Source of the DNA: Pseudomonas sp. GV071
GTDB taxonomy: Bacteria > Pseudomonadota > Gammaproteobacteria > Pseudomonadales > Pseudomonadaceae
Length of the DNA: 64,000 bases
NCBI RefSeq assembly: GCF_003050835.1
Contig: NZ_QAOJ01000004.1
Span: forward strand, 1-64,000
Reading direction: 5' to 3'
The notes under the pieces are model-generated. The model ran no database searches and was not told where the DNA came from. It saw only the letters and a program-made list of their open reading frames with translations. Of this stretch, positions 1-64,000 are shown piece after piece (within the stretch, counting starts at the first letter, position 1; the number at the start of each line of letters is the position of its first letter). The translations under genes and the position numbers were made by a program.

Positions 1-14
1 TCAAGATGAAGCTA

Positions 15-53
15 GGCGGACTCAGCCCTGTCGCATACAGAGCCAAGTCCGCC
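15..53. repeat. Imperfect inverted repeat (hairpin) near left edge
   Basis: Arms GGCGGACT (15-22) and AGTCCGCC (46-53) are exact complements, with a second inner pair CTGT (28-31) and ACAG (37-40) around a 5-base loop. The element could fold into a long interrupted hairpin. No gene can be assigned to the left of it inside the window, so whether it ends a transcript is unknown. Confidence 0.5.
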
Positions 54-108
54 ATGGCTTAATCAATAGCCGTCCAACTTTTGGGGCGCACTTCAGATCG
101 CATGTCCT

Positions 109-138
109 GTGGGAGGGGCTTTAGCCGCGAGTTTTTGA
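109..138 (+). repeat. Single REP-type element
   Basis: The sequence matches, almost base for base, one arm of the perfect inverted repeat at 55442-55516 and one arm of the element at 45216-45274 (shared core GGGAGGGGCTTTAGCCGCGA). It lies downstream of the CAP-domain gene, the usual extragenic place for Pseudomonas REP sequences. Here only one arm is present. Confidence 0.7.
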
Positions 139-238
139 TCATCAAGCCAGCACGTTGGCGCTGCAATTTATCGAGGCTGAAGCCTCTTCCACCATGAGAT
201 GCATCACCCTGTGGGAGAGACTTGAGCCTCGATTGCCT

Positions 239-1090
239 TTACTGGCTACCGAACATCGCCGTCCAGTAGATGCCCGCATCACTTTTCGGGTCCAGGGCAT
301 AGGCTGCGCCCAGTTCACGGTACTGCGGGTTCATCAGGTTGGCGCAGTGGCCGGGGCTGGCCAACCAACCATCGAGCACCTTGCGCGGGCTGTCATTGCC
401 GGCGGCGATGTTCTCGCCAATCGCTTGCCCGGCATAACCGGCCAGTTCGGCGCGGTCGCCTGGGGTGCGGCCGTCGCGGTCTTTGTGGTCGAAGAAGTTG
501 CCGTTGGCCATCGCCCGGCTATGGACTTCGGCGGCGCCAGCCAGGGTGTTGTTCCAGTTCAGTGGAGTAGCTGCAGCGTAGGATTGGCTGCCGCATTGGC
601 GCGCCTGGGCACGGGCGCTGTTGATCATTTGCAGCAGTTGCTGGCCTTGGCTCTGCCAGTCGCCCATGCGCGCGGTGAGCATCGGCCGGGCCAGGGTGAT
701 GCGCCACAGGTCGCCTTCGCGGCGCACGCCGATGTCGACGAATTGCGGGTCGAGAATCACCCGACAAAAGCTTTCCTGCACCGCTTTCATCGCCGCAGCC
801 GTATCTCGGGCGCCGGCTAGACTGATGGCCTGCACATTGACCATCGGGTAACCATTCTTGGCCAGCGCGGTTTGCAGGCCGCCAAAACTGTCCGATCGCA
901 AACGCAGGCGCGGGTCGTCGGCCAGCGGCGGCAACTCCGGCGAGGCCTGGCCTTCGCAGCGCTGTACCTGGCCGCGGTAGGCGTTGATCGCTTGCACCAG
1001 CTGTGTCTCGTCATCGGCTAACACCGGCGTAACGGTGAGCACGGACAACGACAGCAACACCCCTGGCACAACGGTTGAACGAACGCGCAT
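239..1090 (-). CDS. Secreted CAP-domain (SCP/PR-1-like) protein
   Basis: This 283-residue protein is exported: the first 24 or so residues form a signal peptide (MRVRST, then a hydrophobic stretch, ending about VLADD). The C-terminal half is a CAP domain, recognised by the spaced motifs HSRAMANGNFFDHKDRDG, GENIAAG and GHCANLMNPQYRELGAAY, which carry the conserved His and Glu residues of the family. The N-terminal 130 residues after the signal are not recognised. The open frame extends upstream to 1270, but the start at 1090 has a GGGAGAG ribosome site and exposes the signal peptide. Bacterial CAP proteins are extracytoplasmic and mostly of unknown activity. It stands alone, divergent from the aldo/keto reductase gene. 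Confidence 0.85.
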   Translation of the reverse strand: MRVRSTVVPGVLLSLSVLTVTPVLADDETQLVQAINAYRGQVQRCEGQASPELPPLADDPRLRLRSDSFGGLQTALAKNGYPMVNVQAISLAGARDTAAAMKAVQESFCRVILDPQFVDIGVRREGDLWRITLARPMLTARMGDWQSQGQQLLQMINSARAQARQCGSQSYAAATPLNWNNTLAGAAEVHSRAMANGNFFDHKDRDGRTPGDRAELAGYAGQAIGENIAAGNDSPRKVLDGWLASPGHCANLMNPQYRELGAAYALDPKSDAGIYWTAMFGSQ

Positions 1091-1274
1091 GTATCTCTCC
1101 CTTGATCGGCCCTTTGAACGAACGGCCCCCATGATCAGCGATTTAGTCCCGCTACTGGCAACGCCCCATGGCCATTTATGCGTCAGGCTTATAAGCGCAT
1201 GCGGGTTTATATGGCTAATCAGAGCACGCAGGCGCGGGTAAGGTTCACCCATGCCACATTGCCATGCCACATAG

Positions 1275-2303
<1,029 letters not shown>

Positions 2304-2394
2304 GGCGGCTTGACCGCTCAAGCCGCTACAGTGAACCCTTTGATTCGGCGCCCACGTGGCGCCGCCCTGCTTTCCCGCTACCTGGAGGTTGTTC

Positions 2395-3438
2395 ATGCTC
2401 ACCATTGGTTATGCCGCCCAAACCGCCAAGTCGCCCCTGGCACCGTTCAACTTCGAACGCCGGGCGCTGCGCCCCAACGATGTCGCAATGGAAATTCTGT
2501 ATTGCGGCGTGTGCCACTCCGACCTGCACCAGGCCCGCGATGACTGGGGTTTCAGCACCTTCCCGATAGTGCCCGGCCACGAGATTGTCGGCCGCGTGAC
2601 CGAGATCGGCAGCGCGGTGAAACGCTACAAGGTCGGCGACGCGGTGGCAGTCGGCTGCATGGTCGACTCCTGCCAGGAATGCGACCAGTGCCGTAAAGGC
2701 GAAGAGCAACTGTGCCGTCAGGCCAACACCCAGACCTACAACAGCCGTGATCGCATCACCAAAGCCCCCACCTACGGCGGCTATTCCAAACACCTGGTGG
2801 TGCGCGAAGAGTTCGTGCTGCGCGTGCCGGACGCCCTCGACCTGGCCAAGGCGGCGCCGCTGCTGTGCGCCGGCATCACCACCTACTCGCCGCTACGCAC
2901 CTGGAACGTCGGGCCCGGCAGCCGTGTCGGTGTGATCGGGCTGGGTGGTCTGGGCCATATGGCGGTAAAACTGGCCGCCGGCATGGGCGCGCAGGTGACG
3001 GTGCTCAGCCGCAGCCCGGATAAAGAAGCCGATGCCCTGGCGTTGGGCGCCGACAACCTGCTGGTGTCCTCCGACAAAGAGGCGATGAAAAAGGCCGCGT
3101 CGAGCTTCGACCTGATCATCGACACCGTGCCGGTGCGCCACGACGTGTCGCCGTACATGGCACTGCTGGATGTCGACGGCACCCTGGTGATCGTCGGCCA
3201 GATCGGCCCCATCGACCAACAGTTGACCCTGCCCTTCGTCCTCGGCCGTCGCCGTCTGGCTGGCTCCCCCATTGGTGGAATTGCCGAAACCCAGGAAATG
3301 CTCGACTTCTGCGCGCGGAAAAACATCCTGCCGGACTGCGAGATGATCCGCATGGACGAGATCAACGAAGCCTTCGAGCGCATGGAACGCTCGGATGTGC
3401 GCTATCGGTTTGTGATTGATATGGCGTCGTTGAGCTAG
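2395..3438 (+). CDS. Zinc-dependent NAD(P) alcohol dehydrogenase, YahK/CAD type
   Basis: This 347-residue medium-chain dehydrogenase/reductase interconverts alcohols and aldehydes. Catalytic zinc ligands lie in CGVCHSDLHQ and GHEIVG; the structural zinc cysteines are in the VDSCQECDQCRKGEEQLC segment; the nucleotide fold is marked by GLGGLGHMAVK. This pattern fits the cinnamyl alcohol dehydrogenase/YahK subfamily, which favours aldehyde reduction with NADPH. The frame is open from 2356, but the ATG at 2395 has a GGAGG site eight bases upstream and gives the family N-terminus. It follows the aldo/keto reductase gene and ends before a strong hairpin. Confidence 0.93.
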   Translation: MLTIGYAAQTAKSPLAPFNFERRALRPNDVAMEILYCGVCHSDLHQARDDWGFSTFPIVPGHEIVGRVTEIGSAVKRYKVGDAVAVGCMVDSCQECDQCRKGEEQLCRQANTQTYNSRDRITKAPTYGGYSKHLVVREEFVLRVPDALDLAKAAPLLCAGITTYSPLRTWNVGPGSRVGVIGLGGLGHMAVKLAAGMGAQVTVLSRSPDKEADALALGADNLLVSSDKEAMKKAASSFDLIIDTVPVRHDVSPYMALLDVDGTLVIVGQIGPIDQQLTLPFVLGRRRLAGSPIGGIAETQEMLDFCARKNILPDCEMIRMDEINEAFERMERSDVRYRFVIDMASLS

Positions 3439-3458
3439 GGCTGTCGGGAGACCGTGTG

Positions 3459-3480
3459 GGGTGGGCCCGTTGGCCCACCC
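3459..3480 (+). terminator. Hairpin after the alcohol dehydrogenase gene
   Basis: A perfect 9-bp stem (GGGTGGGCC / GGCCCACCC) closes a 4-base loop 20 bases after the stop codon. There is no T-run after it, so it may stabilise the 3' end rather than terminate by itself. Confidence 0.55.
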
Positions 3481-3508
3481 AGATGGTGCAACCCAATGGC
3501 ATCGTTTT

Positions 3509-3592
3509 GTTGGGCTTCGCTTTGCTCAACCCAACCTACTCCCATACCCCTCTTTCACCGTAGGTTGGGTTGAGCCTTAGGCGAAGCCCGAC
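3509..3592. repeat. Paired inverted repeat, GTAGGTTGGGTTGAG family
   Basis: Left arm 3509-3539 and right arm 3560-3592 are near-perfect complements built on CTCAACCCAACCTAC and its complement. The same family recurs at 51751-51838. It fills the gap between two convergent genes. Confidence 0.75.
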
Positions 3593-3602
3593 ACGGGTAA
3601 CT

Positions 3603-4745
3603 TCAGCCTTTGCTGGCTATGCACGGCGAATAAAACAGATTCCCCCGATACGCCCCCGCCGCCGTCTTGCTCGCCACCAGCAGCCACATCAGCACCAGCA
3701 GCATCACCAAGCCGGTTCCCAACCAGGCAAAAAACGCCAGGTGCAGCACCGCCGCCAGTTTCAGGGTCGCCAGAGCGAAGACCCCGAGGGGAAAGGTAAA
3801 ACCCCACCAGCCCAGGTTGAACGGAATACCCGCCTTGGCGTAGCGCGCGGTAATCAGCAGCGCCAGCAGCAGCCACCAGACACCCAGCCCCCAGAACAGC
3901 AGACCGGCAATCACCCCGATGCCCTGCGCCACCTCACCGACGCCGGCCAACCCCTGCGCGGCGAAGATCGCAGGTGCATGGCTGCCCAGCACCAGCATGC
4001 CCAGGGCACCGGTGCCGATCGGGCCGAGGGACAGCCAACTGGAGGCGGCCATGCTGTCGTGCGGCAGTTTGTGCAGCGCCATGCGCAGCAGCAGGATCAC
4101 CAGAATGCTCAGTGCCACCGGCACCGAATAGGCCCACAACACGTAGCTGGTGACCAGCAGATGGAACTGTGCAGCGGCGTCCGACAGATGCGGCGCGAGC
4201 AAACCACCGGTTACCGCCGCGACTTCGGCGGCCACCACCGGCAGCAGCCAGACGGCGGTCATCTGCTCGATCTGGTGCGCCTGGCGGGTAAACATCAGGA
4301 ACGGAATCAGCACCCCGCAGGCCAACGCCATGGCCACGTCCAGCCACCACAACGCCTCGGCCAGCGGCACCACGGCGACGCCCCAACGCGGCAGCCCGAA
4401 CAGCAGCAGACCGTTGATCACAGTGGCCAGCCCCATGGGAATGGTGCCGAGAAACATCGACACCGTGGCATGGCCAAACACCTGCTTGGCCTCTTGGAAA
4501 AACAGCAACCAGCGGCAGGCATACAGCGCACTGAACAGCACGAACAGCACCACCGTCAGCAGCCACAACCCCTCCCCCAGTTGAAACACCCAGGGTCGCG
4601 CGCCCGGCACTTGGCCCAGGGCCAAGGCAAGAATGCCGGTGCCCATGGTGGCAGCGAACCAGTTGGGGGTGAACTGGCGAATGGCTTCCCGTGGGCTGGC
4701 CAACGCCGCCAGGGGACGGCGGCAGGTGTTCGGGGTTGTGCGCAT
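3603..4745 (-). CDS. TDT/SLAC1-family transporter (TehA-like, possible sulfite exporter)
   Basis: This 380-residue integral membrane protein has about ten hydrophobic helices, the usual architecture of the tellurite-resistance/dicarboxylate transporter family. The opening FTPNWFAATMGTGILALAL is the family signature; glycines and aromatic residues follow at the expected spacing in each helix pair. Family members include TehA (anion channel), Mae1 (malate) and Ssu1 (sulfite efflux), so the substrate is probably a small anion but cannot be fixed. The gene is divergent from a LysR regulator 106 bases away, which probably controls it. Its 3' end abuts an inverted repeat. Confidence 0.82.
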   Translation of the reverse strand: MRTTPNTCRRPLAALASPREAIRQFTPNWFAATMGTGILALALGQVPGARPWVFQLGEGLWLLTVVLFVLFSALYACRWLLFFQEAKQVFGHATVSMFLGTIPMGLATVINGLLLFGLPRWGVAVVPLAEALWWLDVAMALACGVLIPFLMFTRQAHQIEQMTAVWLLPVVAAEVAAVTGGLLAPHLSDAAAQFHLLVTSYVLWAYSVPVALSILVILLLRMALHKLPHDSMAASSWLSLGPIGTGALGMLVLGSHAPAIFAAQGLAGVGEVAQGIGVIAGLLFWGLGVWWLLLALLITARYAKAGIPFNLGWWGFTFPLGVFALATLKLAAVLHLAFFAWLGTGLVMLLVLMWLLVASKTAAGAYRGNLFYSPCIASKG

Positions 4746-4808
4746 GGTGAGGCTCCAACTTCACTCGATTGAGCCCAAGGCTACGGCGCGCCAATCAAGC
4801 AGACAAAC

Positions 4809-4850
4809 GGGTAATATCGGTTTCACTTACCCATTTTTCAGGTAACCGAT
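4809..4850. promoter_or_regulatory. Overlapping inverted repeats between transporter and LysR genes
   Basis: Two interleaved dyads lie just before the LysR start: GGGTAA (4809-4814) with TTACCC (4827-4832), and ATCGGTT (4816-4822) with AACCGAT (4844-4850). The position suits an autoregulatory LysR operator that also controls the divergent transporter. Binding is inferred, not shown. Confidence 0.45.
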
Positions 4851-4851
4851 C

Positions 4852-5751
4852 ATGAAACTCAGCCTGCGCCAGCTGCACCTCTTCTGCGCCATTACCGAAC
4901 ACGGCAGCACCACCAGTGCGGCAACGGCCGTGGCCTTGTCGCAATCGGCGGTGAGTGCGGCGCTGAACGAGTTGGAAAGTGCGCTGGCGACGCGCCTGTT
5001 CGACCGCGTCGGCAAACGCCTGGTGCTCAACGATAACGGCCGCGCCCTGCTTCCCCAGGCCAAACGCCTGCTCGAAGGCGCGCAGCAGATCGAAGCCGGC
5101 TTCGCCCACCCCGACGCCAGCCTGCCCACCCGCCTGCGCGTTGGCTGCAGCACCACCATCGGCAATCATGTGCTGCCGCACATTCTTGGCGGCTTGCACC
5201 ACAGCGCGCCGCGGTTGCGGGTGGATGTGGACATGGGCAACAGCGCCGCCGTCGCCGCCAAGGTGGCCAATTTCGAGATCGACATGGGCCTGATCGAAGG
5301 GCCCTGCCATTTACCGGAGGTGGAGGCTCACCCGTGGTTGGTGGATGAGCTGGTGATCGTCTGTGGCCGCCGGCACCCGTTGGCCGACCAACGCGACACC
5401 CGCCTTGGCGACCTGCAAAACGCCCAGTGGCTGCTGCGCGAACCGGGCTCCGGCACTCGTGAAGTGGTGGAGCAATTGCTCCTGCGCCACCTGCATCAGC
5501 TCAGCGACACCTGCCAGATCGGCAGCTCGGAAGCGATCACCGCTACGCTCGTTCAGGGCATCGGCGTCAGCTGCCTGTCGCGCTGGGTGGTGGCGGACAA
5601 GCTGGCCAGCGGCGAGCTCTGCACCCTGGACGGCATTTTGCCGGCGCTTACCCGGCGTTTTTTCCTGATTCGCCACCGCGACAAATTTGTCTCCGCCAGC
5701 CTGCAACGCTTCTGGGCCAGTTGCAGCGAATTCTCTGCCAGTACCGGCTAA
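4852..5751 (+). CDS. LysR-family transcriptional regulator, FinR paralogue
   Basis: This 299-residue regulator has an N-terminal winged helix-turn-helix (about residues 1-60; SQSAVSAALNELESALATRL) and a LysR substrate-binding domain (about 90-295). It is clearly a paralogue of the FinR-like regulator at 61633-62559: the two share RLFDR.GKRL, LLPQA, the glycine-serine segment REPGSGTR/REQGSGTR and overall length. It is divergent from the TDT/SLAC1-type transporter and probably regulates it. FinR responds to oxidative stress and superoxide generators in P. putida; whether this paralogue senses a sulfur or redox signal is unknown. Confidence 0.9.
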   Translation: MKLSLRQLHLFCAITEHGSTTSAATAVALSQSAVSAALNELESALATRLFDRVGKRLVLNDNGRALLPQAKRLLEGAQQIEAGFAHPDASLPTRLRVGCSTTIGNHVLPHILGGLHHSAPRLRVDVDMGNSAAVAAKVANFEIDMGLIEGPCHLPEVEAHPWLVDELVIVCGRRHPLADQRDTRLGDLQNAQWLLREPGSGTREVVEQLLLRHLHQLSDTCQIGSSEAITATLVQGIGVSCLSRWVVADKLASGELCTLDGILPALTRRFFLIRHRDKFVSASLQRFWASCSEFSASTG

Positions 5752-5836
5752 GCGCAGCGGTGCAAATCGCCATTCAATCTAAGCCCGCCCATGGCCTGAA
5801 TTAGACTCACCTAACCCCACCATGCAGGAGAGCTCT

Positions 5837-6256
5837 ATGCAGATAACCAGCACCAGCAGCAGCGCCCTCCCCCCGTCCACGCAAGTGATCAAAAAGGCTG
5901 GGGAAGCCGCGCAAGATCCGAACTCTCCCGTGACCCCGGAAGAGGTGAATACAGCCGTCGACCGCGGTGCTGATCGCGTCACCCTGAGCCAGCAAAGCGC
6001 TGATGCGAGCCAAGCGAACCGTCGCGAAGCCGCCTCCGAGGTGTACAGCAACAGCAGCCAGCAGAAGCAACTCGATATCTACCTGGCGGTAGCCACCGAG
6101 AGCGACGTTGACAGCGAACCCACCCCACTGGAGGTCGCCCGCGAGGTGAGCCAACAGCAGGACCGCCGTCAAGGCGACTATAGCGACAACTCAGGCCTGG
6201 CTTCGCCCGGGCAACTTCCGGCTTCATTGGAGCCGACTATCTCTGTACGGGCTTGA
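5837..6256 (+). CDS. Small hydrophilic protein of unknown function
   Basis: This 139-residue protein has no recognised domain. It is rich in Ser, Gln, Ala and charged residues, lacks cysteine and any membrane segment, and looks largely disordered; the central part (VTPEEVNTAVDRGADRVTLSQQSADASQ) could form helices. A frame-compatible ATG occurs at 5822, but the ATG at 5837 has GGAG six bases upstream and is the better start. The gene stands alone between the LysR gene and the convergent esterase gene, and is followed by a strong terminator, which supports its being expressed. Confidence 0.65.
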   Translation: MQITSTSSSALPPSTQVIKKAGEAAQDPNSPVTPEEVNTAVDRGADRVTLSQQSADASQANRREAASEVYSNSSQQKQLDIYLAVATESDVDSEPTPLEVAREVSQQQDRRQGDYSDNSGLASPGQLPASLEPTISVRA

Positions 6257-6277
6257 GGGTCAGTACAGAGTCGAACC

Positions 6278-6305
6278 AGGCCGCCGCAGGGCGGCCTTGT
6301 TTTGT
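6278..6305 (+). terminator. Rho-independent terminator
   Basis: AGGCCGCC (6278-6285) pairs with GGCGGCCT (6290-6297) across a GCAG loop and is followed by TGTTTTGT. Just upstream a second dyad, CTCTGTAC (6241-6248) with GTACAGAG (6263-6270), overlaps the stop codon of the preceding gene. Confidence 0.75.
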
Positions 6306-6357
6306 CCAGAAACCATTCAATTGGGCTAAAAAAGCAACGTCCACTCTTTAACTGCCT

Positions 6358-7626
6358 CTACTCACACCCCTTCTCCGGCAAACCGCCAAACGCCCGCTGC
6401 AGCAGCTCGGTGGTGCGGCGGCTTTGCAGAATACTGGTGTGGTTTTCGTTGAGCAGGTACAGCCGAGTCGCTTCGTCCTGGGCGGCGTTGCGCAGTTCGC
6501 TGGCCAGGGGCACCACGCCGTCGTTGGGTTCTTCCAGCAGGCGGCTGTTACCGGTATAGGCAACCAGCATCCACTGCCGGATATGCGCGGGTAACGGCGT
6601 GGCAAACAACTGCTGCAGGTACGGGCTGCCCGGCGACATGTCCTTCCACACCGGCACTTCCATCGGCATCCGCTCCAGGCCGGTGGCCGCTGAAGGGTGA
6701 CCGTCCCAGGGCGTGGCCAGGGTGATAAACAGGCACAGGTTGCGGCTGTCTTCTTCGTTCAACATCTGCAAGGCGCGCCGGGCCACCAGGCCGCCCATGC
6801 TGTGGGCCATGACATGAAAGCGCGGCGGGTTGAGGCGGCGCTGCACATCACGAATGCCCAGGCTGAGCATGTAGGCGCTGTTGTTCAGCGGTACGCCGCT
6901 GGGAAAATGGAACAGCAGCAACTGGAAGCGTTTGGTGTCCAGATTGGCCGCCAGTTCCTGCCAATTACGCGGCGAGGAGTTGATGCCGTGGACGAGAAAA
7001 ATCGGTTCTTTCTTCGGGTCCCAAGGCGCCAGCAGGTAGAGGCCATAGCCGAGGTCACGCAGAAAGGTCAGCGGCTGCCAGGCACCCAATTCGATGCTGG
7101 CCTGGTCGAAGCGCGGGTCGTCGAAGCTCACCGGTTGCAAGTAGTTGCGCTGCAGGCGGGGCTGCTCGCGGTACAGCACCTCAAGGTTGAGGTCGACGGC
7201 CGGGGCGCTGGCCAGGTCGGTCGGCCGCAGATTGATCGGGTTGAGACGGCCGAGCTGTTCGCGGGTGGCGGCATCGGGCTGCACATGCAGCGTGGTGCTT
7301 TGCGCATTGGGCAGCCACTGGCGCGGCTCGTCGGCGTCGAGGGCAAAGTTGCCGTTGTGGTCATCGAACACCAGCAGTTGATAACGCCCGGGCGCCTCAT
7401 TGAAGTAGAAGGTCTCGTGCAGCGCGGCAATCCGGTAGCGCAGCAGCTTGCCGTGCTCATCGAGCAACGCCACCAGGGCATCACGGCCCGACTCGGTACT
7501 CTCCAGCCGGCCGGCGATCAGCACCAGGTCTTGTTGGGCCTGCTGCATTTCTTGCTCCAGCTTGAACAACCCGCAGCCGCCGAGCGCGCTCAGCAGCAAA
7601 ACCAGCAGCAAATACCTGGCAGCCAT
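6358..7626 (-). CDS. Lipoprotein alpha/beta-hydrolase (esterase/lipase type)
   Basis: This 422-residue protein begins with a lipoprotein signal (lipobox LGGC at about residues 15-18), so it is probably anchored in the outer membrane. After a coiled N-terminal segment and a beta-rich region comes an alpha/beta-hydrolase domain with FLVHGINSSPRNW (oxyanion strand) and the nucleophile elbow AHSMGGLVARRA. These suggest an esterase, lipase or thioesterase acting at the envelope; the substrate is not predictable. The ATG at 7626 has GAGG upstream. The gene is monocistronic and divergent from the small gene at 7753. Confidence 0.85.
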   Translation of the reverse strand: MAARYLLLVLLLSALGGCGLFKLEQEMQQAQQDLVLIAGRLESTESGRDALVALLDEHGKLLRYRIAALHETFYFNEAPGRYQLLVFDDHNGNFALDADEPRQWLPNAQSTTLHVQPDAATREQLGRLNPINLRPTDLASAPAVDLNLEVLYREQPRLQRNYLQPVSFDDPRFDQASIELGAWQPLTFLRDLGYGLYLLAPWDPKKEPIFLVHGINSSPRNWQELAANLDTKRFQLLLFHFPSGVPLNNSAYMLSLGIRDVQRRLNPPRFHVMAHSMGGLVARRALQMLNEEDSRNLCLFITLATPWDGHPSAATGLERMPMEVPVWKDMSPGSPYLQQLFATPLPAHIRQWMLVAYTGNSRLLEEPNDGVVPLASELRNAAQDEATRLYLLNENHTSILQSRRTTELLQRAFGGLPEKGCE

Positions 7627-7752
7627 GACGGACGCCTCTTCCCTGACAGTGACCCGCTACAGCCTAGTGGGGAAATACCATTGTGCGAGGGCGATCAGCG
7701 GCATAAAAAAGCCATGGGCAACGCCGGTGCCTGCTGGCTATGATCGGAGCCC

Positions 7753-8154
7753 ATGAACAGCGCCTTGCCCATTCGCCAACCTTGCCCGCCGGGCGCCTGC
7801 ATTTGCGGCTTGGAGGAACTGCGCACGGCGCTGAATGCGGACCTGCGTATCGTGCGCTTAACGCGCCTGGAAGAACGCAAACTGCTCGAGCGCCTGGAGC
7901 GTGTCGCCAGCCTCGCCGACCTTGAGCACATGTGCCGGCGCATGGAAGAGCAGTTAGGCATTCGCCTGGAGATCGGCCCTGGTTTCAACGAAGTGCGCAG
8001 CATGCGCGGCATCAGCATTCAGGTGCTGGAACTGCCCGGGTTGTGCCGCAAAACCCGCCAGGCGATTCCCGCCGCCATTCGCCGCGGCCTGGAAAAAACC
8101 CCGCAAATTGCCTTCGACCTGCTCAACGCCAACGACCTGCTGCGCGACGCCTGA
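7753..8154 (+). CDS. Conserved hypothetical protein with N-terminal Cys cluster
   Basis: This 133-residue soluble protein is not recognised. The N-terminus holds three closely spaced cysteines (CPPGACIC, residues 11-18) that look like a metal site, followed by a charged helical segment (EERKLLERLERVASLADLEHMCRRMEEQLG) and a second cysteine (GLCRKTRQ). The ATG at 7753 has GGAG just upstream. It ends four bases from the convergent LysR gene. Cys spacing and length suggest a small metal-binding or regulatory protein, but no function should be assigned. Confidence 0.7.
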   Translation: MNSALPIRQPCPPGACICGLEELRTALNADLRIVRLTRLEERKLLERLERVASLADLEHMCRRMEEQLGIRLEIGPGFNEVRSMRGISIQVLELPGLCRKTRQAIPAAIRRGLEKTPQIAFDLLNANDLLRDA

Positions 8155-8158
8155 GTCT

Positions 8159-9082
8159 TCAAACACGCCGGCCCGATGGCGTCAGGGCGTTGCCCAGGGC
8201 CTCGAGCAAGGCGCTGACTTTGGGCAGGGTTTGCCGGCTTTTCAGCCACACCAGGTTCATCGGTAAACCATCCATCGCCAGCTGTGGCAGCACCTGCACC
8301 AGGGTGCCGGCTTGCAGGTGATCTTCGACCAGCCACAACGGTAACTGGGCGATGCCATGCCCGGCCACCAGAGCAATCACCTGCCCTTCGCCATCGCCCA
8401 CTGCAATTCGCCCCGGCAACACGCGCCGCTCGCGGTCGCCTGCATGCTCGCCGGAAAACAGCCACGGGTTCACCCCGCCATCGCCGCGGCCGTAAACCAC
8501 GCAGCTGTGCAGCGCCAGGTCCGCTTCGCTGTGCGGCTCGCCATGGCGTGCGAGGTAGCTGGGCGCGGCGCAGAAGATCAGTCGCTCGGCGCCCAGATAG
8601 CGGTGGCCCAGCGCCGCCGGCCAGACGTCCGAGCCGCCAATGCGCACAAGGATGTCGATACCCTCTTCCACCGGATCGACGAACCGGTCGGAAAAAGAGA
8701 CATGGGGGTGCAGCAAGCCATGCTCCGCCACGCAGTCGAGAATCACCGGCAGCACATGCAAGCGGCCATAGGAGGCTGGCAGGTCGATACGCACCTTGCC
8801 GCAGGGCGCCCCATGTTGGGTGTGTAACGCCTGCTCGGCCTCTTCCAGCTCCGCCAGCACTGCCGTACAGGTGCGGTAAAAATCGCTGCCGGCTTCGGTG
8901 AGGGCCAGGCGCCGCGTGGTGCGCTGGAATAGGCGCGTGTTCAGGCGCGACTCGAGACGGGCGATCCCTTTGCTCACCGCCGAACTGGTGAGGTTCATCC
9001 GCTCGGCCGCTGCCGTGAAACTGCCGGCATCGGCTACGCAGACGAATACATCGATGCCCTTCAGTCGCTCAGAAGCAAACAT
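8159..9082 (-). CDS. LysR-family transcriptional regulator (CrgA-like)
   Basis: This 307-residue regulator has an N-terminal winged helix-turn-helix (LTSSAVSKGIARLESRLNTRLFQRTTRRL) and a substrate-binding domain of the type found in the CrgA/AaeR-like branch of LysR proteins (SFSDRFVDPVEEGIDILVRIG). It is transcribed divergently from the MFS transporter gene 111 bases away, the usual arrangement of a LysR regulator and its target efflux gene. The effector is not predictable. Confidence 0.92.
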   Translation of the reverse strand: MFASERLKGIDVFVCVADAGSFTAAAERMNLTSSAVSKGIARLESRLNTRLFQRTTRRLALTEAGSDFYRTCTAVLAELEEAEQALHTQHGAPCGKVRIDLPASYGRLHVLPVILDCVAEHGLLHPHVSFSDRFVDPVEEGIDILVRIGGSDVWPAALGHRYLGAERLIFCAAPSYLARHGEPHSEADLALHSCVVYGRGDGGVNPWLFSGEHAGDRERRVLPGRIAVGDGEGQVIALVAGHGIAQLPLWLVEDHLQAGTLVQVLPQLAMDGLPMNLVWLKSRQTLPKVSALLEALGNALTPSGRRV

Positions 9083-9193
9083 GGCGCGCTCACATTAAGG
9101 AATTCAGTTCACAGCATTCTGGAGAAAGTAACGCAAATAGGACTGTGATTCGCCAATAAGCTTGCCACCTGATTTCTTACCGAGCAATTTGTC

Positions 9194-10375
9194 ATGGCAA
9201 CTTCCACCCTGACCGCCAGCGCCGCCGCTCCGCGCGTGGGCCTGTCGATTCTGATTCTGGCGATTGCCGGCTTCATTATTCTGACCACCGAGTTTCTGAT
9301 TCTGGGTCTGCTCCCCGCCCTGGCCCGCGACCTGAACATTTCCATTCCGCTGGCGGGGCAACTGGTCACCCTGTTCGCCTTCACCGTGATGCTGTTCGGC
9401 CCGTTGCTGACCGCCAAGTTGGCGCACCTGCCGCGCAAACCGTTGTTTGTGTTTGTGCTGCTGGTGTTCGTGGTCGCCAATGCCCTGGCTGCTGCCGCCC
9501 CGAACATCTGGGTGCTGGCCTTGGCCAGATTTATGGCGGCACTGTTCCTGCCAGTGTTCTGGAGCACCGCCAGCGAAACTGCCGGGCAACTGGCGGGCCC
9601 CGGTAACTCTGGCAAGGCTGTGGCGCAGGTGTACATGGGCATTTCTGCGGCCTTTGTATTTGGTATTCCACTGGGCACCTTGGCGGCCGACGCGCTGGGC
9701 TGGCGCGGAAGCTTCTGGCTATTGGCAGGCGCCGCGTTGGTGATCGCCGTGCTGATCCATCTGCTGCTGCCGACCATGCCGGCCGCACCGAAGCAGGCCG
9801 CCGGAGAAAAGCAGACCGCTATTCTCAAACAGCCGCGTTTTCTCGCCCATGTGCTGCTCTCGACGCTGGCCTTCACCGCCATGTTCACCGCCTACACCTA
9901 CCTGGCCGATACCCTCGAACGCCTGGCCGGCATTCCCTCCAGCCAGGTTGGCTGGTGGCTGATGGCATTCGGCGCGGTGGGCATGCTCGGCAATCACCTG
10001 GGCGGGCGCATGGTCGACCGCAATCCCTTGGCCGCCATGGTGCTGTTTCTGCTGATGCTCGCGGCCGGCATGTTGGCCAGTGTGCCCGCCGCCACCCATA
10101 CCCTGTGGCTGGGCGTCGCGCTGACCGCTTGGGGCATCGCCCATACGGCCTTGTTCCCCATTTGCCAGGTGCGGGTGATGCAAGCGGGTGCCCGTGCACA
10201 GGCGTTAGCGGCGAGCATGAATATCTCCGCCGCCAATGCTGGAATTGGCTTGGGCGCGATCTTCGGTGGCTTGGGTATTCGCCATTTCGGCTTGGAAAGC
10301 CTTGGCCTGTTGGCCACGCTGGGCGCGGCAGCGGCCGTGGTTCTGGCGTTGCTGATGATGCGTCGCCCGGCGTGA
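9194..10375 (+). CDS. MFS transporter, DHA1/AraJ-like
   Basis: This 393-residue protein has about twelve membrane helices in two halves and belongs to the drug:proton antiporter-1 branch of the major facilitator superfamily. The first helix (IAGFIILTTEFLILGLLPALARDL), the short basic loop LAHLPRKP after helix 2 and the sequence SETAGQLAGPGNSGKA between helices 4 and 5 match the AraJ/NepI/YdhP group, which exports sugars, nucleosides or drugs. The ribosome site is weak. The divergent LysR gene probably controls it. The substrate is unknown. Confidence 0.9.
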   Translation: MATSTLTASAAAPRVGLSILILAIAGFIILTTEFLILGLLPALARDLNISIPLAGQLVTLFAFTVMLFGPLLTAKLAHLPRKPLFVFVLLVFVVANALAAAAPNIWVLALARFMAALFLPVFWSTASETAGQLAGPGNSGKAVAQVYMGISAAFVFGIPLGTLAADALGWRGSFWLLAGAALVIAVLIHLLLPTMPAAPKQAAGEKQTAILKQPRFLAHVLLSTLAFTAMFTAYTYLADTLERLAGIPSSQVGWWLMAFGAVGMLGNHLGGRMVDRNPLAAMVLFLLMLAAGMLASVPAATHTLWLGVALTAWGIAHTALFPICQVRVMQAGARAQALAASMNISAANAGIGLGAIFGGLGIRHFGLESLGLLATLGAAAAVVLALLMMRRPA

Positions 10376-10391
10376 GGTTTACGGCGGCCGG

Positions 10392-10649
10392 CTAGCCCGG
10401 CTCGCCTTCGCTGACATCCTTTTTGCGCGCTGCCTTGCGCACCGCCACCACATCGACGATCACCACCCCCATGCGCTTGAGCAAGGCGTCGAGAAAGTGG
10501 TGACCTTCCATGCTCGGCAAGGTGTCGCCCTCTTCTATTTCCTGGGCGATCACCGCGAACTTCACCGCCAACATGTTAGGCACCAGGCGCGTGGAAATGT
10601 ACGCCGTGCGCGGGTTGCCGTAGCGGGTATAGAAAATCTTCGAGTCCAC
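10392..10649 (-). CDS. Small protein of unknown function
   Basis: This 85-residue protein is proposed to start at the GTG at 10649, which has an AAGGA site about ten bases upstream; the longer frame to 10790 gives a low-complexity arginine-rich N-terminus and is rejected. The sequence (MDSKIFYTRYGNPRTAYISTR) continues into an acidic helix and a valine-rich strand and ends in a lysine-rich tail. No family is recognised. It lies convergent with the MFS gene and downstream of the toxin-antitoxin pair. Confidence 0.55.
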   Translation of the reverse strand: MDSKIFYTRYGNPRTAYISTRLVPNMLAVKFAVIAQEIEEGDTLPSMEGHHFLDALLKRMGVVIVDVVAVRKAARKKDVSEGEPG

Positions 10650-10798
10650 AGTTGCAGCTGTCCTTAAGCGAGCGTCCTGCTCTGCTACGTCTGAAGCCAG
10701 ATGAAAACAACTCGCCCGACGGCCTGGGCGACGGGGGAAGATTAGCAGCAGATGTGTAGCAGCAAACAGCGGCGCGAAGTCGCGCTGCAAACCGATGT

Positions 10799-11098
10799 TT
10801 ACGCCGCTTTTACTTCAACTTCAATTTTCAGCTTGGCGCCGGCCAACAGGTTCACCAGCGCGTCCAGAGAGAACTTGTCGACCTTGCCCTGGAGCAAGTC
10901 ATTGAGCCTTGGCTGTGTCAGCTGCAGGCGCTCGGCGGCTTCCTTCTGGGTAACGCCCCACCCAGATACAGCACCTGCCAAGGCGCGGATCAAATGCGCG
11001 CGCAGACGCAGGTTTTCTGCCTCTTCCGGGCTGTCGGCCAAGGCGTCCCAGATACTCGCGTAGTGTTCACTGGTCATGGGTAAATCCTCGTCGTTCAA
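10799..11098 (-). CDS. XRE-type antitoxin (HigA-like)
   Basis: This 99-residue protein has a helix-turn-helix in its C-terminal two thirds (GWGVTQKEAAERLQLTQPRLNDLLQGKVDKFSLDALVNLLAGAGA-like arrangement, positions about 45-90). It is the second gene of a two-gene unit, 29 bases after the RelE-like toxin gene; the toxin-first order is that of HigBA-type systems with Gp49-like toxins. It should bind and neutralise the toxin and repress the shared promoter, probably at the dyad 11520-11537. Confidence 0.82.
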   Translation of the reverse strand: MNDEDLPMTSEHYASIWDALADSPEEAENLRLRAHLIRALAGAVSGWGVTQKEAAERLQLTQPRLNDLLQGKVDKFSLDALVNLLAGAKLKIEVEVKAA

Positions 11099-11127
11099 AT
11101 GTGTATTGCCGCTAGAAGCAGCTTGCT

Positions 11128-11457
11128 CTACCCCAGTGACTTCAATCGGGCCCTCGCCAGATCGATATCGCGCCTCTGCGTCTTCTGCGTGGTCTTTCTG
11201 AACGCGTGCAAAACGTAGAGAGCCTCGGGTCGGTTGAGGACATAAAACACGCGAAACGCCCCTTCGTCACAGGCGACGCGAATCTCCTGCACGCCCGGCC
11301 CTATTTCTTTAATCGGTTTCCAGTCGCGTGCCTGGCCGCCATATTGCAATGTTTGCAACTGATAGCCGGCCTCCAATCGCGCGCCCGCCGGAAAGGCTTT
11401 GAGGTCGGTTCTGCTGCTGCCAACAAACGCGATCGGCTTCATCTCCTGATACAGCAT
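11128..11457 (-). CDS. RelE/HigB-superfamily toxin (phage Gp49-like)
   Basis: This 109-residue protein resembles the Gp49/DUF891 toxins, ribosome-associated mRNA endonucleases of the RelE fold: early RTDLKAFPAGARLEAGYQL, central VQEIRVACDEGAFRVFYV, and C-terminal LYVLHAFRKTTQKTQRRDIDLARARL, where the HAF/RKT segment holds the usual active-site basic residues. The ATG at 11457 has GGAG six bases upstream; the longer frame to 11598 crosses the operator and is rejected. It precedes its HTH antitoxin gene. Confidence 0.85.
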   Translation of the reverse strand: MLYQEMKPIAFVGSSRTDLKAFPAGARLEAGYQLQTLQYGGQARDWKPIKEIGPGVQEIRVACDEGAFRVFYVLNRPEALYVLHAFRKTTQKTQRRDIDLARARLKSLG

Positions 11458-11519
11458 GCACACTCCTTCGCCGATCAGTTCTCTCCCGTGCAGAAGCGAA
11501 TAGACCAGCCAGAACAGAA

Positions 11520-11537
11520 TATATCTATTTTGATATA
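11520..11537 (-). promoter_or_regulatory. Candidate promoter/operator of the toxin-antitoxin pair
   Basis: A perfect dyad TATATC-6-GATATA lies 63 bases upstream of the toxin start in an AT-rich patch that also offers -10-like sequences. The position is right for autorepression by the antitoxin. Confidence 0.45.
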
Positions 11538-11827
11538 AAACAACCTGATCATTCTGGCCTGAGCGATCACAGGTCGATGATGAGCAAGGTGCAGACATTC
11601 AGGCCTGAGGCGGGCGGCGTGTCTGCCAGTTACCACTGGGCAAACTATGGGAAAGGGGGCGCGGTTCAGACAGTCGGCTGACACGACAGGGACTTAGGCT
11701 GTTACTAACGGCGCCTCATGCGATTTGCATGGCCCTACTGCGCCGATCGTGCAATTTGCTAATGGCAGCATGATTGCAACCTCGCTGGAGGCCGCGATTT
11801 CTCTGAGGGGGTGCTTTTTCGCCAAGC

Positions 11828-11843
11828 TGGCACGTTGGCTGCT
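11828..11843 (+). promoter_or_regulatory. Candidate sigma-54 promoter
   Basis: TGGCACGTTGGCTGCT differs at one position from the sigma-54 -24/-12 consensus (TGGCACG-N4-TTGCW; here CTGCT). Its 3' end is 43 bases from the ATG at 11886. Prediction from pattern alone. Confidence 0.4.
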
Positions 11844-11885
11844 CTAGCTCCATCAACGATTAAAAACCCCGATGGAGCGGTGAAA

Positions 11886-12200
11886 ATGAAATATCCAGTC
11901 AAGCATCTGTTCAATGCCTTCCCGACTTACGAAATCTCCTTTAGCCCGCGTCCGGATACGTCCGTGCTGCTGACCATGAAGAACGCCCGTGAGACCTTCA
12001 CCAAGGTCATCGAGCCGGCGATGATTTTTAACGAGAAGATGGTCGGCCGCCTGATTCGTGAACTGCGTCGCGACATGAAGATTGCCAACGGTTCGTTGAG
12101 CCTGAACACCCAGCAAGGCGCGTTTCTGGCCAACCGTGCCAACGAAGCGGCGCACGCTCAGCGCCAGGAATACGCCGAGTTGCAATGGCGGCGCGCCTGA
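11886..12200 (+). CDS. Conserved hypothetical protein
   Basis: This 104-residue basic soluble protein is not recognised. It opens MKYPVKHLFNAFPTYEISF and has a helical centre (KMVGRLIRELRRDMKI) and an Ala/Gln-rich C-terminal helix. The start at 11886 is preceded by GGAGCGG; the longer frame from 11811 would cover the sigma-54-like promoter and is rejected. It stands alone upstream of the stressosome operon, on the same strand, separated by 361 bases. Confidence 0.6.
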   Translation: MKYPVKHLFNAFPTYEISFSPRPDTSVLLTMKNARETFTKVIEPAMIFNEKMVGRLIRELRRDMKIANGSLSLNTQQGAFLANRANEAAHAQRQEYAELQWRRA

Positions 12201-12561
12201 GCCACGACTTTTCTCGCCGGCGCTCTGGCGCTGCGCCTGTTCACGGACGAACTCCAGCTCAGGGATGAGCGCGATGTCGGTCCCGCTCTACCCTTCCCTT
12301 CTCGCCCTCTCCGACCCGAGAGCCGCCGCGCAATTGAACCTGAACTTAATTTTCAGGCCATGCTCTACGCGTTAGCGAGACAGTTAACAGCTGCCAAAAC
12401 ACGGTTTAGACGCGCCCTCTTAGCGCAGCGCTTTACCGAATTCGCAGCATGCTGTATCTCGTCATAGCCACGCACTACAGTGAAGGCAGCCCGCTAGCGC
12501 AGGCCGTTCACGCCACTACCCCCACCTAATTAAAAGAACAGCCACCTACAGGAGTTCCAGC
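12201..12561 (+). other. Intergenic leader of the stressosome operon
   Basis: No gene is visible in these 361 bases. The only clear structure is a dyad CCTGAA (12339-12344) with TTCAGG (12352-12357). No convincing sigma-70 or sigma-54 promoter could be picked by eye. The operon's ribosome site AGGAG lies at its right end. Confidence 0.5.
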
Positions 12562-13413
12562 ATGGCCGCACTGGGTCAACACGCCGTTTCGAAAGTTAAA
12601 AGCGCCGAGCCTCAACTGTTGCAAGAGTGGATCGCCGCACTGCAAACATCGGGTGCCACGCGCAACCTGAAAGACGATGAGCTGAAAGCCGAGACCAAAG
12701 AATTCCTCAAGCTGATCACCTCCGCGTTGGAGAACGGTGCCGGTACCGCGATTGGCACCGCGCAGTGGGAAGACACCCGCCAGTTCCTCGAACGCCTGTC
12801 GCGCAGCCGCGCGCAGTTGGGTCAGGACTCCAGCCAGACCGCCAACTTCATCTTCGCCCTCAAAGGCCCATTCTTCTCCTTGCTGCAACAAGAATTCAGC
12901 GACCAGCCGCAGCTGCTGGCCGAACAACTGCTGCAAGCTTCCGAGCTGTTCGATGCCCTGGGTCTGCACACCATCCGCACTTACCAGGCATCCCGGGAAG
13001 CGGTGATCCGTCGCCAGCAGGAAGAATTGCTGGAGCTTTCTACCCCGGTGGTCAAGCTGTGGGACGGCGTGTTGGCACTGCCCATGATCGGCACCCTCGA
13101 CTCGCAACGCACCCAGGTGGTGATGGAGTCGCTGCTGCAGCGCATCGTCGACACCGGCTCGGAAATCGCCATCATCGACATCACCGGTGTGCCCACCGTC
13201 GACACACTGGTGGCGCAGCACCTGCTGAAAACCGTGACCGCGATTCGCCTGATGGGCGCCGACTGCATCATCAGCGGCGTGCGTCCGCAAATTGCGCAAA
13301 CCATCGTGCACCTGGGGCTGGACCTGCAGGGTGTGATTACCAAGGCCAACCTGGCCGATGCGCTGGCTTTGGCGCTACGCCGTCTGGGCACCACCGTGAC
13401 CAAGGCGCAGTGA
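12562..13413 (+). CDS. rsbR: RsbR-type stressosome sensor scaffold (STAS)
   Basis: This 283-residue protein has an N-terminal all-helical sensor region (about 1-150, similar in kind to the RsbRD N-terminal domain) and a C-terminal STAS domain (about 165-275). The STAS motifs DITGVPTVDT (Thr215 at its end) and GVRPQIAQT (Thr247 at its end) match the regions where RsbR proteins of Gram-positive stressosomes are phosphorylated by RsbT. RsbR and RsbS assemble a large signalling particle that holds RsbT until stress. This is the first gene of an overlapping six-gene operon. The N-terminal sensor lacks any recognised cofactor motif, so its stimulus is unknown. Confidence 0.9.
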   Translation: MAALGQHAVSKVKSAEPQLLQEWIAALQTSGATRNLKDDELKAETKEFLKLITSALENGAGTAIGTAQWEDTRQFLERLSRSRAQLGQDSSQTANFIFALKGPFFSLLQQEFSDQPQLLAEQLLQASELFDALGLHTIRTYQASREAVIRRQQEELLELSTPVVKLWDGVLALPMIGTLDSQRTQVVMESLLQRIVDTGSEIAIIDITGVPTVDTLVAQHLLKTVTAIRLMGADCIISGVRPQIAQTIVHLGLDLQGVITKANLADALALALRRLGTTVTKAQ

Positions 13414-13414
13414 T

Positions 13415-13777
13415 ATGGAGCGCATCCCCATTCTGCAGATGGGCCAATTCCTGCTGGTCACCATTCAGGTGGACATGCACGACCAACTGGCCCTGACCCT
13501 GCAAGACGATCTCTCCGAACGCATCAGCGCCACCTCGGCGCGCGGTGTACTGATCGATATCTCGGCGCTGGACATGGTCGACTCGTTTATCGGCCGCATG
13601 ATCGGCACCATCTCCGGCCTGTCGCGGATCATGGACGCCGAAACCGTGGTGGTCGGCTTGCAACCAGCGGTGGCGATCACCTTGGTGGAACTGGGCCTCA
13701 CCTTGCCGGGCGTGAGCACCGCACTGAACGTTGAGCGCGGCATGAAACTGCTGCGCGAACGAGTAGCAGCGCAATGA
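13415..13777 (+). CDS. rsbS: RsbS-type STAS anti-anti-sigma-like core protein
   Basis: This 120-residue single STAS domain matches RsbS along its full length (MERIPILQMGQFLLVTIQ; VLIDISALDMVDSFIGRMIGT). Ser57 in VVDSF-type context corresponds to the RsbT-phosphorylated serine (Ser59) of Bacillus RsbS. It starts one base after the rsbR stop and overlaps the RsbT gene by four bases (ATGA), so the three proteins are translationally coupled. Its role is to sequester RsbT in the stressosome core. Confidence 0.92.
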   Translation: MERIPILQMGQFLLVTIQVDMHDQLALTLQDDLSERISATSARGVLIDISALDMVDSFIGRMIGTISGLSRIMDAETVVVGLQPAVAITLVELGLTLPGVSTALNVERGMKLLRERVAAQ

Positions 13778-14178
13778 CCGTGCGCAGTAGCGGTAGCCAA
13801 CCGGTACGCGTGGAACAGGACGTGGTCATGGCTCGACAGCTGTCGCGCAAGCTCGCCCAGGAATGCGGCATGCGCCTGATCGATTTGACCAAGCTGGTCA
13901 CTGCCGTCAGTGAGCTGGCACGTAACACCATGGTGTATGGCGGTGGCGGCGACATGGACTGGCAAGTGATCGAAGACAACGGCCGTACCGGCTTGCGCAT
14001 TACCTTCCGTGATGAAGGTCCGGGCATCCCCGACATCAAGCTGGCGATGACCGATGGCTGGACCTCCGGCGGCGGCTTGGGCCTGGGTTTGACCGGCGCC
14101 AAGCGTCTGGTAGACGAATTCGAACTGGACACCGCACCGGGTGCCGGCACGCGTGTGACGATTACCCGATGGACCTGA
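13774..14178 (+). CDS. rsbT: RsbT-type switch serine/threonine kinase
   Basis: This 134-residue GHKL-type kinase has the N box ELARNTMVYG, the G1 box DEGPGIPD and the G2 box SGGGLGLGLTGAKRL. These match RsbT, which phosphorylates RsbS and RsbR on stress and is then released to activate a partner. In Bacillus the partner is the phosphatase RsbU; no RsbU is encoded here, and the neighbouring phosphatase fusion or histidine kinase are the candidates. It overlaps the next gene by ten bases. Confidence 0.92.
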   Translation: MTVRSSGSQPVRVEQDVVMARQLSRKLAQECGMRLIDLTKLVTAVSELARNTMVYGGGGDMDWQVIEDNGRTGLRITFRDEGPGIPDIKLAMTDGWTSGGGLGLGLTGAKRLVDEFELDTAPGAGTRVTITRWT

Positions 14179-15185
14179 ACCTATCCAGCTCACTCACCCA
14201 GGTGCTAGCGGTCGACGATGACAGCCAGGTGGGCCATGCCCGCCGTGTGGTGCAGAAACTCGCGCAGGACCATGGTTTCGACAGCAACGACGCCGGCCGC
14301 GCGGCCCTGGTAACCACCGAGCTGACCAGCAACCTGCTCAAGCATGCCGGCCGCGGCGAGCTGCACGTGCGTGTGCTGCCCTACGGTTCGGTCAGCGGCC
14401 TGGAGTTGGTAGCGGTCGACCGGGGACCAGGTTTTAACCTGCAGGATTGCCTGGCTGATGGTTTTTCCACCGGTGGCACCCAAGGCATTGGCATGGGCGC
14501 GGTGGACAGGCAATCCGACGTTTTCGACGTGTTTGCCGATCACCGCGGTGCCGTGTTGATGGCGCGCCTGTATCCGCGCGGCAGCCAGACCGCCGACCTG
14601 CGTTTCGGCATCAGCCAGCATTCGCTGCATGACGACCCGGCGTGCGGCGACTCTTGGCACCTGGTGGTCAATGGCAAGAATGTCAGCGCGCTGGTAATAG
14701 ACGGCCTCGGCCATGGTGAAGCGGCAGAAGAAGCTTCCCGCGCCGGCGAGCAAGCGTTTGCCAACGCGCCGTTTGCCAGCCCGACCGTGGTGATCGACGA
14801 CCTGCACCGCGCCATGTGCGGCACACGCGGCGGTGCGGGGGCGGTGGCGCAGTTCAATGCCGAATCCGGGCACCTGCAATTTGCCGGCATCGGCAACATC
14901 GGCGCCACGCTGATTACCGCGGACAAAAGCCGCGGCCTGGCGTCCCACCCTGGCATTCTCGGCGGCCAGTTCCGCAAGGCCCAGGCGTTCGATTTCCCCG
15001 AGTCGTCGGGGCAGTTGCTGGTGATGTACAGCGACGGTTTGCAGTCGCGCTGGAACCTCGGCGACTATCCCGGCCTGGCGCACCGCCACCCGGCCGTGAT
15101 CGCCGCCGTGTTGCACCGCGACTTCTGCCGTGGGCGTGATGATGTAACCATATTGGTCGTTCCCCTGGAGGCAGCCAATGGCTGA
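14169..15185 (+). CDS. Fusion of RsbT/RsbW-like ATPase domain and RsbX-like SpoIIE phosphatase
   Basis: This 338-residue protein has two domains. Residues about 1-135 are a GHKL ATP-binding domain (TTELTSNLLKHAG, VDRGPGF, GTQGIGMGAV). Residues about 145-335 are a short PP2C/SpoIIE phosphatase like RsbX, with the metal-binding VIDGLGHG and YSDGLQSR and the terminal GRDDVTILV. RsbX dephosphorylates RsbR and RsbS and resets the stressosome. The fused kinase-like domain is not present in Bacillus RsbX and may let one protein both compete with RsbT and reset the complex; that is inference. It overlaps the next gene by eight bases. Confidence 0.85.
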   Translation: MDLNLSSSLTQVLAVDDDSQVGHARRVVQKLAQDHGFDSNDAGRAALVTTELTSNLLKHAGRGELHVRVLPYGSVSGLELVAVDRGPGFNLQDCLADGFSTGGTQGIGMGAVDRQSDVFDVFADHRGAVLMARLYPRGSQTADLRFGISQHSLHDDPACGDSWHLVVNGKNVSALVIDGLGHGEAAEEASRAGEQAFANAPFASPTVVIDDLHRAMCGTRGGAGAVAQFNAESGHLQFAGIGNIGATLITADKSRGLASHPGILGGQFRKAQAFDFPESSGQLLVMYSDGLQSRWNLGDYPGLAHRHPAVIAAVLHRDFCRGRDDVTILVVPLEAANG

Positions 15186-16032
15186 CAGCGATAACCAGGC
15201 CTTGCAAGCTGCCCTGGCCGAAAATGAAGCGCTGCGTGCCGAACTGGATGAAACCAATCAGGGCGTGCTGGCGCTGTATGCCGAGTTGGATATTCAGGCT
15301 GAAGAACTGCGCCAGGCGTCCGATCTGAAAAGCCGCTTTCTCTCCTACATGAGCCACGAATTTCGTACGCCACTGGGCTCGATCCTGAGCATTACCAGCC
15401 TGCTCGGCGACGAACTCGACGGCCCCTTGAGCCCCGAACAGCACAAACAGGTCGGCTTTATCCGAACCTCGGCCAGTGAGCTCAGCGACATGGTCGACGA
15501 TCTGCTGGACCTGGCAAAGATCGAGGCCGGGCGCATCACCATTTCGCCGGCCTGGTTCGACATGCTCGACCTGTTCTCGGCCCTGCGCGGTATGTTCAGG
15601 CCCATTGTCGAGGGCGGCACGGTTGATCTGATCTTTGCAGAACCCGTGAATATGCCGCGGCTGTATACCGATGACAAAAAGCTCGCGCAGATTCTGCGCA
15701 ACTTCATTTCCAACTCGCTGAAGTTCACCCAGCGCGGCGAAGTGCGGGTGTCGGCGCGCCTGGAAAGTGACAACGAAGTCCGCTTCGCGGTCAGTGACAC
15801 CGGTATTGGTATACCCGCGGAGATGCATGGCGCACTGTTCGAAGACTTCTCTCAGGTAGACTCGCCGCTGCAAAAACGTTTGCGCGGTACCGGCCTCGGG
15901 CTGTCGTTGTGCAAACGTTTTGCCGAGCTGCTCGGCGGGCGGGTCGGGGTGGAAAGCGAACCCGGCGTAGGTTCGACCTTTTACGTGATCATTCCTTTTG
16001 CCTTAGGCCAGGACCAACCCGATGAAGACTGA
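15178..16032 (+). CDS. Soluble sensor histidine kinase of the stressosome operon
   Basis: This 284-residue protein has no membrane segment. A short coiled coil (about 5-50) leads into a HisKA dimerisation domain with the phosphorylated His60 in FLSYMSHEFRTPLGS, then a HATPase domain with N box NFISNSLKFT, G1 VSDTGIGIP and G2 GTGLGLSLCK. With no sensor domain of its own, it probably takes its signal from the stressosome proteins encoded just upstream. It overlaps the hybrid kinase gene by eleven bases and most likely passes phosphate to that protein's N-terminal receiver. Confidence 0.92.
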   Translation: MADSDNQALQAALAENEALRAELDETNQGVLALYAELDIQAEELRQASDLKSRFLSYMSHEFRTPLGSILSITSLLGDELDGPLSPEQHKQVGFIRTSASELSDMVDDLLDLAKIEAGRITISPAWFDMLDLFSALRGMFRPIVEGGTVDLIFAEPVNMPRLYTDDKKLAQILRNFISNSLKFTQRGEVRVSARLESDNEVRFAVSDTGIGIPAEMHGALFEDFSQVDSPLQKRLRGTGLGLSLCKRFAELLGGRVGVESEPGVGSTFYVIIPFALGQDQPDED

Positions 16033-17974
16033 CATTCATCTGCTGATCGTCGACGACAACGTAGCGACCCGCTACGCCCTGCGTCGGCGCTTCGAGCAGC
16101 AGGGTTATGTCATTGATGAAGCGGGCACCGGCGAGGAAGGGCTGGCGCTGATCGCGGTCAACGAGTACGACGCGCTGATTCTCGATGTGAACTTGCCGGA
16201 CATGACCGGCTTCGACATCGTCCGCCAACTGCGCCAGCAACCGCGCACCGCCCTGGTACCCGTGGTGCATGTGTCGGCCGCCTCGATTCAGCCACAGGAC
16301 ATCATTACCGGCCTTGAAACGGGCGCCGACGCCTACCTGACCCATCCTATCGATCCCGAAGTATTGATGGCCACCCTGCGCACGTTGTTGCGGGTGCGCG
16401 ACAGTGAAAACGCCCTGCGCGAAAGCGAGGCGCGCTTTCGCGAGATCTTCCAGTACGTGTCGGCGCCCATCGCGGTGATCGACGAGCACCTGAAAGTAAT
16501 CGAAAGCAACCAGGCATTTGCCGAGTTGCTGCAAGGCTGCACCCAGGACGAGCGTTTGCTGCAGTGCATTGCCCCGGAGCAGAACGAGCGCCTGATCCAA
16601 CTGCGCGCGGCGCTGCTGGCCGGCGAGCGCTGGAGTGGCAGCCTCAACCTGCTGCTGGGCGGCGAAGAGCGCGAAACCGAATGGCAGACCTCGCCCTATC
16701 GTTTGCCGGGGCATAGCCTGGTGTTCGTCGAGGACGTGACCGAACACCGGGTCCGCGACCGCTCGCAGCGCAACCAATTGGACAAAGCCCATACCCGTAT
16801 CGCCCAGGAAGTGGCCGAGCGCGAGCGCACCGAAGAGCAGTTGCTGCAGGCGCAGAAAATGGACGCCCTGGGCAAGCTCACCGGCGGCATCGCCCACGAC
16901 TTCAACAACATGCTGACCGGCATCATCGCCGCCATTGAGCTGATGAAACGCCGCGTCGAAGACCAGCGCTACGACACCCTGATGCGTTACGCCGATGCCG
17001 CCCTGAGCTCGGCCAACAGCGCCGCCGCCCTCACCCATCGCCTGCTCGCCTTTGCCCGCCAGCAGCCGCTGGACACGCGGCCGATCAACATCAATGAACA
17101 CGTGTTGTCGTTAGAAGAGTTGTTGCGACGCACCATCAGCGAACGCATCTCCCTGACCCTGGAGCTGACCTCCGGCACTTCGGTGGCGATGGTCGATCCG
17201 TTCCAGTTCGAAAGTTCGCTGCTCAACCTGATCATCAATGCCCGCGATGCGTTGCCCAATGGCGGCAGCATCCGCATTGCCACCTATGCCACGGTGGTGG
17301 CGGGCAATCCCAAGGTCGACGACGGCACCTATATAGCCCTGTCGGTGCGCGACGATGGCGTGGGCATCGACGAGGCGGTGATAGGCAAAGTATTCGACCC
17401 GTTCTTCAGTACCAAACCGGTCGGCCAGGGCACCGGCCTGGGACTGTCGAGTATTTATGGTTTTGCCCGTCAGTCTGGCGGCGACGTGAGCATTCGCAGC
17501 GTGATCAACAAGGGCACCGAGGTGGTGTTGCTGTTGCCGGCGGGCCAGGAGCAGCCGGCCAGCAGCGCGGCCGCTCAAGACGTGCCGCACGATGGCACGG
17601 GCGAACATGTGCTGATCGTGGAGGACATGGTCTCGGTCAGTGCCCTGGTCGCGGAAATTCTCAGTGATGCGGGGTACCGCTCCACCCAGGTGTATGACGC
17701 GGAGGGGGCAGTGCATGCGTTGAAGAACGATGCGTCGATTGATCTGTTGCTGACGGATATCGGCCTGCCGCGGATGGATGGGCGGGATCTGGCGGCGTTG
17801 GCGCGGACCATGCGTTCGAGTTTGCCGGTGCTGTATGTGTCGGGGTATGCGGAGAATGCGCTGGATCGGCAGGATCTGGTGGGGACAGGGATGGATATGT
17901 TGAGTAAGCCGTTTAACAGCAGTGAGTTGCTGGAGCGGATTCGGGTGTTATTGGATGGCGGGCCCGCACGCTGA
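16022..17974 (+). CDS. Hybrid kinase REC-PAS-HisKA-HATPase-REC
   Basis: This 650-residue soluble protein has, in order, a receiver (about 1-125, phospho-acceptor Asp55 in LILDVNLPD), a PAS domain (about 135-245), a coiled linker, a HisKA domain with His292 in GGIAHDFNNMLTG, a HATPase domain (NLIINARDALP, DDGVGID, GTGLGLSSIYG) and a C-terminal receiver (about 525-645, Asp579 in LLLTDIGLPRMDG). No DNA-binding or enzymatic output domain is present, so the chain must end in a protein encoded elsewhere. It is the last gene of the stressosome operon. Confidence 0.92.
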   Translation: MKTDIHLLIVDDNVATRYALRRRFEQQGYVIDEAGTGEEGLALIAVNEYDALILDVNLPDMTGFDIVRQLRQQPRTALVPVVHVSAASIQPQDIITGLETGADAYLTHPIDPEVLMATLRTLLRVRDSENALRESEARFREIFQYVSAPIAVIDEHLKVIESNQAFAELLQGCTQDERLLQCIAPEQNERLIQLRAALLAGERWSGSLNLLLGGEERETEWQTSPYRLPGHSLVFVEDVTEHRVRDRSQRNQLDKAHTRIAQEVAERERTEEQLLQAQKMDALGKLTGGIAHDFNNMLTGIIAAIELMKRRVEDQRYDTLMRYADAALSSANSAAALTHRLLAFARQQPLDTRPININEHVLSLEELLRRTISERISLTLELTSGTSVAMVDPFQFESSLLNLIINARDALPNGGSIRIATYATVVAGNPKVDDGTYIALSVRDDGVGIDEAVIGKVFDPFFSTKPVGQGTGLGLSSIYGFARQSGGDVSIRSVINKGTEVVLLLPAGQEQPASSAAAQDVPHDGTGEHVLIVEDMVSVSALVAEILSDAGYRSTQVYDAEGAVHALKNDASIDLLLTDIGLPRMDGRDLAALARTMRSSLPVLYVSGYAENALDRQDLVGTGMDMLSKPFNSSELLERIRVLLDGGPAR

Positions 17975-18286
17975 GCCCAGCTGTATGCACGGGGCTTTTG
18001 TAGGCTGTGCTTCGCGCACCAGCTTTTGCTCTGAAGGCTTCGGCGATCTTCTTTACCGCGTGTGCTGAGCGTTTAGTTTCGCGCCTTACGCGCGCCTTAC
18101 TTTTTGCCAGTCGCCCGGAATGCCGCCCAGCTAAAAAATAAGCAAAAAACGCCTCGGCCCTACCTCGGCCCTACGCTGCGCTTGGGGTCCCCTCGACTCC
18201 ATCGTCGCTCCGGGGGCCGGGTGACGCTGGATTTGGCGCGTTAAGCGGGCAACATGAATCGACAATGTCGATAATTCTGCGCCCAT
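17975..18286 (+). other. Non-coding region after the stressosome operon
   Basis: No gene is supported. The stretch about 18060-18225 (GCGCCTTACTTTTTGCC, then AAAAAATAAGCAAAAAACGC and a CTCGGCCCTAC duplication) resembles a sequence often found after genes in Pseudomonas, judged from memory. A perfect dyad ATCGACA-A-TGTCGAT lies at 18258-18272. Confidence 0.4.
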
Positions 18287-18311
18287 AAAAAAGCCGCCCA
18301 CAGGAGGCGGC
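18287..18311 (-). terminator. Rho-independent terminator on the minus strand
   Basis: GCCGCC (18293-18298) pairs with GGCGGC (18306-18311). Read on the minus strand the stem is followed by six T. On the plus strand it is followed by AAATAAAA, so it works only leftward, although no minus-strand protein gene lies upstream of it. Confidence 0.65.
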
Positions 18312-18339
18312 AAATAAAACCAAAGGTTGATGAAGGGAG

Positions 18340-18375
18340 CAAGGCACTGAATTAGTCTCTGAATTCAGTACCTTG
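18340..18375. repeat. Long hairpin upstream of the minus-strand terminator
   Basis: CAAGG-C-ACTGAATT and AATTCAGT-A-CCTTG form a 14-position stem with one mismatch around an 8-base loop. Together with the terminator at 18287-18311 it looks like the body of a small RNA transcribed leftward. Confidence 0.5.
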
Positions 18376-18488
18376 GAGATTCATCGCGGCCAAGGGTAAC
18401 TCCGCAGCGTTGAAATAGACCATCAATACTGTCGATAGTAAAAATTGAAATAAGCAGTTTTACCGATGGTTCCTGAAGGCGTATTTAT

Positions 18489-18510
18489 CCCAGCCACTGC
18501 ATAGGCTGGG
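18489..18510 (+). promoter_or_regulatory. Inverted repeat upstream of the porin gene
   Basis: CCCAGCC and GGCTGGG form a perfect 7-bp dyad with an 8-base centre 111 bases before the porin start. It may be an operator or a leader hairpin; nothing further can be said. Confidence 0.35.
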
Positions 18511-18621
18511 AATTCCTATAGCCAATAACGTCCCGCATATGGTCAGCCGTCTCGCTACGCTGACTGTCGAATCGGCCGTGCAGTCTCCTGCCACACCAAA
18601 AACCTGATACGGGGAGCACCT

Positions 18622-19878
18622 ATGTTCAATCGCACACGCATCGCGCTGGCCTGCGCGCTGGCTTCGCTGAGCGTTTCGCCGGCTTTCGCCAGTGAACAAT
18701 CTGACGCCAAGGGTTTCGTTGAAGACAGCAGCCTCAACGTTCTGCTGCGCAACGCTTACTTCAACCGTGACTACAAGAACCACACCAATGACGCCAAGGT
18801 CTGGGGCCAGGGCTTCATCGGTACCTTCGAGTCCGGTTTCACCCAAGGCACTGTTGGCTTTGGCGTCGATGCCTATGGCCTGCTGGGCATCAAGCTGGAC
18901 AGCGGCCGTGGCCGTAACTACGGCGCGTTCTTTGACACCGATAGCGATGGCCATCCGGTAGACGACACGTCCGAAGCCGGTGGTGTGGTGAAGCTGCGCA
19001 TTTCCAACACCGTGCTGCGCTACGGCAACCAGTTCCCGTCGCTCCCTGTGCTGGCTTATGACGACTCGCGTCTGCTGCCGCAGTCCTTCACCGGCACCCT
19101 GGTGACCAGCAAGGAAATCGAAGGCCTGGAACTCAACGCCGGCCGCTTCACCGCCGACAGCCCGATGGGCGATTCCTCGCGCGACCCGAACCGTCTGAAG
19201 AGCATCGACGTGATCGGCGGTACCTACGCCATCAACGACGCCCTGAGCGTGGCGGCGTACCACTCCGATGTCGAAGACACCTTCAAGAAGTACTACGGCA
19301 ACGTCAACTTCACCCAGCCGTTGAGCGACAACCAGGCGTTGAACTTCGACTTCAACATCTACCGCACTGACTACGATGACAACTCGCAGGCGGCGCTGGA
19401 TTTCGGCGGTGACGGCAACAACGACAGCAACACCCTGTGGAGCCTGGCAGCCAAGTACAGCGTAGGCGCCCATGCCTTCATCGTTGCCCACCAGCGCAGC
19501 AGCGGCGACGCTGGCTATGCATACGACTACGGCGACGGCGGCAGCACCATTTACGTGGCCAACTCCTACTACTCCGACTTCAACCTCAAGGATGAAGAGT
19601 CCTGGCAGGTCAGCTACGAGTTGGACTTCACCGAGTACGGCGTACCGGGTCTGAGCTACAAAACCGCTTATGTTCGCGGCAGCAACATCGATGCCGGCGG
19701 CGAGCAGGATGGCACCGAGCGCGAGTTCTTCAACCAGGTGAAATACGTGGTGCAGGACGGTTCGCTCAAAGATCTGTCGCTGAAACTGCGTAACTCGATC
19801 TACCGCGCTGACCGCGATGTGGGCCCGAACCTCAACGAGATCCGCGCCTTCGTCGAATACCCGTTGGAAATCTTCTAA
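18622..19878 (+). CDS. OprD-family outer membrane porin
   Basis: This 418-residue protein has a signal peptide (cleavage probably after PAFAS, about residue 24) and an OprD-type beta barrel: early DSSLNVLLRNAYFNRDY, conserved GFGVDAYGLLGIKLD, VKLRISNTVLRYGNQ, and the C-terminal VRAFVEYPLEIF-type end (IRAFVEYPLEIF), whose terminal Phe is the BAM recognition residue. OprD-family porins take up amino acids, peptides or aromatic acids; the substrate type cannot be decided here. GGGGAG precedes the start and a strong hairpin follows the stop. It is a single-gene unit. Confidence 0.93.
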   Translation: MFNRTRIALACALASLSVSPAFASEQSDAKGFVEDSSLNVLLRNAYFNRDYKNHTNDAKVWGQGFIGTFESGFTQGTVGFGVDAYGLLGIKLDSGRGRNYGAFFDTDSDGHPVDDTSEAGGVVKLRISNTVLRYGNQFPSLPVLAYDDSRLLPQSFTGTLVTSKEIEGLELNAGRFTADSPMGDSSRDPNRLKSIDVIGGTYAINDALSVAAYHSDVEDTFKKYYGNVNFTQPLSDNQALNFDFNIYRTDYDDNSQAALDFGGDGNNDSNTLWSLAAKYSVGAHAFIVAHQRSSGDAGYAYDYGDGGSTIYVANSYYSDFNLKDEESWQVSYELDFTEYGVPGLSYKTAYVRGSNIDAGGEQDGTEREFFNQVKYVVQDGSLKDLSLKLRNSIYRADRDVGPNLNEIRAFVEYPLEIF

Positions 19879-19934
19879 GTAGAACGCCGCTAAACAACCG
19901 ACGCCGGGGCAACCCGGCCCGAGGTTGGCATGAC

Positions 19935-19973
19935 ACGGGGCGAGTACGGCGAAAGCGGTGCTCGCCCCGTTTG
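19935..19973 (+). terminator. Terminator after the porin gene
   Basis: ACGGGGCGAG (19935-19944) pairs perfectly with CTCGCCCCGT (19961-19970) and is followed by TTG. The 16-base centre can form a smaller inner hairpin. Confidence 0.7.
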
Positions 19974-20075
19974 CATTGGGCTGCCTGAGCACATCGGTGC
20001 AATGCGCCCACCGCGCGCCGCGCCACTATCGCGCTTTGTCACTGGGCACTTCGCCCGCACCGACCGAGGCTTCCC

Positions 20076-21068
20076 ATGCGCACACTCAACCTCCTGCTCG
20101 CCCCCTTGCTGGTGCTGGGCGCCAGCCTGGCCCCCATTGCCGCCCACGCCACGCCACCGGCGCAGATCAAAACCCAGGTGCCGGGCTACCAGCGCCTGGC
20201 GGTGGGCGACTATGAAGTGACGGCACTCTTCGACGGTTACAACGACCTCGGCCCCTCGCTGCTCAAGGGCCTGTCGCAGAAAGAAATCCGCGCCCTGCTG
20301 GCGCGCAAGAACCTGATGGGCGCCGGCGTGCAGACAGCCTTCAACGCCTTTCTGATCAATACCGGCAAGAACCTTGTGCTGGTCGACACCGGTGCCGGCC
20401 AGTGCATCGGCGCCACCGCTGGCGGCCTGCCGGAGGCCATTCGTGCTGCCGGCTACAGCCCTGATCAGGTCGATACCATCCTGCTTACCCACATGCACCT
20501 CGACCACGTCTGCGGCCTGGTGGATGGCAAAGGTGCGGCGGTGTTCGCCAACGCCGATGTGTATGCCGCGCAAGCCGAAGCCGACTTCTGGTTGAGCAAA
20601 AGCAACCTGGAAAAAGCGCCGAAGGAAGCCCATGGCTATTTCCAGATCGCGCAGAATTCCACCGCGCCCTATGTTGCCTCTGGCCGGCTGAAAACCTTTG
20701 GCCTTGGCCAATCGCCGATTCCGGGTGTCACCACCGTAAACCTGGCCGGCCACACGCCGGGCAGCACCGGTTACCAGTTCAATTCGAACGGCCAGAGCAT
20801 TCTGTTTATGGGTGACATCATTCACAGCTTCGCCGTGCAGTTTGCCCACCCCGAGGTCAGCATCGGCTTTGATAACGACAGCAGCAAAGCCATCGCCGCG
20901 CGGGAAAAACTATTTACTCAGGTCGCCCACGACAACATCTGGGTAGCGGCCGCGCACCTGCCCTTCCCTGCCATCGGCCATATCCGCGTCGAGGGTAAAG
21001 GCTTTGCCTGGGTGCCCGTGGAGTACGGCCCGTATCAGCGCGCGGCGAACGTACCGTTGCTGAAGTAA
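20076..21068 (+). CDS. Exported metallo-beta-lactamase-fold hydrolase
   Basis: This 330-residue protein has a signal peptide (cleavage near AAHAT, about residue 25) and a metallo-beta-lactamase fold. The zinc motif THMHLDHVCGL (HxHxDH) is intact, and further ligands are in NLAGHTPGSTGYQ, FMGDIIHS and WVAAAHLPFP. The family covers lactonases, beta-lactamases and other hydrolases; the sequence resembles the periplasmic lactonase-like group, but the substrate is not known. It is convergent with the EAL phosphodiesterase gene, nine bases between stops. Confidence 0.88.
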   Translation: MRTLNLLLAPLLVLGASLAPIAAHATPPAQIKTQVPGYQRLAVGDYEVTALFDGYNDLGPSLLKGLSQKEIRALLARKNLMGAGVQTAFNAFLINTGKNLVLVDTGAGQCIGATAGGLPEAIRAAGYSPDQVDTILLTHMHLDHVCGLVDGKGAAVFANADVYAAQAEADFWLSKSNLEKAPKEAHGYFQIAQNSTAPYVASGRLKTFGLGQSPIPGVTTVNLAGHTPGSTGYQFNSNGQSILFMGDIIHSFAVQFAHPEVSIGFDNDSSKAIAAREKLFTQVAHDNIWVAAAHLPFPAIGHIRVEGKGFAWVPVEYGPYQRAANVPLLK

Positions 21069-21077
21069 GCACGTCGA

Positions 21078-22424
21078 TCAGGCATTGCGCCTCAGGGTGA
21101 ATTCGGTAAACGCCACCAACGGCAGAGGTTTGCTGAAGAAGTAGCCCTGGAATTGCTCGCAACCGTTGTCCAGCAGGAACTGATGCTGGGCAGCGGTTTC
21201 CACGCCCTCGGCAATCACCGTCAGGCCCATGTTGCTGCCAAGGCCGATCACAGTGCGCACGATGGCTTCGCTGTTGTGGTCGGTGAGCACATCGAAGACG
21301 AACGACTGGTCGATCTTCAGCTTGTTCAGCGGCAGGCGTTTGAGATGACTCAGCGATGAGTAGCCGGTTCCGAAGTCGTCCAGGGCGAAGGTGATGCCCA
21401 GGCTGACCAGGTTGGCCATCTTGCGCGACAACTCCTCCATGTCTTTCACCACCATGGTTTCGGTGATTTCCAGCTGCAAGCGGCCGGGGTCGATCTCATA
21501 ACGTTTGATCAGCGCCAGCACTTCGGCTTCGAAGCTGGCCTGATTGAATTGCTTCTGGCTGATATTCACCGCCAGGCACAGGTGCTGCATCTCGGGTTCA
21601 TCCATCCAGCAGCGCAACTGGGCGCAGGCGGTTTCCAGCACCCACTTGCCGATGGGAATGATCAGGCCGGTTTCCTCGGCATGGGGAATGAATTTGCCGG
21701 GCGGGATCATGCCGCGCTGTGGGTGGTACCAACGCAGCAAGGCTTCGGCACCAATCACCTGGCCGTGGGTGTCCAACTGAGGCTGGTAGTGCAGTTGGAA
21801 TTGCTGAGCAGACAACGCCTCCAGCAACTCCCCTTCCCAGGCCGAGCGTTGCACCGCATCGGTCTGCAATACATGGAGCATGGCGAACAGACAGAGGATC
21901 GCCGCCCAGGTGTTGACCCAGGTACCCGGTCCGCGCGTGGCGTCGGGCAGATTGAAACCGGGCAGCGGCGTCCAATAGCTGCCCGCCAGGCCGATGAAAC
22001 TCAGCAGGCACACGGCGATCACGCTGTAGCGCAACCACCTGGGTTCGTCGCGAAACGCCATCATCGCCGCTACCCCCAGGGGCAGCAGGTACAAATGGGT
22101 GGAGCGCGGAATGCTCGCGTTGGGCACGTCCAGCACGGCGGCAATACCGACGATCACCAACAGCAAAACGCCAAACAACAGCAACCGGGCGCTGCGGTCA
22201 TGGTGCACCCAGCTGAGCACGAACACGGCCACACCGGTGCCCATCAGCATCAGATCGATGGCGACGATCAGCCATTGCCCTTGCAAGGAAAAGTACACCG
22301 CCCAGATGCCGCCCAGCACCCACATGACAAAGCTGGCGAGCACCCGCATGCGTCGTTCACGGCGGTGATGAATCAAGGCCAGGTCTGCCGAATTCCAGAA
22401 CTGCTGCAAACGCTTGCCAGCCAT
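21078..22424 (-). CDS. Membrane-bound EAL-domain cyclic-di-GMP phosphodiesterase
   Basis: This 448-residue protein has about five or six N-terminal membrane helices (residues 28-195) and a cytoplasmic EAL domain (about 205-445). The motifs EALLRW, NISQKQF, EITETMV, DDFGTGYSSL and AEGVET are all present, so the enzyme should hydrolyse c-di-GMP to pGpG. There is no GGDEF domain. The frame is open to 22781, but the ATG at 22424 (MAGKRLQQ) gives a short basic tail before the first helix; its ribosome site is weak and the start is provisional. Confidence 0.88.
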   Translation of the reverse strand: MAGKRLQQFWNSADLALIHHRRERRMRVLASFVMWVLGGIWAVYFSLQGQWLIVAIDLMLMGTGVAVFVLSWVHHDRSARLLLFGVLLLVIVGIAAVLDVPNASIPRSTHLYLLPLGVAAMMAFRDEPRWLRYSVIAVCLLSFIGLAGSYWTPLPGFNLPDATRGPGTWVNTWAAILCLFAMLHVLQTDAVQRSAWEGELLEALSAQQFQLHYQPQLDTHGQVIGAEALLRWYHPQRGMIPPGKFIPHAEETGLIIPIGKWVLETACAQLRCWMDEPEMQHLCLAVNISQKQFNQASFEAEVLALIKRYEIDPGRLQLEITETMVVKDMEELSRKMANLVSLGITFALDDFGTGYSSLSHLKRLPLNKLKIDQSFVFDVLTDHNSEAIVRTVIGLGSNMGLTVIAEGVETAAQHQFLLDNGCEQFQGYFFSKPLPLVAFTEFTLRRNA

Positions 22425-22596
22425 CAGGCGGAACCTGTGTAGGGGAAAAACATGGGAGAGGCTCCGGTCAACGCCGCTTGCGCAAATGGAGCCGGCACGT
22501 GCGCGGCAACTGGAAGGGGCTATAGACAAGGCGACCATGCGGCCGCGCTTGTTAAGCAATATAGCCAGCCCCCTCCATAGCGCAATGCCTGCCGTT

Positions 22597-22938
22597 CTAG
22601 GCGTCCAGTTGCTCGAACGCTTCCAGCGCCCGCAGCGAATAGACGTAGGCCGCGCCAGCGTTGAGCGAAATGGCCGTGGCCAGGGTTTGCGCCAGCTCCG
22701 CCTCTGTGGCGCCCGCCTTGCGCGCGGCCTGAACATGCACGCCAATGCAGCCGTCGCAGCGGGTGGTGATGGCCACGGCAATCGAAATCAGCTCGCGGGT
22801 TTTCTCGTCCAGCGCGTCGCCCTCGGCGGCGGCCTCACTGAGGGCACCGTAAGCCTGGAGCATTTTTGGATGGGCCTTGCCCAGTTTGCCGAAGGCTTTT
22901 TTGACGGCAGGAACGTATTCGGTCCAGTTGAAGAGCAT
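22597..22938 (-). CDS. Carboxymuconolactone decarboxylase/AhpD-family protein
   Basis: This 113-residue all-helical protein has the AhpD-like redox motif in TTRCDGCIGVHVQAA (Cys-x-x-Cys followed by His), so it probably acts as a peroxidase or disulfide reductase rather than a decarboxylase. The family forms trimers or hexamers. It lies divergent from an AraC regulator 128 bases away, which is likely to control it. Confidence 0.9.
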   Translation of the reverse strand: MLFNWTEYVPAVKKAFGKLGKAHPKMLQAYGALSEAAAEGDALDEKTRELISIAVAITTRCDGCIGVHVQAARKAGATEAELAQTLATAISLNAGAAYVYSLRALEAFEQLDA

Positions 22939-23066
22939 GATCGTTTCTCCTACTTTGCTGAGGGCTTGATTGCCGATGGCCTGTTAGTGGCCGACAGGGA
23001 CAGTCTGGTCCGCTCGCGCCGCCGGCGCTTTTCCCAACCGCTCATTCATTTGTCGAATCGTCTCGA

Positions 23067-23969
23067 ATGCATGCTTTTGACCACCTGATCGCCCTGGCCA
23101 ACCTGCGCGGGATTCTCGACCTGCATTGCCAACTGCAGGGCGACTGGGCCCTGGACCACCCGCCGCTGCCCGCCGGGCAGGCCAGCTATCACCTGATTCT
23201 GGCGGGTGAATGCCGCCTGGAAGTGCCCGGCCAAACGCCGCTGGCACTGCACGCTGGCGACATCGTGCTGCTGCCGCGCAGCGCCGTGCATGTGCTGACT
23301 GCGGGTAAACCGCGCAATGCTGCGGTGCGACGGGTAGAACAACCGGGGCGGATCACCCAACTGCGCCAGGGCCAAGGTGGGCTGGACATGCTCTGCGGAC
23401 GCATTCAGTACACGCCGCACGCCACCCTGCTGGAGGCGCTACCCGAGGTTTTGCTGATCAATGCCAGCGCGCCAGGCAACCGCGAACGTCTCGACGCCAT
23501 CATTGCCCTGATGCGCCTGGAGGCCGAGGGTGAGCAGTTGGCCAATCAATCGGTGGTGGATGGGCTGTCGGTGATTCTGTTCACTCTGGTGCTGCGGCAC
23601 TTCTGCGAACAACAGCAGCACCTGCCAGGCGTATTTGCCCTGCTGCAGGACAAACGTTTGGCCAAAGCGGTGATGGCCTTGCTGGCCGACCTCGGTAGGA
23701 CCTGGAGTGTGGAGGCGCTGGCGGCCACAGCCAGCATGTCGCGCTCGACCTTTGTGCGCACCTTTACCGCCACTGCGGGCATCGCCCCCGCCGCCTGGCT
23801 GATACAACTACGCCTGGAGCGGGCTCAGCTACTGTTACAGCAGAGCGCCACAGCGATTGGTGAGATTGCCCTGGCAGTCGGCTACCCCACGCTCAGTTCG
23901 TTCAGCCGGGTATTCAGGCAGCAACTCGGTGAAACCCCGGCGCACTACCGGCAACGCCTGCGGGGGTGA
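23067..23969 (+). CDS. AraC-family regulator with cupin domain
   Basis: This 300-residue protein has an N-terminal cupin (about 10-180; YHLILAGECRLEVPGQ, ALHAGDIVLLPRSAVHVL) and a C-terminal double helix-turn-helix (about 200-298; SMSRSTFVRTFTATAGIAPAAWLIQLRLERA, and IGEIALAVGYPTLSSFSRVFRQQLGETPA). This is the type often found next to AhpD-like or alkylhydroperoxidase genes, as here. It probably activates the divergent gene in response to an unidentified small molecule. Confidence 0.92.
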   Translation: MHAFDHLIALANLRGILDLHCQLQGDWALDHPPLPAGQASYHLILAGECRLEVPGQTPLALHAGDIVLLPRSAVHVLTAGKPRNAAVRRVEQPGRITQLRQGQGGLDMLCGRIQYTPHATLLEALPEVLLINASAPGNRERLDAIIALMRLEAEGEQLANQSVVDGLSVILFTLVLRHFCEQQQHLPGVFALLQDKRLAKAVMALLADLGRTWSVEALAATASMSRSTFVRTFTATAGIAPAAWLIQLRLERAQLLLQQSATAIGEIALAVGYPTLSSFSRVFRQQLGETPAHYRQRLRG

Positions 23970-24068
23970 AAAACGGCCAACCAGGTCGCAGCAGGAATGC
24001 CCAACCTGTCACATTTCAGCCGCTTGAATTATCCTTGCCACCGATAGCTTTTTCCCAGAGGGTCATTA

Positions 24069-24338
24069 ATGGCCAGAATGATCTTCCCAGCCGCGTGCGC
24101 CAGGCTGCAAAACCACTTCGCGCCCCTTGGCTTCGAGGGCGTCCTGAGCTCCCCTACCTCGATGACCGCCCGGGTCTACGACCCGCAAACCGGTGAAAAC
24201 CTGGTGGTGATCAGCTGCATTCCGTGCGGCACCGCGCTGTCCGAAGACGACGTGCAAATCATCGCCCACGCCATCGAGATCGAACTCGAAGTGCTGCAGT
24301 TTCGGGCCGAAAGGGCGAGCGATAGCAGCGTGGGTTAA
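24069..24338 (+). CDS. DUF1652 protein
   Basis: This 89-residue protein looks like a member of DUF1652, a small family of Pseudomonas proteins; the core SMTARVYDPQTGENLVVISCI is the family pattern as remembered. No function is known. GAGGG precedes the start. It lies convergent with the DJ-1/PfpI gene, 15 bases apart. Confidence 0.75.
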   Translation: MARMIFPAACARLQNHFAPLGFEGVLSSPTSMTARVYDPQTGENLVVISCIPCGTALSEDDVQIIAHAIEIELEVLQFRAERASDSSVG

Positions 24339-24353
24339 CGCCGGGTAACGCCT

Positions 24354-24950
24354 CTAGAGATACGGCGCAATATTTCCCAGCGCCCGCTCCATATACGCCT
24401 CCTTCTCCCCGACCGGCGCCACGTAATGAATGGCGTTTTGCGCCGCTTCCAGCCCTTCGAAACGGGCGATAACCCAAGCCGCCAGGTACTGCGACGCCAG
24501 GCAACCGCCCGCCGTGGCGACGTTGCCGTTGGCAAAGAACGGTTGGTTCAGCACCTCCACTCCGGCCTCGATCACCCAGGGTTTAGTGGTCAGGTCGGTG
24601 CAGGCCACGCCACCTGCCAGCAGGCCGAGCTTGGCCAGTACCAGGGTGCCGGAACATTGCGCGCCGATCAGTTGCCGCGCCGGGTCCAGTTGCAGTTGCG
24701 CCATCAGCGCCGGGTTGGCGACCACCTCGCGAGTGGCCATGCCGCTACCGATCAATACAGCGTCGGCGCAGCATGCTTCTACGAGGTCGATCTGCGCCTC
24801 CAGGGTCACGCCATTCATGGACCGCACCTGGCGGGTGGGGCTGGCGATGGAGACTTTCCAGCCAGGCTTTTTCACCCGCTGCAAAATACCGAACGGGATC
24901 AGCGAGTCGAGCTCGTTGAAGCCGTCGAAGGTGAGGATGGCGATATGCAT
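24354..24950 (-). CDS. DJ-1/PfpI-family protein
   Basis: This 198-residue protein has the glutamine-amidotransferase-like fold of DJ-1/PfpI (opening MHIAILTFDGFNELDSL, nucleophile elbow GAQCSGTLVLAKLGLL, so the reactive Cys is in AQCSG). Relatives include glyoxalase III-type, chaperone and isonitrile hydratase proteins (InhA type); which applies cannot be decided. A divergent MocR-type regulator starts 95 bases away and may control it. Confidence 0.88.
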   Translation of the reverse strand: MHIAILTFDGFNELDSLIPFGILQRVKKPGWKVSIASPTRQVRSMNGVTLEAQIDLVEACCADAVLIGSGMATREVVANPALMAQLQLDPARQLIGAQCSGTLVLAKLGLLAGGVACTDLTTKPWVIEAGVEVLNQPFFANGNVATAGGCLASQYLAAWVIARFEGLEAAQNAIHYVAPVGEKEAYMERALGNIAPYL

Positions 24951-25044
24951 GGTGGGGCCTCCGGGCTGAGGTGGGGTTGCTGATGGCCATGCTAATCGCC
25001 CATATTCAGCACAATCAAACTATTGTCATGGATACATTCCGCCC

Positions 25045-26379
25045 ATGCCCCGCGCCCGTTACAAGCAAGTGGTCGACCGCCTCGCCGCCGAAATTCGTGG
25101 TGGTCAACTGGTGCCTGGCACTCGTCTGCCCACTCACCGGCAGTTAGCCCGGGATCATGGAGTCGCCCTGGCCACCGCCACGCGCATTTACGCCGAGCTG
25201 GAAGGCATGGGCCTGGTCAGCGGCGAAACCGGGCGCGGCACCTTTGTGCGCGAAACCGCCCTTCCGCCAGGGCTGGGGATCGACCAACCGGCCAGCAGCC
25301 CGGACCTGCTCGACCTCAACTTCAACTACTCCTCGCTGCCCGGCCAAGCCAACCTGCTGCGCAAGGCACTGCGCGAATTGGCCATGGGCGGCGACATGGA
25401 AGCCTTGCTGCGCTATCAGCCGCATGCCGGCCGTCAGCATGAACAACAGGCGGTCGCCCATCACCTGCGTGACCGCGGTTTGTACACTCAGGCGGCCAAC
25501 CTGTTGCTGGTCAGCGGTGCCCAACATGGCTTGGCGATCACCGCCATGGCGCTGTTGCATCCTGGCGACGTGATTGCCGTGGATGCCCTGACCTACTCCG
25601 GCTTCAAGGTGCTGGCAGAAACCTACCGCCTGGAATTGGCGCCGATTCCCGCTGCAGGCAACGGCCCGGACATCGAGGCCCTGCGTCAACTGTGCAAAAC
25701 CCGTCGGGTGCGTGCCCTTTACTGCATGCCGACCCTGCACAACCCGCTCGGCTGGGTGCTCGACCTGGCCACCCGCGAACACCTGGTGGCGCTGGCTCGC
25801 GAGCACGGCCTTTTGATTATCGAAGACGCCACCTACGCCTTTCTCGCCGACCAGCCGCCAGCGCCGATTGCAGCCCTGGCGCCGGAGCGCACCGTGTACG
25901 TCGGCGGTTTTTCGAAAAGCGTCGCCACCGGTTTGCGCGTCGGTTTTGTCGTCGCGCCGTCGGCCTGGGTGCCGGCACTCGAGCGCTGTATCCGCGCCAC
26001 CACCTGGAACACCCCCAGCGTGATGACCGCCATCGTCTGCCGCTGGCTGGAAGATGGCAGCGTCACGCGCTTGGAGGCGGAAAAGCGCGAGGACGCCATA
26101 CAACGTCAGGTACTTGCCCGGCAGATCCTCGATGGCCTGCCGCTGGTGGGTCACCCGGCGTCCTATTTCATCTGGCTACCGCTGGGCGAGGACGTGCGCG
26201 CCGATCAAGTGGCCATGGCCCTGCTGCAGCAAGGGGTGGCCGTGTCCACCGCCGAACCGTTCTGCACCTCGGCCCATGTGCCCCATGCGCTGCGCCTGGC
26301 CCTGGGTTCGCTGGGTCTGGAGGAGCTAGGGCAGGCATTGCGAACGGTCAGGCGGGTGCTTGATCGCCTCAGCTATTGA
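25045..26379 (+). CDS. MocR/GntR-type regulator with aminotransferase domain
   Basis: This 444-residue protein has an N-terminal GntR winged helix (about 5-75; GTRLPTHRQLARDHGVALATATRIYAELE) and a C-terminal class I aminotransferase fold (about 90-440) with the PLP-binding lysine in VGGFSKSVATGLRVGF. MocR proteins use PLP or an amino acid-PLP adduct as a signal; examples control vitamin B6, GABA or taurine genes. The target is probably the divergent DJ-1/PfpI gene or genes elsewhere. Confidence 0.92.
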   Translation: MPRARYKQVVDRLAAEIRGGQLVPGTRLPTHRQLARDHGVALATATRIYAELEGMGLVSGETGRGTFVRETALPPGLGIDQPASSPDLLDLNFNYSSLPGQANLLRKALRELAMGGDMEALLRYQPHAGRQHEQQAVAHHLRDRGLYTQAANLLLVSGAQHGLAITAMALLHPGDVIAVDALTYSGFKVLAETYRLELAPIPAAGNGPDIEALRQLCKTRRVRALYCMPTLHNPLGWVLDLATREHLVALAREHGLLIIEDATYAFLADQPPAPIAALAPERTVYVGGFSKSVATGLRVGFVVAPSAWVPALERCIRATTWNTPSVMTAIVCRWLEDGSVTRLEAEKREDAIQRQVLARQILDGLPLVGHPASYFIWLPLGEDVRADQVAMALLQQGVAVSTAEPFCTSAHVPHALRLALGSLGLEELGQALRTVRRVLDRLSY

Positions 26380-26496
26380 GCCTGCGCGCCGCCCTATACC
26401 TATGGATGAGCCGCGCACGCCAAGGTACAGCAGACACCGTCAGCCGTCGGGAGCAGGCTAAAACCTCTTCCCCTCCCGCTGAAAAGGATCTGCGCC

Positions 26497-27297
26497 ATGT
26501 CGACTCTGCCCCTTGGAACTGCCCTGGTGACCGGTGCCTCGTCCGGCATCGGTGCCATGTATGCCAAACGCCTGGCGGCCCGCGGCCACAACCTGGTACT
26601 GGTCGCCCGTGGCCGGGAACGCTTGCAGGCCCTGGCCGACACCCTGCGCGCCAGCTATGGCGTGGACGTGGAAGTGCTGGCCGCCGACCTCAGCCGCGCC
26701 AGCGACGTGCAAAACATCGCCAACGTGCTCAGGGAGAACAGCGCCATCAGCGTGCTGGTCAACAACGCCGGACTCGGCCCGCACGGTAAAGCCCTGGACA
26801 ACGATGACGAGACCCTGGCAACCATGCTCGACGTCAACGTCACAGCCTTGCACAGCCTGGCCATCGCCGCCGGCCGCGCCTTTGCCGCGCGAGGCAACGG
26901 CGCGATCATCAACATCGCCTCGGTGGTGGCGCTGATGCCGGAATACTTCCACCCCACCTACGTCGCCAGCAAAGCCTTTGTGCTCGCCTTCAGTCAGAGC
27001 CTGGCCGCTGAACTGGCGCCCAGCGGGGTGAAACTGCAAGCCGTGCTGCCGGGCCTGACCCGCACGGAAATCTTCGACCGCGCGGGTGGCGACATCAGCC
27101 AGCTCGACCCGCGCATGGTGATGGAAGTGGCCGACATGGTGGACGCCGCCCTCGCCGGTTTCGATCAAGGCGAAGCGGTGACCATTCCCTCGCTGCCCAA
27201 CGCCGCCGACTGGCAAGCGCTGCAGAATGCCCGCCAGGCGCTGGCGCCGAACCTGTCGTTGAACACCCCGGCGCCGCGCTATGGCGTGCCAAGCTGA
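26497..27297 (+). CDS. Short-chain dehydrogenase/reductase
   Basis: This 266-residue classical SDR has the cofactor motif TGASSGIGAMYA, NNAGLG, and the catalytic Ser in INIASVVAL with Tyr and Lys in PTYVASKAF. Arginine after the first beta strand (ARGRERL) hints at NADP(H). The length and the C-terminal variable part resemble the YqjQ/DltE-like group. The substrate is unknown. A GGATC-type ribosome site precedes the start; no clear partner gene. Confidence 0.92.
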   Translation: MSTLPLGTALVTGASSGIGAMYAKRLAARGHNLVLVARGRERLQALADTLRASYGVDVEVLAADLSRASDVQNIANVLRENSAISVLVNNAGLGPHGKALDNDDETLATMLDVNVTALHSLAIAAGRAFAARGNGAIINIASVVALMPEYFHPTYVASKAFVLAFSQSLAAELAPSGVKLQAVLPGLTRTEIFDRAGGDISQLDPRMVMEVADMVDAALAGFDQGEAVTIPSLPNAADWQALQNARQALAPNLSLNTPAPRYGVPS

Positions 27298-27353
27298 AAG
27301 GCGCAGGGTCGGCTGCGTGACTATGCTGCTCGCTGCACCCAGGGAGATCAGCC

Positions 27354-28100
27354 ATGAGCACGCCAGACGCCAACAGCAAACCACCCGCCTCCGCCATCAG
27401 CAGCCTGGTGGGGGTCGGCAAGGACCTGGTCGCCCTGCTACGCGACGCCGCCCTGCTGCTGATCGCCGTGTTGCTGGTGGCCTTCCCGGTGACCTTCAAC
27501 GACATTCTGCAAAAAGCCGGTTTCGAAGAAGGCAGCGTGGTCGGCTTCAAATGGAAGGCCAAGCTGGTGGAGACCGACGCCGCGCTCAAAGAGGCGCAGG
27601 CCACCATCACCAGCTACAAAGACCAGAACGAAAAGCTCACCCAGGCCCTGGCCCAAGCGCAACAGCAAACCGGTAGCGAAAGCCTCAAGCAGGAGCTGAG
27701 CGACCTGACGCAAAGCAATGCTCAGCTGCAGGTGGCCTCGTCCAAGGTGGTCGCCTCGCTGGCCAACACCATCTCCAGCAACGCGCCGCTGGTTCGCAAG
27801 GCGCAGACCTCGATCGGCACGCCGACCTCCTGGGGCGTGGTGTTCGGTGGCGACACCGCGCTCGACCCCGCCTTGTACGAAGTGAAATACGCCAGCAGCA
27901 AACTCGGCGTGCCCAACGTCTTCGTTTATGCCCGCCAAGGCTCCTACCGCAGCGTGGCCCTGGCCGACGACCGCGCCATGGCCGACCAACTTCTGCTCAA
28001 AGCCAAAAGCCGCCGTCCCGACGCCTATGTGGTGAACATGCTCACCTGGTGCCCAACGGTGGAAGACAAAGGCGATTACCGCGAATGCGTATTCCGCTAA
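27354..28100 (+). CDS. Membrane-anchored coiled-coil protein of unknown function
   Basis: This 248-residue protein has one membrane helix (about 32-50; LLIAVLLVAFPVTF), a coiled coil rich in Gln, Lys and Glu (about 72-125), a short Ser/Ala segment and a C-terminal globular domain of about 100 residues (TPTSWGVVFGGDTALDPALYEVKYA ... RSVALADDRAMADQLLLKAK) with two late cysteines (TWCPTVEDKGDYRECVF). The C-terminal part resembles a SPOR-like fold in its length and pattern, but the family was not recognised. It is downstream of the SDR gene with its own AGGGAG site. Confidence 0.7.
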   Translation: MSTPDANSKPPASAISSLVGVGKDLVALLRDAALLLIAVLLVAFPVTFNDILQKAGFEEGSVVGFKWKAKLVETDAALKEAQATITSYKDQNEKLTQALAQAQQQTGSESLKQELSDLTQSNAQLQVASSKVVASLANTISSNAPLVRKAQTSIGTPTSWGVVFGGDTALDPALYEVKYASSKLGVPNVFVYARQGSYRSVALADDRAMADQLLLKAKSRRPDAYVVNMLTWCPTVEDKGDYRECVFR

Positions 28101-28182
28101 AGCACGCCGCCCCTAACTAAAGCAAGGCGCCAGCGCCTGGCTAAACCGCTATTGATGAGCACCCAGAACAAGGACGATCCGC

Positions 28183-29199
28183 ATGCCCCGCGCGCTTATG
28201 TTGTGCCTGCTGTTACTCAGTGGCTGCGTCCACGACCCCAAGGACCTCGGGCTCGAAATAAGCGATCAACACAACCTCGCTGAACCGAAAATCCAATTCC
28301 TCGGCGTCGGTGGCTGGTTGCTGCATTGGCAGGGCGAAGGCCTGTTGCTGGCGCCCTCGTTCAGTAACCCGGCGTTTCTCGGCATCAAAGGCATTCCGCC
28401 GCTGCGGGTAGCCGCCGATGACGAGCGCATCGACCGCTATATGCCGCCTGCCGACGACGTCAGCATGCTGCTGGTCGGCCACGCCCACTACGACCACCTG
28501 CTCGACGTGCCGCGAGTGGTTAGCCAGCACGCGCCGAACGCCACCGTGTACGGCTCGGAAACCGTCGCCCACATTCTGCGTGGTGCCGAGCCGCCGATCA
28601 CCCGCGTGGTCGTGCCCCGCGACGAGCAGATCACCAGCGTCGGCAAACCGCAGCTGCCTGGCACCTGGTTTTATTCCTCGGGCAAACATATTCGCGCCAT
28701 GCCGATTGAAAGCATGCATGCCGGGCATATCTTCGGCATCAACCTGCTGCCCGGCAGCTATGACCACGACCTCAGCGAGCTGCCCAGCTACGTCGGCAAC
28801 TGGAAGCTGGGCAAACACACCCTGGCCTGGCTTATCGACCTGCTGGACGCCAACGGCAACCCGGTTTACCGCATCCACTACCAAGACAGCGCCGCGCAAC
28901 CGCCCTATGGTTTCCCGCCGCTGCTCAGCGACGGCAAAGGTATAGACGTGGAAATTCTCTGCGCCGGCAGTTGGGACCAGGTCAGCCACTACCCCAGCGG
29001 CCTGCTGAACGTGACGAAGCCCAGACTGGTGATCGTGGGCCACTGGGAAAATTTCTTCGGCAACGACCCGCTGCAACCGCAGACCATCCCCGGTCAATCG
29101 CCAGTCGGCATGCTCGACGCCATTACCAAGAGCGCACCGCAGGCGCGGGTGGTGGTGCCGGCGCCCCTGTCGGAAGTGGCACTGCCGGCGCCACAGTAG
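28183..29199 (+). CDS. Lipoprotein of the metallo-beta-lactamase fold
   Basis: This 338-residue protein has a lipoprotein signal (LLLSGC at about residues 9-14) and an MBL fold with the zinc site VGHAHYDHLLDV (HxHxDH). Long insertions separate it from the lactonase group, and the closest in kind are the UPF0173/NAPE-PLD-like exported hydrolases (SMHAGHIFG supplies a further histidine ligand). It is the second MBL protein in the window; the substrate is unknown. It lies on the same strand as the coiled-coil gene 82 bases upstream. Confidence 0.82.
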   Translation: MPRALMLCLLLLSGCVHDPKDLGLEISDQHNLAEPKIQFLGVGGWLLHWQGEGLLLAPSFSNPAFLGIKGIPPLRVAADDERIDRYMPPADDVSMLLVGHAHYDHLLDVPRVVSQHAPNATVYGSETVAHILRGAEPPITRVVVPRDEQITSVGKPQLPGTWFYSSGKHIRAMPIESMHAGHIFGINLLPGSYDHDLSELPSYVGNWKLGKHTLAWLIDLLDANGNPVYRIHYQDSAAQPPYGFPPLLSDGKGIDVEILCAGSWDQVSHYPSGLLNVTKPRLVIVGHWENFFGNDPLQPQTIPGQSPVGMLDAITKSAPQARVVVPAPLSEVALPAPQ

Positions 29200-29290
29200 C
29201 GCCTGCCTGCCGTGCATTCTGTCCGCTGATGTTACGGTGCCGCTGCTATGATCCGGCCAGGAACATCGAGCCGGATGGGAGTCAGCCGCT

Positions 29291-30688
29291 ATGCAACAGG
29301 TCGGTCGCAGTGCGCTACTGGTGGGGTTGGTACGCTGGCTGTATGCGCTAGCCATCGCCCATCTGCTCGGTGGCATGTTATTCGCCTGGTGGGGAAATTT
29401 ACCCGTCTTCGAGAACTACCACCGCAGTGTCGAGCAAGCCTTCTTCGGCCAGGATGTACCCACCGCCGCCCGCGGCCTGCAGGTGTGGTGGCTGGCCCTG
29501 TTCGGCGCCACCGTGCAGAGCTACGCGGTGTTCATGGGCGCGCTGGTGTACCTGGGCAACCGCTACCGAAGCCGTGCAGCCTGGGGCGGGCTGATTGCCG
29601 GGCTGGTGCTGTGGGCGCCCCAGGACATCTGGATTTCAGCGCAGCTGGGGATCTGGTCACATGTGTGGGTGGATAGCATCGCCTTGATCTGTCTGCTCCT
29701 CCCCTTGGCCTGGCTGTTTCATTACGACGGTCGTCCAGCGCCTCGCGCAACCCGCTCGCAGCAAGCGCCGAACCCGTTTACCGCCGTCCCCTATCAACGC
29801 GTACTGATTACCGGCGGCACCGGCTTTATTGGTGAAACCCTGGTCAACCAGTTGCTGGATGCCGGCCACAACGTCTGCGTATTCGCCCGCGATCCGCTGC
29901 GCGCTGCGTCTATGTTCAACGGCCGCGCTCGATGCATCGCCAGCCTGGCCGCGCTGACTGAATTCGATGCCTTCGACGCCGTCATCAATCTGGCAGGTGC
30001 ACCGGTGGCCGGCCCTCGCTGGACAGCGGCCCGGCAGGAACAACTGCTGGCCAGCCGCGTCGGCGTCAGCCAAGCCCTGGTCGCCTGGCTGGCCACCGCC
30101 CGGCATAAACCCCAGGTGTGGCTGCAGGCCTCGGCAATTGGTTACTACGGCGTGCGCAGTCCGGAGGAAGTGCTGCAGGAAGACAGCGCAGTCGGTGGCG
30201 GCTTTATGGCCGAACTGTGCTCACGTTGGGAAGCCTCTACCCAGGCTGTCGACGCTGCCGGCGTGCGCCGCGTGGTAATGCGCCTGGGCGTAGTCTTCGG
30301 CCCCGGTGGCGCCCTGCGCCCCTTGCTGCTTCCCCATCGTTTCGGCCTCGGTGGCCGGCTGGGCAGCGGCGCCCAGGTGATCAGCTGGATTCACCGTGAA
30401 GACGTGTTGCAGGTGTTTGCCCGAGCACTGGCAGACACCAGCCTGCACGGCGTTTACAACCTGGTCGCGCCGCACACCGTCAGCCAGGCGCAGTTCGCCA
30501 CGGCTGCCGGCAAGGTGCTGCACCGGCCGGTGTGGCTGCACCTGCCAGCCGCCCCGCTGCGTCTGCTGGCAGGGGAAATGGCCGAGCTGTTTGTCGACGG
30601 CCAGAACGTGGCGCCGACCCGCTTGCTCGAGGCGGGCTATGTGTTCCGCTTTCCCCAGGTTGAAGACGCCATACGGGATCTGGCCTGA
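29291..30688 (+). CDS. TIGR01777-type epimerase fused to an N-terminal membrane domain
   Basis: This 465-residue protein is a fusion. The first 150 residues hold about four membrane helices (AHLLGGMLFAWWG, WLALFGATVQSYAVFMGALVYLG, IAGLVLWAPQDIWIS, SIALICLLLPLAWLF). Residues about 170-460 form an NAD(P)-binding extended SDR of the YfcH/TIGR01777 group: VLITGGTGFIGETLVNQL, INLAGAPVAGPRWT, QASAIGYYGVRS, and the conserved SWIHREDVLQVF. Family members usually have about 300 residues and no membrane part. Its role is not known. Confidence 0.85.
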   Translation: MQQVGRSALLVGLVRWLYALAIAHLLGGMLFAWWGNLPVFENYHRSVEQAFFGQDVPTAARGLQVWWLALFGATVQSYAVFMGALVYLGNRYRSRAAWGGLIAGLVLWAPQDIWISAQLGIWSHVWVDSIALICLLLPLAWLFHYDGRPAPRATRSQQAPNPFTAVPYQRVLITGGTGFIGETLVNQLLDAGHNVCVFARDPLRAASMFNGRARCIASLAALTEFDAFDAVINLAGAPVAGPRWTAARQEQLLASRVGVSQALVAWLATARHKPQVWLQASAIGYYGVRSPEEVLQEDSAVGGGFMAELCSRWEASTQAVDAAGVRRVVMRLGVVFGPGGALRPLLLPHRFGLGGRLGSGAQVISWIHREDVLQVFARALADTSLHGVYNLVAPHTVSQAQFATAAGKVLHRPVWLHLPAAPLRLLAGEMAELFVDGQNVAPTRLLEAGYVFRFPQVEDAIRDLA

Positions 30689-30774
30689 GCCGCCCTGCGA
30701 CAAACTGGAGCAGGCGTGCGTTACGCGGATGGCAGACACTGAGCCTTCGCAACACCTGCCAAGGAGAGCCTGCC

Positions 30775-31296
30775 ATGACCGCCACCGTCCACCGCTGCGC
30801 CTTGCCCAGCGTTTGCAGCCTCAGCCAACAGGCGGCCGGCGCAGCGTTTATCGACTGCCAGCGGATCGACGTCGACAACACCGAACGCAGCGCCTTTGGT
30901 CACGCCCTGCGCGCACTGGCCAGCACTCCGGCGTGGATCGACAACCTCATGCAGGTGCGCAACGCGGTGGTAAGTCGGCTAGGCCTGAAGGACCTCGGCC
31001 GCCTGACCCGGATCGATCTGCAGCGCGAAGAAAGCAGTTACCTGCCGGGTGACCGCGTCGGTATTTTCACCCTGCTCGCCAACAGCGCGGACGAAGTGCT
31101 GATGGCCGACCAGGACAAACACCTGGACGTGTTCCTCGCCCTCAACCGCCTGCCGGTGAATGCCGACGGGACCCGCACCCTGGTGCTGTCCACCGTGGTG
31201 CACACCCACAACTGGCTGGGCACCCTGTACATGCTGCCGGTCGCACCTTTCCACCGGCTGATCGCGCCGCTAACGTTGCACAACGTCACGCGCTAA
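30775..31296 (+). CDS. DUF2867 protein
   Basis: This 173-residue soluble protein matches DUF2867 in pattern (FGHALRALASTPAWIDNLMQVRN, then VHTHNWLGTLYMLPVAPFHRLI at the end). In other genomes this domain is found alone or attached to TIGR01777-type epimerases, and the neighbouring gene here is exactly such an epimerase, 86 bases upstream on the same strand. The two probably work together, perhaps on a lipid or hydrophobic substrate; that is inference. An AAGGAGAG site precedes the start. Confidence 0.82.
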   Translation: MTATVHRCALPSVCSLSQQAAGAAFIDCQRIDVDNTERSAFGHALRALASTPAWIDNLMQVRNAVVSRLGLKDLGRLTRIDLQREESSYLPGDRVGIFTLLANSADEVLMADQDKHLDVFLALNRLPVNADGTRTLVLSTVVHTHNWLGTLYMLPVAPFHRLIAPLTLHNVTR

Positions 31297-31310
31297 ACGA
31301 GGACAACAAC

Positions 31311-31664
31311 ATGGACACCCGTGGCCACGACCGGCAGATCGACAATATCGAATTCAACGTCGCCGACATTGAACGCAGCAAAGCCTTCTACGCCGCCGTA
31401 TTCGGCTGGACCTTCACCGACTACGGCCCGACCTACTGCGAATTCAGCGACGGCCGTTTGACCGGCGGTTTTACCACCGGCGAACCCGTGCGCCCGGGCG
31501 GGCCGTTAGTCATTTTGTATGGCGAGGATCTGGCCGCCACGCAGGCACGCGTGGAGAAAGCGGGCGGCACCCTCAGCAAGGCGGTGTTCGCCTTTCCGGG
31601 TGGGCGCCGCTTTCAGTTTCGGGATTTGGATGGGTATGAGTTGGCGGTGTGGTCGGCCGGATGA
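31311..31664 (+). CDS. VOC-superfamily protein (glyoxalase/dioxygenase fold)
   Basis: This 117-residue protein has the VOC fold (IDNIEFNVADIERSKAFYAAVFGWTF at the start, with repeated beta-alpha-beta-beta-beta pattern). The family covers glyoxalase I, antibiotic-binding proteins and dioxygenases; metal ligands are not clear enough to choose. It follows the DUF2867 gene after 14 bases and probably belongs to the same operon. Its stop codon abuts that of the convergent antitoxin gene. Confidence 0.88.
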   Translation: MDTRGHDRQIDNIEFNVADIERSKAFYAAVFGWTFTDYGPTYCEFSDGRLTGGFTTGEPVRPGGPLVILYGEDLAATQARVEKAGGTLSKAVFAFPGGRRFQFRDLDGYELAVWSAG

Positions 31665-31985
31665 TCAGGCGAGCTGCGCCAAGTGCTTTGCAGTTTCGGG
31701 ATAGGCATCCAGCAGACGTATCAGCACGGTTGCCTGGGCATTGGGCTTGGCGCGATTTTGCTCCCAGTTCTTAACCGTGCCGGGGGTCGCGTGCAGGTGC
31801 TGAGCGAACACCGGTTGGGACATGTTCAGCTTCTTGCGCACCGCGATGATTTCTTCGGCAGAAGCTGGAACCAGCGGCTTGATCTCGACATGGTGAGTGC
31901 GCAGGGTGATCTTGCCTTCGCGCTCAAGTGCCAAGTCCCGGAAACCTTCGACAAGCTCTGCAAAAATATCTCGCTTTTTGGTCAT
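31665..31985 (-). CDS. HTH antitoxin of the HigA2/NadS type
   Basis: This 106-residue protein has a C-terminal XRE helix-turn-helix (about 45-95; IIAVRKKLNMSQPVFAQHLHATPGTVKNWEQNRAKP) and an N-terminal segment opening MTKKRDIFAELVEGFRDLA, both typical of antitoxins paired with RelE-like HigB2 toxins. It overlaps the toxin gene by four bases (ATGA) and is the second gene, so it should neutralise the toxin and repress the promoter at 32349-32376. Confidence 0.88.
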   Translation of the reverse strand: MTKKRDIFAELVEGFRDLALEREGKITLRTHHVEIKPLVPASAEEIIAVRKKLNMSQPVFAQHLHATPGTVKNWEQNRAKPNAQATVLIRLLDAYPETAKHLAQLA

Positions 31986-32326
31986 GGACGTTTTCTCGCT
32001 TTTAACTCGATATCCAATAGATTCTTTAACAGCTTGCGCTGGTCATAGCTCAGGTCGTCCAACTGATCCTTGTCGTATAGGGCAAATAGCCAAAACTGCG
32101 AATCACTCTGCCGCCAGTAGTAGATAACCCGCAGCCCCCCTCGCTTCCCTTTGCCCCGCAGAGCGTCACCAAAACGAACTTTGCGCAGCCCGCCGGTGTT
32201 AGCGATCACGTCGCCAATGTCCGGCTGCAACAACAACGCTTGTTGCAGATCGGCGAATGCCTTGTCGTCCAGATAATCGTGGCGATGCCGGGTAAACAGT
32301 TGCATCTCTACAAAGGTAGCGTCCAT
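31982..32326 (-). CDS. RelE-family toxin (HigB2-type)
   Basis: This 114-residue protein matches HigB2-like toxins (FVEMQLFTRHRHDYLDDKAFADLQ; GLRKVRFGDALRGKGKRGGLRVIYYW; LFALYDKDQLDDLSYDQRK). The family cleaves mRNA on the ribosome. The start is taken as the ATG at 32326, because the longer frame to 32380 would include the -10 and -35 boxes of a good promoter; its ribosome site is weak. This is a second toxin-antitoxin pair, unrelated in sequence to that at 10799-11457, though both have the toxin gene first. Confidence 0.88.
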   Translation of the reverse strand: MDATFVEMQLFTRHRHDYLDDKAFADLQQALLLQPDIGDVIANTGGLRKVRFGDALRGKGKRGGLRVIYYWRQSDSQFWLFALYDKDQLDDLSYDQRKLLKNLLDIELKARKRP

Positions 32327-32348
32327 AACTATGCGCAACTCGCGTACA

Positions 32349-32376
32349 TTTTTAGAGTGCGCATCCTGCATGTCAA
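32349..32376 (-). promoter_or_regulatory. Sigma-70 promoter of the second toxin-antitoxin pair
   Basis: On the minus strand, a consensus -35 box TTGACA (32376-32371) and TAAAAA (32354-32349) are separated by 16 bases, and transcription would start a few bases upstream of the toxin ATG region (about 32342). Confidence 0.6.
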
Positions 32377-32444
32377 GCACCGATCATGACTAGCCCAAAA
32401 CCAACTGCTCGGAATTGGGCCACATGAAATACGTCCGAAAGCTT

Positions 32445-33668
32445 TTAGCTAGCCATCCACCGCTTGTACTGCTTGGTACGCCGAAGCGTTTTCACCTGTT
32501 CCAGCACCAGCGCCCATAGCGGCGAAACGCTTGGATTGGGTCGCTCACCTCGGCTCAGCTGGCGGAGCTGGAACTTGACCACGGCCATATAAGCCAGCGA
32601 GGCGAATACCTTGTTTTTCCAAGTGATCGGTGCCAGCTCCGGATTGCCGCCCTGCCCTGCCTGCCAGCGCTTGGGCAGCGCGGGGTCGATGGCCAGCGCG
32701 GTGGCGATACCGGCCATGGCCACACCATTGGCCAGAACCTGTTCAACCACTGGCAACCGGCGAATACCGCCGGTGACCATCACTGGCATGCGCGCAACCT
32801 TGGCGATGTCGCCGGCGAACTCGAGAAAGTACGCTTCACGTGCCAGGGTGCGACCGTCGCGGGCATCGCCCTGCATGGCCGGCGCTTCGTAGCTGCCGCC
32901 GGACAGTTCAACCAGATCTACCGGCAACTCGTTGAGCAACTCCACCACCTTCAAGGCGTCCGCCGCATCAAAGCCACCGCGCTGGAAGTCTGCCGAGTTG
33001 AGCTTCACCGCCACGCAGAATTCAGGGGCCACCACAGCGCGTATCGCCTTCACCACTTCCAGCAACAGGCGTGCGCGGTTTTCCAGGCTGCCGCCCCAGC
33101 GGTCGTTGCGCTGGTTGCTTAGTGGCGAGAGGAACTGGCTCAACAGATAGCCGTGGGCAGCGTGAATTTGCACGCCGGTAAAGCCGGCTTGTTCGGCCAG
33201 TTGCGCGGCGTTGGCGAAACGCTGGATCAGCTCGGCGATGTCTGTTTCGCTCATCGGCTTGGGCTCGGCGAACATTTTCGACATGCCGCCCAACTGCAGA
33301 GAAACAGGCGATGGCGCCACCGTCTGCTGGCCCAGGCTGGCCTGCATCTGCCGGCCCGGGTGGTTGAGTTGCATCCACACCTGCGCGCCGTGGCTGCGAC
33401 TGACTCGCGCCCACTGGCGAAACTTGTCCAACTGCCGCGCATCTTCCAGCACCACGCCGCCGGGGCCGGTCATGGCGCGGCGGTCGACCATCACATTGCC
33501 GGTCAGAATCAGGCCGGCACCACCGTCGGCCCAGGCCTGGTACAAACGCAGCAGTTCAGCGGACGGGCCTTGCTCGGCGTCAGCGAGGTTTTCCTCCATC
33601 GCCGCTTTGGCGATGCGGTTAGGAACGGCGGTACCGTTGGGCAGTTGCAGCGGTGCAAAGGCAGTCAT
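32445..33668 (-). CDS. NADH:flavin oxidoreductase, old yellow enzyme family
   Basis: This 407-residue enzyme is a FMN-dependent ene-reductase-type protein. It has the TIM-barrel motifs FTGVQIHAAHGYLLSQFLSPLSNQRNDRWGG-type segment (active-site HAAHGYL), NGTAVPNRIAKAAMEE at the N-terminus and VMVTGGIRR near the phosphate-binding site. Length is that of the short NADH:flavin oxidoreductase forms without the extra FAD domain. The ATG at 33668 has GGAG upstream; the longer frame into the regulator region is rejected. It is divergent from a MerR gene through a MerR-type promoter. Confidence 0.9.
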   Translation of the reverse strand: MTAFAPLQLPNGTAVPNRIAKAAMEENLADAEQGPSAELLRLYQAWADGGAGLILTGNVMVDRRAMTGPGGVVLEDARQLDKFRQWARVSRSHGAQVWMQLNHPGRQMQASLGQQTVAPSPVSLQLGGMSKMFAEPKPMSETDIAELIQRFANAAQLAEQAGFTGVQIHAAHGYLLSQFLSPLSNQRNDRWGGSLENRARLLLEVVKAIRAVVAPEFCVAVKLNSADFQRGGFDAADALKVVELLNELPVDLVELSGGSYEAPAMQGDARDGRTLAREAYFLEFAGDIAKVARMPVMVTGGIRRLPVVEQVLANGVAMAGIATALAIDPALPKRWQAGQGGNPELAPITWKNKVFASLAYMAVVKFQLRQLSRGERPNPSVSPLWALVLEQVKTLRRTKQYKRWMAS

Positions 33669-33708
33669 CTCACGCTCCGAAAAGGAAATGCAGTTGGCAG
33701 TTGCGGTG

Positions 33709-33739
33709 AGCCTAAGGTTAAAGTCAGCTTTAAGGTCAA
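33709..33739 (-). promoter_or_regulatory. MerR-type promoter with 19-bp spacer
   Basis: On the minus strand a -35 box TTGACC (33739-33734) and a -10-like box TAGGCT (33714-33709) are 19 bases apart, and the perfect dyad TTAAAG-4-CTTTAA (33718-33733) lies inside the spacer. This is the hallmark of promoters activated by MerR-family proteins through DNA distortion. It drives the flavin oxidoreductase gene, and the divergent MerR gene starts 20 bases further right. Confidence 0.75.
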
Positions 33740-33758
33740 TACCCTCAGGAAACCCAAG

Positions 33759-34193
33759 ATGAAAATCGGCGAACTGGCCCAACGCACCCAACTCGCGCCC
33801 TCGCGCATCCGCTTCTACGAAGCCAGCGGCCTGATCGCCGCGCAGCGCCACGCCAACGGCTACCGCCACTACCCAGCGCATGCCGTGCATACCCTGGAAA
33901 TCATCCTCAACGCCCAACGCGCCGGCTTCAGCCTGGAAGAAATCCGCCGCTTTCTGCCGGACAGCAACCAGCAAGGCTGGAACCACGAAGAAATCCTCTC
34001 CAGCCTGCAACGCAAAGTCAGCGAAATCGAAGCCATGCAGGAACGCCTGGCGCAGAACAAAGCCCGGTTGCTGGAAATCATCGGCAATATCGAAAACAAG
34101 CCCGAGGGGATGGGCTGTGATGGGAATGCGCAGCGGGTGTTGGCGCAGATGCGGGAAGGAAGGTGTGGGGAGGTAAAGGACTCGGCAGGTTAA
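33759..34193 (+). CDS. MerR-family transcriptional regulator
   Basis: This 144-residue protein has an N-terminal winged helix-turn-helix (about 1-70; MKIGELAQRTQLAPSRIRFYEASGL) and a coiled-coil dimerisation helix (about 75-125), with a C-terminal cysteine pair (GMGCDGNAQ and GRCGEVK) that could bind a metal or thiol-reactive compound. Divergent from the flavin oxidoreductase gene, it is likely to activate it from the promoter 33709-33739. The longer frame from 33153 crosses that gene and is rejected. Confidence 0.92.
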   Translation: MKIGELAQRTQLAPSRIRFYEASGLIAAQRHANGYRHYPAHAVHTLEIILNAQRAGFSLEEIRRFLPDSNQQGWNHEEILSSLQRKVSEIEAMQERLAQNKARLLEIIGNIENKPEGMGCDGNAQRVLAQMREGRCGEVKDSAG

Positions 34194-34199
34194 TCGCAG

Positions 34200-34496
34200 T
34201 TATGACCTCAACTGGATGCTTGAAAAGAACTCCAGAATCGGGTGCCAGCCAACATACTGAATCGCGAACAACCCCATCAACAACGCGAAACAGAGCCCGC
34301 CGCGCCTGCACCAACGCCGACCTTCTGCTGTAGGGAAATCACTGGGGCTCAAGAACCACCATCCGCTCAATACCGACCACTTTTTCTCGGTGAGCCCATA
34401 GGCGAATGCAGTGCAGATAAAGTAAAAAGCGCCCGTGCAGACTGCGGTGATGACCCAGACGACGCTTAACATCACTTCGATGTCCTCCCTGGCCAT
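34200..34496 (-). CDS. Small membrane protein of unknown function
   Basis: This 98-residue protein has two hydrophobic segments (VMLSVVWVITAVCTGAFYFICTAFAYG and GGLCFALLMGLFAIQYVGW) separated by an aromatic, arginine-rich loop. Two ATGs, at 34502 and 34496, follow an AAGGAGG site; the second has better spacing (8 bases against 2) and is chosen. No family is recognised. It is convergent with the MerR gene. Confidence 0.6.
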   Translation of the reverse strand: MAREDIEVMLSVVWVITAVCTGAFYFICTAFAYGLTEKKWSVLSGWWFLSPSDFPTAEGRRWCRRGGLCFALLMGLFAIQYVGWHPILEFFSSIQLRS

Positions 34497-34608
34497 TTTC
34501 ATTTCCTCCTTGCAGCACCGGTTGAACAGCGGTGTGCCATACCGTTTTGTGGGGCAACTACCAAAACCTAACTGGTTTCAATCAGCCAGTCCCGATTTAA
34601 CGACACCC

Positions 34609-35031
34609 CTACCCCACCCGCGCCAGCGTCAGCGGGTCGGCGTGCCCATTGAAAAAATGCTCCAGCACCTGGGAGAAGACATTCGGCTCATGGGTAAGCG
34701 TGGCGAACAGAGTCATGCACGAGCACAGCTTGGTATCGTCTGGGCTACCGAGGATCTCGCGGGCGCTACGCGATTGCCAGGCCAACAGGGCGTTGGTGCA
34801 GGCATGCAAACGCGGGCCGAGGACGGGGTGGGTGATGAAGGCGTTGGCTTCGTCGAGTCCGGTGATGCCGTAGAGCTGGGCGTTGGTGCTATGGCCGAGG
34901 CCGGCTAGCTGGGGAAAGATGAACCACATCCAGTGGCTTTGTTTTTTGCCCGCCTGGAGTTCGGCCAGGGCGTGTTCGTAGGTGGGGGCTTGGGCGTCGA
35001 CAAAACGTTGCAGGTTGTAGGGATCGGCCAT
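34609..35031 (-). CDS. DUF1810 protein
   Basis: This 140-residue protein matches DUF1810 (opening DPYNLQRFVDAQAPTYEHALAELQAGKKQSHWMWFIFPQ; later YGITGLDEANAFITHPVLGPRL). The family is calpastatin-like in name only and has no established function. The gene is monocistronic; a GAGCC-type site precedes the ATG. Confidence 0.88.
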   Translation of the reverse strand: MADPYNLQRFVDAQAPTYEHALAELQAGKKQSHWMWFIFPQLAGLGHSTNAQLYGITGLDEANAFITHPVLGPRLHACTNALLAWQSRSAREILGSPDDTKLCSCMTLFATLTHEPNVFSQVLEHFFNGHADPLTLARVG

Positions 35032-35116
35032 TGGCTGGGCTCCGGAAGTGACGGTCTAGTGGGTTGGACCGAGCACGTTCCGGAGGGTGCAAAGTTTTAT
35101 TGATGGCGCGCAGCCA

Positions 35117-35656
35117 TTACCACATCAGGTCATCAGGAATCTTGTACGCCGCGTACGGATCGTTAGCGTCGTCTTCTTCGGTCTGCACGTTGAGCTGGAC
35201 GATGCGCCGAGGGTCGCGTTCCTGGATTTTCAGCGCCGCTTCGCGCGGGATGATCTCGTAGCCGCCGCCATGCTGGACGATGGCCAGCGAGCCGCTGCTG
35301 AGCTTGTTGCGCATCAGGGCGTTGACGGAGATGCGCTTGACCTTCTTGTCGTCCACGAAGTTGTAGTAATCCTCGGTGGTCAACTTGGGCAGACGGCTCT
35401 GTTCGATCAGCTGTTTGACCTGCGCGGCTTCGGCCTTTTTCTGTGCCTTTTCCTGCTGCTGACGGTTCAGTTCCTGGTCGCGGGCGATCTTCTCGGCCTT
35501 GGCTTCCAGGGCGATGCGCTGCTGGCTATCGTCCACTTCAACCTGGCCTTTGTGCTCCAGGCGTTTCTGTTTCTGCTTTTCCTTGCTGACCTGTTTGGCC
35601 TGCTTTTCGTTGACCAGGCCGGCTTTCAGCAACTGGTCACGCAATGACATGCTCAT
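35117..35656 (-). CDS. DUF2058 protein (YaiL-like)
   Basis: This 179-residue hydrophilic protein belongs to DUF2058: MSLRDQLLKAGLVNEKQAKQV at the start, a long lysine- and glutamine-rich helix (about 25-85) and a C-terminal domain (TEDYYNFVDDKKVKRISVNALMRNKL, then GGGYEIIPREAALKIQERD). It is predicted to be nucleoid- or ribosome-associated by its charge, which is inference. Two starts are possible, 35656 (MSMSL) and 35650; the first fits the upstream GAGAG better. Confidence 0.85.
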   Translation of the reverse strand: MSMSLRDQLLKAGLVNEKQAKQVSKEKQKQKRLEHKGQVEVDDSQQRIALEAKAEKIARDQELNRQQQEKAQKKAEAAQVKQLIEQSRLPKLTTEDYYNFVDDKKVKRISVNALMRNKLSSGSLAIVQHGGGYEIIPREAALKIQERDPRRIVQLNVQTEEDDANDPYAAYKIPDDLMW

Positions 35657-35751
35657 TCGTTGACGACTCTCTCAAGGGCACTGGTAAAAAACGCCGTTAT
35701 TCTTCCACAAGCCGGGGGCGAAAACCTACCCGGCAAAATTCTCTGGCAACG

Positions 35752-36600
35752 TTATCCACAACTGCCAGTAGTCGATGTCGCCACTTGGCGCTCGGCGTGT
35801 TTGGCCTGACCCCAGATAGTGTCCAGTTCTTCCAGGCTGCAGGCCTGGATGTCGCGGCCTTGTTCGCGTAGCACCTGTTCGATAAAGCGGAAGCGTCGCT
35901 CGAACTTGGCATTGGCGGCGCGCAGGGCGGTTTCCGGGTCGGCCTTCAGGTGCCGGGCCAGGTTGACGACGACAAACAGCAGGTCGCCAATTTCTTCGGC
36001 CATCGCCTCTTCGTCGTTGGCGCTCATGGCCTCCAGCACCTCGTCCAGTTCTTCGCGGACCTTGTCCACCACCGGCAAGGCCTCCGGCCAGTCGAAGCCG
36101 ACCTGGGCGGCGCGCTTTTGCAGCTTGGCGGCGCGTGACAGCGACGGCAGGGTGTTCGGCACATCGTCCAGCAACGACAACTGCTCCGGCGCAGCGGCCT
36201 TCTCGGCACGCTCCTCGGCTTTGATTTCTTCCCAGCGTTGCTTTACCGCCGCCTCGCTGAGGCGGGCCATGTCGGGCGCGCCGTACAGGTCGCCGTCGGG
36301 AAACACATGGGGGTGGCGGCGCAGGAGCTTGCGGGTAATGGCATCGACCACCGAGGCAAACTCGAAGCGCCCCTCCTCCTTGGCCAATTGGCTGTAATAC
36401 ACCACCTGGAACAACAGGTCGCCCAGCTCGCCCGGCAGGTGTTCGAAGTCAGCACGCTCGATGGCGTCGGCCACTTCGTAGGCCTCTTCGATGGTGTGCG
36501 GCACGATGGTCGCGTAGTTCTGCTGCAAGTCCCACGGGCAGCCGTATTGCGGGTCGCGCAGGCGGGCCATGAGGTGCAATAAGTCGGGGAGTTGGTACAT
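35752..36600 (-). CDS. mazG: MazG nucleoside triphosphate pyrophosphohydrolase
   Basis: This 282-residue two-domain enzyme hydrolyses NTPs and dNTPs to the monophosphates and helps remove damaged nucleotides; in E. coli it also opposes ppGpp accumulation through nucleotide pools. Both MazG domains carry the metal motif EExxE/D (TIEEAYEVADAIE in the first; AEEIGDLLFVVVNLARH in the second), and the first region has GCPWDLQQNY. The start at 36600 has AGGAA upstream. It is followed by relA in the Pseudomonas order, with a repeat element between. Confidence 0.93.
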   Translation of the reverse strand: MYQLPDLLHLMARLRDPQYGCPWDLQQNYATIVPHTIEEAYEVADAIERADFEHLPGELGDLLFQVVYYSQLAKEEGRFEFASVVDAITRKLLRRHPHVFPDGDLYGAPDMARLSEAAVKQRWEEIKAEERAEKAAAPEQLSLLDDVPNTLPSLSRAAKLQKRAAQVGFDWPEALPVVDKVREELDEVLEAMSANDEEAMAEEIGDLLFVVVNLARHLKADPETALRAANAKFERRFRFIEQVLREQGRDIQACSLEELDTIWGQAKHAERQVATSTTGSCG

Positions 36601-36622
36601 ACGGAGCACTTCCTACGTTGGC

Positions 36623-36741
36623 TGAGCGTCGCGAGCGAAGGGCTGGCGAGGCGAAGGGCTACTGAAAAAGCGGAGTTGGCTTATGCCAATGAGCATTTTT
36701 CAGCAGCCCTTCAACGAAGCCAGACCGAGCGCAGTAGCTCA
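36623..36741. repeat. Inverted repeat element ending on the relA stop codon
   Basis: Nested dyads centre on TTGGC-TTAT-GCCAA (36676-36689), with outer arms GAAGGGCT/AGCCCTTC and CTGAAAAA/TTTTTCAG, and terminal TGAGC/GCTCA. The element shares GCGGAGTTGGCT, AATGAGCATTTTT and CGAGCGCAGTAG with the copy at 62573-62682. In both copies the right end is the stop codon of the minus-strand gene beside it. Confidence 0.75.
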
Positions 36742-38982
36742 GGAGGTGCGGTGGCGGCGCACTTCGATAATGTTTGGCAGCTGGGAGATGCGACCGAGCA
36801 AACGCCCCAAGGCATCCAACCCCGGAATCTCGATGGTCAGGGACATGGCGGCGGTGTTGTCTTCCTTGTTGGACCGGGTGTTGACCGCCAGTACGTTGAT
36901 CTTCTCGTTGAGCAGCACCTGCGACACGTCGCGCAGCAGGCCGGAACGGTCGTAGGCGCGGATGATGATGTCCACCGGATAGGTCTGCACCGGTACCGGG
37001 CCCCAACTCACCTGGATGATGCGCTCAGGCTCACGACCGCCCAGTTGCAGCACCGAGGCGCAGTCCTGACGGTGAATGCTCACGCCTCGGCCCAGGGTGA
37101 TATAGCCAACGATGGCATCGCCCGGCAGCGGCTGGCAGCAGCCGGCCATCTGGGTCAGCAGGTTGCCCACGCCCTGAATCTGGATATCGCCGCGTTTGCC
37201 CGGTTTGAAGCCGGTGTGCCGGCGCGGAATCAGCTCCAGCTGTTCGTTGCCACGTTCCGGCTCGACCAGTTGCTGCGCCGCGTTGACCACCTGCGCCAGG
37301 CGCAGGTCGCCGGCACCGAGGGCGGCAAACAGGTCTTCGGCGGTGCGCATATTGGCTTTTTCCGCCACCTTGTCGAAGTCGACACTGGGCAGCGCCAGGC
37401 GCGCCAACTCGCGCTCCAGCATGGTTCGGCCGGCGGCCACGTTCTGGTCGCGGTCCTGCAATTTGAACCAGTGAACAATCTTGGCCCGCGCCCGCGAGGT
37501 GGTGACGTAACCCAGGTTGCTATTCAGCCAGTCACGGCTCGGCACGCCGTGCTTGCTGGTGATGATTTCCACCTGCTCGCCGGTTTGCAGGCTGTAGTTG
37601 AGCGGCACGATACGGCCGTTGATCTTCGCGCCGCGGCAGTTGTGACCGATTTCGGTGTGCACGCGGTAGGCGAAGTCCAGCGGCGTGGAGCCTTTGGGCA
37701 GGTCGATGGCGTGGCCGTCGGGGGTGAATACGTAGACGCGGTCAGGCTCGATATCCACCCGCAGTTGCTCGGCCAGGCCGCCGATATCACCCAGCTCTTC
37801 GTGCCATTCCAGCACTTGCCGCAGCCAGGAAATTTTCTCTTCGTAGTGGTTGGAGCCGGATTTGACGTCGGTGCCCTTGTAGCGCCAGTGCGCGCAAACG
37901 CCCAGCTCGGCCTCTTCGTGCATGGCGTGGGTGCGGATCTGCACCTCCAGCACCTTGCCTTCCGGTCCGATCACCGCGGTGTGCAGGGAGCGGTAGCCGT
38001 TTTCCTTGGGGTTGGCGATGTAGTCGTCAAACTCCTTGGGAATGTGCCGCCAAAGGGTGTGAACGATGCCCAGCGCGGTGTAGCAATCGCGCATTTCCGG
38101 CACCAGCACGCGCAATGCACGCACGTCGTAGATCTGGCTGAAGGCCAGGCCTTTGCGCTGCATTTTGCGCCAGATCGAATAGATGTGTTTGGCCCGGCCG
38201 CTGATGTCGGCCTGCACGCCGGTGGCCGCCAGTTCGTCTTTGAGCTGGGCCATCACGTCGGTGATAAACCGTTCACGGTCCAACCGCCGCTCGTGCAGCA
38301 AGGTGGCGATCTGTTTGTACTGTTCAGGCTCGAGGTAGCGGAAGGACAGGTCTTCCAGTTCCCACTTGATATGGCCGATGCCCAGGCGGTGAGCCAGCGG
38401 CGCGTAGATGTCGAACACCTCGCGGGCAACGCGCTGGCGTTTTTCGTCGTCGCCATTTTTGATCGCGCGAATCGCGCAGGTCCGCTCGGCCAGTTTGATC
38501 AACGGCACGCGCACGTCATCGACCATCGCCACGAGCATTTTGCGCAGGTTATCCACCTGCACCTGGGTGCCCAGCACCAGCGATTCACGCGGGTTCAAGC
38601 TGGCGCTGATGGCGGCCATGCGCAGCACGCCTTCGATCAGTTTGGCCACCACCGCGCCGCAGCGCTGGTGCACGGTGGCCAGGGGAATTTTGCCCTCACG
38701 CACGCCACGGTAAACGACCGCGGCCACCAGAGAGTCCTGGTCGAGTTTGAGGTCAGCGAGAATTTCGGCGATTTCCAGGCCCGTGCGAAAGCTAGAGGTG
38801 CCTTCGGTCCACAGGTTCTGCGCAGCATTGGCTTGCTGCTCGGCTTCGCGGGCGAATTCGCACGCGGCTTTGAGGGCCTCACGATCCAGCGCCGGGTCGA
38901 CGCTCAACACATGATCGAGCCAGGCCTCTAGGTTGATGCTGCCATCCGTGTTGATCGGTTGCTGCGCTCTAACCTGTACCAT
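36739..38982 (-). CDS. relA: RelA, (p)ppGpp synthetase I
   Basis: This 747-residue stringent response enzyme makes pppGpp/ppGpp from ATP and GTP/GDP when uncharged tRNA enters the ribosomal A site. Domains in order: degenerate hydrolase (about 30-190; the HD motif is lost in VVYRGVREGK), synthetase (about 240-360; GYRSLHTAVIGPEGKVLEVQIRT and GVCAHWRYKG), TGS (about 395-460; DRVYVFTPDGHAIDLPKGSTPLDFAYRVH), zinc-finger-like region (GCCQPLPGD) and ACT (about 665-745). The lost HD motif separates RelA from bifunctional SpoT. Located between mazG and rlmD, as usual in Pseudomonas. Confidence 0.97.
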   Translation of the reverse strand: MVQVRAQQPINTDGSINLEAWLDHVLSVDPALDREALKAACEFAREAEQQANAAQNLWTEGTSSFRTGLEIAEILADLKLDQDSLVAAVVYRGVREGKIPLATVHQRCGAVVAKLIEGVLRMAAISASLNPRESLVLGTQVQVDNLRKMLVAMVDDVRVPLIKLAERTCAIRAIKNGDDEKRQRVAREVFDIYAPLAHRLGIGHIKWELEDLSFRYLEPEQYKQIATLLHERRLDRERFITDVMAQLKDELAATGVQADISGRAKHIYSIWRKMQRKGLAFSQIYDVRALRVLVPEMRDCYTALGIVHTLWRHIPKEFDDYIANPKENGYRSLHTAVIGPEGKVLEVQIRTHAMHEEAELGVCAHWRYKGTDVKSGSNHYEEKISWLRQVLEWHEELGDIGGLAEQLRVDIEPDRVYVFTPDGHAIDLPKGSTPLDFAYRVHTEIGHNCRGAKINGRIVPLNYSLQTGEQVEIITSKHGVPSRDWLNSNLGYVTTSRARAKIVHWFKLQDRDQNVAAGRTMLERELARLALPSVDFDKVAEKANMRTAEDLFAALGAGDLRLAQVVNAAQQLVEPERGNEQLELIPRRHTGFKPGKRGDIQIQGVGNLLTQMAGCCQPLPGDAIVGYITLGRGVSIHRQDCASVLQLGGREPERIIQVSWGPVPVQTYPVDIIIRAYDRSGLLRDVSQVLLNEKINVLAVNTRSNKEDNTAAMSLTIEIPGLDALGRLLGRISQLPNIIEVRRHRTS

Positions 38983-39060
38983 CGTTTACCTTCCCTACGA
39001 CGCGCAGTCCACACGCCGAATATCGCTGACCTCTGCGGGTCAGTCGGTTACGCGAACATC

Positions 39061-40413
39061 CTAGTCCGCCACAAATAACGCCATCGCCTCGACATGCGCC
39101 GTCTGAGGAAACATGTCGAGGATTGCGGCACGTTTTAGCCGGTAACCCTGTTGCGCCAATACCGCCGTGTCACGGGCCAGTGTGGCCGGGTTGCAAGACA
39201 CGTACAGCACGCGCTTGGCACCCAGTTTTGCCAACCCCTCAACAGCCTGCAAAGCGCCGTCACGCGGGGGGTCCAGCAGTACAGCGGAAAAACCTTGTGC
39301 GGCCCAGGGGGCCTTGGCCAGCGAGTTCGACAAGTCGGCCTGGAAAAAGTGCACGTTGCCCAGACCATTGGCTGCGGCGTTCTCGGCAGCCCGATCGACC
39401 ATCACCTGCACCCCTTCCACCGCCACCACTTCCTGCAACTGGCGCGCCAGTGGCAGGCTGAAGTTGCCCAAGCCGCAGAACAGATCCAGCACCCGCTCAT
39501 TGGGCTGTGGTGCCAACCAGTCTAGCGCCTGGGCGATCATCGCTTCGTTTACCGGCGCGTTGACCTGGACAAAATCACCGGGGCGATAGGCTAGCTGCAA
39601 ATCCCACTGCGGCAACCGGTAGCCGAGTGCCTGGGTGGTTTCAAAAGGTTGCGGTTCGTCACTGCCGTGTAGCCACAGCTGCGCCTGATGCTCGATACAG
39701 AAGGCCTGCAGCAGCGCCACGTCGGCGTCCGGCAAGGGCGCGGTATGGCGCACCAAAACGGCGCTGGCCGTACCGTTGAACAATTCCACATGGCCCAACG
39801 CCTGGGGCTTGGACAAACGCCGAAGAGCCTCGGGCAACGCCTGCAGGATCGACTGCAAGGGCTGTACCAGCACCAGGCATTCGCTGATGGCAACGATGTC
39901 CTGGCTGGCGGCGGCACGGAAACCTACGTCCAGGCGCTTGGCCTTGGCGTCCCAACGCACGGCGATGCGCGCGCGGCGGCGGTAACCAAATTCCGGGCCG
40001 ACCAAAGGTGGCGCCCATTCGTCTGGTTGCACCGAGGCGATACGGCTGAGCTGGTCGTTCAACTGTTGCTGCTTGAGCAGCAGCTGTTGCTCATGGGGCA
40101 GGTGTTGCAGGCTGCAACCACCACACGCCGCGGCATGCTGGCAGGGCGCCGGACGCCGCGAGGGGGCGGCGACCAGAATGCGTTCGGCGCGGGCGTCGAC
40201 AATCTGGCTGCGGGCGCCGAGCACCCGTGCTTCCACCTGCTCGCCCGGCAACGCGCCGGCCACAAACCAGGTGCGGTTTTCGAAAAAACTGATACCACGG
40301 CCGTCGTTGGCCAGGCGCTCGATCGTCAGGCGCTGTTTTTTGCCGACCGGAATCTGTACCGCACGGGTGCCGCCGCTGGGTTGAAAGCGCAGCCCAACGG
40401 GTTTCTTAGCCAT
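39061..40413 (-). CDS. rlmD: 23S rRNA (uracil-1939-C5) methyltransferase RlmD
   Basis: This 450-residue enzyme makes m5U1939 in 23S rRNA with SAM. It has an N-terminal TRAM domain (about 20-80), an iron-sulfur cluster motif [15 protein letters not shown] with a fourth downstream Cys, a Rossmann methyltransferase domain ([17 protein letters not shown]) and the catalytic Cys in [12 protein letters not shown]. It overlaps the cysM stop by one base (TAATG), so cysM and rlmD are translationally coupled. Confidence 0.96.
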
Positions 40414-41321
40414 TAGAGAGGGTCATCGTAAACGCCGGTGGACAGGTAACGGTCACCACGGTCGCAGATGATCGAAACGATGGTGGCGTTCTCCACTTCC
40501 TGCGACAGGCGCAAGGCCGCCGCCACCGCACCGCCGGAGGACACGCCACAGAAGATGCCTTCTTCACGGGCCAGACGGCGCATGGTGTCTTCGGCTTCGC
40601 GCTGGAGCATATCGACGATGCGGTCGACGCGTTCAGCTTGGTAGATCTTCGGCAGGTATTCCTGCGGCCAGCGGCGGATGCCGGGAATGGCCGAGCCTTC
40701 CATCGGCTGCAGGCCGACGATCTCAATGGCCGGGTTCTGCTCCTTGAGGTACCGCGACGTGCCCATGATGGTGCCCGTGGTGCCCATGGAGCTGACGAAA
40801 TGGGTAATGGTGCCCTGGGTCTGGCGCCAGATTTCCGGGCCGGTACCGTGGTAGTGGGCAATCGGGTTGTCGCCGTTGGCGAACTGGTCGAGGACAATGC
40901 CCTTGCCTTCGGCTTGCATGCGCTCAGCCAGGTCGCGGGCGCCTTCCATGCCTTCTTCTTTACTGACGATGATCAGCTCGGCGCCATAGGCAGTCATGGC
41001 AGCCTTGCGTTCGGCGCTCATGTTGTCCGGCATGATCAGGATCATGCGGTAGCCCTTGATCGCCGCGACCATCGCCAGGGCAATGCCGGTATTGCCGGAG
41101 GTGGCTTCGATCAGGGTGTCGCCAGGTTTCACCGCGCCACTGAGTTCGGCGCGGGTAATCATCGACAGGGCCGGACGGTCTTTCACCGAACCCGCCGGGT
41201 TATTGCCTTCCAACTTCACCAGCAGTGTATTGCTGGTGTTGCCCGGCAAGCGCTGCAGGCGCACCAGGGGGGTATTGCCGACGGTGTCAGCGATAGTTGG
41301 GTAGGTAACAGGTGTAGTCAT
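40413..41321 (-). CDS. cysM: Cysteine synthase B (O-acetylserine sulfhydrylase B)
   Basis: This 302-residue PLP enzyme forms cysteine from O-acetylserine and sulfide or thiosulfate. The PLP lysine is in [15 protein letters not shown], the substrate loop is [13 protein letters not shown], and the phosphate loop is [13 protein letters not shown]; the short length and the [12 protein letters not shown] segment separate CysM from CysK. The ATG at 41321 gives the family N-terminus; the frame to 41456 is rejected. It is divergent from gacS and leads the cysM-rlmD pair. Confidence 0.96.
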
Positions 41322-41444
41322 GAAGAACGGTCCGATCCGATCAAGCGGGGCGACATGATAACGAGAAAACTGGGGAACAACCTCCTGATCGTCGACCTGG
41401 CAGCGTAAACGGCCCAGGCAAAAGCGACTGGCGAATCCGGAGGT

Positions 41445-41472
41445 TTGTTCAGCCAACCCCAGGCGCTACACT
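41445..41472 (+). promoter_or_regulatory. Candidate gacS promoter
   Basis: TTGTTC (41445-41450) and TACACT (41467-41472) are 16 bases apart and about 40 bases upstream of the gacS GTG start. Weak match; prediction only. Confidence 0.35.
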
Positions 41473-41511
41473 GCGGGACGGGCTTGGAGCCAGTTTTTTA
41501 GCGAGGGTGAT

Positions 41512-44274
41512 GTGTTCAAGGATCTCAGCATCAAGGGCCGCGTGCTGCTGCTCACACTGCTTCCCACCAGTTTGTTGGCGTTGGTGCTAGGCGGCTATTT
41601 CACCTGGATGCAGCTGTCAGATTTGCAGGAGCAATTGCTGCAACGCGGGCAGATGACCATTGAACAACTGGCGCCCATTGCCGCGCCCGCCCTCGCCCGC
41701 AGCGATGCGGCACTGCTCGAACGAATTGCCAACGAGGCCCTGGAGCAGCCGGACGTACGCTCGGTGCACTTCCTCGCCGGCGACCATTCGCGACTGGCCA
41801 ATGCCGGCCCGAGCATGCTCAATGCCGAGCCCGACGGCGATAACCGCCTGTTGCTACTGCGTAGTGGCAACGACGCCACCCGTTTCCTATTACCCGTATT
41901 CGGCCGCCACCGCAGCCTGTCCGGCGACCCGGTTGCCGATGACCCGGACCGTCTGCTCGGCTGGGTCGAGCTGGAGCTTTCCCACCACGGCACCTTGCTG
42001 CGCGGCTACCGCAGCCTGTTCGCCAGCCTGCTGTTGATCATCACTGGCCTGGGCGTGACTGCGCTGCTGGCGGTGCAGATGAGCCGTTCGATCAACGACC
42101 CATTACGGCGAATCAAGCAAGGCGTGGCGCTATTAAAGGAAGGCCGCCTGGAAACCCGCCTGCCGCCGCTGGGCAGTCACGAGATGGATGAGCTGGCCTC
42201 CGGCATCAACCGCATGGCTGAAACCCTGCAGAACGCCCAGGAAGAATTGCAACACAGCATCGACCAGGCCACCGAAGACGTGCGCCAGAACCTGGAAACC
42301 ATCGAGATCCAGAACATCGAGCTGGACTTCGCGCGCAAGGAGGCCCTGGAGGCCAGCCGCATCAAGTCGGAATTTCTGGCCAACATGAGCCATGAAATCC
42401 GCACGCCACTGAACGGCATTCTCGGCTTCACTAACCTACTGCAAAAAAGCGAGCTGACCCCGCGCCAGCAGGACTACCTGGGCACCATCGAAAAATCCGC
42501 CGACAGCCTGCTGGGCATCATCAACGAGATTCTCGACTTCTCGAAAATCGAGGCCGGCAAGCTGGTGCTGGAAAACATTCCGTTCAACCTGCGCGATGTG
42601 CTGCAGGACGCCCTCACCATCCTCGCCCCTACCGCCCATGCCAAGCAGTTGGAGCTGGTCAGCCTGGTGTACCGCGACACGCCGCTGTCGCTGATCGGCG
42701 ACCCGCAACGCCTGAAACAGGTGCTGACCAACCTGGTGAGCAACGCGATCAAGTTCACCCACGAAGGCACCATCGCCATTCGCGCCATGGTCGAGGAAGA
42801 CAACGGCGAGCGCGCGCAACTGCGCATCAGCGTGCAGGACTCGGGCATTGGTTTGTCCGATGAAGACTTGCGCGCGTTGTTCCAGGCCTTTACTCAGGCC
42901 GACAACTCGCTGTCGCGCCAAGCCGGCGGCACCGGGCTGGGCCTGGTGATTTCCAAGCGGCTGATCGAGCAGATGGGCGGCGAAATTGGCGTGGCCAGTA
43001 CACCAGGTGAAGGCTCGGAATTTTGGGTCAGTCTCAGCCTGCCCAAGGCCCGCGAAGATGCCGAAGACCAGCCGCAAGCGCCGCTGTTGGGGCGCACCGT
43101 GGCCGTGGTGGAACCACACGCGCTCGCCCGCCAAGCCCTCCAGCATCAACTGGAAGATTGCGGCTTGTTGGTCGTGCACCACCAGACGCTCGACAGCTTG
43201 CTCGGCGCCGTCAGCGCCCAGCAACACACTGACAAGCCCATCAGCCTGGCGGTGCTCGGCGTCACCTTTCATGACCTGCCGCCCGAGCATCTCAGCCAGA
43301 GGGTGTGGGACTTGGAGCGCATCGGTTGTAAAAGCCTGGTGCTCTGCCCGACCACCGAGCAGGCGCTGTACCACGAGTCGCTGCCGGACGCCCACAGCCA
43401 ACTGCAAGCCAAACCGGCCTGCACGCGCAAGGTCCAGCGCGCCCTGATCGAACTGCTTGGCCCGCGCCATCAGCCGGCCGAAACGGTTCCGCAAGCGCAG
43501 AGCAGTCGGCCGCCGAAGATTTTGTGTGTCGACGACAATCCGGCCAACCTCAAGCTGGTGCACACCCTGCTCAGCGACATGGGCGCCGAGGTAACGGCGG
43601 TGGACAGCGGCTTTGCCGCGGTGGAGATCGTCAAGCACAAGACCTTCGACCTGATTTTTATGGACGTGCAGATGCCCGGCATGGATGGTCGCCAGGCCAC
43701 CGAGGCGATCCGCCACTGGGAAGCCGAGCAGGAAGCAGTGCCGACGCCAATCATCGCCCTCACCGCCCACGCCCTGGCCAATGAAAAACGTGCCCTGCTG
43801 CAAGGCGGCATGGACGACTATTTGACCAAACCGATCAGCGAGCGGCAGCTGTCTCAGGTGGTGCTGAAATGGACCGGCCTGGGCCTGCGCAACCAGGGCG
43901 CCGACCGCCCAGCCGAAGCGCCGCAGCCGGCACCGGTGCCCACTCACAAAGTACTGGATGAAGAAGAAGGCTTGCGTCTGGCCGCCGGCAAAGCCGACCT
44001 CGCCGCCGACATGCTGAGCATGCTGCTGGCCTCCCTGGATGGCGACCGCGATACCATCCGCCAGGCTCGCGACAACGACGACCGCGCCGCCCTGATCGAG
44101 CGTGTGCACCGCCTGCATGGCGCCACCCGTTACTGCGGCGTGCCGCAATTGCGCGCGGTGTGCCAGCGCACCGAGACCCTGCTCAAGCAAGGCGACCCGG
44201 CCTACCGCGAGGCCCTGGATGAACTGGATGCGGCCATGGTGCGCCTGGCCGACACCGCCAGGCTGAGTGCCTGA
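41512..44274 (+). CDS. gacS: GacS (BarA) tripartite hybrid sensor kinase
   Basis: This 920-residue kinase controls secondary metabolism, biofilm and virulence through GacA and the RsmY/Z small RNAs. It has two membrane helices (about 10-30 and 165-187) around a periplasmic loop, HAMP (188-240), HisKA with His294 in FLANMSHEIRTPLNG, HATPase (VQDSGIGLS, GGTGLGLVISK), a pseudo-receiver, a receiver with Asp718 in FMDVQMPGMDG, and a HPt domain with His869 in LHGATRYCG. The start is GTG at 41512 with GAGGG upstream; GacS proteins open MxKDLxIKGRVLLLTLLPTSL as here. Confidence 0.96.
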   Translation: MFKDLSIKGRVLLLTLLPTSLLALVLGGYFTWMQLSDLQEQLLQRGQMTIEQLAPIAAPALARSDAALLERIANEALEQPDVRSVHFLAGDHSRLANAGPSMLNAEPDGDNRLLLLRSGNDATRFLLPVFGRHRSLSGDPVADDPDRLLGWVELELSHHGTLLRGYRSLFASLLLIITGLGVTALLAVQMSRSINDPLRRIKQGVALLKEGRLETRLPPLGSHEMDELASGINRMAETLQNAQEELQHSIDQATEDVRQNLETIEIQNIELDFARKEALEASRIKSEFLANMSHEIRTPLNGILGFTNLLQKSELTPRQQDYLGTIEKSADSLLGIINEILDFSKIEAGKLVLENIPFNLRDVLQDALTILAPTAHAKQLELVSLVYRDTPLSLIGDPQRLKQVLTNLVSNAIKFTHEGTIAIRAMVEEDNGERAQLRISVQDSGIGLSDEDLRALFQAFTQADNSLSRQAGGTGLGLVISKRLIEQMGGEIGVASTPGEGSEFWVSLSLPKAREDAEDQPQAPLLGRTVAVVEPHALARQALQHQLEDCGLLVVHHQTLDSLLGAVSAQQHTDKPISLAVLGVTFHDLPPEHLSQRVWDLERIGCKSLVLCPTTEQALYHESLPDAHSQLQAKPACTRKVQRALIELLGPRHQPAETVPQAQSSRPPKILCVDDNPANLKLVHTLLSDMGAEVTAVDSGFAAVEIVKHKTFDLIFMDVQMPGMDGRQATEAIRHWEAEQEAVPTPIIALTAHALANEKRALLQGGMDDYLTKPISERQLSQVVLKWTGLGLRNQGADRPAEAPQPAPVPTHKVLDEEEGLRLAAGKADLAADMLSMLLASLDGDRDTIRQARDNDDRAALIERVHRLHGATRYCGVPQLRAVCQRTETLLKQGDPAYREALDELDAAMVRLADTARLSA

Positions 44275-44353
44275 AGCCGATCGACGGCCGGCCGGCAGCA
44301 GCGCCCATGCTAAGATGCCGGCCTCGTTTTTCTTACCGAATTGAACCTGCGCC

Positions 44354-44791
44354 ATGGCCGAACACGACTTTCGCTACAACCTGCTCAACCCAGAACACAC
44401 CCTGATCGAATGCCGCGCCCTGGTGCCGGGCCGTTATCAGGTCACCGGCAATGGCGGCTCAGTGAAAAGCGGCGACGTGCTGCTGGTGACCCTCAAAGGC
44501 AGCCGCGATTTGAGCATGCGCCTGAACGTCGACAAGGTTCGCCACCTGATCAACCCGACCGGCCAGTGGGTGGCGGTGGCGCAAGGCCCGGTGTTCACCG
44601 AGTTGTCTATCCTCAACTGGCAAGTGAAGTGCGACGGCTGTGACAAGCAGCTGGATTTCGAATTCGCCGTCGACGCCACCCTCGGCAAAAAGGCCCATGC
44701 GCCTGCCGCCGAAGCCCGTATCACCGAGCTGCTCTGGCAGAACCGCGATGGTCGTCACCTCTGCCCGGCATGCCAAACCAAGGACAGCTGA
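44354..44791 (+). CDS. Conserved protein with C-terminal Cys pairs
   Basis: This 145-residue soluble protein is not assigned to a known function. Two cysteine pairs, KCDGCDKQL (about 96-99) and CPACQT (about 138-141), could bind zinc like a small ribbon. It lies 79 bases after gacS and its stop overlaps the next ATG by one base (TGATG), so it is coupled to the META-domain gene. Position downstream of gacS is shared by other Pseudomonas, from memory. Confidence 0.75.
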   Translation: MAEHDFRYNLLNPEHTLIECRALVPGRYQVTGNGGSVKSGDVLLVTLKGSRDLSMRLNVDKVRHLINPTGQWVAVAQGPVFTELSILNWQVKCDGCDKQLDFEFAVDATLGKKAHAPAAEARITELLWQNRDGRHLCPACQTKDS

Positions 44792-45201
44792 TGAAAGCAA
44801 ACCTCGCCCTCGGCGTGCTCGCCACCGGCCTGATGGCAGGCTGTGCCAGCGAAGCACCACAACTGGAACAGGACAGCGCCTACCAAGTGGAGTGGATCGG
44901 CGAACGCCCGCTGATCGACAACAGCCACCTGACTCTCACCCTCGGCGCCGACGGCCGCGCCTTCGGTAGCGCGGGTTGCAACCACTGGTTCGCCAGCTAC
45001 AGCCTGAAAGACCAGCAGATCAGCTTCAGCCAGGCTGGCAGCACGCGAAAAATGTGCGCCCCGGCATTGATGGAACAGGAACAACGGTTCCTCGATGCGC
45101 TGAGCAAGGTGCAGCGCTGGGATATTTCCACGATTGACCAGTTGCAGTTATGGCCAGCGGAAGGCAAGCCTATTCGGCTGTGGCCGGCGCAATACCAGTA
45201 A
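44791..45201 (+). CDS. META-domain lipoprotein (HslJ-like)
   Basis: This 136-residue protein has a lipoprotein signal (LMAGC at about residues 14-18) followed by a META/HslJ domain (about 35-130; LTLTLGADGRAFGSAGCNHWFASYSLKDQQISF, then STRKMCAPALMEQEQRFLDAL). Related proteins contribute to envelope stress or antibiotic tolerance in E. coli (HslJ and novobiocin). It is the last gene of a short unit and is convergent with dinB. The longer frame from 44770 is rejected because of the better site AGGACAG before 44791. Confidence 0.85.
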   Translation: MKANLALGVLATGLMAGCASEAPQLEQDSAYQVEWIGERPLIDNSHLTLTLGADGRAFGSAGCNHWFASYSLKDQQISFSQAGSTRKMCAPALMEQEQRFLDALSKVQRWDISTIDQLQLWPAEGKPIRLWPAQYQ

Positions 45202-45215
45202 CTCGCGATCACTAT

Positions 45216-45274
45216 GAGAGGGGCTTAACCGCGAGCTGTTGATTTTAAAAGCTCGCGGCTAAAGCCCCTCCCAC
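45216..45274. repeat. Paired REP-type inverted repeat
   Basis: Two inverted copies of the element found singly at 109-138 and as a perfect pair at 55442-55516 flank a 13-base centre (45237-45249) between two convergent genes. The left arm has lost some bases (GGGGCTTAACCGCGAGC). Confidence 0.75.
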
Positions 45275-45281
45275 AAAAGCG

Positions 45282-46337
45282 CTAGCTTGTGAACAACTCC
45301 AGCTGTTCACTCACCCGACGTAAATCAATCAAGCGCACCCCCACCCCGATCAAGCGCACCGGTTTGCCGCCGCGCTCGAAGGCGCTGCTGAGCAATTTGC
45401 GGTAGCTGTCCAGGTCACGGCCGGCGCCGGCCTGTTCGAGGGTGGTCTGGGTGAAGTCGTGGAATTTCAACTTCACCAGCGGTTTGTCCGGCCGGTAGCT
45501 GGCATCCAGGCGCTGCATGCGCCGATCCAGTTCTTCCAGTAGCCCCGGCAGACGCTCCAGGCAGGCCTCGAGATCCGGCAGGTCTTTGTCGTAGGTGGTT
45601 TCGACACTGATGGTCTGCCGCCGATGGTCGATCTGCACCGCACGCTCATCAATACCGCGCGCCAGGTTCCACAGGCGCTCGCCAAAACTGCCGAATTCGC
45701 GCGCCAGCTCCACCTTGCTCCACTCACGCAGTTGCGCGCAGGTTTCGATGCCCAGGCGCAGCAGCTTGTCGGCGGTAACCTTGCCGACGCCGTGCAGCTT
45801 GCTCACTGGCAGCACCGAGACAAAACCTTCCACCTCGTCGGGGGTGATCACAAACAACCCGTTGGGTTTTCGCCAGTCGCTGGCGATCTTGGCCAGAAAC
45901 TTGTTCGGCGCCACCCCGGCCGACACGGTGATGTGCACCTGGGTCGATACTCGCCGACGAATATCCTGGGCAATGCGCGTGGCGCTGCCGGAAAAATGCG
46001 GGCAGTCGGAAACGTCCAGATAGGCCTCGTCCAGCGACAACGGTTCGATCAGGTCAGTGTATTCGCGGAAGATCCCCTGGATCTCGCGGGACACCTCTTT
46101 ATAGACCTCCATGCGCGGACGCAGGATCAGCAAGTCCGGGCACAGCTTGAGGGCGTGGCGCGAGGACATCGCCGAACGCACGCCGTAGGCCCGGGCTTCG
46201 TAGTTGCAGGTAGCGATTACGCCACGTCGATCTGCCGAACCGCCCACGGCAATCGGTCGGTTGGCCAGGCGCGGATCATCACGCATCTCGATAGCGGCGT
46301 AAAAACAGTCACAATCCACATGAATAATCTTGCGCAC
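45282..46337 (-). CDS. dinB: DNA polymerase IV
   Basis: This 351-residue Y-family polymerase bypasses DNA damage. Catalytic carboxylates are in VDCDCFYAAIE and SLDEAYLD; the palm/thumb and little-finger regions have the normal spacing. The extreme C-terminus QLELF matches the beta-clamp binding motif. No LexA box was identified by eye. It lies convergent with the META-domain gene and near the tRNA genes. Confidence 0.96.
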   Translation of the reverse strand: MRKIIHVDCDCFYAAIEMRDDPRLANRPIAVGGSADRRGVIATCNYEARAYGVRSAMSSRHALKLCPDLLILRPRMEVYKEVSREIQGIFREYTDLIEPLSLDEAYLDVSDCPHFSGSATRIAQDIRRRVSTQVHITVSAGVAPNKFLAKIASDWRKPNGLFVITPDEVEGFVSVLPVSKLHGVGKVTADKLLRLGIETCAQLREWSKVELAREFGSFGERLWNLARGIDERAVQIDHRRQTISVETTYDKDLPDLEACLERLPGLLEELDRRMQRLDASYRPDKPLVKLKFHDFTQTTLEQAGAGRDLDSYRKLLSSAFERGGKPVRLIGVGVRLIDLRRVSEQLELFTS

Positions 46338-46440
46338 AAAAAGTCCGGTAAGCCCCGTCTGGCATGGGCTGGCAGGCCGCAGTGTAGCATCGGGGTGACG
46401 CTAAGCATCTGAACAAACAACAGTTTTTCAGGATTAAAGG

Positions 46441-46468
46441 TTGACAGGCAAGAGTTCGACTGTAGAAT
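46441..46468 (+). promoter_or_regulatory. Promoter of the first initiator tRNA gene
   Basis: TTGACA (46441-46446) and TAGAAT (46463-46468) are 16 bases apart, followed by a GC-rich discriminator (GTGCGGCG) of the type that makes tRNA promoters subject to stringent control. Confidence 0.85.
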
Positions 46469-46474
46469 GTGCGG

Positions 46475-46551
<77 letters not shown>

Positions 46552-46560
46552 GACATATAA

Positions 46561-46592
46561 AGGGCCACTTACTCAGTAAGTGGCCCTTTTTT
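46561..46592 (+). terminator. Terminator after the first tRNA gene
   Basis: AGGGCCACTTA (46561-46571) pairs with TAAGTGGCCCT (46577-46587) and is followed by a T-run. Perfect stem. Confidence 0.9.
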
Positions 46593-46647
46593 GTTGCCTG
46601 CGATTTTTGCACGCGCATAACTCTTTGATAAAAAACGAAATTAGCGG

Positions 46648-46675
46648 TTGACACAAAAGCCTCGGACTGTAGAAT
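46648..46675 (+). promoter_or_regulatory. Promoter of the second initiator tRNA gene
   Basis: TTGACA (46648-46653), a 16-base spacer and TAGAAT (46670-46675) repeat the arrangement of the first gene, again with a GC-rich discriminator. Confidence 0.85.
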
Positions 46676-46681
46676 TGCCGG

Positions 46682-46758
<77 letters not shown>

Positions 46759-46765
46759 AACATTT

Positions 46766-46794
46766 AAAGGCCACTTGGAAACAAGTGGCCTTTT
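46766..46794 (+). terminator. Terminator after the second tRNA gene
   Basis: AAAGGCCACTTG pairs with CAAGTGGCCTTT across GAAA, with a T-rich end. Stem sequence resembles that of the first tRNA gene. Confidence 0.88.
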
Positions 46795-46992
46795 GTGTTT
46801 CTGGCGTTTGGAACCTGTTCCCGCCCCCTCCTCCGCGGCCCACCTATATATAGAAGAGGCCGTGCGCTCGGCTTGACCACAAGCCAGCCTTGAACCACTA
46901 CTAATGAAGCACCATCTGGAAGTGCAAACCGGTTGCTCCGCGCGCCAACGCAGCTGATCATTGCCGGGCTCGTTCGCCATAGGGAGTCATGC

Positions 46993-47103
46993 ATGCTTTA
47001 CCCAGGACCGCATCACGCTTCGCGACCTACTTGCGCTACCCCATTTGTTCTCGCTCGCCCTGCACCGACTCCGGCTGCTTCAGAGGTGCTGAATGCGCGC
47101 TAA
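46993..47103 (+). CDS. Possible 36-residue leader ORF coupled to mprF
   Basis: A GGGAG site six bases before the ATG at 46993 begins a short frame (MLYPGPHHASRPTC...EVLNAR) whose TAA at 47101-47103 lies past the mprF ATG, so the two frames overlap by 11 bases. This could couple translation of mprF. Nothing is known of the peptide; its composition (Pro, Ala, Arg) is not obviously that of a functional protein. The other short frame starting at 46989 has poor spacing. Confidence 0.3.
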   Translation: MLYPGPHHASRPTCATPFVLARPAPTPAASEVLNAR

Positions 47104-49729
47104 CCCTCCAGACGCCCAACACCCACCCGCCTCCGACGTACACCCGTCGCGCCTGCAGTGGATGGAACGCCTGAGCACCTACCGCCAGCCGATCGGCCTG
47201 GCCGTGACCCTATTGCTGTTCACCATTGCCCTGATCGCCTGCCGCCATCTGGTCAATGACCTCGACCCAGACTCCCTGCGTGAGTCGGTGCTCAGCGTAC
47301 CCACCGGCGCCCTGCTCGGCGCCTTGGCCGCCACCGTGGTCGGTTTCATCATTCTGCTGGGCTACGAATGGTCGGCTAGCCGTTTCGCCGATGTGAAGCT
47401 GCCATTGCCGGCGCTGGCCTTCGGCGGTTTCAATGCCTTTGCGATTGGCAACGCCGTTGGCCTGTCGATGCTCTCCGGCGGCTCGGTGCGTTATCGCCTG
47501 TATGCACGCCACGGCCTGGGTCCTGGCGAAGTAGCTCGGATGACCCTGTTCGCCAGCCTGTCGCTGGGTTGCGCCCTGCCAATTCTGGCGGCCCTGGCCA
47601 CGCTCAGCGATCTGCCTGCTGCTGCCACCGCCCTGCATTTGCCGGCCAGCGTGTTGGCAGCAATTGCCGTGGCCATTCTGCTCGGCTGCGGCGCGCTGCT
47701 GGTGGCCATCAGCAAACGTCGTCTGCCGGAACAACCGATGGCGGACAACCTGCTGATTCAGCTCGGCCGTCGCACCCTGCGGGTTCCTGGCCTGCGCCTG
47801 GCGGCGTTGCAGCTGGTGATCACCGCACTCGATGTGGCCGCTGCCGCCACCGTGCTGTATCTGCTGCTGCCGGAAGCGCCGCCCTTTGGCGCGTTCCTGC
47901 TGGTGTACCTGCTGGCCCTGGCGGCTGGCGTACTCAGCCATGTGCCCGGCGGTGTCGGGGTGTTCGAGGCGGTACTGCTGGCGGCCTTCGCTGACCAACT
48001 GGGCAGCGCCCCCTTGGCCGCCGCGTTGCTGCTGTATCGCCTGATCTACGTGGTATTGCCGTTGCTGGTGGCCTGCCTGCTGTTGCTGTGCAACGAGGCC
48101 TACCGCTTGATCGTCAAACACCAAGCCGTGCGCGTCGCGTCCGGCCTGGCTGCTCCGGTGCTGGCCCTGCTGGTGTTTATCTCCGGCATGGTGCTGCTGT
48201 TTTCTGGCGCCACTCCGGCCATCGATTCGCGCATCGACGACCTCGGCTTCCTTATCCCGCACCGCCTGATCGACGCCTCGCACCTTGGCGCCAGCCTGAT
48301 CGGCGTGCTCTGCCTGCTACTCGCCCAAGGCCTGCGCCGGCGTCTGTCGGCCGCCTGGGTGCTGACCATGGTGCTGCTGCTGGTCGGCGCCCTGCTGTCG
48401 TTGATGAAGGGCTTCGACTGGGAAGAAGCCAGCCTGCTGACCCTCACCGCCAGCATGCTCGCCGTGTTTCGCCGCTCGTTCTACCGCCCCAGCCGTTTGC
48501 TCGAACTGCCGTTTTCCTGGGTATACCTGGTGGCCGCACTGTGTGTGCTGGGCGCCTCGATCTGGCTGATGTTTTTCGCCTACCAGGACGTGCCTTACGA
48601 GCACCAACTGTGGTGGCAATTCGCGCTGGATGCCGGCGCCCCGCGCGCCCTGCGTTCAGCCCTGGGCAGCGCCCTGCTGCTGGTGATCGTGGTGCTGACC
48701 TGGCTGCTACGCACCGAGCCACCGGAAATTCGCCTGCCGGATGACGCCGAACTGGATACCGCCGCGCGCATCCTGCGCGCCTCCGACCAGCCCGATGGCG
48801 GCCTGGCCCTGACCGGCGACAAAGCCCTGCTGTTCCACCAAGGTGACGACGCGTTTCTGATGTACGCCCGCCGCGGCCGCAGCATGATCGCCCTGTACGA
48901 CCCCATCGGCCCGGCGCAACAACGTGCTGAGCTGATCTGGCAGTTCCGCGACCTCTGCGACCTGCACCACGCGCGCCCGGTGTTCTACCAGGTGCGTGCG
49001 GAGAACCTGCCCTTCTATATGGATATCGGCCTTACCGCACTGAAGCTCGGTGAAGAGGCGCGGGTCGACCTGCAGGCGTTCGACCTGGAAGCCAAAGGCA
49101 AGGAAATGAAAGACCTGCGCTACACCTGGAACCGTGGTGGGCGGGATGGGCTGGCCCTGGAAATCTTCGAGGCCGGGGCGGCGCCGATGGACGAGTTGCA
49201 AGCCATCTCCGCGGCCTGGGTCGAAGGCAAGAACGTGCGCGAGAAAGGCTTCTCCCTCGGCCGTTTCACCCCGCAGTACCTACGCCATTTCCGCATTGCG
49301 GTGATTCGCTTCGAGGGCCGCGCGGTAGCGTTTGCCAACCTGCTGGAAACCCAAAGCACCGAACTGGCCAGCCTCGACCTGATGCGCGCTCACCCGGATG
49401 CACCGAAGCTGACCATGGAGTTCCTCATGCTCGGCCTGATTCTGCATTACAAGCAGGCTGGCTACAGCCGCTTCAGCCTCGGTATGGTGCCGTTGTCCGG
49501 CCTGCAACCGCGGCGCGGCGCGCCATTGACTCAGCGCCTGGGGGCGATGGTGTTCCGCCGTGGCGAACAGCTGTACAACTTCCAGGGCCTGCGCCGCTTC
49601 AAAGACAAGTTCCAGCCCGACTGGGAACCGCGCTACATGGCCGTGCCTGCCGGGCTCGACCCGCTGGTAGCCCTGGCCGACACCGCCGCCCTGATTGCCG
49701 GCGGCCTGACAGGATTGGTGAAACGCTGA
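47093..49729 (+). CDS. mprF: MprF, bifunctional aminoacyl-phosphatidylglycerol synthase and flippase
   Basis: This 878-residue protein transfers an amino acid from aminoacyl-tRNA to phosphatidylglycerol and flips the lipid, lowering sensitivity to cationic antimicrobials. The N-terminal two thirds hold about 14 membrane helices; helix-rich motif LSHVPGGVGVFEAVLLA is in the flippase part. The C-terminal DUF2156/GNAT-like synthase (about 550-870) has VEGKNVREKGFSLGRF and MLGLILHYKQAGYSRFSLGMVPLSGL. In P. aeruginosa the orthologue makes alanyl-PG and is followed by an alanyl-PG hydrolase; the same pair is present here. GAGG precedes the ATG. Confidence 0.95.
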   Translation: MRANPPDAQHPPASDVHPSRLQWMERLSTYRQPIGLAVTLLLFTIALIACRHLVNDLDPDSLRESVLSVPTGALLGALAATVVGFIILLGYEWSASRFADVKLPLPALAFGGFNAFAIGNAVGLSMLSGGSVRYRLYARHGLGPGEVARMTLFASLSLGCALPILAALATLSDLPAAATALHLPASVLAAIAVAILLGCGALLVAISKRRLPEQPMADNLLIQLGRRTLRVPGLRLAALQLVITALDVAAAATVLYLLLPEAPPFGAFLLVYLLALAAGVLSHVPGGVGVFEAVLLAAFADQLGSAPLAAALLLYRLIYVVLPLLVACLLLLCNEAYRLIVKHQAVRVASGLAAPVLALLVFISGMVLLFSGATPAIDSRIDDLGFLIPHRLIDASHLGASLIGVLCLLLAQGLRRRLSAAWVLTMVLLLVGALLSLMKGFDWEEASLLTLTASMLAVFRRSFYRPSRLLELPFSWVYLVAALCVLGASIWLMFFAYQDVPYEHQLWWQFALDAGAPRALRSALGSALLLVIVVLTWLLRTEPPEIRLPDDAELDTAARILRASDQPDGGLALTGDKALLFHQGDDAFLMYARRGRSMIALYDPIGPAQQRAELIWQFRDLCDLHHARPVFYQVRAENLPFYMDIGLTALKLGEEARVDLQAFDLEAKGKEMKDLRYTWNRGGRDGLALEIFEAGAAPMDELQAISAAWVEGKNVREKGFSLGRFTPQYLRHFRIAVIRFEGRAVAFANLLETQSTELASLDLMRAHPDAPKLTMEFLMLGLILHYKQAGYSRFSLGMVPLSGLQPRRGAPLTQRLGAMVFRRGEQLYNFQGLRRFKDKFQPDWEPRYMAVPAGLDPLVALADTAALIAGGLTGLVKR

Positions 49730-50991
49730 TGATTCGACGCTTCTGGCGGCCGCTGCTGGCCGCATTGATTGTGCTGGTTCTGGTGGCCGGCGGCCTGTGG
49801 TGGAAAATGCGCAGCGGCCTGCCCAGCACCGCCCACCTGCAACTGGCCGACGGCAGCGCCCTGACCCTGGTCAAACCGGGCAGCGCAGCCAAGGCCCAGG
49901 TGGCCATCGGCGTACCGCCGGACATGCTGCTCAGCGACGCTCAACTGCTGACCTTGAGCCGCGACAACAGCGCGCAACTGGTGCAGTTCATCCTCGACGG
50001 CAAAGACTGCAGCGTGCAGCAACAGCGCCTGCAGGAAAGCCTCAGTCACCTCGCCGGTCCGGCGACCCTGGTGGCCGGTATCGGCCCGGGCGCCACCCTG
50101 GCGTGGAACTGGTTGGCCGGGCAGAGCAACGACCAGGCCAAGGCCCTGTCGGTGGACTTTTCCATCGAGAAACCCGATTGCCCGCAGCCGGCCAAAGCGC
50201 CCCACGGCCATTGGGTAGCCGCCTGGAACGACAACCCTGATGACCCCAGCGCCGCCTTTGCCCGCGAGCAAAGCAATGGCGTGACCAGCATCAGCGACTA
50301 CGACACCTCCCTGCCGCAGGTACTGGAGAAAGAACTGCGCAACCTGCTGCAAGGTGAAAGCGACGCCATGCCAGTGGTCGAAGTGCCGGCGCCGGACCCT
50401 GACACCGCCTCCGACACCGTCAGCCTGTTCTACTCCGGCGACGGCGGCTGGCGCGACCTGGACCGCGATGTGGCCGAAGAAATGGCCAAACGTAACTACC
50501 CGGTGGTCGGCATCGACGCCCTGCGCTACTACTGGCAGCACAAGAGCCCGGAACAGAGCGCGGTCGATCTGGCCAAGCTGATGAAGCTGTACCGCGACAA
50601 ATGGGGCGCGAAGAACTTTGTGCTGATCGGTTACTCGTTTGGCGCCGACGTGTTGCCCGCCATCTACAACCGCTTGCCGGCCGCCGAACAGCAACAGGTG
50701 CGCGGCATCCAGCTGATCGCCCTGGCGCGCAGCGGTAGCTTTGAAATCGAAGTGCAGGGCTGGCTCGGCACCGCCGGCAAAGAAGCCGCCACCGGCCCGG
50801 AAGTGGCGCGCCTGCCAGCGGCCAAGGTGCTGTGCGTGTACGGCAAGGATGAACTGGCCGAAAGCGGCTGCACCGAAGCCACCACAGTCGGTGAGAAGCT
50901 TGAATTACCGGGCGGCCATCACTTTGACGAAGACTACCCGGCGCTGGCTGTGCGCTTGATCAAAGACATCGAGAAGCGGCCGGAGCCGTAA
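49729..50991 (+). CDS. AcvB/VirJ-family periplasmic protein, aminoacyl-PG hydrolase candidate
   Basis: This 420-residue protein has an N-terminal membrane anchor (about 8-25), an AcvB/VirJ-type middle region and a C-terminal alpha/beta-hydrolase domain with LFYSGDGGWRDLDRDVAEEM, the nucleophile elbow LIGYSFGADVLPA and the late GGHHFDEDY with the catalytic His. In P. aeruginosa the protein after mprF hydrolyses alanyl-phosphatidylglycerol, and Agrobacterium AcvB acts on lysyl-PG; the same job is likely here. It is coupled to mprF by a one-base overlap (TGATG). Confidence 0.9.
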   Translation: MIRRFWRPLLAALIVLVLVAGGLWWKMRSGLPSTAHLQLADGSALTLVKPGSAAKAQVAIGVPPDMLLSDAQLLTLSRDNSAQLVQFILDGKDCSVQQQRLQESLSHLAGPATLVAGIGPGATLAWNWLAGQSNDQAKALSVDFSIEKPDCPQPAKAPHGHWVAAWNDNPDDPSAAFAREQSNGVTSISDYDTSLPQVLEKELRNLLQGESDAMPVVEVPAPDPDTASDTVSLFYSGDGGWRDLDRDVAEEMAKRNYPVVGIDALRYYWQHKSPEQSAVDLAKLMKLYRDKWGAKNFVLIGYSFGADVLPAIYNRLPAAEQQQVRGIQLIALARSGSFEIEVQGWLGTAGKEAATGPEVARLPAAKVLCVYGKDELAESGCTEATTVGEKLELPGGHHFDEDYPALAVRLIKDIEKRPEP

Positions 50992-51011
50992 ACCGAACGT
51001 CCTCACCCCAT

Positions 51012-51113
51012 CACCGTCATCCCAGCGAAGGCTGGGATCCAGCATTTCGGATCGATCCTCCAACCTCGACTTATCCAACACTCTGGGTCCCAGCCTTCGC
51101 TGGGACGACGGTG
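51012..51113. repeat. Paired inverted repeat with palindromic arms
   Basis: Arms 51012-51042 and 51083-51113 are inverted copies; each itself contains the palindrome CCCAGCGAAGGCTGGG or its equivalent. The separating 40 bases are not conserved. It differs from the other repeat families in the window. Confidence 0.75.
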
Positions 51114-51183
51114 GACGTCAAATGCTAAGGTCTTCTTCGAACCCGCCAAAAGAGCGGGCCTGTGGCAGAAGAAGGAAGACCTG

Positions 51184-51732
51184 ATGAGTTGGAAAAACAG
51201 CGAGTTCCGTTATGGCTCCGCCAGCATCACCCTGCATTGGCTGATGGTGATCCTGCTGGCAGCGGTATACGCCTGCATCGAATTGCGCGGCTACTTTCCC
51301 AAAGACAGCCCCGAACGCGACCTGATGAAGCAGTTCCACTTCATGCTTGGCCTCAGCGTGTTTGCTTTGGTGTGGTTGCGCATTGCGCTGCGGGTGATCA
51401 GCCCGACACCGCGCATCGAACCGGCACCACCGGCCTGGCAAATGCTGCCGGCCAAGCTGATGCACCTGGCGCTCTATTTACTGATGATGGGTCTGCCGCT
51501 CGCCGGCTGGCTGATTCTGAGCGCCGCCGATAAACCGGTGCCGTTCTTCGGCCTGGAGTTGCCCCATTTGATCGGCAAGAACCCTGACCTGGCCAAGCAG
51601 ATCAAGGAATGGCATGAGCTCGGCGGCTCAGTGGGCTATTGGCTGATCGGCCTGCATGCCGTGGCAGGGTTGGCGCATCACTATGTGATTCGCGATAACA
51701 CCCTGCTGCGCATGTTGCCGCGCCGGGGTTAA
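51184..51732 (+). CDS. Cytochrome b561
   Basis: This 182-residue membrane protein has four transmembrane helices and the b561 haem-ligand histidines (LHWLMVILLAA; FHFMLGLSVFALVWLRI; LMHLALYLLMMGLPLAGW; GYWLIGLHAVAGLAHHYV). Bacterial b561 proteins carry electrons between the quinone pool and periplasmic acceptors or superoxide. GGAAG precedes the ATG. It is a single-gene unit flanked by repeat pairs. Confidence 0.93.
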   Translation: MSWKNSEFRYGSASITLHWLMVILLAAVYACIELRGYFPKDSPERDLMKQFHFMLGLSVFALVWLRIALRVISPTPRIEPAPPAWQMLPAKLMHLALYLLMMGLPLAGWLILSAADKPVPFFGLELPHLIGKNPDLAKQIKEWHELGGSVGYWLIGLHAVAGLAHHYVIRDNTLLRMLPRRG

Positions 51733-51750
51733 TCCATCGGGGTTCAGAGA

Positions 51751-51838
51751 AGGCGTAGGTTGGGTTGACGAAGGAAGCCCAACATTCGCGGTGCCGAGGA
51801 CAGTTGGGCTTCGCTATGCTCAACCCAACCTACGCCTC
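51751..51838. repeat. Paired inverted repeat, GTAGGTTGGGTTGA family
   Basis: Arms 51751-51783 and 51803-51838 match the element at 3509-3592 (shared GTTGGGCTTCGCT, CTCAACCCAACCTAC). Like that copy it lies between convergent genes. Confidence 0.75.
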
Positions 51839-51842
51839 TCCA

Positions 51843-53726
51843 TCAAATCTCGACCTGGGTACCCAGCTCAATCACCCGATTAAGCGGCAGGTTGAAGAAC
51901 CGCAAATTGCCGTTGGCATTCTTGAGCAAGAAGGCGAACAGCATTTCCCGCCAACGCGCCATGCCCACCAACTTGGTGGAGATGATGGTCTCCCGGCTGA
52001 GGAAGTAGGTGGTGCGCATCGGGCTGAAGTCCAGGCCATCCAGGTGGCACAGGCCCAACGCTGCTGGCACGTCGGTCTCGTCCATAAAGCCGAAGTGCAG
52101 CACCACGCGGTAGAAGCCTTCGCCAAAGGAGTCGACCTCGAAACGGCGCTCGTTCGGCACCCGCGGCTCGTCTTCGTTCATTACCGTTAGCAGCACCACG
52201 GTCTCGTGCAGCACCTGGTTGTGCAGCAGATTGTGCAACAGCGCGTGGGGCACGGCGTCGGCGCGGGCAGTGAGGAACACCGCGGTACCTTGCACCCGAT
52301 GCGGCGGCTGCACGCGGATACTGCTGATAAACAGCGGCAGCGGAATGGCGCTTTCGTCGAGGCGGTCCACCAGCAGTTGGCGGCCGCGCTTCCAGGTTGT
52401 CATCAGAATGAACAGCGCAGTCCCGATGATGACCGGAAACGCACCGCCCTGAAGAACCTTGGGCAGGTTGGCAGCGAAGAACAGGCTATCCACCAGCAAA
52501 AACGCCAGCAGCATCGGCACCGACGCCCAGGGCGACCAACGCCACAGCAGCAGCACCACGGCAGAAGCCAGCAAGGTGTCGATCAGCATGGTGCCGGTCA
52601 CCGCCACGCCATAGGCCGCAGCCAGGGCGCTGGAAGACTCGAAGCCGAGCACCAGCAGCACCACACCGACCATCAACGTCCAGTTCACCGCGCCGATGTA
52701 GATCTGCCCTTGCTCATGGCTGGAGGTGTGCTGAATGAACATGCGTGGCACATAACCCAGCTGAATAGCCTGGCGGGTCAGGGAGAACGCACCAGAGATC
52801 ACCGCCTGCGAGGCAATGATGGTGGCGAAGGTCGACAGCAGGATCATCGGCACCAGCGCCCAGCTTGGCGCCAGCAGGTAGAAGGGGTTACGCGCAGCTT
52901 CCGGGTTTTGCAGCAGCAGCGCGCCCTGGCCGAAGTAGTTCAGAGCCAGGCCCGGCAGCACCAGGAAGAACCAGGCGCGAGCAATCGGCTTGCGACCGAA
53001 ATGGCCCATGTCGGCGTACAGCGCTTCAGCGCCGGTCAGCGACAACACCACAGCACCGAGAATGGTGATGCCGATGCCGGGGTGGGAAATAAAGAAATTA
53101 ACCGCCCAATAAGGATTGAGCGCGTGAAGCACTTCCGGTGCTTGCAGAATGCCGTAAATCCCCAACGCACTGAGGGCGCTGAACCAGGTGAGCATCACCG
53201 GCCCGAAGAAAATACCGATGCGGCTCGTGCCGTGTTTCTGAATCAGGAACAACGCCACCAGCACGATCAAGGCCAACGGCACGACCCAATGGTCGATACC
53301 GTCAAAGGCCAACTCCAGACCTTCCACCGCCGACAGCACCGAGATCGCCGGGGTAATCATGCTGTCACCATAGAACAGCGCGGCACCGAACAGGCCCAGC
53401 AGCACCAGCACATTGCGCAGTTTGGGGTAGTCATTGGCGGCACGGCGGGCCAGTGCGGTCAAGGCCATGACCCCGCCTTCGCCCTGGTTGTCGGCACGCA
53501 GCATGAACAGCACGTACTTGAGCGACACCACCCAGAACAGCGACCAGAAGATCAGCGACAGAATGCCCAGCACGCCATCGTGGTTGGCCTGCACCCCGTA
53601 GTGCGGGTTGAACACTTCTTTGAGGGTGTACAGCGGGCTGGTACCGATATCACCGAACACCACGCCGACGGCAGCGACCATCAGGCTGATGGTCGAGGAC
53701 CTGGGCGCAGAATGCGCATTGGACAT
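51843..53726 (-). CDS. kup: Low-affinity potassium transporter Kup
   Basis: This 627-residue protein has about twelve membrane helices and a C-terminal cytoplasmic domain (about 460-625). The opening [20 protein letters not shown] and the later [20 protein letters not shown] are the KUP/HAK/KT signatures. It mediates potassium-proton symport, useful at low pH or under osmotic stress. No regulatory KdpDE-like genes are near. Confidence 0.95.
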
Positions 53727-54054
53727 GCACTAAGCTCCTGAAGGAAATCACACACAGATGTGCTACCTGCATGCGCTAAAACTGGGCGGCTTTATACCTG
53801 AATCCTGGGGCTCAAGGCACCTGTTTACGCTGCGCAGGCCGGCGAAATCGCGCCGTAAAACGCCGTGCACGGGTTACCAAACGAAGATTGCCCCCTGCAA
53901 TTCAAGCAGCGATATGGCTATAACGCCCGCCCAGAGCATAGCTGAGGCGCCACCTGCCGGATGGAGGCTGGTCAAGTGGGTGACCTGCCGCTAGAATTGC
54001 GCACTTTTTGACCAGAGGCGCCCAAAGCGCCCGTCCAAACGCCTGAGGTTAGTC
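53727..54054 (+). other. Intergenic region between kup and rimO
   Basis: No gene is supported in these 328 bases. The sequence TAGAAT at 53992-53997 could be a -10 box for rimO, without a good -35 partner. The kup ribosome site and start lie at the left edge. Confidence 0.4.
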
Positions 54055-55383
<1,329 letters not shown>

Positions 55384-55384
55384 T

Positions 55385-55412
55385 AAAAAGCCCCGCTGAT
55401 GCGGGGCTTTTT
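55385..55412 (+). terminator. Terminator of rimO
   Basis: AAAAAGCCCCGC pairs perfectly with GCGGGGCTTTTT across a TGAT loop two bases after the stop codon; the T-run is part of the stem. Confidence 0.92.
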
Positions 55413-55441
55413 GATTGGCTCAGTATCGGCCGAAGCAACAA

Positions 55442-55516
55442 TCAAAAGCTCGCGGCTAAAGCCCCTCCCACAGTGATCGAGTTGTTGTGGGAGGGGCTTT
55501 AGCCGCGAGCTTTTGA
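55442..55516. repeat. Perfect paired REP element
   Basis: Arms 55442-55472 and 55486-55516 are exact reverse complements over 31 bases with a 13-base centre. The same element is found singly at 109-138 and degenerate at 45216-45274. It is a REP pair of the type known to bind IHF or to halt exonucleases, but no activity is shown here. Confidence 0.85.
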
Positions 55517-55594
55517 CCTTATTATTCGCAGGTGTTGTGGCCGGTACTTCGTATAACCAACGCCCCGACAGTTCCCCCGTTTCAGGAGCCCGCC

Positions 55595-56530
55595 ATGTCG
55601 CTGCGTTTCCCCCGCTCTGCCCTCGTGCTGCTGCTCGCGCTTTTCTGCCAAGCCACCCTCGCCGGCCCGCTATTGGACGCGATCAAAGAGCGCCGCGCCG
55701 AGCGCCAGCAGGACAGCGCTGCCTCAGCCCCGCTAGAACTGCCCGCCGGCGCCACGGCCATCAAAGACCTCGCCTACGGCCCCGCCGAGCGCGAGCGTAT
55801 GGATGTTTACCTGCCAGCAAAACCCAGAAATGCCCCGATCATTTTTATGGTCCACGGTGGCGCCTGGAAAACCGGTGACAAAGACGCCCAGCAAGTGGTG
55901 GCCAACAAGATCGCGCGCTGGGTAAGTCAGGGTTTTATCTTCGTCTCCACCAACTACCCGCTGTTGCCGGACGCCAAGCCGCTGCAACAGGCCGAAGCAG
56001 TCGCCAAGGCGCTGGCCATGACCCAAGCCAAAGCCGCTAGCTGGGGCGGCTCGGCCAACCACGTGATTGTCATTGGCCACTCGGCGGGCGCCCACCTGGT
56101 CGCCCTGCTGGCCGCCTCGCCTAGTTTGGCGGCCGCTCAGGGCGCCAAACCCTGGCTTGGCACTGTGGCCCTGGACAGCGCCGCGCTGGATGTGGAGAAG
56201 ATCATGCAGGCGCGCCACATGCGCTTCTATGACCAGGCCTTTGGTAGCGACCCGGCCTACTGGCAGCAGACTTCACCCAACTATGTGCTGGCCAGCGGCG
56301 CCGCGCCGATCCTCGCCGTATGCTCCACCCGCCGCGAAGTTGCCTGCGAGCAAGCGCAGCTGTTTGCCAGCCATGGCGCGGCCTTGGGCGTCAGCATCAG
56401 CGTGCTCAAGCAGGACATGAGCCACAAGGAAATCAACCAACTTCTCGGCACGCCAGGCGCCTACACCGATGCGGTGGAACACTTCATGGCCGGGCTGGAT
56501 ATCGACGTGACCAAACGCCTGGGCCGATAG
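55595..56530 (+). CDS. Secreted alpha/beta-hydrolase (carboxylesterase type)
   Basis: This 311-residue protein has a signal peptide (cleavage about residue 22, ATLAG) and an alpha/beta-hydrolase domain of the hormone-sensitive-lipase-like group: oxyanion strand IIFMVHGGAWKTGDK, nucleophile elbow GHSAGAHLVALLAA, late catalytic His in SHKEINQLLG region. Substrate is unknown but likely a short ester. The frame is open from 55532; 55595 has CAGGAG eight bases upstream and exposes the signal peptide. Confidence 0.88.
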   Translation: MSLRFPRSALVLLLALFCQATLAGPLLDAIKERRAERQQDSAASAPLELPAGATAIKDLAYGPAERERMDVYLPAKPRNAPIIFMVHGGAWKTGDKDAQQVVANKIARWVSQGFIFVSTNYPLLPDAKPLQQAEAVAKALAMTQAKAASWGGSANHVIVIGHSAGAHLVALLAASPSLAAAQGAKPWLGTVALDSAALDVEKIMQARHMRFYDQAFGSDPAYWQQTSPNYVLASGAAPILAVCSTRREVACEQAQLFASHGAALGVSISVLKQDMSHKEINQLLGTPGAYTDAVEHFMAGLDIDVTKRLGR

Positions 56531-56579
56531 GGGCAGCTAGACTGGATAACTCCATGCCCTAGCGAACAGGAGCCCCGTC

Positions 56580-57053
56580 ATGCAAAAAATCGGTCCCTGC
56601 CTGTGGTTCGACACCCAGGCCGAAGAAGCGGCGAAGTTCTACGTATCGGTGTTTCGCAATTCGCGGATCATCGAAACCAACTACTTTCTCGAAGGCGCGC
56701 CCAAGCCTGCCGGCACCGTGATGACCGTGCGTTTCAGCCTGGATGGCGAAGAATTCATCGCCCTCAATGGCGGGCCCGAGTTCCAGTTCTCGCCGGCGGT
56801 GTCGTTTGTCGCCAACTGCGTTGACCAGGTCGAGGTCGACCGCCTCTGGGCCGCACTGAGCGAGGGCGGCCAGGAAGTGCAATGCGGTTGGCTGACCGAT
56901 AAATACGGGGTGTCCTGGCAAGTGGTGCCCACCGCCCTCTACGACATGCTCAACAGCCCCGACAAAGCCGCCGCGCAACGGGCTTTCAGCGCCATGATGG
57001 GGATGATCAAGCTGGATATCGCCGCCCTGCGCAAAGCCTTCGCAGCTGCCTGA
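56580..57053 (+). CDS. VOC-fold PhnB-like protein
   Basis: This 157-residue protein has the PhnB-type VOC pattern (IGPCLWFDTQAEEAAKFYVSVF; FIALNGGPEFQFSPAVSFVANC; GWLTDKYGVSWQVVPTAL). Such proteins are often annotated as 3-demethylubiquinone methyltransferase-like, but the function is not established. GAGCC-type site before the ATG. Single-gene unit. Confidence 0.9.
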   Translation: MQKIGPCLWFDTQAEEAAKFYVSVFRNSRIIETNYFLEGAPKPAGTVMTVRFSLDGEEFIALNGGPEFQFSPAVSFVANCVDQVEVDRLWAALSEGGQEVQCGWLTDKYGVSWQVVPTALYDMLNSPDKAAAQRAFSAMMGMIKLDIAALRKAFAAA

Positions 57054-57119
57054 GCGCTACCCCGGGTTTAGGGCCACACTCACCGAGCGCTGCATACGGC
57101 GCTTTCAATGAGGTGATAC

Positions 57120-57530
57120 ATGGACAACGGCTCCCTTTACGCCCAGTTCGCCAAAGCGGCAGCGCGGTTTTGTGGCAAGCCACCGGTATTTGCCATCGCC
57201 ATTGGAGTGATCGTGGTATGGCTCATCAGCGGGCCGCTGTTCCACTACAGCGACACCTGGCAATTGGTGATCAACACCGGCACCACCATTGTCACGTTCC
57301 TGATGGTTTTCCTGATTCAGAACACCCAGAACCGCGATACTCAAGCCATTCAGATCAAACTCGACGAACTGATCCGCGCCACCCAGGGCGCCCATAACGC
57401 CCTGCTGGACCTCGAAGAACTGGACGATAAAAAGCTCGATATTTTTCGCCGCAAATATGAGGCCCTGGCGGGCTCTGCACGGGAGCGATTGGCGTTCGGT
57501 ACGCTGGACACGGATACGCCTGATGCCTGA
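57120..57530 (+). CDS. Low-affinity iron permease-like membrane protein
   Basis: This 136-residue protein has two membrane helices (VFAIAIGVIVVWLISGPLF and LVINTGTTIVTFLMVFLIQN) and the signature LIQNTQNRDTQAIQIKLDELI of the PF04120 family, named after a fungal iron permease. The bacterial members are half that size and their transport activity is not established. GAGG precedes the ATG. Confidence 0.85.
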   Translation: MDNGSLYAQFAKAAARFCGKPPVFAIAIGVIVVWLISGPLFHYSDTWQLVINTGTTIVTFLMVFLIQNTQNRDTQAIQIKLDELIRATQGAHNALLDLEELDDKKLDIFRRKYEALAGSARERLAFGTLDTDTPDA

Positions 57531-57602
57531 CGGCCGAAAAGCCAGCCCGGCGACAGCAGGCATTGTTACAATGCCCGCCCATTACGCTTCCCGGCCCTCG
57601 TC

Positions 57603-58313
57603 ATGACAGACCCCATTCGCCTTTCCAAACGCCTGATCGAAGTGATCGGCTGCTCGCGTCGCGAGGCCGAGCTGTATATCGAGGGCGGCTGGGTAACGGT
57701 CGATGGTGAGGTGGTGGACGAACCGCAGTTCAAGGTAGCCGAACAGACGGTCGCTCTGTTGCCGGACGCGGTACTCACTCCGCCTGAGCCGGTGACCATT
57801 CTGTTTCACCAGACGCCCGACCTGGATATCGACGCCGCCCACGCGCTGATCAGCCCAGCCACCCTGTCGGCGGAACACCGCTTTGGCACCCGCCCGCTCA
57901 AAGGCCACTTCCTGCGCCTGAACAGCGCCGCACCGTTGCAGCACAACGCCGCCGGTTTGCTGGTGTTCACCCAAGACTGGAAGATTCTGCGCAAGCTCAC
58001 CGACGACCTGGCCAAGCTGGAACAGGAATACGTGGTGGAAGTGACCGGCGACATCATCGAGCACGGCCTCAGCCGCTTGAACCAGGGCCGCACCATCAAG
58101 GGCAAGGTACTGCCGCCGGTGAAAGCCAGCTGGCAAAACGAAACCCGCCTGCGCATCGTATTGAAAAACCCGACACCGGGCCTGCTCGCCGCCCTGTGCG
58201 CCAGCGTGGGACTCACGCCGGTCGGCATAAAGCGCATCCGCATCGGCGGCGTCTCCATGGGCAAGCTGCCCGCCGGGCAATGGCGCTACCTGGCCAAAAC
58301 CGAAAAATTCTGA
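57603..58313 (+). CDS. RsuA/RluF-family protein lacking the catalytic Asp
   Basis: This 236-residue protein has the family's N-terminal S4 domain (about 5-50; RLSKRLIEVIGCSRREAELYIEGGWVTVDG) and a C-terminal pseudouridine synthase-like domain with the normal length and the closing GKLPAGQWRYL. But the GRLDxxTEGLL motif reads APLQHNAAGLL, so the catalytic aspartate is Gln113; the NKPxG motif reads HQTPD, and NRQIRRM reads TPGLLAAL. It may be a non-catalytic RNA-binding protein or use another residue. It follows the iron-permease-like gene. Confidence 0.75.
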   Translation: MTDPIRLSKRLIEVIGCSRREAELYIEGGWVTVDGEVVDEPQFKVAEQTVALLPDAVLTPPEPVTILFHQTPDLDIDAAHALISPATLSAEHRFGTRPLKGHFLRLNSAAPLQHNAAGLLVFTQDWKILRKLTDDLAKLEQEYVVEVTGDIIEHGLSRLNQGRTIKGKVLPPVKASWQNETRLRIVLKNPTPGLLAALCASVGLTPVGIKRIRIGGVSMGKLPAGQWRYLAKTEKF

Positions 58314-58352
58314 GGCGCAGGCTCTGCCCTCCTCCCCATTCAGGACCGCACC

Positions 58353-58817
58353 ATGATCAACAACGACGTACTGCGCAGCGTGCGCTACATGCTCGACCTC
58401 AGCGACCCCAAGGTGGCCCAGGTTATCCAACTGTCCGGCCTGGAAGTCGACCTCGACACCGTGCGCGCCTACCTGAAAAAGGACGAGGAAGAGGGCTACC
58501 TGGAATGTGACGACGAAGTGCTCGCGCATTTCCTTGACGGCCTGATCTTCCACCTGCGCGGCAAAGACGACAGCCGCCCGGCGCAGCCCATCGAACTGCC
58601 AGTCACCAACAACATGGTGCTGAAAAAACTGCGAGTGGCCTTCGAACTGAAAGAAGACGACCTGCACGAGATTCTGCAGAGCGTCGACTTCCCGGTGAGC
58701 AAACCTGAACTCAGCGCCCTGTTTCGCAAGTTCGGCCACAGCAACTACCGCACCTGCGGCGACCAGTTGCTACGCAACTTCCTCAAGGGCCTGACCCAGC
58801 GCGTGCGGGACAAATAA
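58353..58817 (+). CDS. DUF1456 protein (YehS-like)
   Basis: This 154-residue protein has two copies of the DUF1456 unit (NNDVLRSVRYMLDLSDPKVAQVIQLSGLEV and NNMVLKKLRVAFELKEDDLHEILQSVDFPV). The family is widespread in proteobacteria and has no known function; the all-helical repeat suggests a scaffold. It lies 39 bases after the RsuA-like gene and may be co-transcribed. Confidence 0.92.
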   Translation: MINNDVLRSVRYMLDLSDPKVAQVIQLSGLEVDLDTVRAYLKKDEEEGYLECDDEVLAHFLDGLIFHLRGKDDSRPAQPIELPVTNNMVLKKLRVAFELKEDDLHEILQSVDFPVSKPELSALFRKFGHSNYRTCGDQLLRNFLKGLTQRVRDK

Positions 58818-58820
58818 ACA

Positions 58821-58905
58821 CCTGTAGGGCGGCTTCAGCCGCGATGCTCTTGAAATCAAAAAAAGCATCGCGGCTAACCGGAGCGCCGGACCGGCCGCTC
58901 CTACG
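58821..58905. repeat. Paired REP element, TCGCGGCTGAAGCC family
   Basis: Arms 58821-58848 and 58864-58905 belong to the family also found at 59788-59850 and 60618-60677. The right arm carries an extra GC-rich stretch (CCGGAGCGCCGGACCGG) not in the other copies. Confidence 0.7.
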
Positions 58906-59010
58906 AACACCAACCCGCATGCCTCTCTATTCTCGCAAGCAATAGTCCCTGCGTAATCGCGCCTCTCGCATTAGGGTGTTGGCACAACAACCCTGACAAG
59001 AGCACGCCCC

Positions 59011-59781
59011 ATGCACCCTTACTTCTCTCTCAAAGGCCGTACCGCACTGGTAACCGGCGGCACCCGTGGCATTGGCAAGATGATCGCCAAAGCCTTCGTG
59101 GAAGCCGGCGCCCGCGTTTATGTCTGCGCCCGTGACGGCGAAGCTTGTGCGGCAACGGCCGCCGAGTTGTCGGCCTTTGGTGAATGCCACGGCATCGCCG
59201 CCAACCTGGCCCATGAAGAAGGCGTGGTGGCGCTGGTCGAACAACTGACCGGGCAGATCGACAAGCTCGACATTCTGGTCAACAACGCCGGTACCACCTG
59301 GGGCGCACCGCTGGAAACTTACCCGGTGAAGGGCTTTGAAAAGGTTATGCAGCTGAACGTCACCTCGGTGTTCCTGTGCATCCAGAAACTGCTGCCGCTG
59401 CTGCGCAAAGCCGGCAACAGCGACAGCCCGGCGCGGGTGATCAATATCGGCTCGGTAGCCGGCATCACCTCCTATGGCGAAGAAGCCTACGCCTACGGCC
59501 CGAGCAAGGCCGCCCTGCACCACCTGTCGCGCTCGCTGGCGCGTGATCTGGTCGGCCAGCACATCAACGTCAACGTCATCGCTCCAGGCCGTTTCCCGAG
59601 CAAGATGACCAGCCATATCGCCAACGATGAAGAAGCGCTGGCCGAAGACACCGCGATCATTCCGATGAAACGTTGGGGCCGTGAGGAAGAGATGGGGGCG
59701 TTGGCGATTGCGTTGGCGAGCACCGCCGGGGCTTATATGACTGGTACCGTGATTCCGATTGATGGTGGGTTTGCGATGTAA
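59011..59781 (+). CDS. rhlG: RhlG-like NADPH-dependent ketoacyl reductase
   Basis: This 256-residue SDR is very close to P. aeruginosa RhlG along its whole length (opening MHPYFSL.GR.ALVTGG, TRGIGKMIA, INIGSVAGI, AYAYGPSKAALH, APGRFPSKMT, GTVIPIDGGF). The catalytic Ser, Tyr and Lys are present. RhlG reduces beta-ketoacyl compounds and has been linked to rhamnolipid or hydroxyalkanoate precursors; its exact role is disputed. No rhamnolipid genes (rhlA, rhlB) are in the window. Confidence 0.88.
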   Translation: MHPYFSLKGRTALVTGGTRGIGKMIAKAFVEAGARVYVCARDGEACAATAAELSAFGECHGIAANLAHEEGVVALVEQLTGQIDKLDILVNNAGTTWGAPLETYPVKGFEKVMQLNVTSVFLCIQKLLPLLRKAGNSDSPARVINIGSVAGITSYGEEAYAYGPSKAALHHLSRSLARDLVGQHINVNVIAPGRFPSKMTSHIANDEEALAEDTAIIPMKRWGREEEMGALAIALASTAGAYMTGTVIPIDGGFAM

Positions 59782-59787
59782 AGCAAC

Positions 59788-59850
59788 AGCATCGCGGCTG
59801 AAGCCGCTCCTACGGAATGTGCAATCTCGTAGGAGCGGCTTCAGCCGAGA
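59788..59850. repeat. Paired REP element, TCGCGGCTGAAGCC family
   Basis: Arms 59788-59814 and 59828-59850 are inverted copies of GCGGCTGAAGCCGCTCCTAC; the pair follows the rhlG stop codon directly. Confidence 0.75.
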
Positions 59851-59885
59851 TTCCTGCAAACGTCATTCCTCCGACAGGTATGATG

Positions 59886-59911
59886 GCCCGGTTTTCCAGC
59901 CGGGCTTTTTT
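59886..59911 (+). terminator. Terminator-like hairpin abutting the trmO start codon
   Basis: GCCCGG (59886-59891) pairs with CCGGGC (59900-59905), and six T (59906-59911) run directly into the ATG of trmO. No ribosome site is visible between hairpin and ATG. It may terminate rhlG transcripts or regulate trmO. Confidence 0.6.
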
Positions 59912-60604
59912 ATGTCTTATTCGGTCGCCCCCATCGGTTTTGTGCGCTCCTGCTTCAAGGAGAAGTTCGCCATTCCCCGTCAGCCGCAATTGGCCCCCGC
60001 AGCCCGTGGGGTGCTGGAATTGCTGCCGCCGTTCGATCAGGGCGAAGCCGTGCAAGGGCTGGAGCAGGTCAGCCACGTGTGGCTGCTGTTCCTCTTTCAC
60101 CAGGCCTTGGAAGACAAGCCGCGGCTGAAGGTGCGCCCTCCGCGCCTGGGCGGCAATCAGTCGATGGGCGTGTTCGCCACCCGCGCCACCCACCGGCCTA
60201 ACGGCATTGGCCAGTCGGTGGTGAAGCTGGAACGGGTTGAAGCCGGCAAGCTGTGGCTGTCGGGCATCGACTTGCTCGACGGCACGCCGGTGCTGGATAT
60301 CAAACCCTATGTGCCCTATGCCGATGCGGTAAGCGGGGCGTTCAATCACATGGCCGATGGCGCGCCCGGGTTGATTGAGGTGGTGTGGAGCGAAGGTGCA
60401 TTGGCGCAGGCGCTGGAGCATGGGCAGCGGTTGGAGCAACCGGTGCAAGAGTTGGTCGAACAGTGTCTGGCTCAGGACCCGCGCCCGGCTTATCAACAGC
60501 CGGAACCGAGCCGCATCTATGGCACGCAGTTGTGGGATGTGCAGGTGCGGTGGCATTACCCGACGCCTACACAGATTTGTGTGCTCGAGGTGGTTCCTGC
60601 TTGA
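59912..60604 (+). CDS. trmO: tRNA (N6-threonylcarbamoyladenosine-37) methyltransferase TrmO
   Basis: This 230-residue enzyme methylates t6A37 in tRNA-Thr(GGU) with SAM. It matches E. coli TrmO (TsaA) from start to end: IGFVRSCFKEKFAIPRQPQL, RPPRLGGNQSMGVFATRATHRPNGIGQS, DLLDGTPVLDIKPYVPYAD and LAQDPRPAYQ. The start is fixed by this match, although it lies immediately after a terminator-like hairpin and has no Shine-Dalgarno sequence; the longer frame from 59759 would translate the REP element and is rejected. Confidence 0.93.
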   Translation: MSYSVAPIGFVRSCFKEKFAIPRQPQLAPAARGVLELLPPFDQGEAVQGLEQVSHVWLLFLFHQALEDKPRLKVRPPRLGGNQSMGVFATRATHRPNGIGQSVVKLERVEAGKLWLSGIDLLDGTPVLDIKPYVPYADAVSGAFNHMADGAPGLIEVVWSEGALAQALEHGQRLEQPVQELVEQCLAQDPRPAYQQPEPSRIYGTQLWDVQVRWHYPTPTQICVLEVVPA

Positions 60605-60617
60605 TCACCTTTTCCAG

Positions 60618-60677
60618 GGATCGCGGCTGAAGCTGCTCCTACGCACAGTCCGTAGGAGCGGCTTCAGCCGCGATGCT
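60618..60677. repeat. Paired REP element, TCGCGGCTGAAGCC family
   Basis: Arms 60618-60643 and 60651-60677 are inverted copies around a 7-base centre between trmO and the bidirectional terminator. Confidence 0.75.
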
Positions 60678-60693
60678 TTTCCAACGCACACAA

Positions 60694-60720
60694 AAAAGCC
60701 CGCCATCTAGGCGGGCTTTT
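60694..60720. terminator. Bidirectional terminator between trmO and fpr
   Basis: AAAAGCCCGCC pairs with GGCGGGCTTTT across a 5-base loop, with T-runs on both strands. It should end both the rightward trmO transcript and the leftward fpr transcript. Confidence 0.88.
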
Positions 60721-60734
60721 CACTTGCGTTCTGC

Positions 60735-61514
60735 TTACTTCTCAACGAAGGCACGTTCGATCAGGTAATCACCCGGCTCACCCATACGAGCAGAGATTTT
60801 CAGACCGAAGCTGTCCAGCACTTCGCTGGTTTCATCGAGCATGCTCGGACTGCCGCAGATCATTGCGCGGTCGTCTTGCGGGTTGATCGGTGGCAGGCCG
60901 ATGTCGGTGAACAGCTTGCCGCTGCGCATCAGGTCAGTAAGACGACCCATGTTCTCGAACGGCTCACGGGTAACGGTGGGGTAGTAGATCAGCTTTTCTT
61001 TCAGCGCTTCGCCGAAGAATTCGTTCTGTGGCAGGTGCTCGGTAATGAACTCGCGGTAGGCGACTTCGTTCACGTAGCGCACGCCGTGAATCAGGATGAC
61101 CTTTTCGAAACGCTCGTAGGTTTCCGGGTCCTGGATCACGCTCATGAACGGCGCCAGGCCAGTGCCGGTGCTCAGCAGGTAGAGGTGCTTGCCAGGCAGC
61201 AGGTCGTCCAGCACCAGGGTGCCGGTGGGCTTGCGGCTGACCATCAGCTCGTCGCCCACTTTCAGGTGCTGCAGTTGGGAAGTCAGCGGGCCGTCCGGAA
61301 CCTTGATGCTGAAGAACTCCAGATGCTCTTCATAGTTCGGGCTGGCAATCGAGTAAGCTCGCATCAGCGGGCGACCGTTTTCCTGTTGCAGACCAATCAT
61401 TACGAACTGGCCGTTCTCAAAACGCAGGCCCGGGTTGCGGGTGGTTTTGAAGCTGAACAGGGTGTCGTTCCAGTGATGGACGCTGAGCACACGCTCGGAG
61501 TTCAAGTTGCTCAT
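60735..61514 (-). CDS. fpr: Ferredoxin-NADP+ reductase
   Basis: This 259-residue FAD enzyme moves electrons between NADPH and ferredoxin or flavodoxin and supports oxidative stress defence. FAD motifs RAYSIASPNYEEHLEFFSI and NADP motif STGTGLAPFMS and CGSPSML are present, and the C-terminus VEK matches the Pseudomonas/Azotobacter subclass. The ATG at 61514 has GAGGAAG upstream. It is divergent from finR, whose product activates it in P. putida, and has a near-consensus promoter. Confidence 0.96.
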   Translation of the reverse strand: MSNLNSERVLSVHHWNDTLFSFKTTRNPGLRFENGQFVMIGLQQENGRPLMRAYSIASPNYEEHLEFFSIKVPDGPLTSQLQHLKVGDELMVSRKPTGTLVLDDLLPGKHLYLLSTGTGLAPFMSVIQDPETYERFEKVILIHGVRYVNEVAYREFITEHLPQNEFFGEALKEKLIYYPTVTREPFENMGRLTDLMRSGKLFTDIGLPPINPQDDRAMICGSPSMLDETSEVLDSFGLKISARMGEPGDYLIERAFVEK

Positions 61515-61566
61515 GCTGCTTCCTCGGTAATCGCATGCACCCGACCGACGGGTGCTAGTGCGCGGC

Positions 61567-61595
61567 ATTTTAAGGGCGACAACAATATCTGTTAA
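61567..61595 (-). promoter_or_regulatory. Promoter of fpr
   Basis: On the minus strand, TTAACA (61595-61590) and TAAAAT (61572-61567), 17 bases apart, match the sigma-70 consensus at five of six positions each. To its right, up to finR, the DNA is AT-rich and holds TATCGGTT (61617-61624) with a GGTTATC-GGTTATA direct repeat, a likely FinR site. Confidence 0.7.
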
Positions 61596-61632
61596 GTGGA
61601 TTATTAAGATATAGGTTATCGGTTATATAGAT

Positions 61633-62559
61633 ATGCGTTTCACACTCCGCCAACTCCAGGTTTTTGTCGCCGTCGCCCAGCAGGAAAGCGTCTCGCGGGC
61701 GGCTGAATCGCTGGCGCTGTCGCAGTCCGCCGCCAGCACCGCAGTCACCGAGCTGGAGCGGCAATCGGCCTGCCAGCTGTTCGACCGCGCCGGTAAACGC
61801 CTGTCGCTCAATGCCCTCGGCCATCAATTACTGCCTCAGGCAGTGGCACTGCTCGACCAAGCTAAAGAGATCGAACGCATGCTCGGTGGCAAGGGCGGCT
61901 TCAGCTCGTTGTCGGTGGGCGCCACCCTGACGGTGGGCAACTACCTGGCGACCTTGCTGATCGGCAGTTTCATGCAGCAACATCCGGAATGCCGGGTAAA
62001 GCTGCACGTGCAGAACACCGCCCATGTTGTACAACAGGTGGCCCACTACGAAATTGATCTAGGCCTGATTGAAGGCGACTGCCAGCACCCGGACATCGAA
62101 GTGCAGCCCTGGGTGGAAGACGAACTGGTGGTGTTCTGCGCCCCGCAGCACCCGCTGGCCGCCAATGGCCGCGCGACCCTGCTGGAGCTGACGCAAGAAG
62201 CCTGGATTCTGCGCGAACAGGGTTCCGGCACCCGCCTGACCTTCGACCAGGCGATGCGTCATCACCCCACCGCATTGAATATTCGCCTGGAGCTGGAACA
62301 CACCGAAGCGATCAAGCGCGCCGTGGAGTCCGGCCTGGGCATCGGCTGTATCTCGCGCCTGGCCTTGCGCGATGCGTTTCGCCGCGGCAGCTTGGTGCCG
62401 GTTGAAACCCCGGAGCTGGACCTCACGCGGCAGTTCTACTTCATCTGGCACAAGCAGAAGTACCAGACCAGCGCCATGCGCGAGTTTCTCGAGCAATGCC
62501 GCAAGCTGACCGCCGGGGTGCGGCGCAGCGATGAGATTGTATTGCCGGCGATTGCCTGA
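61633..62559 (+). CDS. finR: FinR, LysR-family activator of fpr
   Basis: This 308-residue LysR regulator has a winged helix-turn-helix (about 1-60; SQSAASTAVTELERQSACQL) and a substrate-binding domain (about 90-300). In P. putida FinR activates the divergent fpr gene in response to superoxide-generating compounds, and the gene order and sequence agree with that here. A paralogue lies at 4852-5751. A repeat element separates it from dgkA. Confidence 0.92.
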   Translation: MRFTLRQLQVFVAVAQQESVSRAAESLALSQSAASTAVTELERQSACQLFDRAGKRLSLNALGHQLLPQAVALLDQAKEIERMLGGKGGFSSLSVGATLTVGNYLATLLIGSFMQQHPECRVKLHVQNTAHVVQQVAHYEIDLGLIEGDCQHPDIEVQPWVEDELVVFCAPQHPLAANGRATLLELTQEAWILREQGSGTRLTFDQAMRHHPTALNIRLELEHTEAIKRAVESGLGIGCISRLALRDAFRRGSLVPVETPELDLTRQFYFIWHKQKYQTSAMREFLEQCRKLTAGVRRSDEIVLPAIA

Positions 62560-62572
62560 AATATAAACAGAT

Positions 62573-62682
62573 TGAAAACGTAGCGAGCGAAGGATAGGCA
62601 AGGCAAAAGCGGAGTTGGCTGTAGCCAATGAGCATTTTTGCACCTGCTTTTAACGCCGCCTAGCCGAGCGCAGTAGTTTTCA
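62573..62682. repeat. Inverted repeat element ending on the dgkA stop codon
   Basis: Terminal arms TGAAAAC (62573-62579) and GTTTTCA (62676-62682) enclose TTGGCT-GT-AGCCAA (62615-62628) and further dyads. The element matches that at 36623-36741 (GCGGAGTTGGCT, CCAATGAGCATTTTT, CGAGCGCAGTAG). Its last three bases are the complement of the dgkA stop codon. Confidence 0.75.
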
Positions 62683-63045
62683 GCCCAGCAAAATCACCAA
62701 CCAGACGCTTCCAATCAGACTCAGCGCGACAAATTGCGCGGCGCTGCCCATGTCTTTGGCGTTCTTGGAAAGCGGGTGCAAGTCCAGCGAAATGCGGTCA
62801 ATCGCGGCCTCCACCGCCGAGTTGAGCAACTCGACAATCAACGCCACCAGGCATACGCCGATCATCAGCGCGCGTTCGCCACGGCTGACGTCGAACCAGA
62901 AGGCCAGCGGAATCAACACCACATTGAGCAGCACCAGCTGACGGAACGCCGCCTCGCCCGTGAACGCGGCGCGCAGGCCGTCGAAGGAATAGCCGGTGGC
63001 GTTGAGGATGCGTTTAAGGCCGGTCTGGCCTTTGAATGGCGACAT
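62680..63045 (-). CDS. dgkA: Diacylglycerol kinase, prokaryotic type
   Basis: This 121-residue membrane enzyme phosphorylates diacylglycerol to phosphatidate during turnover of phospholipids and membrane-derived oligosaccharides. It has three membrane helices and the catalytic NSAVEAAIDRISLDLHPLSKNAKDMGSAA with the essential Glu and Asp residues. The GlyY-like opening GLKRILNATGYSFDGL is typical. It lies 85 bases after erdR on the same strand. Confidence 0.95.
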   Translation of the reverse strand: MSPFKGQTGLKRILNATGYSFDGLRAAFTGEAAFRQLVLLNVVLIPLAFWFDVSRGERALMIGVCLVALIVELLNSAVEAAIDRISLDLHPLSKNAKDMGSAAQFVALSLIGSVWLVILLG

Positions 63046-63130
63046 AGGGAATACAACCAGAATTCATGAGGGCCGCAGGCTACGCCATACGCGGTCAAAA
63101 ATGCGTGAAAAACCAAAGACCTGCTGCAGT

Positions 63131-63781
63131 TCAACCGGCAGGAATGGATTCCAGATGTTGCAACAGCAATGCAGCCTGGGTGCGCGTACGCACGCCTAAC
63201 TTGCGGAAGATCGCAGTGACGTGGGCCTTGATGGTGGCTTCCGACACGCTCAACTCATAGGCGATCTGTTTGTTCAGCAAGCCGTCGCAGACCATGGTCA
63301 ACACCCGGAACTGCTGGGGCGTGAGGCTGGCCAGCCCGGCACTCACGGCTTTCGCTTCGGCCGACAGGCTGGCGCCCTCTTCGGCTTGCGGCGGCCACCA
63401 GACATCGCCGTCGAGCACTTCACGCACGGCCTGCTGAATAGTTTCCAGCGGACTGGACTTGGGGATGAAACCGCTGGCGCCGAACTCACGGGCGCGGGCC
63501 ACCACGGCGGCTTCTTCCTGGGCCGAAACCATCACTACCGGCACTTGCGGGTATTGCCCGCGGAGCAGCACCAGACCGGAAAAACCGTAGGCGCCAGGCA
63601 TGTTCAGGTCGAGCAGGACCAAATCCCAGTCCGACTTCTCCCCCAAACGCGCTTCCAGTTCGGCAATGCTCGCCGCCTCCACCAGCCGCACCTGCGGCCC
63701 CAGGCCCAAGGTCAGGGCTTGATGCAGCGCACTGCGAAACAGCGGGTGATCGTCGGCAATCAGGATTTCGTAGTCGGCCAT
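63131..63781 (-). CDS. erdR: Response regulator ErdR (NarL/LuxR type)
   Basis: This 216-residue regulator has a receiver (about 1-125; phospho-acceptor Asp58 in LVLLDLNMPGA) and a LuxR-type helix-turn-helix (about 150-210; LTPQQFRVLTMVCDGLLNKQIAYELSVSEATIKAHVTAIFRKL). In P. putida and P. aeruginosa ErdR controls ethanol and acetate utilisation genes with partner kinases encoded elsewhere. The ATG at 63781 is chosen; the longer frame to 63850 is not supported. It precedes dgkA in the order seen in other pseudomonads. Confidence 0.9.
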   Translation of the reverse strand: MADYEILIADDHPLFRSALHQALTLGLGPQVRLVEAASIAELEARLGEKSDWDLVLLDLNMPGAYGFSGLVLLRGQYPQVPVVMVSAQEEAAVVARAREFGASGFIPKSSPLETIQQAVREVLDGDVWWPPQAEEGASLSAEAKAVSAGLASLTPQQFRVLTMVCDGLLNKQIAYELSVSEATIKAHVTAIFRKLGVRTRTQAALLLQHLESIPAG

Positions 63782-63948
63782 GGGCTGCTCTTGTTGTAGG
63801 AACCGCTCGTTATGCGAGGGTCTGTTCGCGATGGTTGATCGCGGCGGCACGAAAGGGGGCGCTTCTCGATGTACGAAAAGCCGCTGCCCATCAGGGTGCA
63901 GAGCGCAGCGGCGGCGCCCAGCATGCCGAGCCAGAATGGGGTGGTCAA
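63760..63948 (-). CDS. Small membrane protein upstream of erdR
   Basis: A 62-residue frame starts with TTG at 63948, three bases after the stop of the upstream gene (AAGG-type site near). It has one membrane helix (FWLGMLGAAAALCTLMGSGFSYI) and a polar arginine/serine-rich tail that overlaps the start of erdR by 22 bases. Short one-helix proteins follow sodium:solute symporter genes in many bacteria; this could be such an accessory protein, which is inference. Confidence 0.45.
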   Translation of the reverse strand: MTTPFWLGMLGAAAALCTLMGSGFSYIEKRPLSCRRDQPSRTDPRITSGSYNKSSPWPTTKS

Positions 63949-63951
63949 GCC

Positions 63952-64000
63952 TTAAGCTTTACGGCACAGTTCGTGGCTTTTCCTGCCGAGACCGACCATG
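63952..64000 (-). CDS. C-terminal end of a gene cut by the window edge
   Basis: A minus-strand frame enters from the right edge and ends at TAA (63954-63952) with the residues VGLGRKSHELCRKA. The small membrane protein frame follows at once. If the upstream gene is a transporter, as the small one-helix neighbour suggests, this is its cytoplasmic tail; too little is visible to be sure. Confidence 0.35.
   Translation of the reverse strand, partial: MVGLGRKSHELCRKA

Follow-up and report, generated by a model that had tools for sequence, protein, structure and literature searches.

Stressosomes that adjoin two-component genes are already known (PMC9237108). For Vibrio vulnificus, the passages of PMC9237108 and PMC10014275 that deal with this bacterium describe an RsbR-RsbS-RsbT-RsbX module followed by the two-component genes D1 and D2, without SigB. 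According to these descriptions RsbR bears a globin-coupled sensor, RsbX consists of one phosphatase domain, and the presumed action of D1/D2 is on c-di-GMP. PMC9237108 reports that RsbU_N was not detected on the downstream Vibrio proteins and that tests of RsbT against the kinase D1 yielded no positive interaction. Histidine kinases also stand behind the stressosome genes in RsbU_N-type operons, as outlined in section 10 of PMC9237108 and in parts of PMC12143880. In Bacillus subtilis the chain runs from RsbRST via RsbU and RsbVW to SigB, and the relevant part of PMC12143880 states that RsbT orders the RsbU linker. The Moorella thermoacetica stressosome controls a diguanylate cyclase (PMC12143880, PMC4976288), and its RsbT acts on a protein other than RsbU, a GGDEF enzyme with RsbU_N (PMC12143880). 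How stressosomes without RsbU_N downstream pass their signal on is an open question (PMC9237108, section 10). Literature searches limited to open-licence papers brought up none that we could identify as dealing with a stressosome in Pseudomonas.

The window analyzed here, a stretch of 64,000 nucleotides from Pseudomonas sp. GV071, carries six closely spaced genes with the following features:

12562..13413, + strand: RsbR, with RsbRD_N (residues 17-109) and STAS by Pfam; likely phospho-sites Ser181 and Thr215
13415..13777, + strand: RsbS, a single STAS domain (Pfam); likely phospho-site Ser57
13774..14178, + strand: RsbT, HATPase (Pfam), a GHKL ATPase of the serine-kinase type
14169..15185, + strand: TX, an RsbT-like ATPase (HATPase_c_2, 18-130) joined to an RsbX-like SpoIIE phosphatase (169-331)
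15178..16032, + strand: HK, with HisKA (His60) and HATPase_c (Pfam); sensor domain absent
15232..15336, + strand: coil of HK (residues 19-53, TNxGVxALYxEL motif), proposed RsbT docking element
16022..17974, + strand: hybrid kinase, with REC, PAS_4, HisKA, HATPase_c and REC (Pfam), in short REC1-PAS-HK2-REC2

A preliminary description had spoken of six overlapping genes, which is nearly exact: four junctions overlap (by 4, 10, 8 and 11 bases), but rsbR and rsbS lie 1 base apart. From this spacing we infer a single transcript. The identities assigned at that stage (RsbR, RsbS, RsbT, an ATPase-SpoIIE fusion, a histidine kinase and a REC-PAS-HK-REC protein) were borne out by the open reading frames, Pfam and PDB sequence matches. 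The same applies to the absence of RsbU, RsbV, RsbW and sigma-B: open reading frames and Pfam revealed no rsbU, rsbV, rsbW or sigma gene among the six, and a domain search (E up to 0.1; Bacillus subtilis control positive) found no RsbU_N match anywhere in the genome. The kinase had been called sensorless, and Pfam indeed finds no sensor domain, but the protein begins with a conserved coil.

The locus lacks the downstream RsbU/RsbV/RsbW/SigB set of the general stress pathway, and no downstream protein carries the RsbU_N of an RsbU-type RsbT target. Kinase and receiver genes close behind the module and no SigB place it among the RSTX plus two-component loci of Heinz et al., as a variant with an ATPase fused to RsbX. 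Such loci had been described to us as known from Vibrio; this is correct, but their published range is wider (PMC9237108). The window locus resembles that of Vibrio in gene order, in having no SigB and in the lack of detectable RsbU_N on the downstream proteins. It differs in that its RsbX bears an RsbT-like ATPase, its kinase bears the coil and the operon closes with a hybrid kinase that lacks an output domain; Pfam shows no output domain in the operon, as originally stated. RsbU_N-type operons (L064, L065, L067, L068, L107 and L111 among the loci examined) have kinases with RsbU_N and no coil, whereas neither the window HK, which has the coil, nor any of ten coil-bearing relatives tested carries RsbU_N. 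With Bacillus subtilis the window shares RsbR, RsbS, RsbT, an RsbX-type phosphatase and the phospho-residues, but in the window the stressosome is proposed to act on a histidine kinase. As in Moorella, RsbT is predicted to act on a protein other than RsbU, but not on a GGDEF enzyme. Thus, the class of locus is not new; what is new is the probable joint between stressosome and HK.

The STAS domain of RsbR matched the Vibrio RsbR chain 7o0i and other RsbR chains in a PDB sequence search, and RsbS matched several RsbS chains. RsbR combines an N-terminal sensor domain with a C-terminal STAS carrying two phospho-positions. Ser181, which aligns with a position reading Thr, Ala or Glu in chains 9o4r, 9o3o and 9o5l, is kept in 95 of 96 loci with the window's gene order (one gap), and so is Thr215 (one Ser). 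RsbS appears as a single STAS with a predicted phospho-serine, Ser57, which aligns with a serine replaced by alanine in chain 9o4r_a and is invariant (96/96). RsbT has the intact ATP-binding boxes of a GHKL kinase (Glu47, Asn51, Asp80 and Gly84 invariant in 96/96 loci); the PDB search returned no solved RsbT chain, and all four matches were anti-sigma F factor. For the phosphatase half of TX the best PDB matches were 3zt9, which we take to be the Moorella phosphatase, and RsbX 3w40. Residues 161, 178, 289, 324 and 325, presumably metal-binding, are Asp in 96/96 loci. TX therefore looks like an RsbX feedback phosphatase (SpoIIE/PP2C close to RsbX, with the aspartates) to which the ATPase half is an addition. 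The RsbR N-domain model has a weak likeness to a globin sensor (5ohf, E 0.022), and 26 window-type sequences keep His136 with hardly an exception. In the family alignment of 29 sequences, none of the N-domain histidines is invariant; since nothing pointed to haem, we rejected haem oxygen sensing as in Vibrio.

The order from RsbS to the hybrid kinase was found in 96 of the 130 loci examined, the window included, and these represent 87 distinct C-terminal 200-residue stretches of HK. The same order occurs in 76 of the 80 best named loci and in all 15 close loci taken from the genus; the full unit is also present on a 29-kb plasmid. His60 of HK is invariant in the 96 loci, and its N-terminal coil carries a nearly invariant TNxGVxALYxEL motif, which is present in 95/96 six-gene loci versus 0/13 other stressosome loci. 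Mean conservation of the coil (0.77) lay between that of the H-box (0.85) and that of the ATPase domain (0.70), and the residues preceding the coil reached 0.50. These values were calculated over 37 representatives, three of them without the motif; the 13 loci whose HK match was not strong, including L102 and L103, were left out. When we searched for the coil in a phylum sample, 15 of 398 genomes gave matches, all 15 beside rsbS; in a class sample there were matches in 2 of 369 genomes, again all beside rsbS. Every match in both samples lay 1.6-2.4 kb from rsbS. Since coil and operon descend together, the conservation of the coil could also stem from shared ancestry or from the kinase's own need. 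In L109 and L112 the kinase lacks the coil, and RsbU_N was not detected on it either; other couplings may therefore exist.

Twelve related loci carry an RsbT-like ATPase fused ahead of the kinase, and the coil is present in all 12 (one with His for Tyr). One further fusion has a decayed ATPase (L099), and in L106 an RsbT-like ATPase precedes a HisKA_2-type kinase without coil. In two of the 12, L102 and L103, ATPase and coil run directly into a CckA-like HK-REC protein, bypassing HK and REC1, which fits the order RsbT, HK, REC1, HK2, REC2; kinases of two different types bear the coil. Free RsbT is retained even where the operon has a fused ATPase. An AlphaFold2 model of one fused kinase shows a single long helix (178-233) through the coil to the phospho-histidine His232, with low to moderate mean confidence (50-63) over residues 181-240. 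In the ATPase tree, which took in 9 of the 12 kinase-fused domains, these nine and L106 form one clade (100/98). This clade is apart from free RsbT but shares the RsbT side of a split whose support is 88/92, below the tool's star. The ATPase halves of TX form a separate clade (23 of 24), the exception being TX of L112, which stands on the RsbT side. In the kinase tree the 12 unfused HKs that were included group together as one clade (98/97), which lies within the fused ones. The fork that places fused kinases at the base reached 87/73 with a long-branch warning, and an earlier kinase tree that included two very long rows had left it unsettled. The kinase tree suggests, with moderate support, that the window HK lost a fused RsbT-like ATPase domain.

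Because the coil was found beside rsbS only (two genome samples), RsbT-like domains are fused to such kinases and the genome lacks RsbU_N, we consider HK the probable target of the stressosome. These sequence data support the initial suggestion that the stressosome sets the activity of HK. Our preferred reading, towards which we lean slightly, is that the stressosome frees RsbT, which docks on the coil of HK and starts a two-kinase phosphorelay replacing a sigma factor. By analogy with the family, RsbR and RsbS would form a particle holding RsbT, which would phosphorylate Ser57 of RsbS and Ser181/Thr215 of RsbR and then be released under stress. Docked on the TNxGVxALYxEL coil, free RsbT would bring the HK dimer into order, a step modeled on RsbT with the RsbU linker in Bacillus. 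Gene order and conserved residues are consistent with subsequent transfer from His60 of HK to Asp55 in REC1 of the hybrid, which would alter the activity of HK2 and REC2, and the RsbX match suggests that the phosphatase half of TX resets RsbS and RsbR. What speaks against this reading is the undetected RsbT-D1 interaction in Vibrio, the persistence of free RsbT in operons whose kinase already carries an ATPase, the separation of the kinase-fused ATPases from free RsbT and the L112 exception among the TX domains.

If this is correct, serine partner switching and the His-Asp phosphorelay, two large signaling systems, are joined by direct contact. The operons offer a concrete candidate contact (RsbT on a 35-residue coil) with natural fusions as controls, in a readily handled host genus. 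More tentatively, and as a possibility rather than a probability, these kinases may constitute a separate family of stressosome-gated histidine kinases with the coil as dedicated RsbT socket. An ancestral kinase with its own RsbT domain would have been a stressosome subunit; the window lineage would have lost this domain, and free RsbT would serve as detachable adaptor. The stressosome, so far seen as a driver of sigma factors through partner switching, would then drive His-Asp phosphorelays directly.

A less likely alternative is that the stressosome controls HK without coil docking, either via TX or via phosphorylation of HK by RsbT. TX directly precedes HK, its ATPase half keeps N-box Glu/Asn and G1 Asp in all 24 TX domains compared, and Heinz et al. 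(PMC9237108) suggest that downstream kinases lacking RsbU_N are phosphorylated in an RsbT-dependent way. Against this, the kinase-fused ATPases group on the RsbT side of the tree and the coil sits on two kinase types. The preliminary description had left the choice between RsbT and the phosphatase fusion as partner of HK; on the basis of the ATPase tree RsbT is somewhat favored, with TX as a possible partner. The signal might also flow in reverse, the two kinases sensing through the PAS domain of the hybrid, which is the only one in the operon by Pfam, and acting back on the stressosome or TX. Receiver-controlled SpoIIE phosphatases do exist, for instance a REC-SpoIIE-HATPase protein elsewhere in this genome, but Pfam finds no receiver domain in TX, the RsbT-like domain of the ATPase-coil-kinase fusions stands on the input side of the kinase and RsbR has its own sensor domain, so that we regard this direction as improbable. 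Independence of a merely co-transcribed two-component pair, with which the undetected RsbT-D1 interaction in Vibrio would agree, is the least credible explanation in view of the gene order held across 96 loci, the fused RsbT-like domains, the lack of an RsbU_N target in the genome and the similar phenotypes of upstream- and downstream-module deletions that the Vibrio sections of PMC10014275 report.

Downstream of HK, on the path of our preferred reading, Asp55 and His108 of REC1, His292 of HK2 and Asp579/Lys629 of REC2 are kept in 96/96 loci. Phosphorylation of REC1 is uncertain, since His108 stands where Lys is usual. For the onward signal it had been proposed that the C-terminal receiver hands it to an unlinked HPt or regulator. 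The genome's only HPt on a short open reading frame is HptB-like and belongs to a cluster that we take to be HptB-HsbR-HsbA. A stand-alone match to it was found in six of 16 genomes tested, all six Pseudomonadaceae, and three more had matches solely inside long open reading frames. No match was obtained in G708 and in Luteibacter G891, both of which have the window-type six-gene operon. The stand-alone HPt is thus not present wherever the operon is, and we rejected HptB-HsbR-HsbA as general output; it is a possibility for Pseudomonas only. The HPt part of the proposal finds no support as a general rule; HPt domains other than this one are possible partners.

Gene neighborhoods were also inspected. 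Among open reading frame families in at least 4 of the 15 genus loci, none occurred in more than 6; those 6 loci form a single sub-group, and the shared frames lie upstream. Two further relatives, L104 and L070, are not among these 15. In L070 a bacteriophytochrome and a receiver directly follow the operon, and an extra kinase of this kind occurs in seven loci. A REC-GerE (LuxR-type) gene adjoins the operon in L104. Neither neighbor is general, and both were rejected as general output. As for the regulator in the proposal, an unlinked response regulator is a possible receiver of the signal, and the REC-GerE gene beside the operon of L104 points that way.

Six open reading frames span positions 12562-17974 on the + strand, and their Pfam domains match the set of proteins claimed in the preliminary description:

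Pfam domains of the six genes, in operon order
RsbR, + strand: RsbRD_N and STAS
RsbS, + strand: STAS
RsbT, + strand: HATPase
TX, + strand: HATPase_c_2 and SpoIIE (ATPase-phosphatase fusion)
HK, + strand: HisKA and HATPase_c (sensorless histidine kinase)
Hybrid, + strand: REC-PAS-HisKA-HATPase_c-REC

The successive junctions measure 1, -4, -10, -8 and -11 bases. Thus, the earlier wording of six overlapping genes holds for the last four junctions, but RsbR and RsbS are separated by 1 base. Among the sequences of solved structures, RsbR chains, among them that of the Vibrio stressosome (7o0i), matched the STAS domain of RsbR, several RsbS chains matched RsbS, and 3zt9 and RsbX (3w40) matched the phosphatase of TX. 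For RsbT, the only such matches were to anti-sigma F factor; we use the name because of the operon context and because the protein groups with RsbT of other stressosome operons in our ATPase tree.

To define residue conservation, we compared 96 loci carrying RsbS to hybrid in order (window included, out of 130 examined), which correspond to 87 distinct HK C-terminal stretches, several genomes being entered twice. All 96 loci keep RsbS Ser57, RsbT Glu47, Asn51, Asp80 and Gly84, TX Asp161, Asp178, Asp289, Asp324 and Asp325, HK His60, Asp55 of the N-terminal receiver (REC1) of the hybrid, His292 of its kinase part, and Asp579 and Lys629 of its C-terminal receiver. RsbR Ser181 and Thr215 are each kept in 95 loci, the remaining one having a gap and a Ser, respectively. 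With these signalling residues kept, the operon is, as judged from its sequence, neither chance nor decay. By analogy with the protein families, RsbR and RsbS would form a stressosome particle and be phosphorylated. Receivers usually carry a Lys at the position of REC1 His108 (window 16343-16345). All 96 loci have this His, as do 12 of the 14 related ones, and it may alter the response to phosphate.

Within the genus, RsbT (E <= 1e-15) matched 63 of the 149 genomes. Close matches (77-100% identity) account for 58 of these, the window's own genome included, and divergent ones (47-50%) for five; all five divergent genomes have a fused ATPase-kinase form. Full inspection covered 16 of the remaining 57 close genomes: the 15 close genus loci that were taken and G085 (L070) all have the six genes in order. 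A further RsbT match in G085 (L071), partial and close to the end of a contig, has no RsbS beside it. A contig scan with RsbS confirmed at least 531 places. Among the best 80, which are biased to close kin and come mostly from Pseudomonas (two are from Luteibacter and some from binned genomes), 76 have RsbS to hybrid (in L188, at a contig end, RsbR is absent); L173 and L182 stop at a contig edge, and in L128 and L165 the hybrid is split or shortened. In wider samples, RsbS (E <= 1e-15) was found in 9/369 class and 24/398 phylum genomes. The complete unit, coil included, lies on the 29-kb Xanthomonas vasicola plasmid pXVH29 (L251, NZ_CP034650.1, 5564-10983), and a 2.5-Mb Variovorax paradoxus plasmid record also has the full six-gene unit. 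When outside ORF families present at four or more of the 15 genus loci were considered, none was common to more than six.

RsbU_N is the known RsbT-binding domain. In other stressosome operons we found it on the kinase or GGDEF protein (L064, L065, L067, L068, L107 with two such proteins, L111); it was not found in the four loci tested (L106, L108, L109 and L112) of the other seven non-coil ones, which also include L066, L069 and L110, in the HK of the window, in ten tested coil-bearing relatives or anywhere in the window's genome. HK instead carries a coil (residues 19-53, motif TNxGVxALYxEL), which is present in 95 of the 96 six-gene loci (the exception, L185, has a shortened HK reading frame) and in 16/16 related loci if V/I, L/I and one Y/H change are allowed, but absent from all 13 of the other stressosome loci. 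In a set of 37 representatives (85% identity), mean conservation was 0.77 for the coil, compared with 0.85 for the H-box, 0.70 for the ATPase domain and 0.50 for the residues before the coil. Within the window's phylum, to which the coil searches were confined, a 35-residue coil query matched 15/398 phylum genomes (E <= 1e-5) and 2/369 class genomes (E <= 1e-3), every match lying in an rsbS genome, 1.6-2.4 kb from rsbS. That all 15 fall within the 24 rsbS genomes has a hypergeometric chance of 2e-21, related genomes not being independent. The query is of limited sensitivity and distant coil proteins may exist elsewhere, since the coil operons of G562 and G641 in the phylum sample were missed at this threshold.

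The coil is probably how HK is plugged into the stressosome. Freed RsbT would dock on it and, once docked, would order the HK dimer, by analogy with the ordering of the RsbU linker by RsbT described in PMC12143880. That source also names kinases with RsbU_N, and a search of its text for fused or fusion met no RsbT-kinase fusion. According to PMC9237108, RSTX modules have eleven downstream types, phosphorelays included, most of them without RsbU_N; for Vibrio, PMC10014275 reports similar phenotypes for upstream- and downstream-module deletions (PMC4976288 is a further stressosome source). Judged from listings of the open-licence literature, we recognised no Pseudomonas stressosome study and no account of RsbT-kinase fusions or of this RSTX module.

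Such fusions do exist: at 12 loci (L034-L038, L063, L095, L097, L101-L103, L114), which retain free RsbT and TX, the kinase shares its reading frame with a preceding RsbT-like ATPase, as Pfam confirmed in six of six tested. One fused protein had 2779 relatives (E <= 1e-20); among the 120 listed, nearly all were ATPase+HisKA+HATPase_c+REC and nearly all named ones were Pseudomonas or Stutzerimonas. In L102 and L103, ATPase and coil are joined directly to a CckA-like HK-REC, a kinase of the kind that the window's hybrid has as its second half. L106 has the ATPase before a HisKA_2-type kinase without coil, and in L099 (about 5850-7182, start estimated) a decayed ATPase, its N-box Asn and glycine boxes lost, precedes the coil. 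In the ATPase tree (72 domains, 33 chosen loci), the nine kinase-fused domains used form a clade with L106 (100/98). A split with 88/92 support puts this clade and the TX of L112 on the same side as RsbT, and the other 23 of the 24 TX, a clade of their own (99/85), on the opposite one. Six loci (L064-L067, L107, L109) have two separate RsbT-like genes and then a separate phosphatase, as if TX were split. In the tree of 22 chosen kinases, rooted on two RsbU_N kinases, the 12 unfused HKs form one clade (98/97) nested among eight fused ones, L099 included; the deciding fork (87/73) carries a long-branch warning, and an earlier tree, in which two of the rows were very long, left it undecided. On this reading, the HK of the window probably arose from an ancestor that carried an RsbT-like domain on the kinase itself, only the socket being retained.

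As output, an unlinked HPt or regulator had been proposed, the presumed direction of the relay being from the hybrid onwards. The window's genome has 17 HPt matches, of which one, next to genes that we take to be HsbR- and HsbA-like, is encoded by a short ORF of 119 aa. There, HPt, REC-SpoIIE-HATPase and STAS genes lie in a row (C7 of this genome, L221 1008-3412), presumably an HptB-HsbR-HsbA-like cluster and a second partner-switching system tied to a phosphorelay. The HPt part of the proposal fares less well: of 16 genomes tested, the six from Pseudomonadaceae encode this short-ORF HPt as a separate protein, three others have it only inside long ORFs, and in seven it was not found, including G708 and G891, whose operons are of the window type. 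Counting the operon, this genome has SpoIIE at 5 places and STAS at 9, with no second RsbRD_N. A fair candidate for the output here is a LuxR-type regulator encoded away from the operon, since REC-GerE response regulators lie directly 3' of the hybrid in L104 (8672-9553, same strand) and directly after the kinase in the RsbU_N-type locus L068. Seven loci have an extra kinase after the six genes; the one checked by Pfam (L070, 6071-8840, directly after them) is a bacteriophytochrome kinase plus receiver. In the related operon L101, a stand-alone receiver (9089-9445) follows the hybrid as a seventh gene. Elsewhere in the window, two tRNA-Met genes of the same score lie 130 bases apart at 46475-46758.
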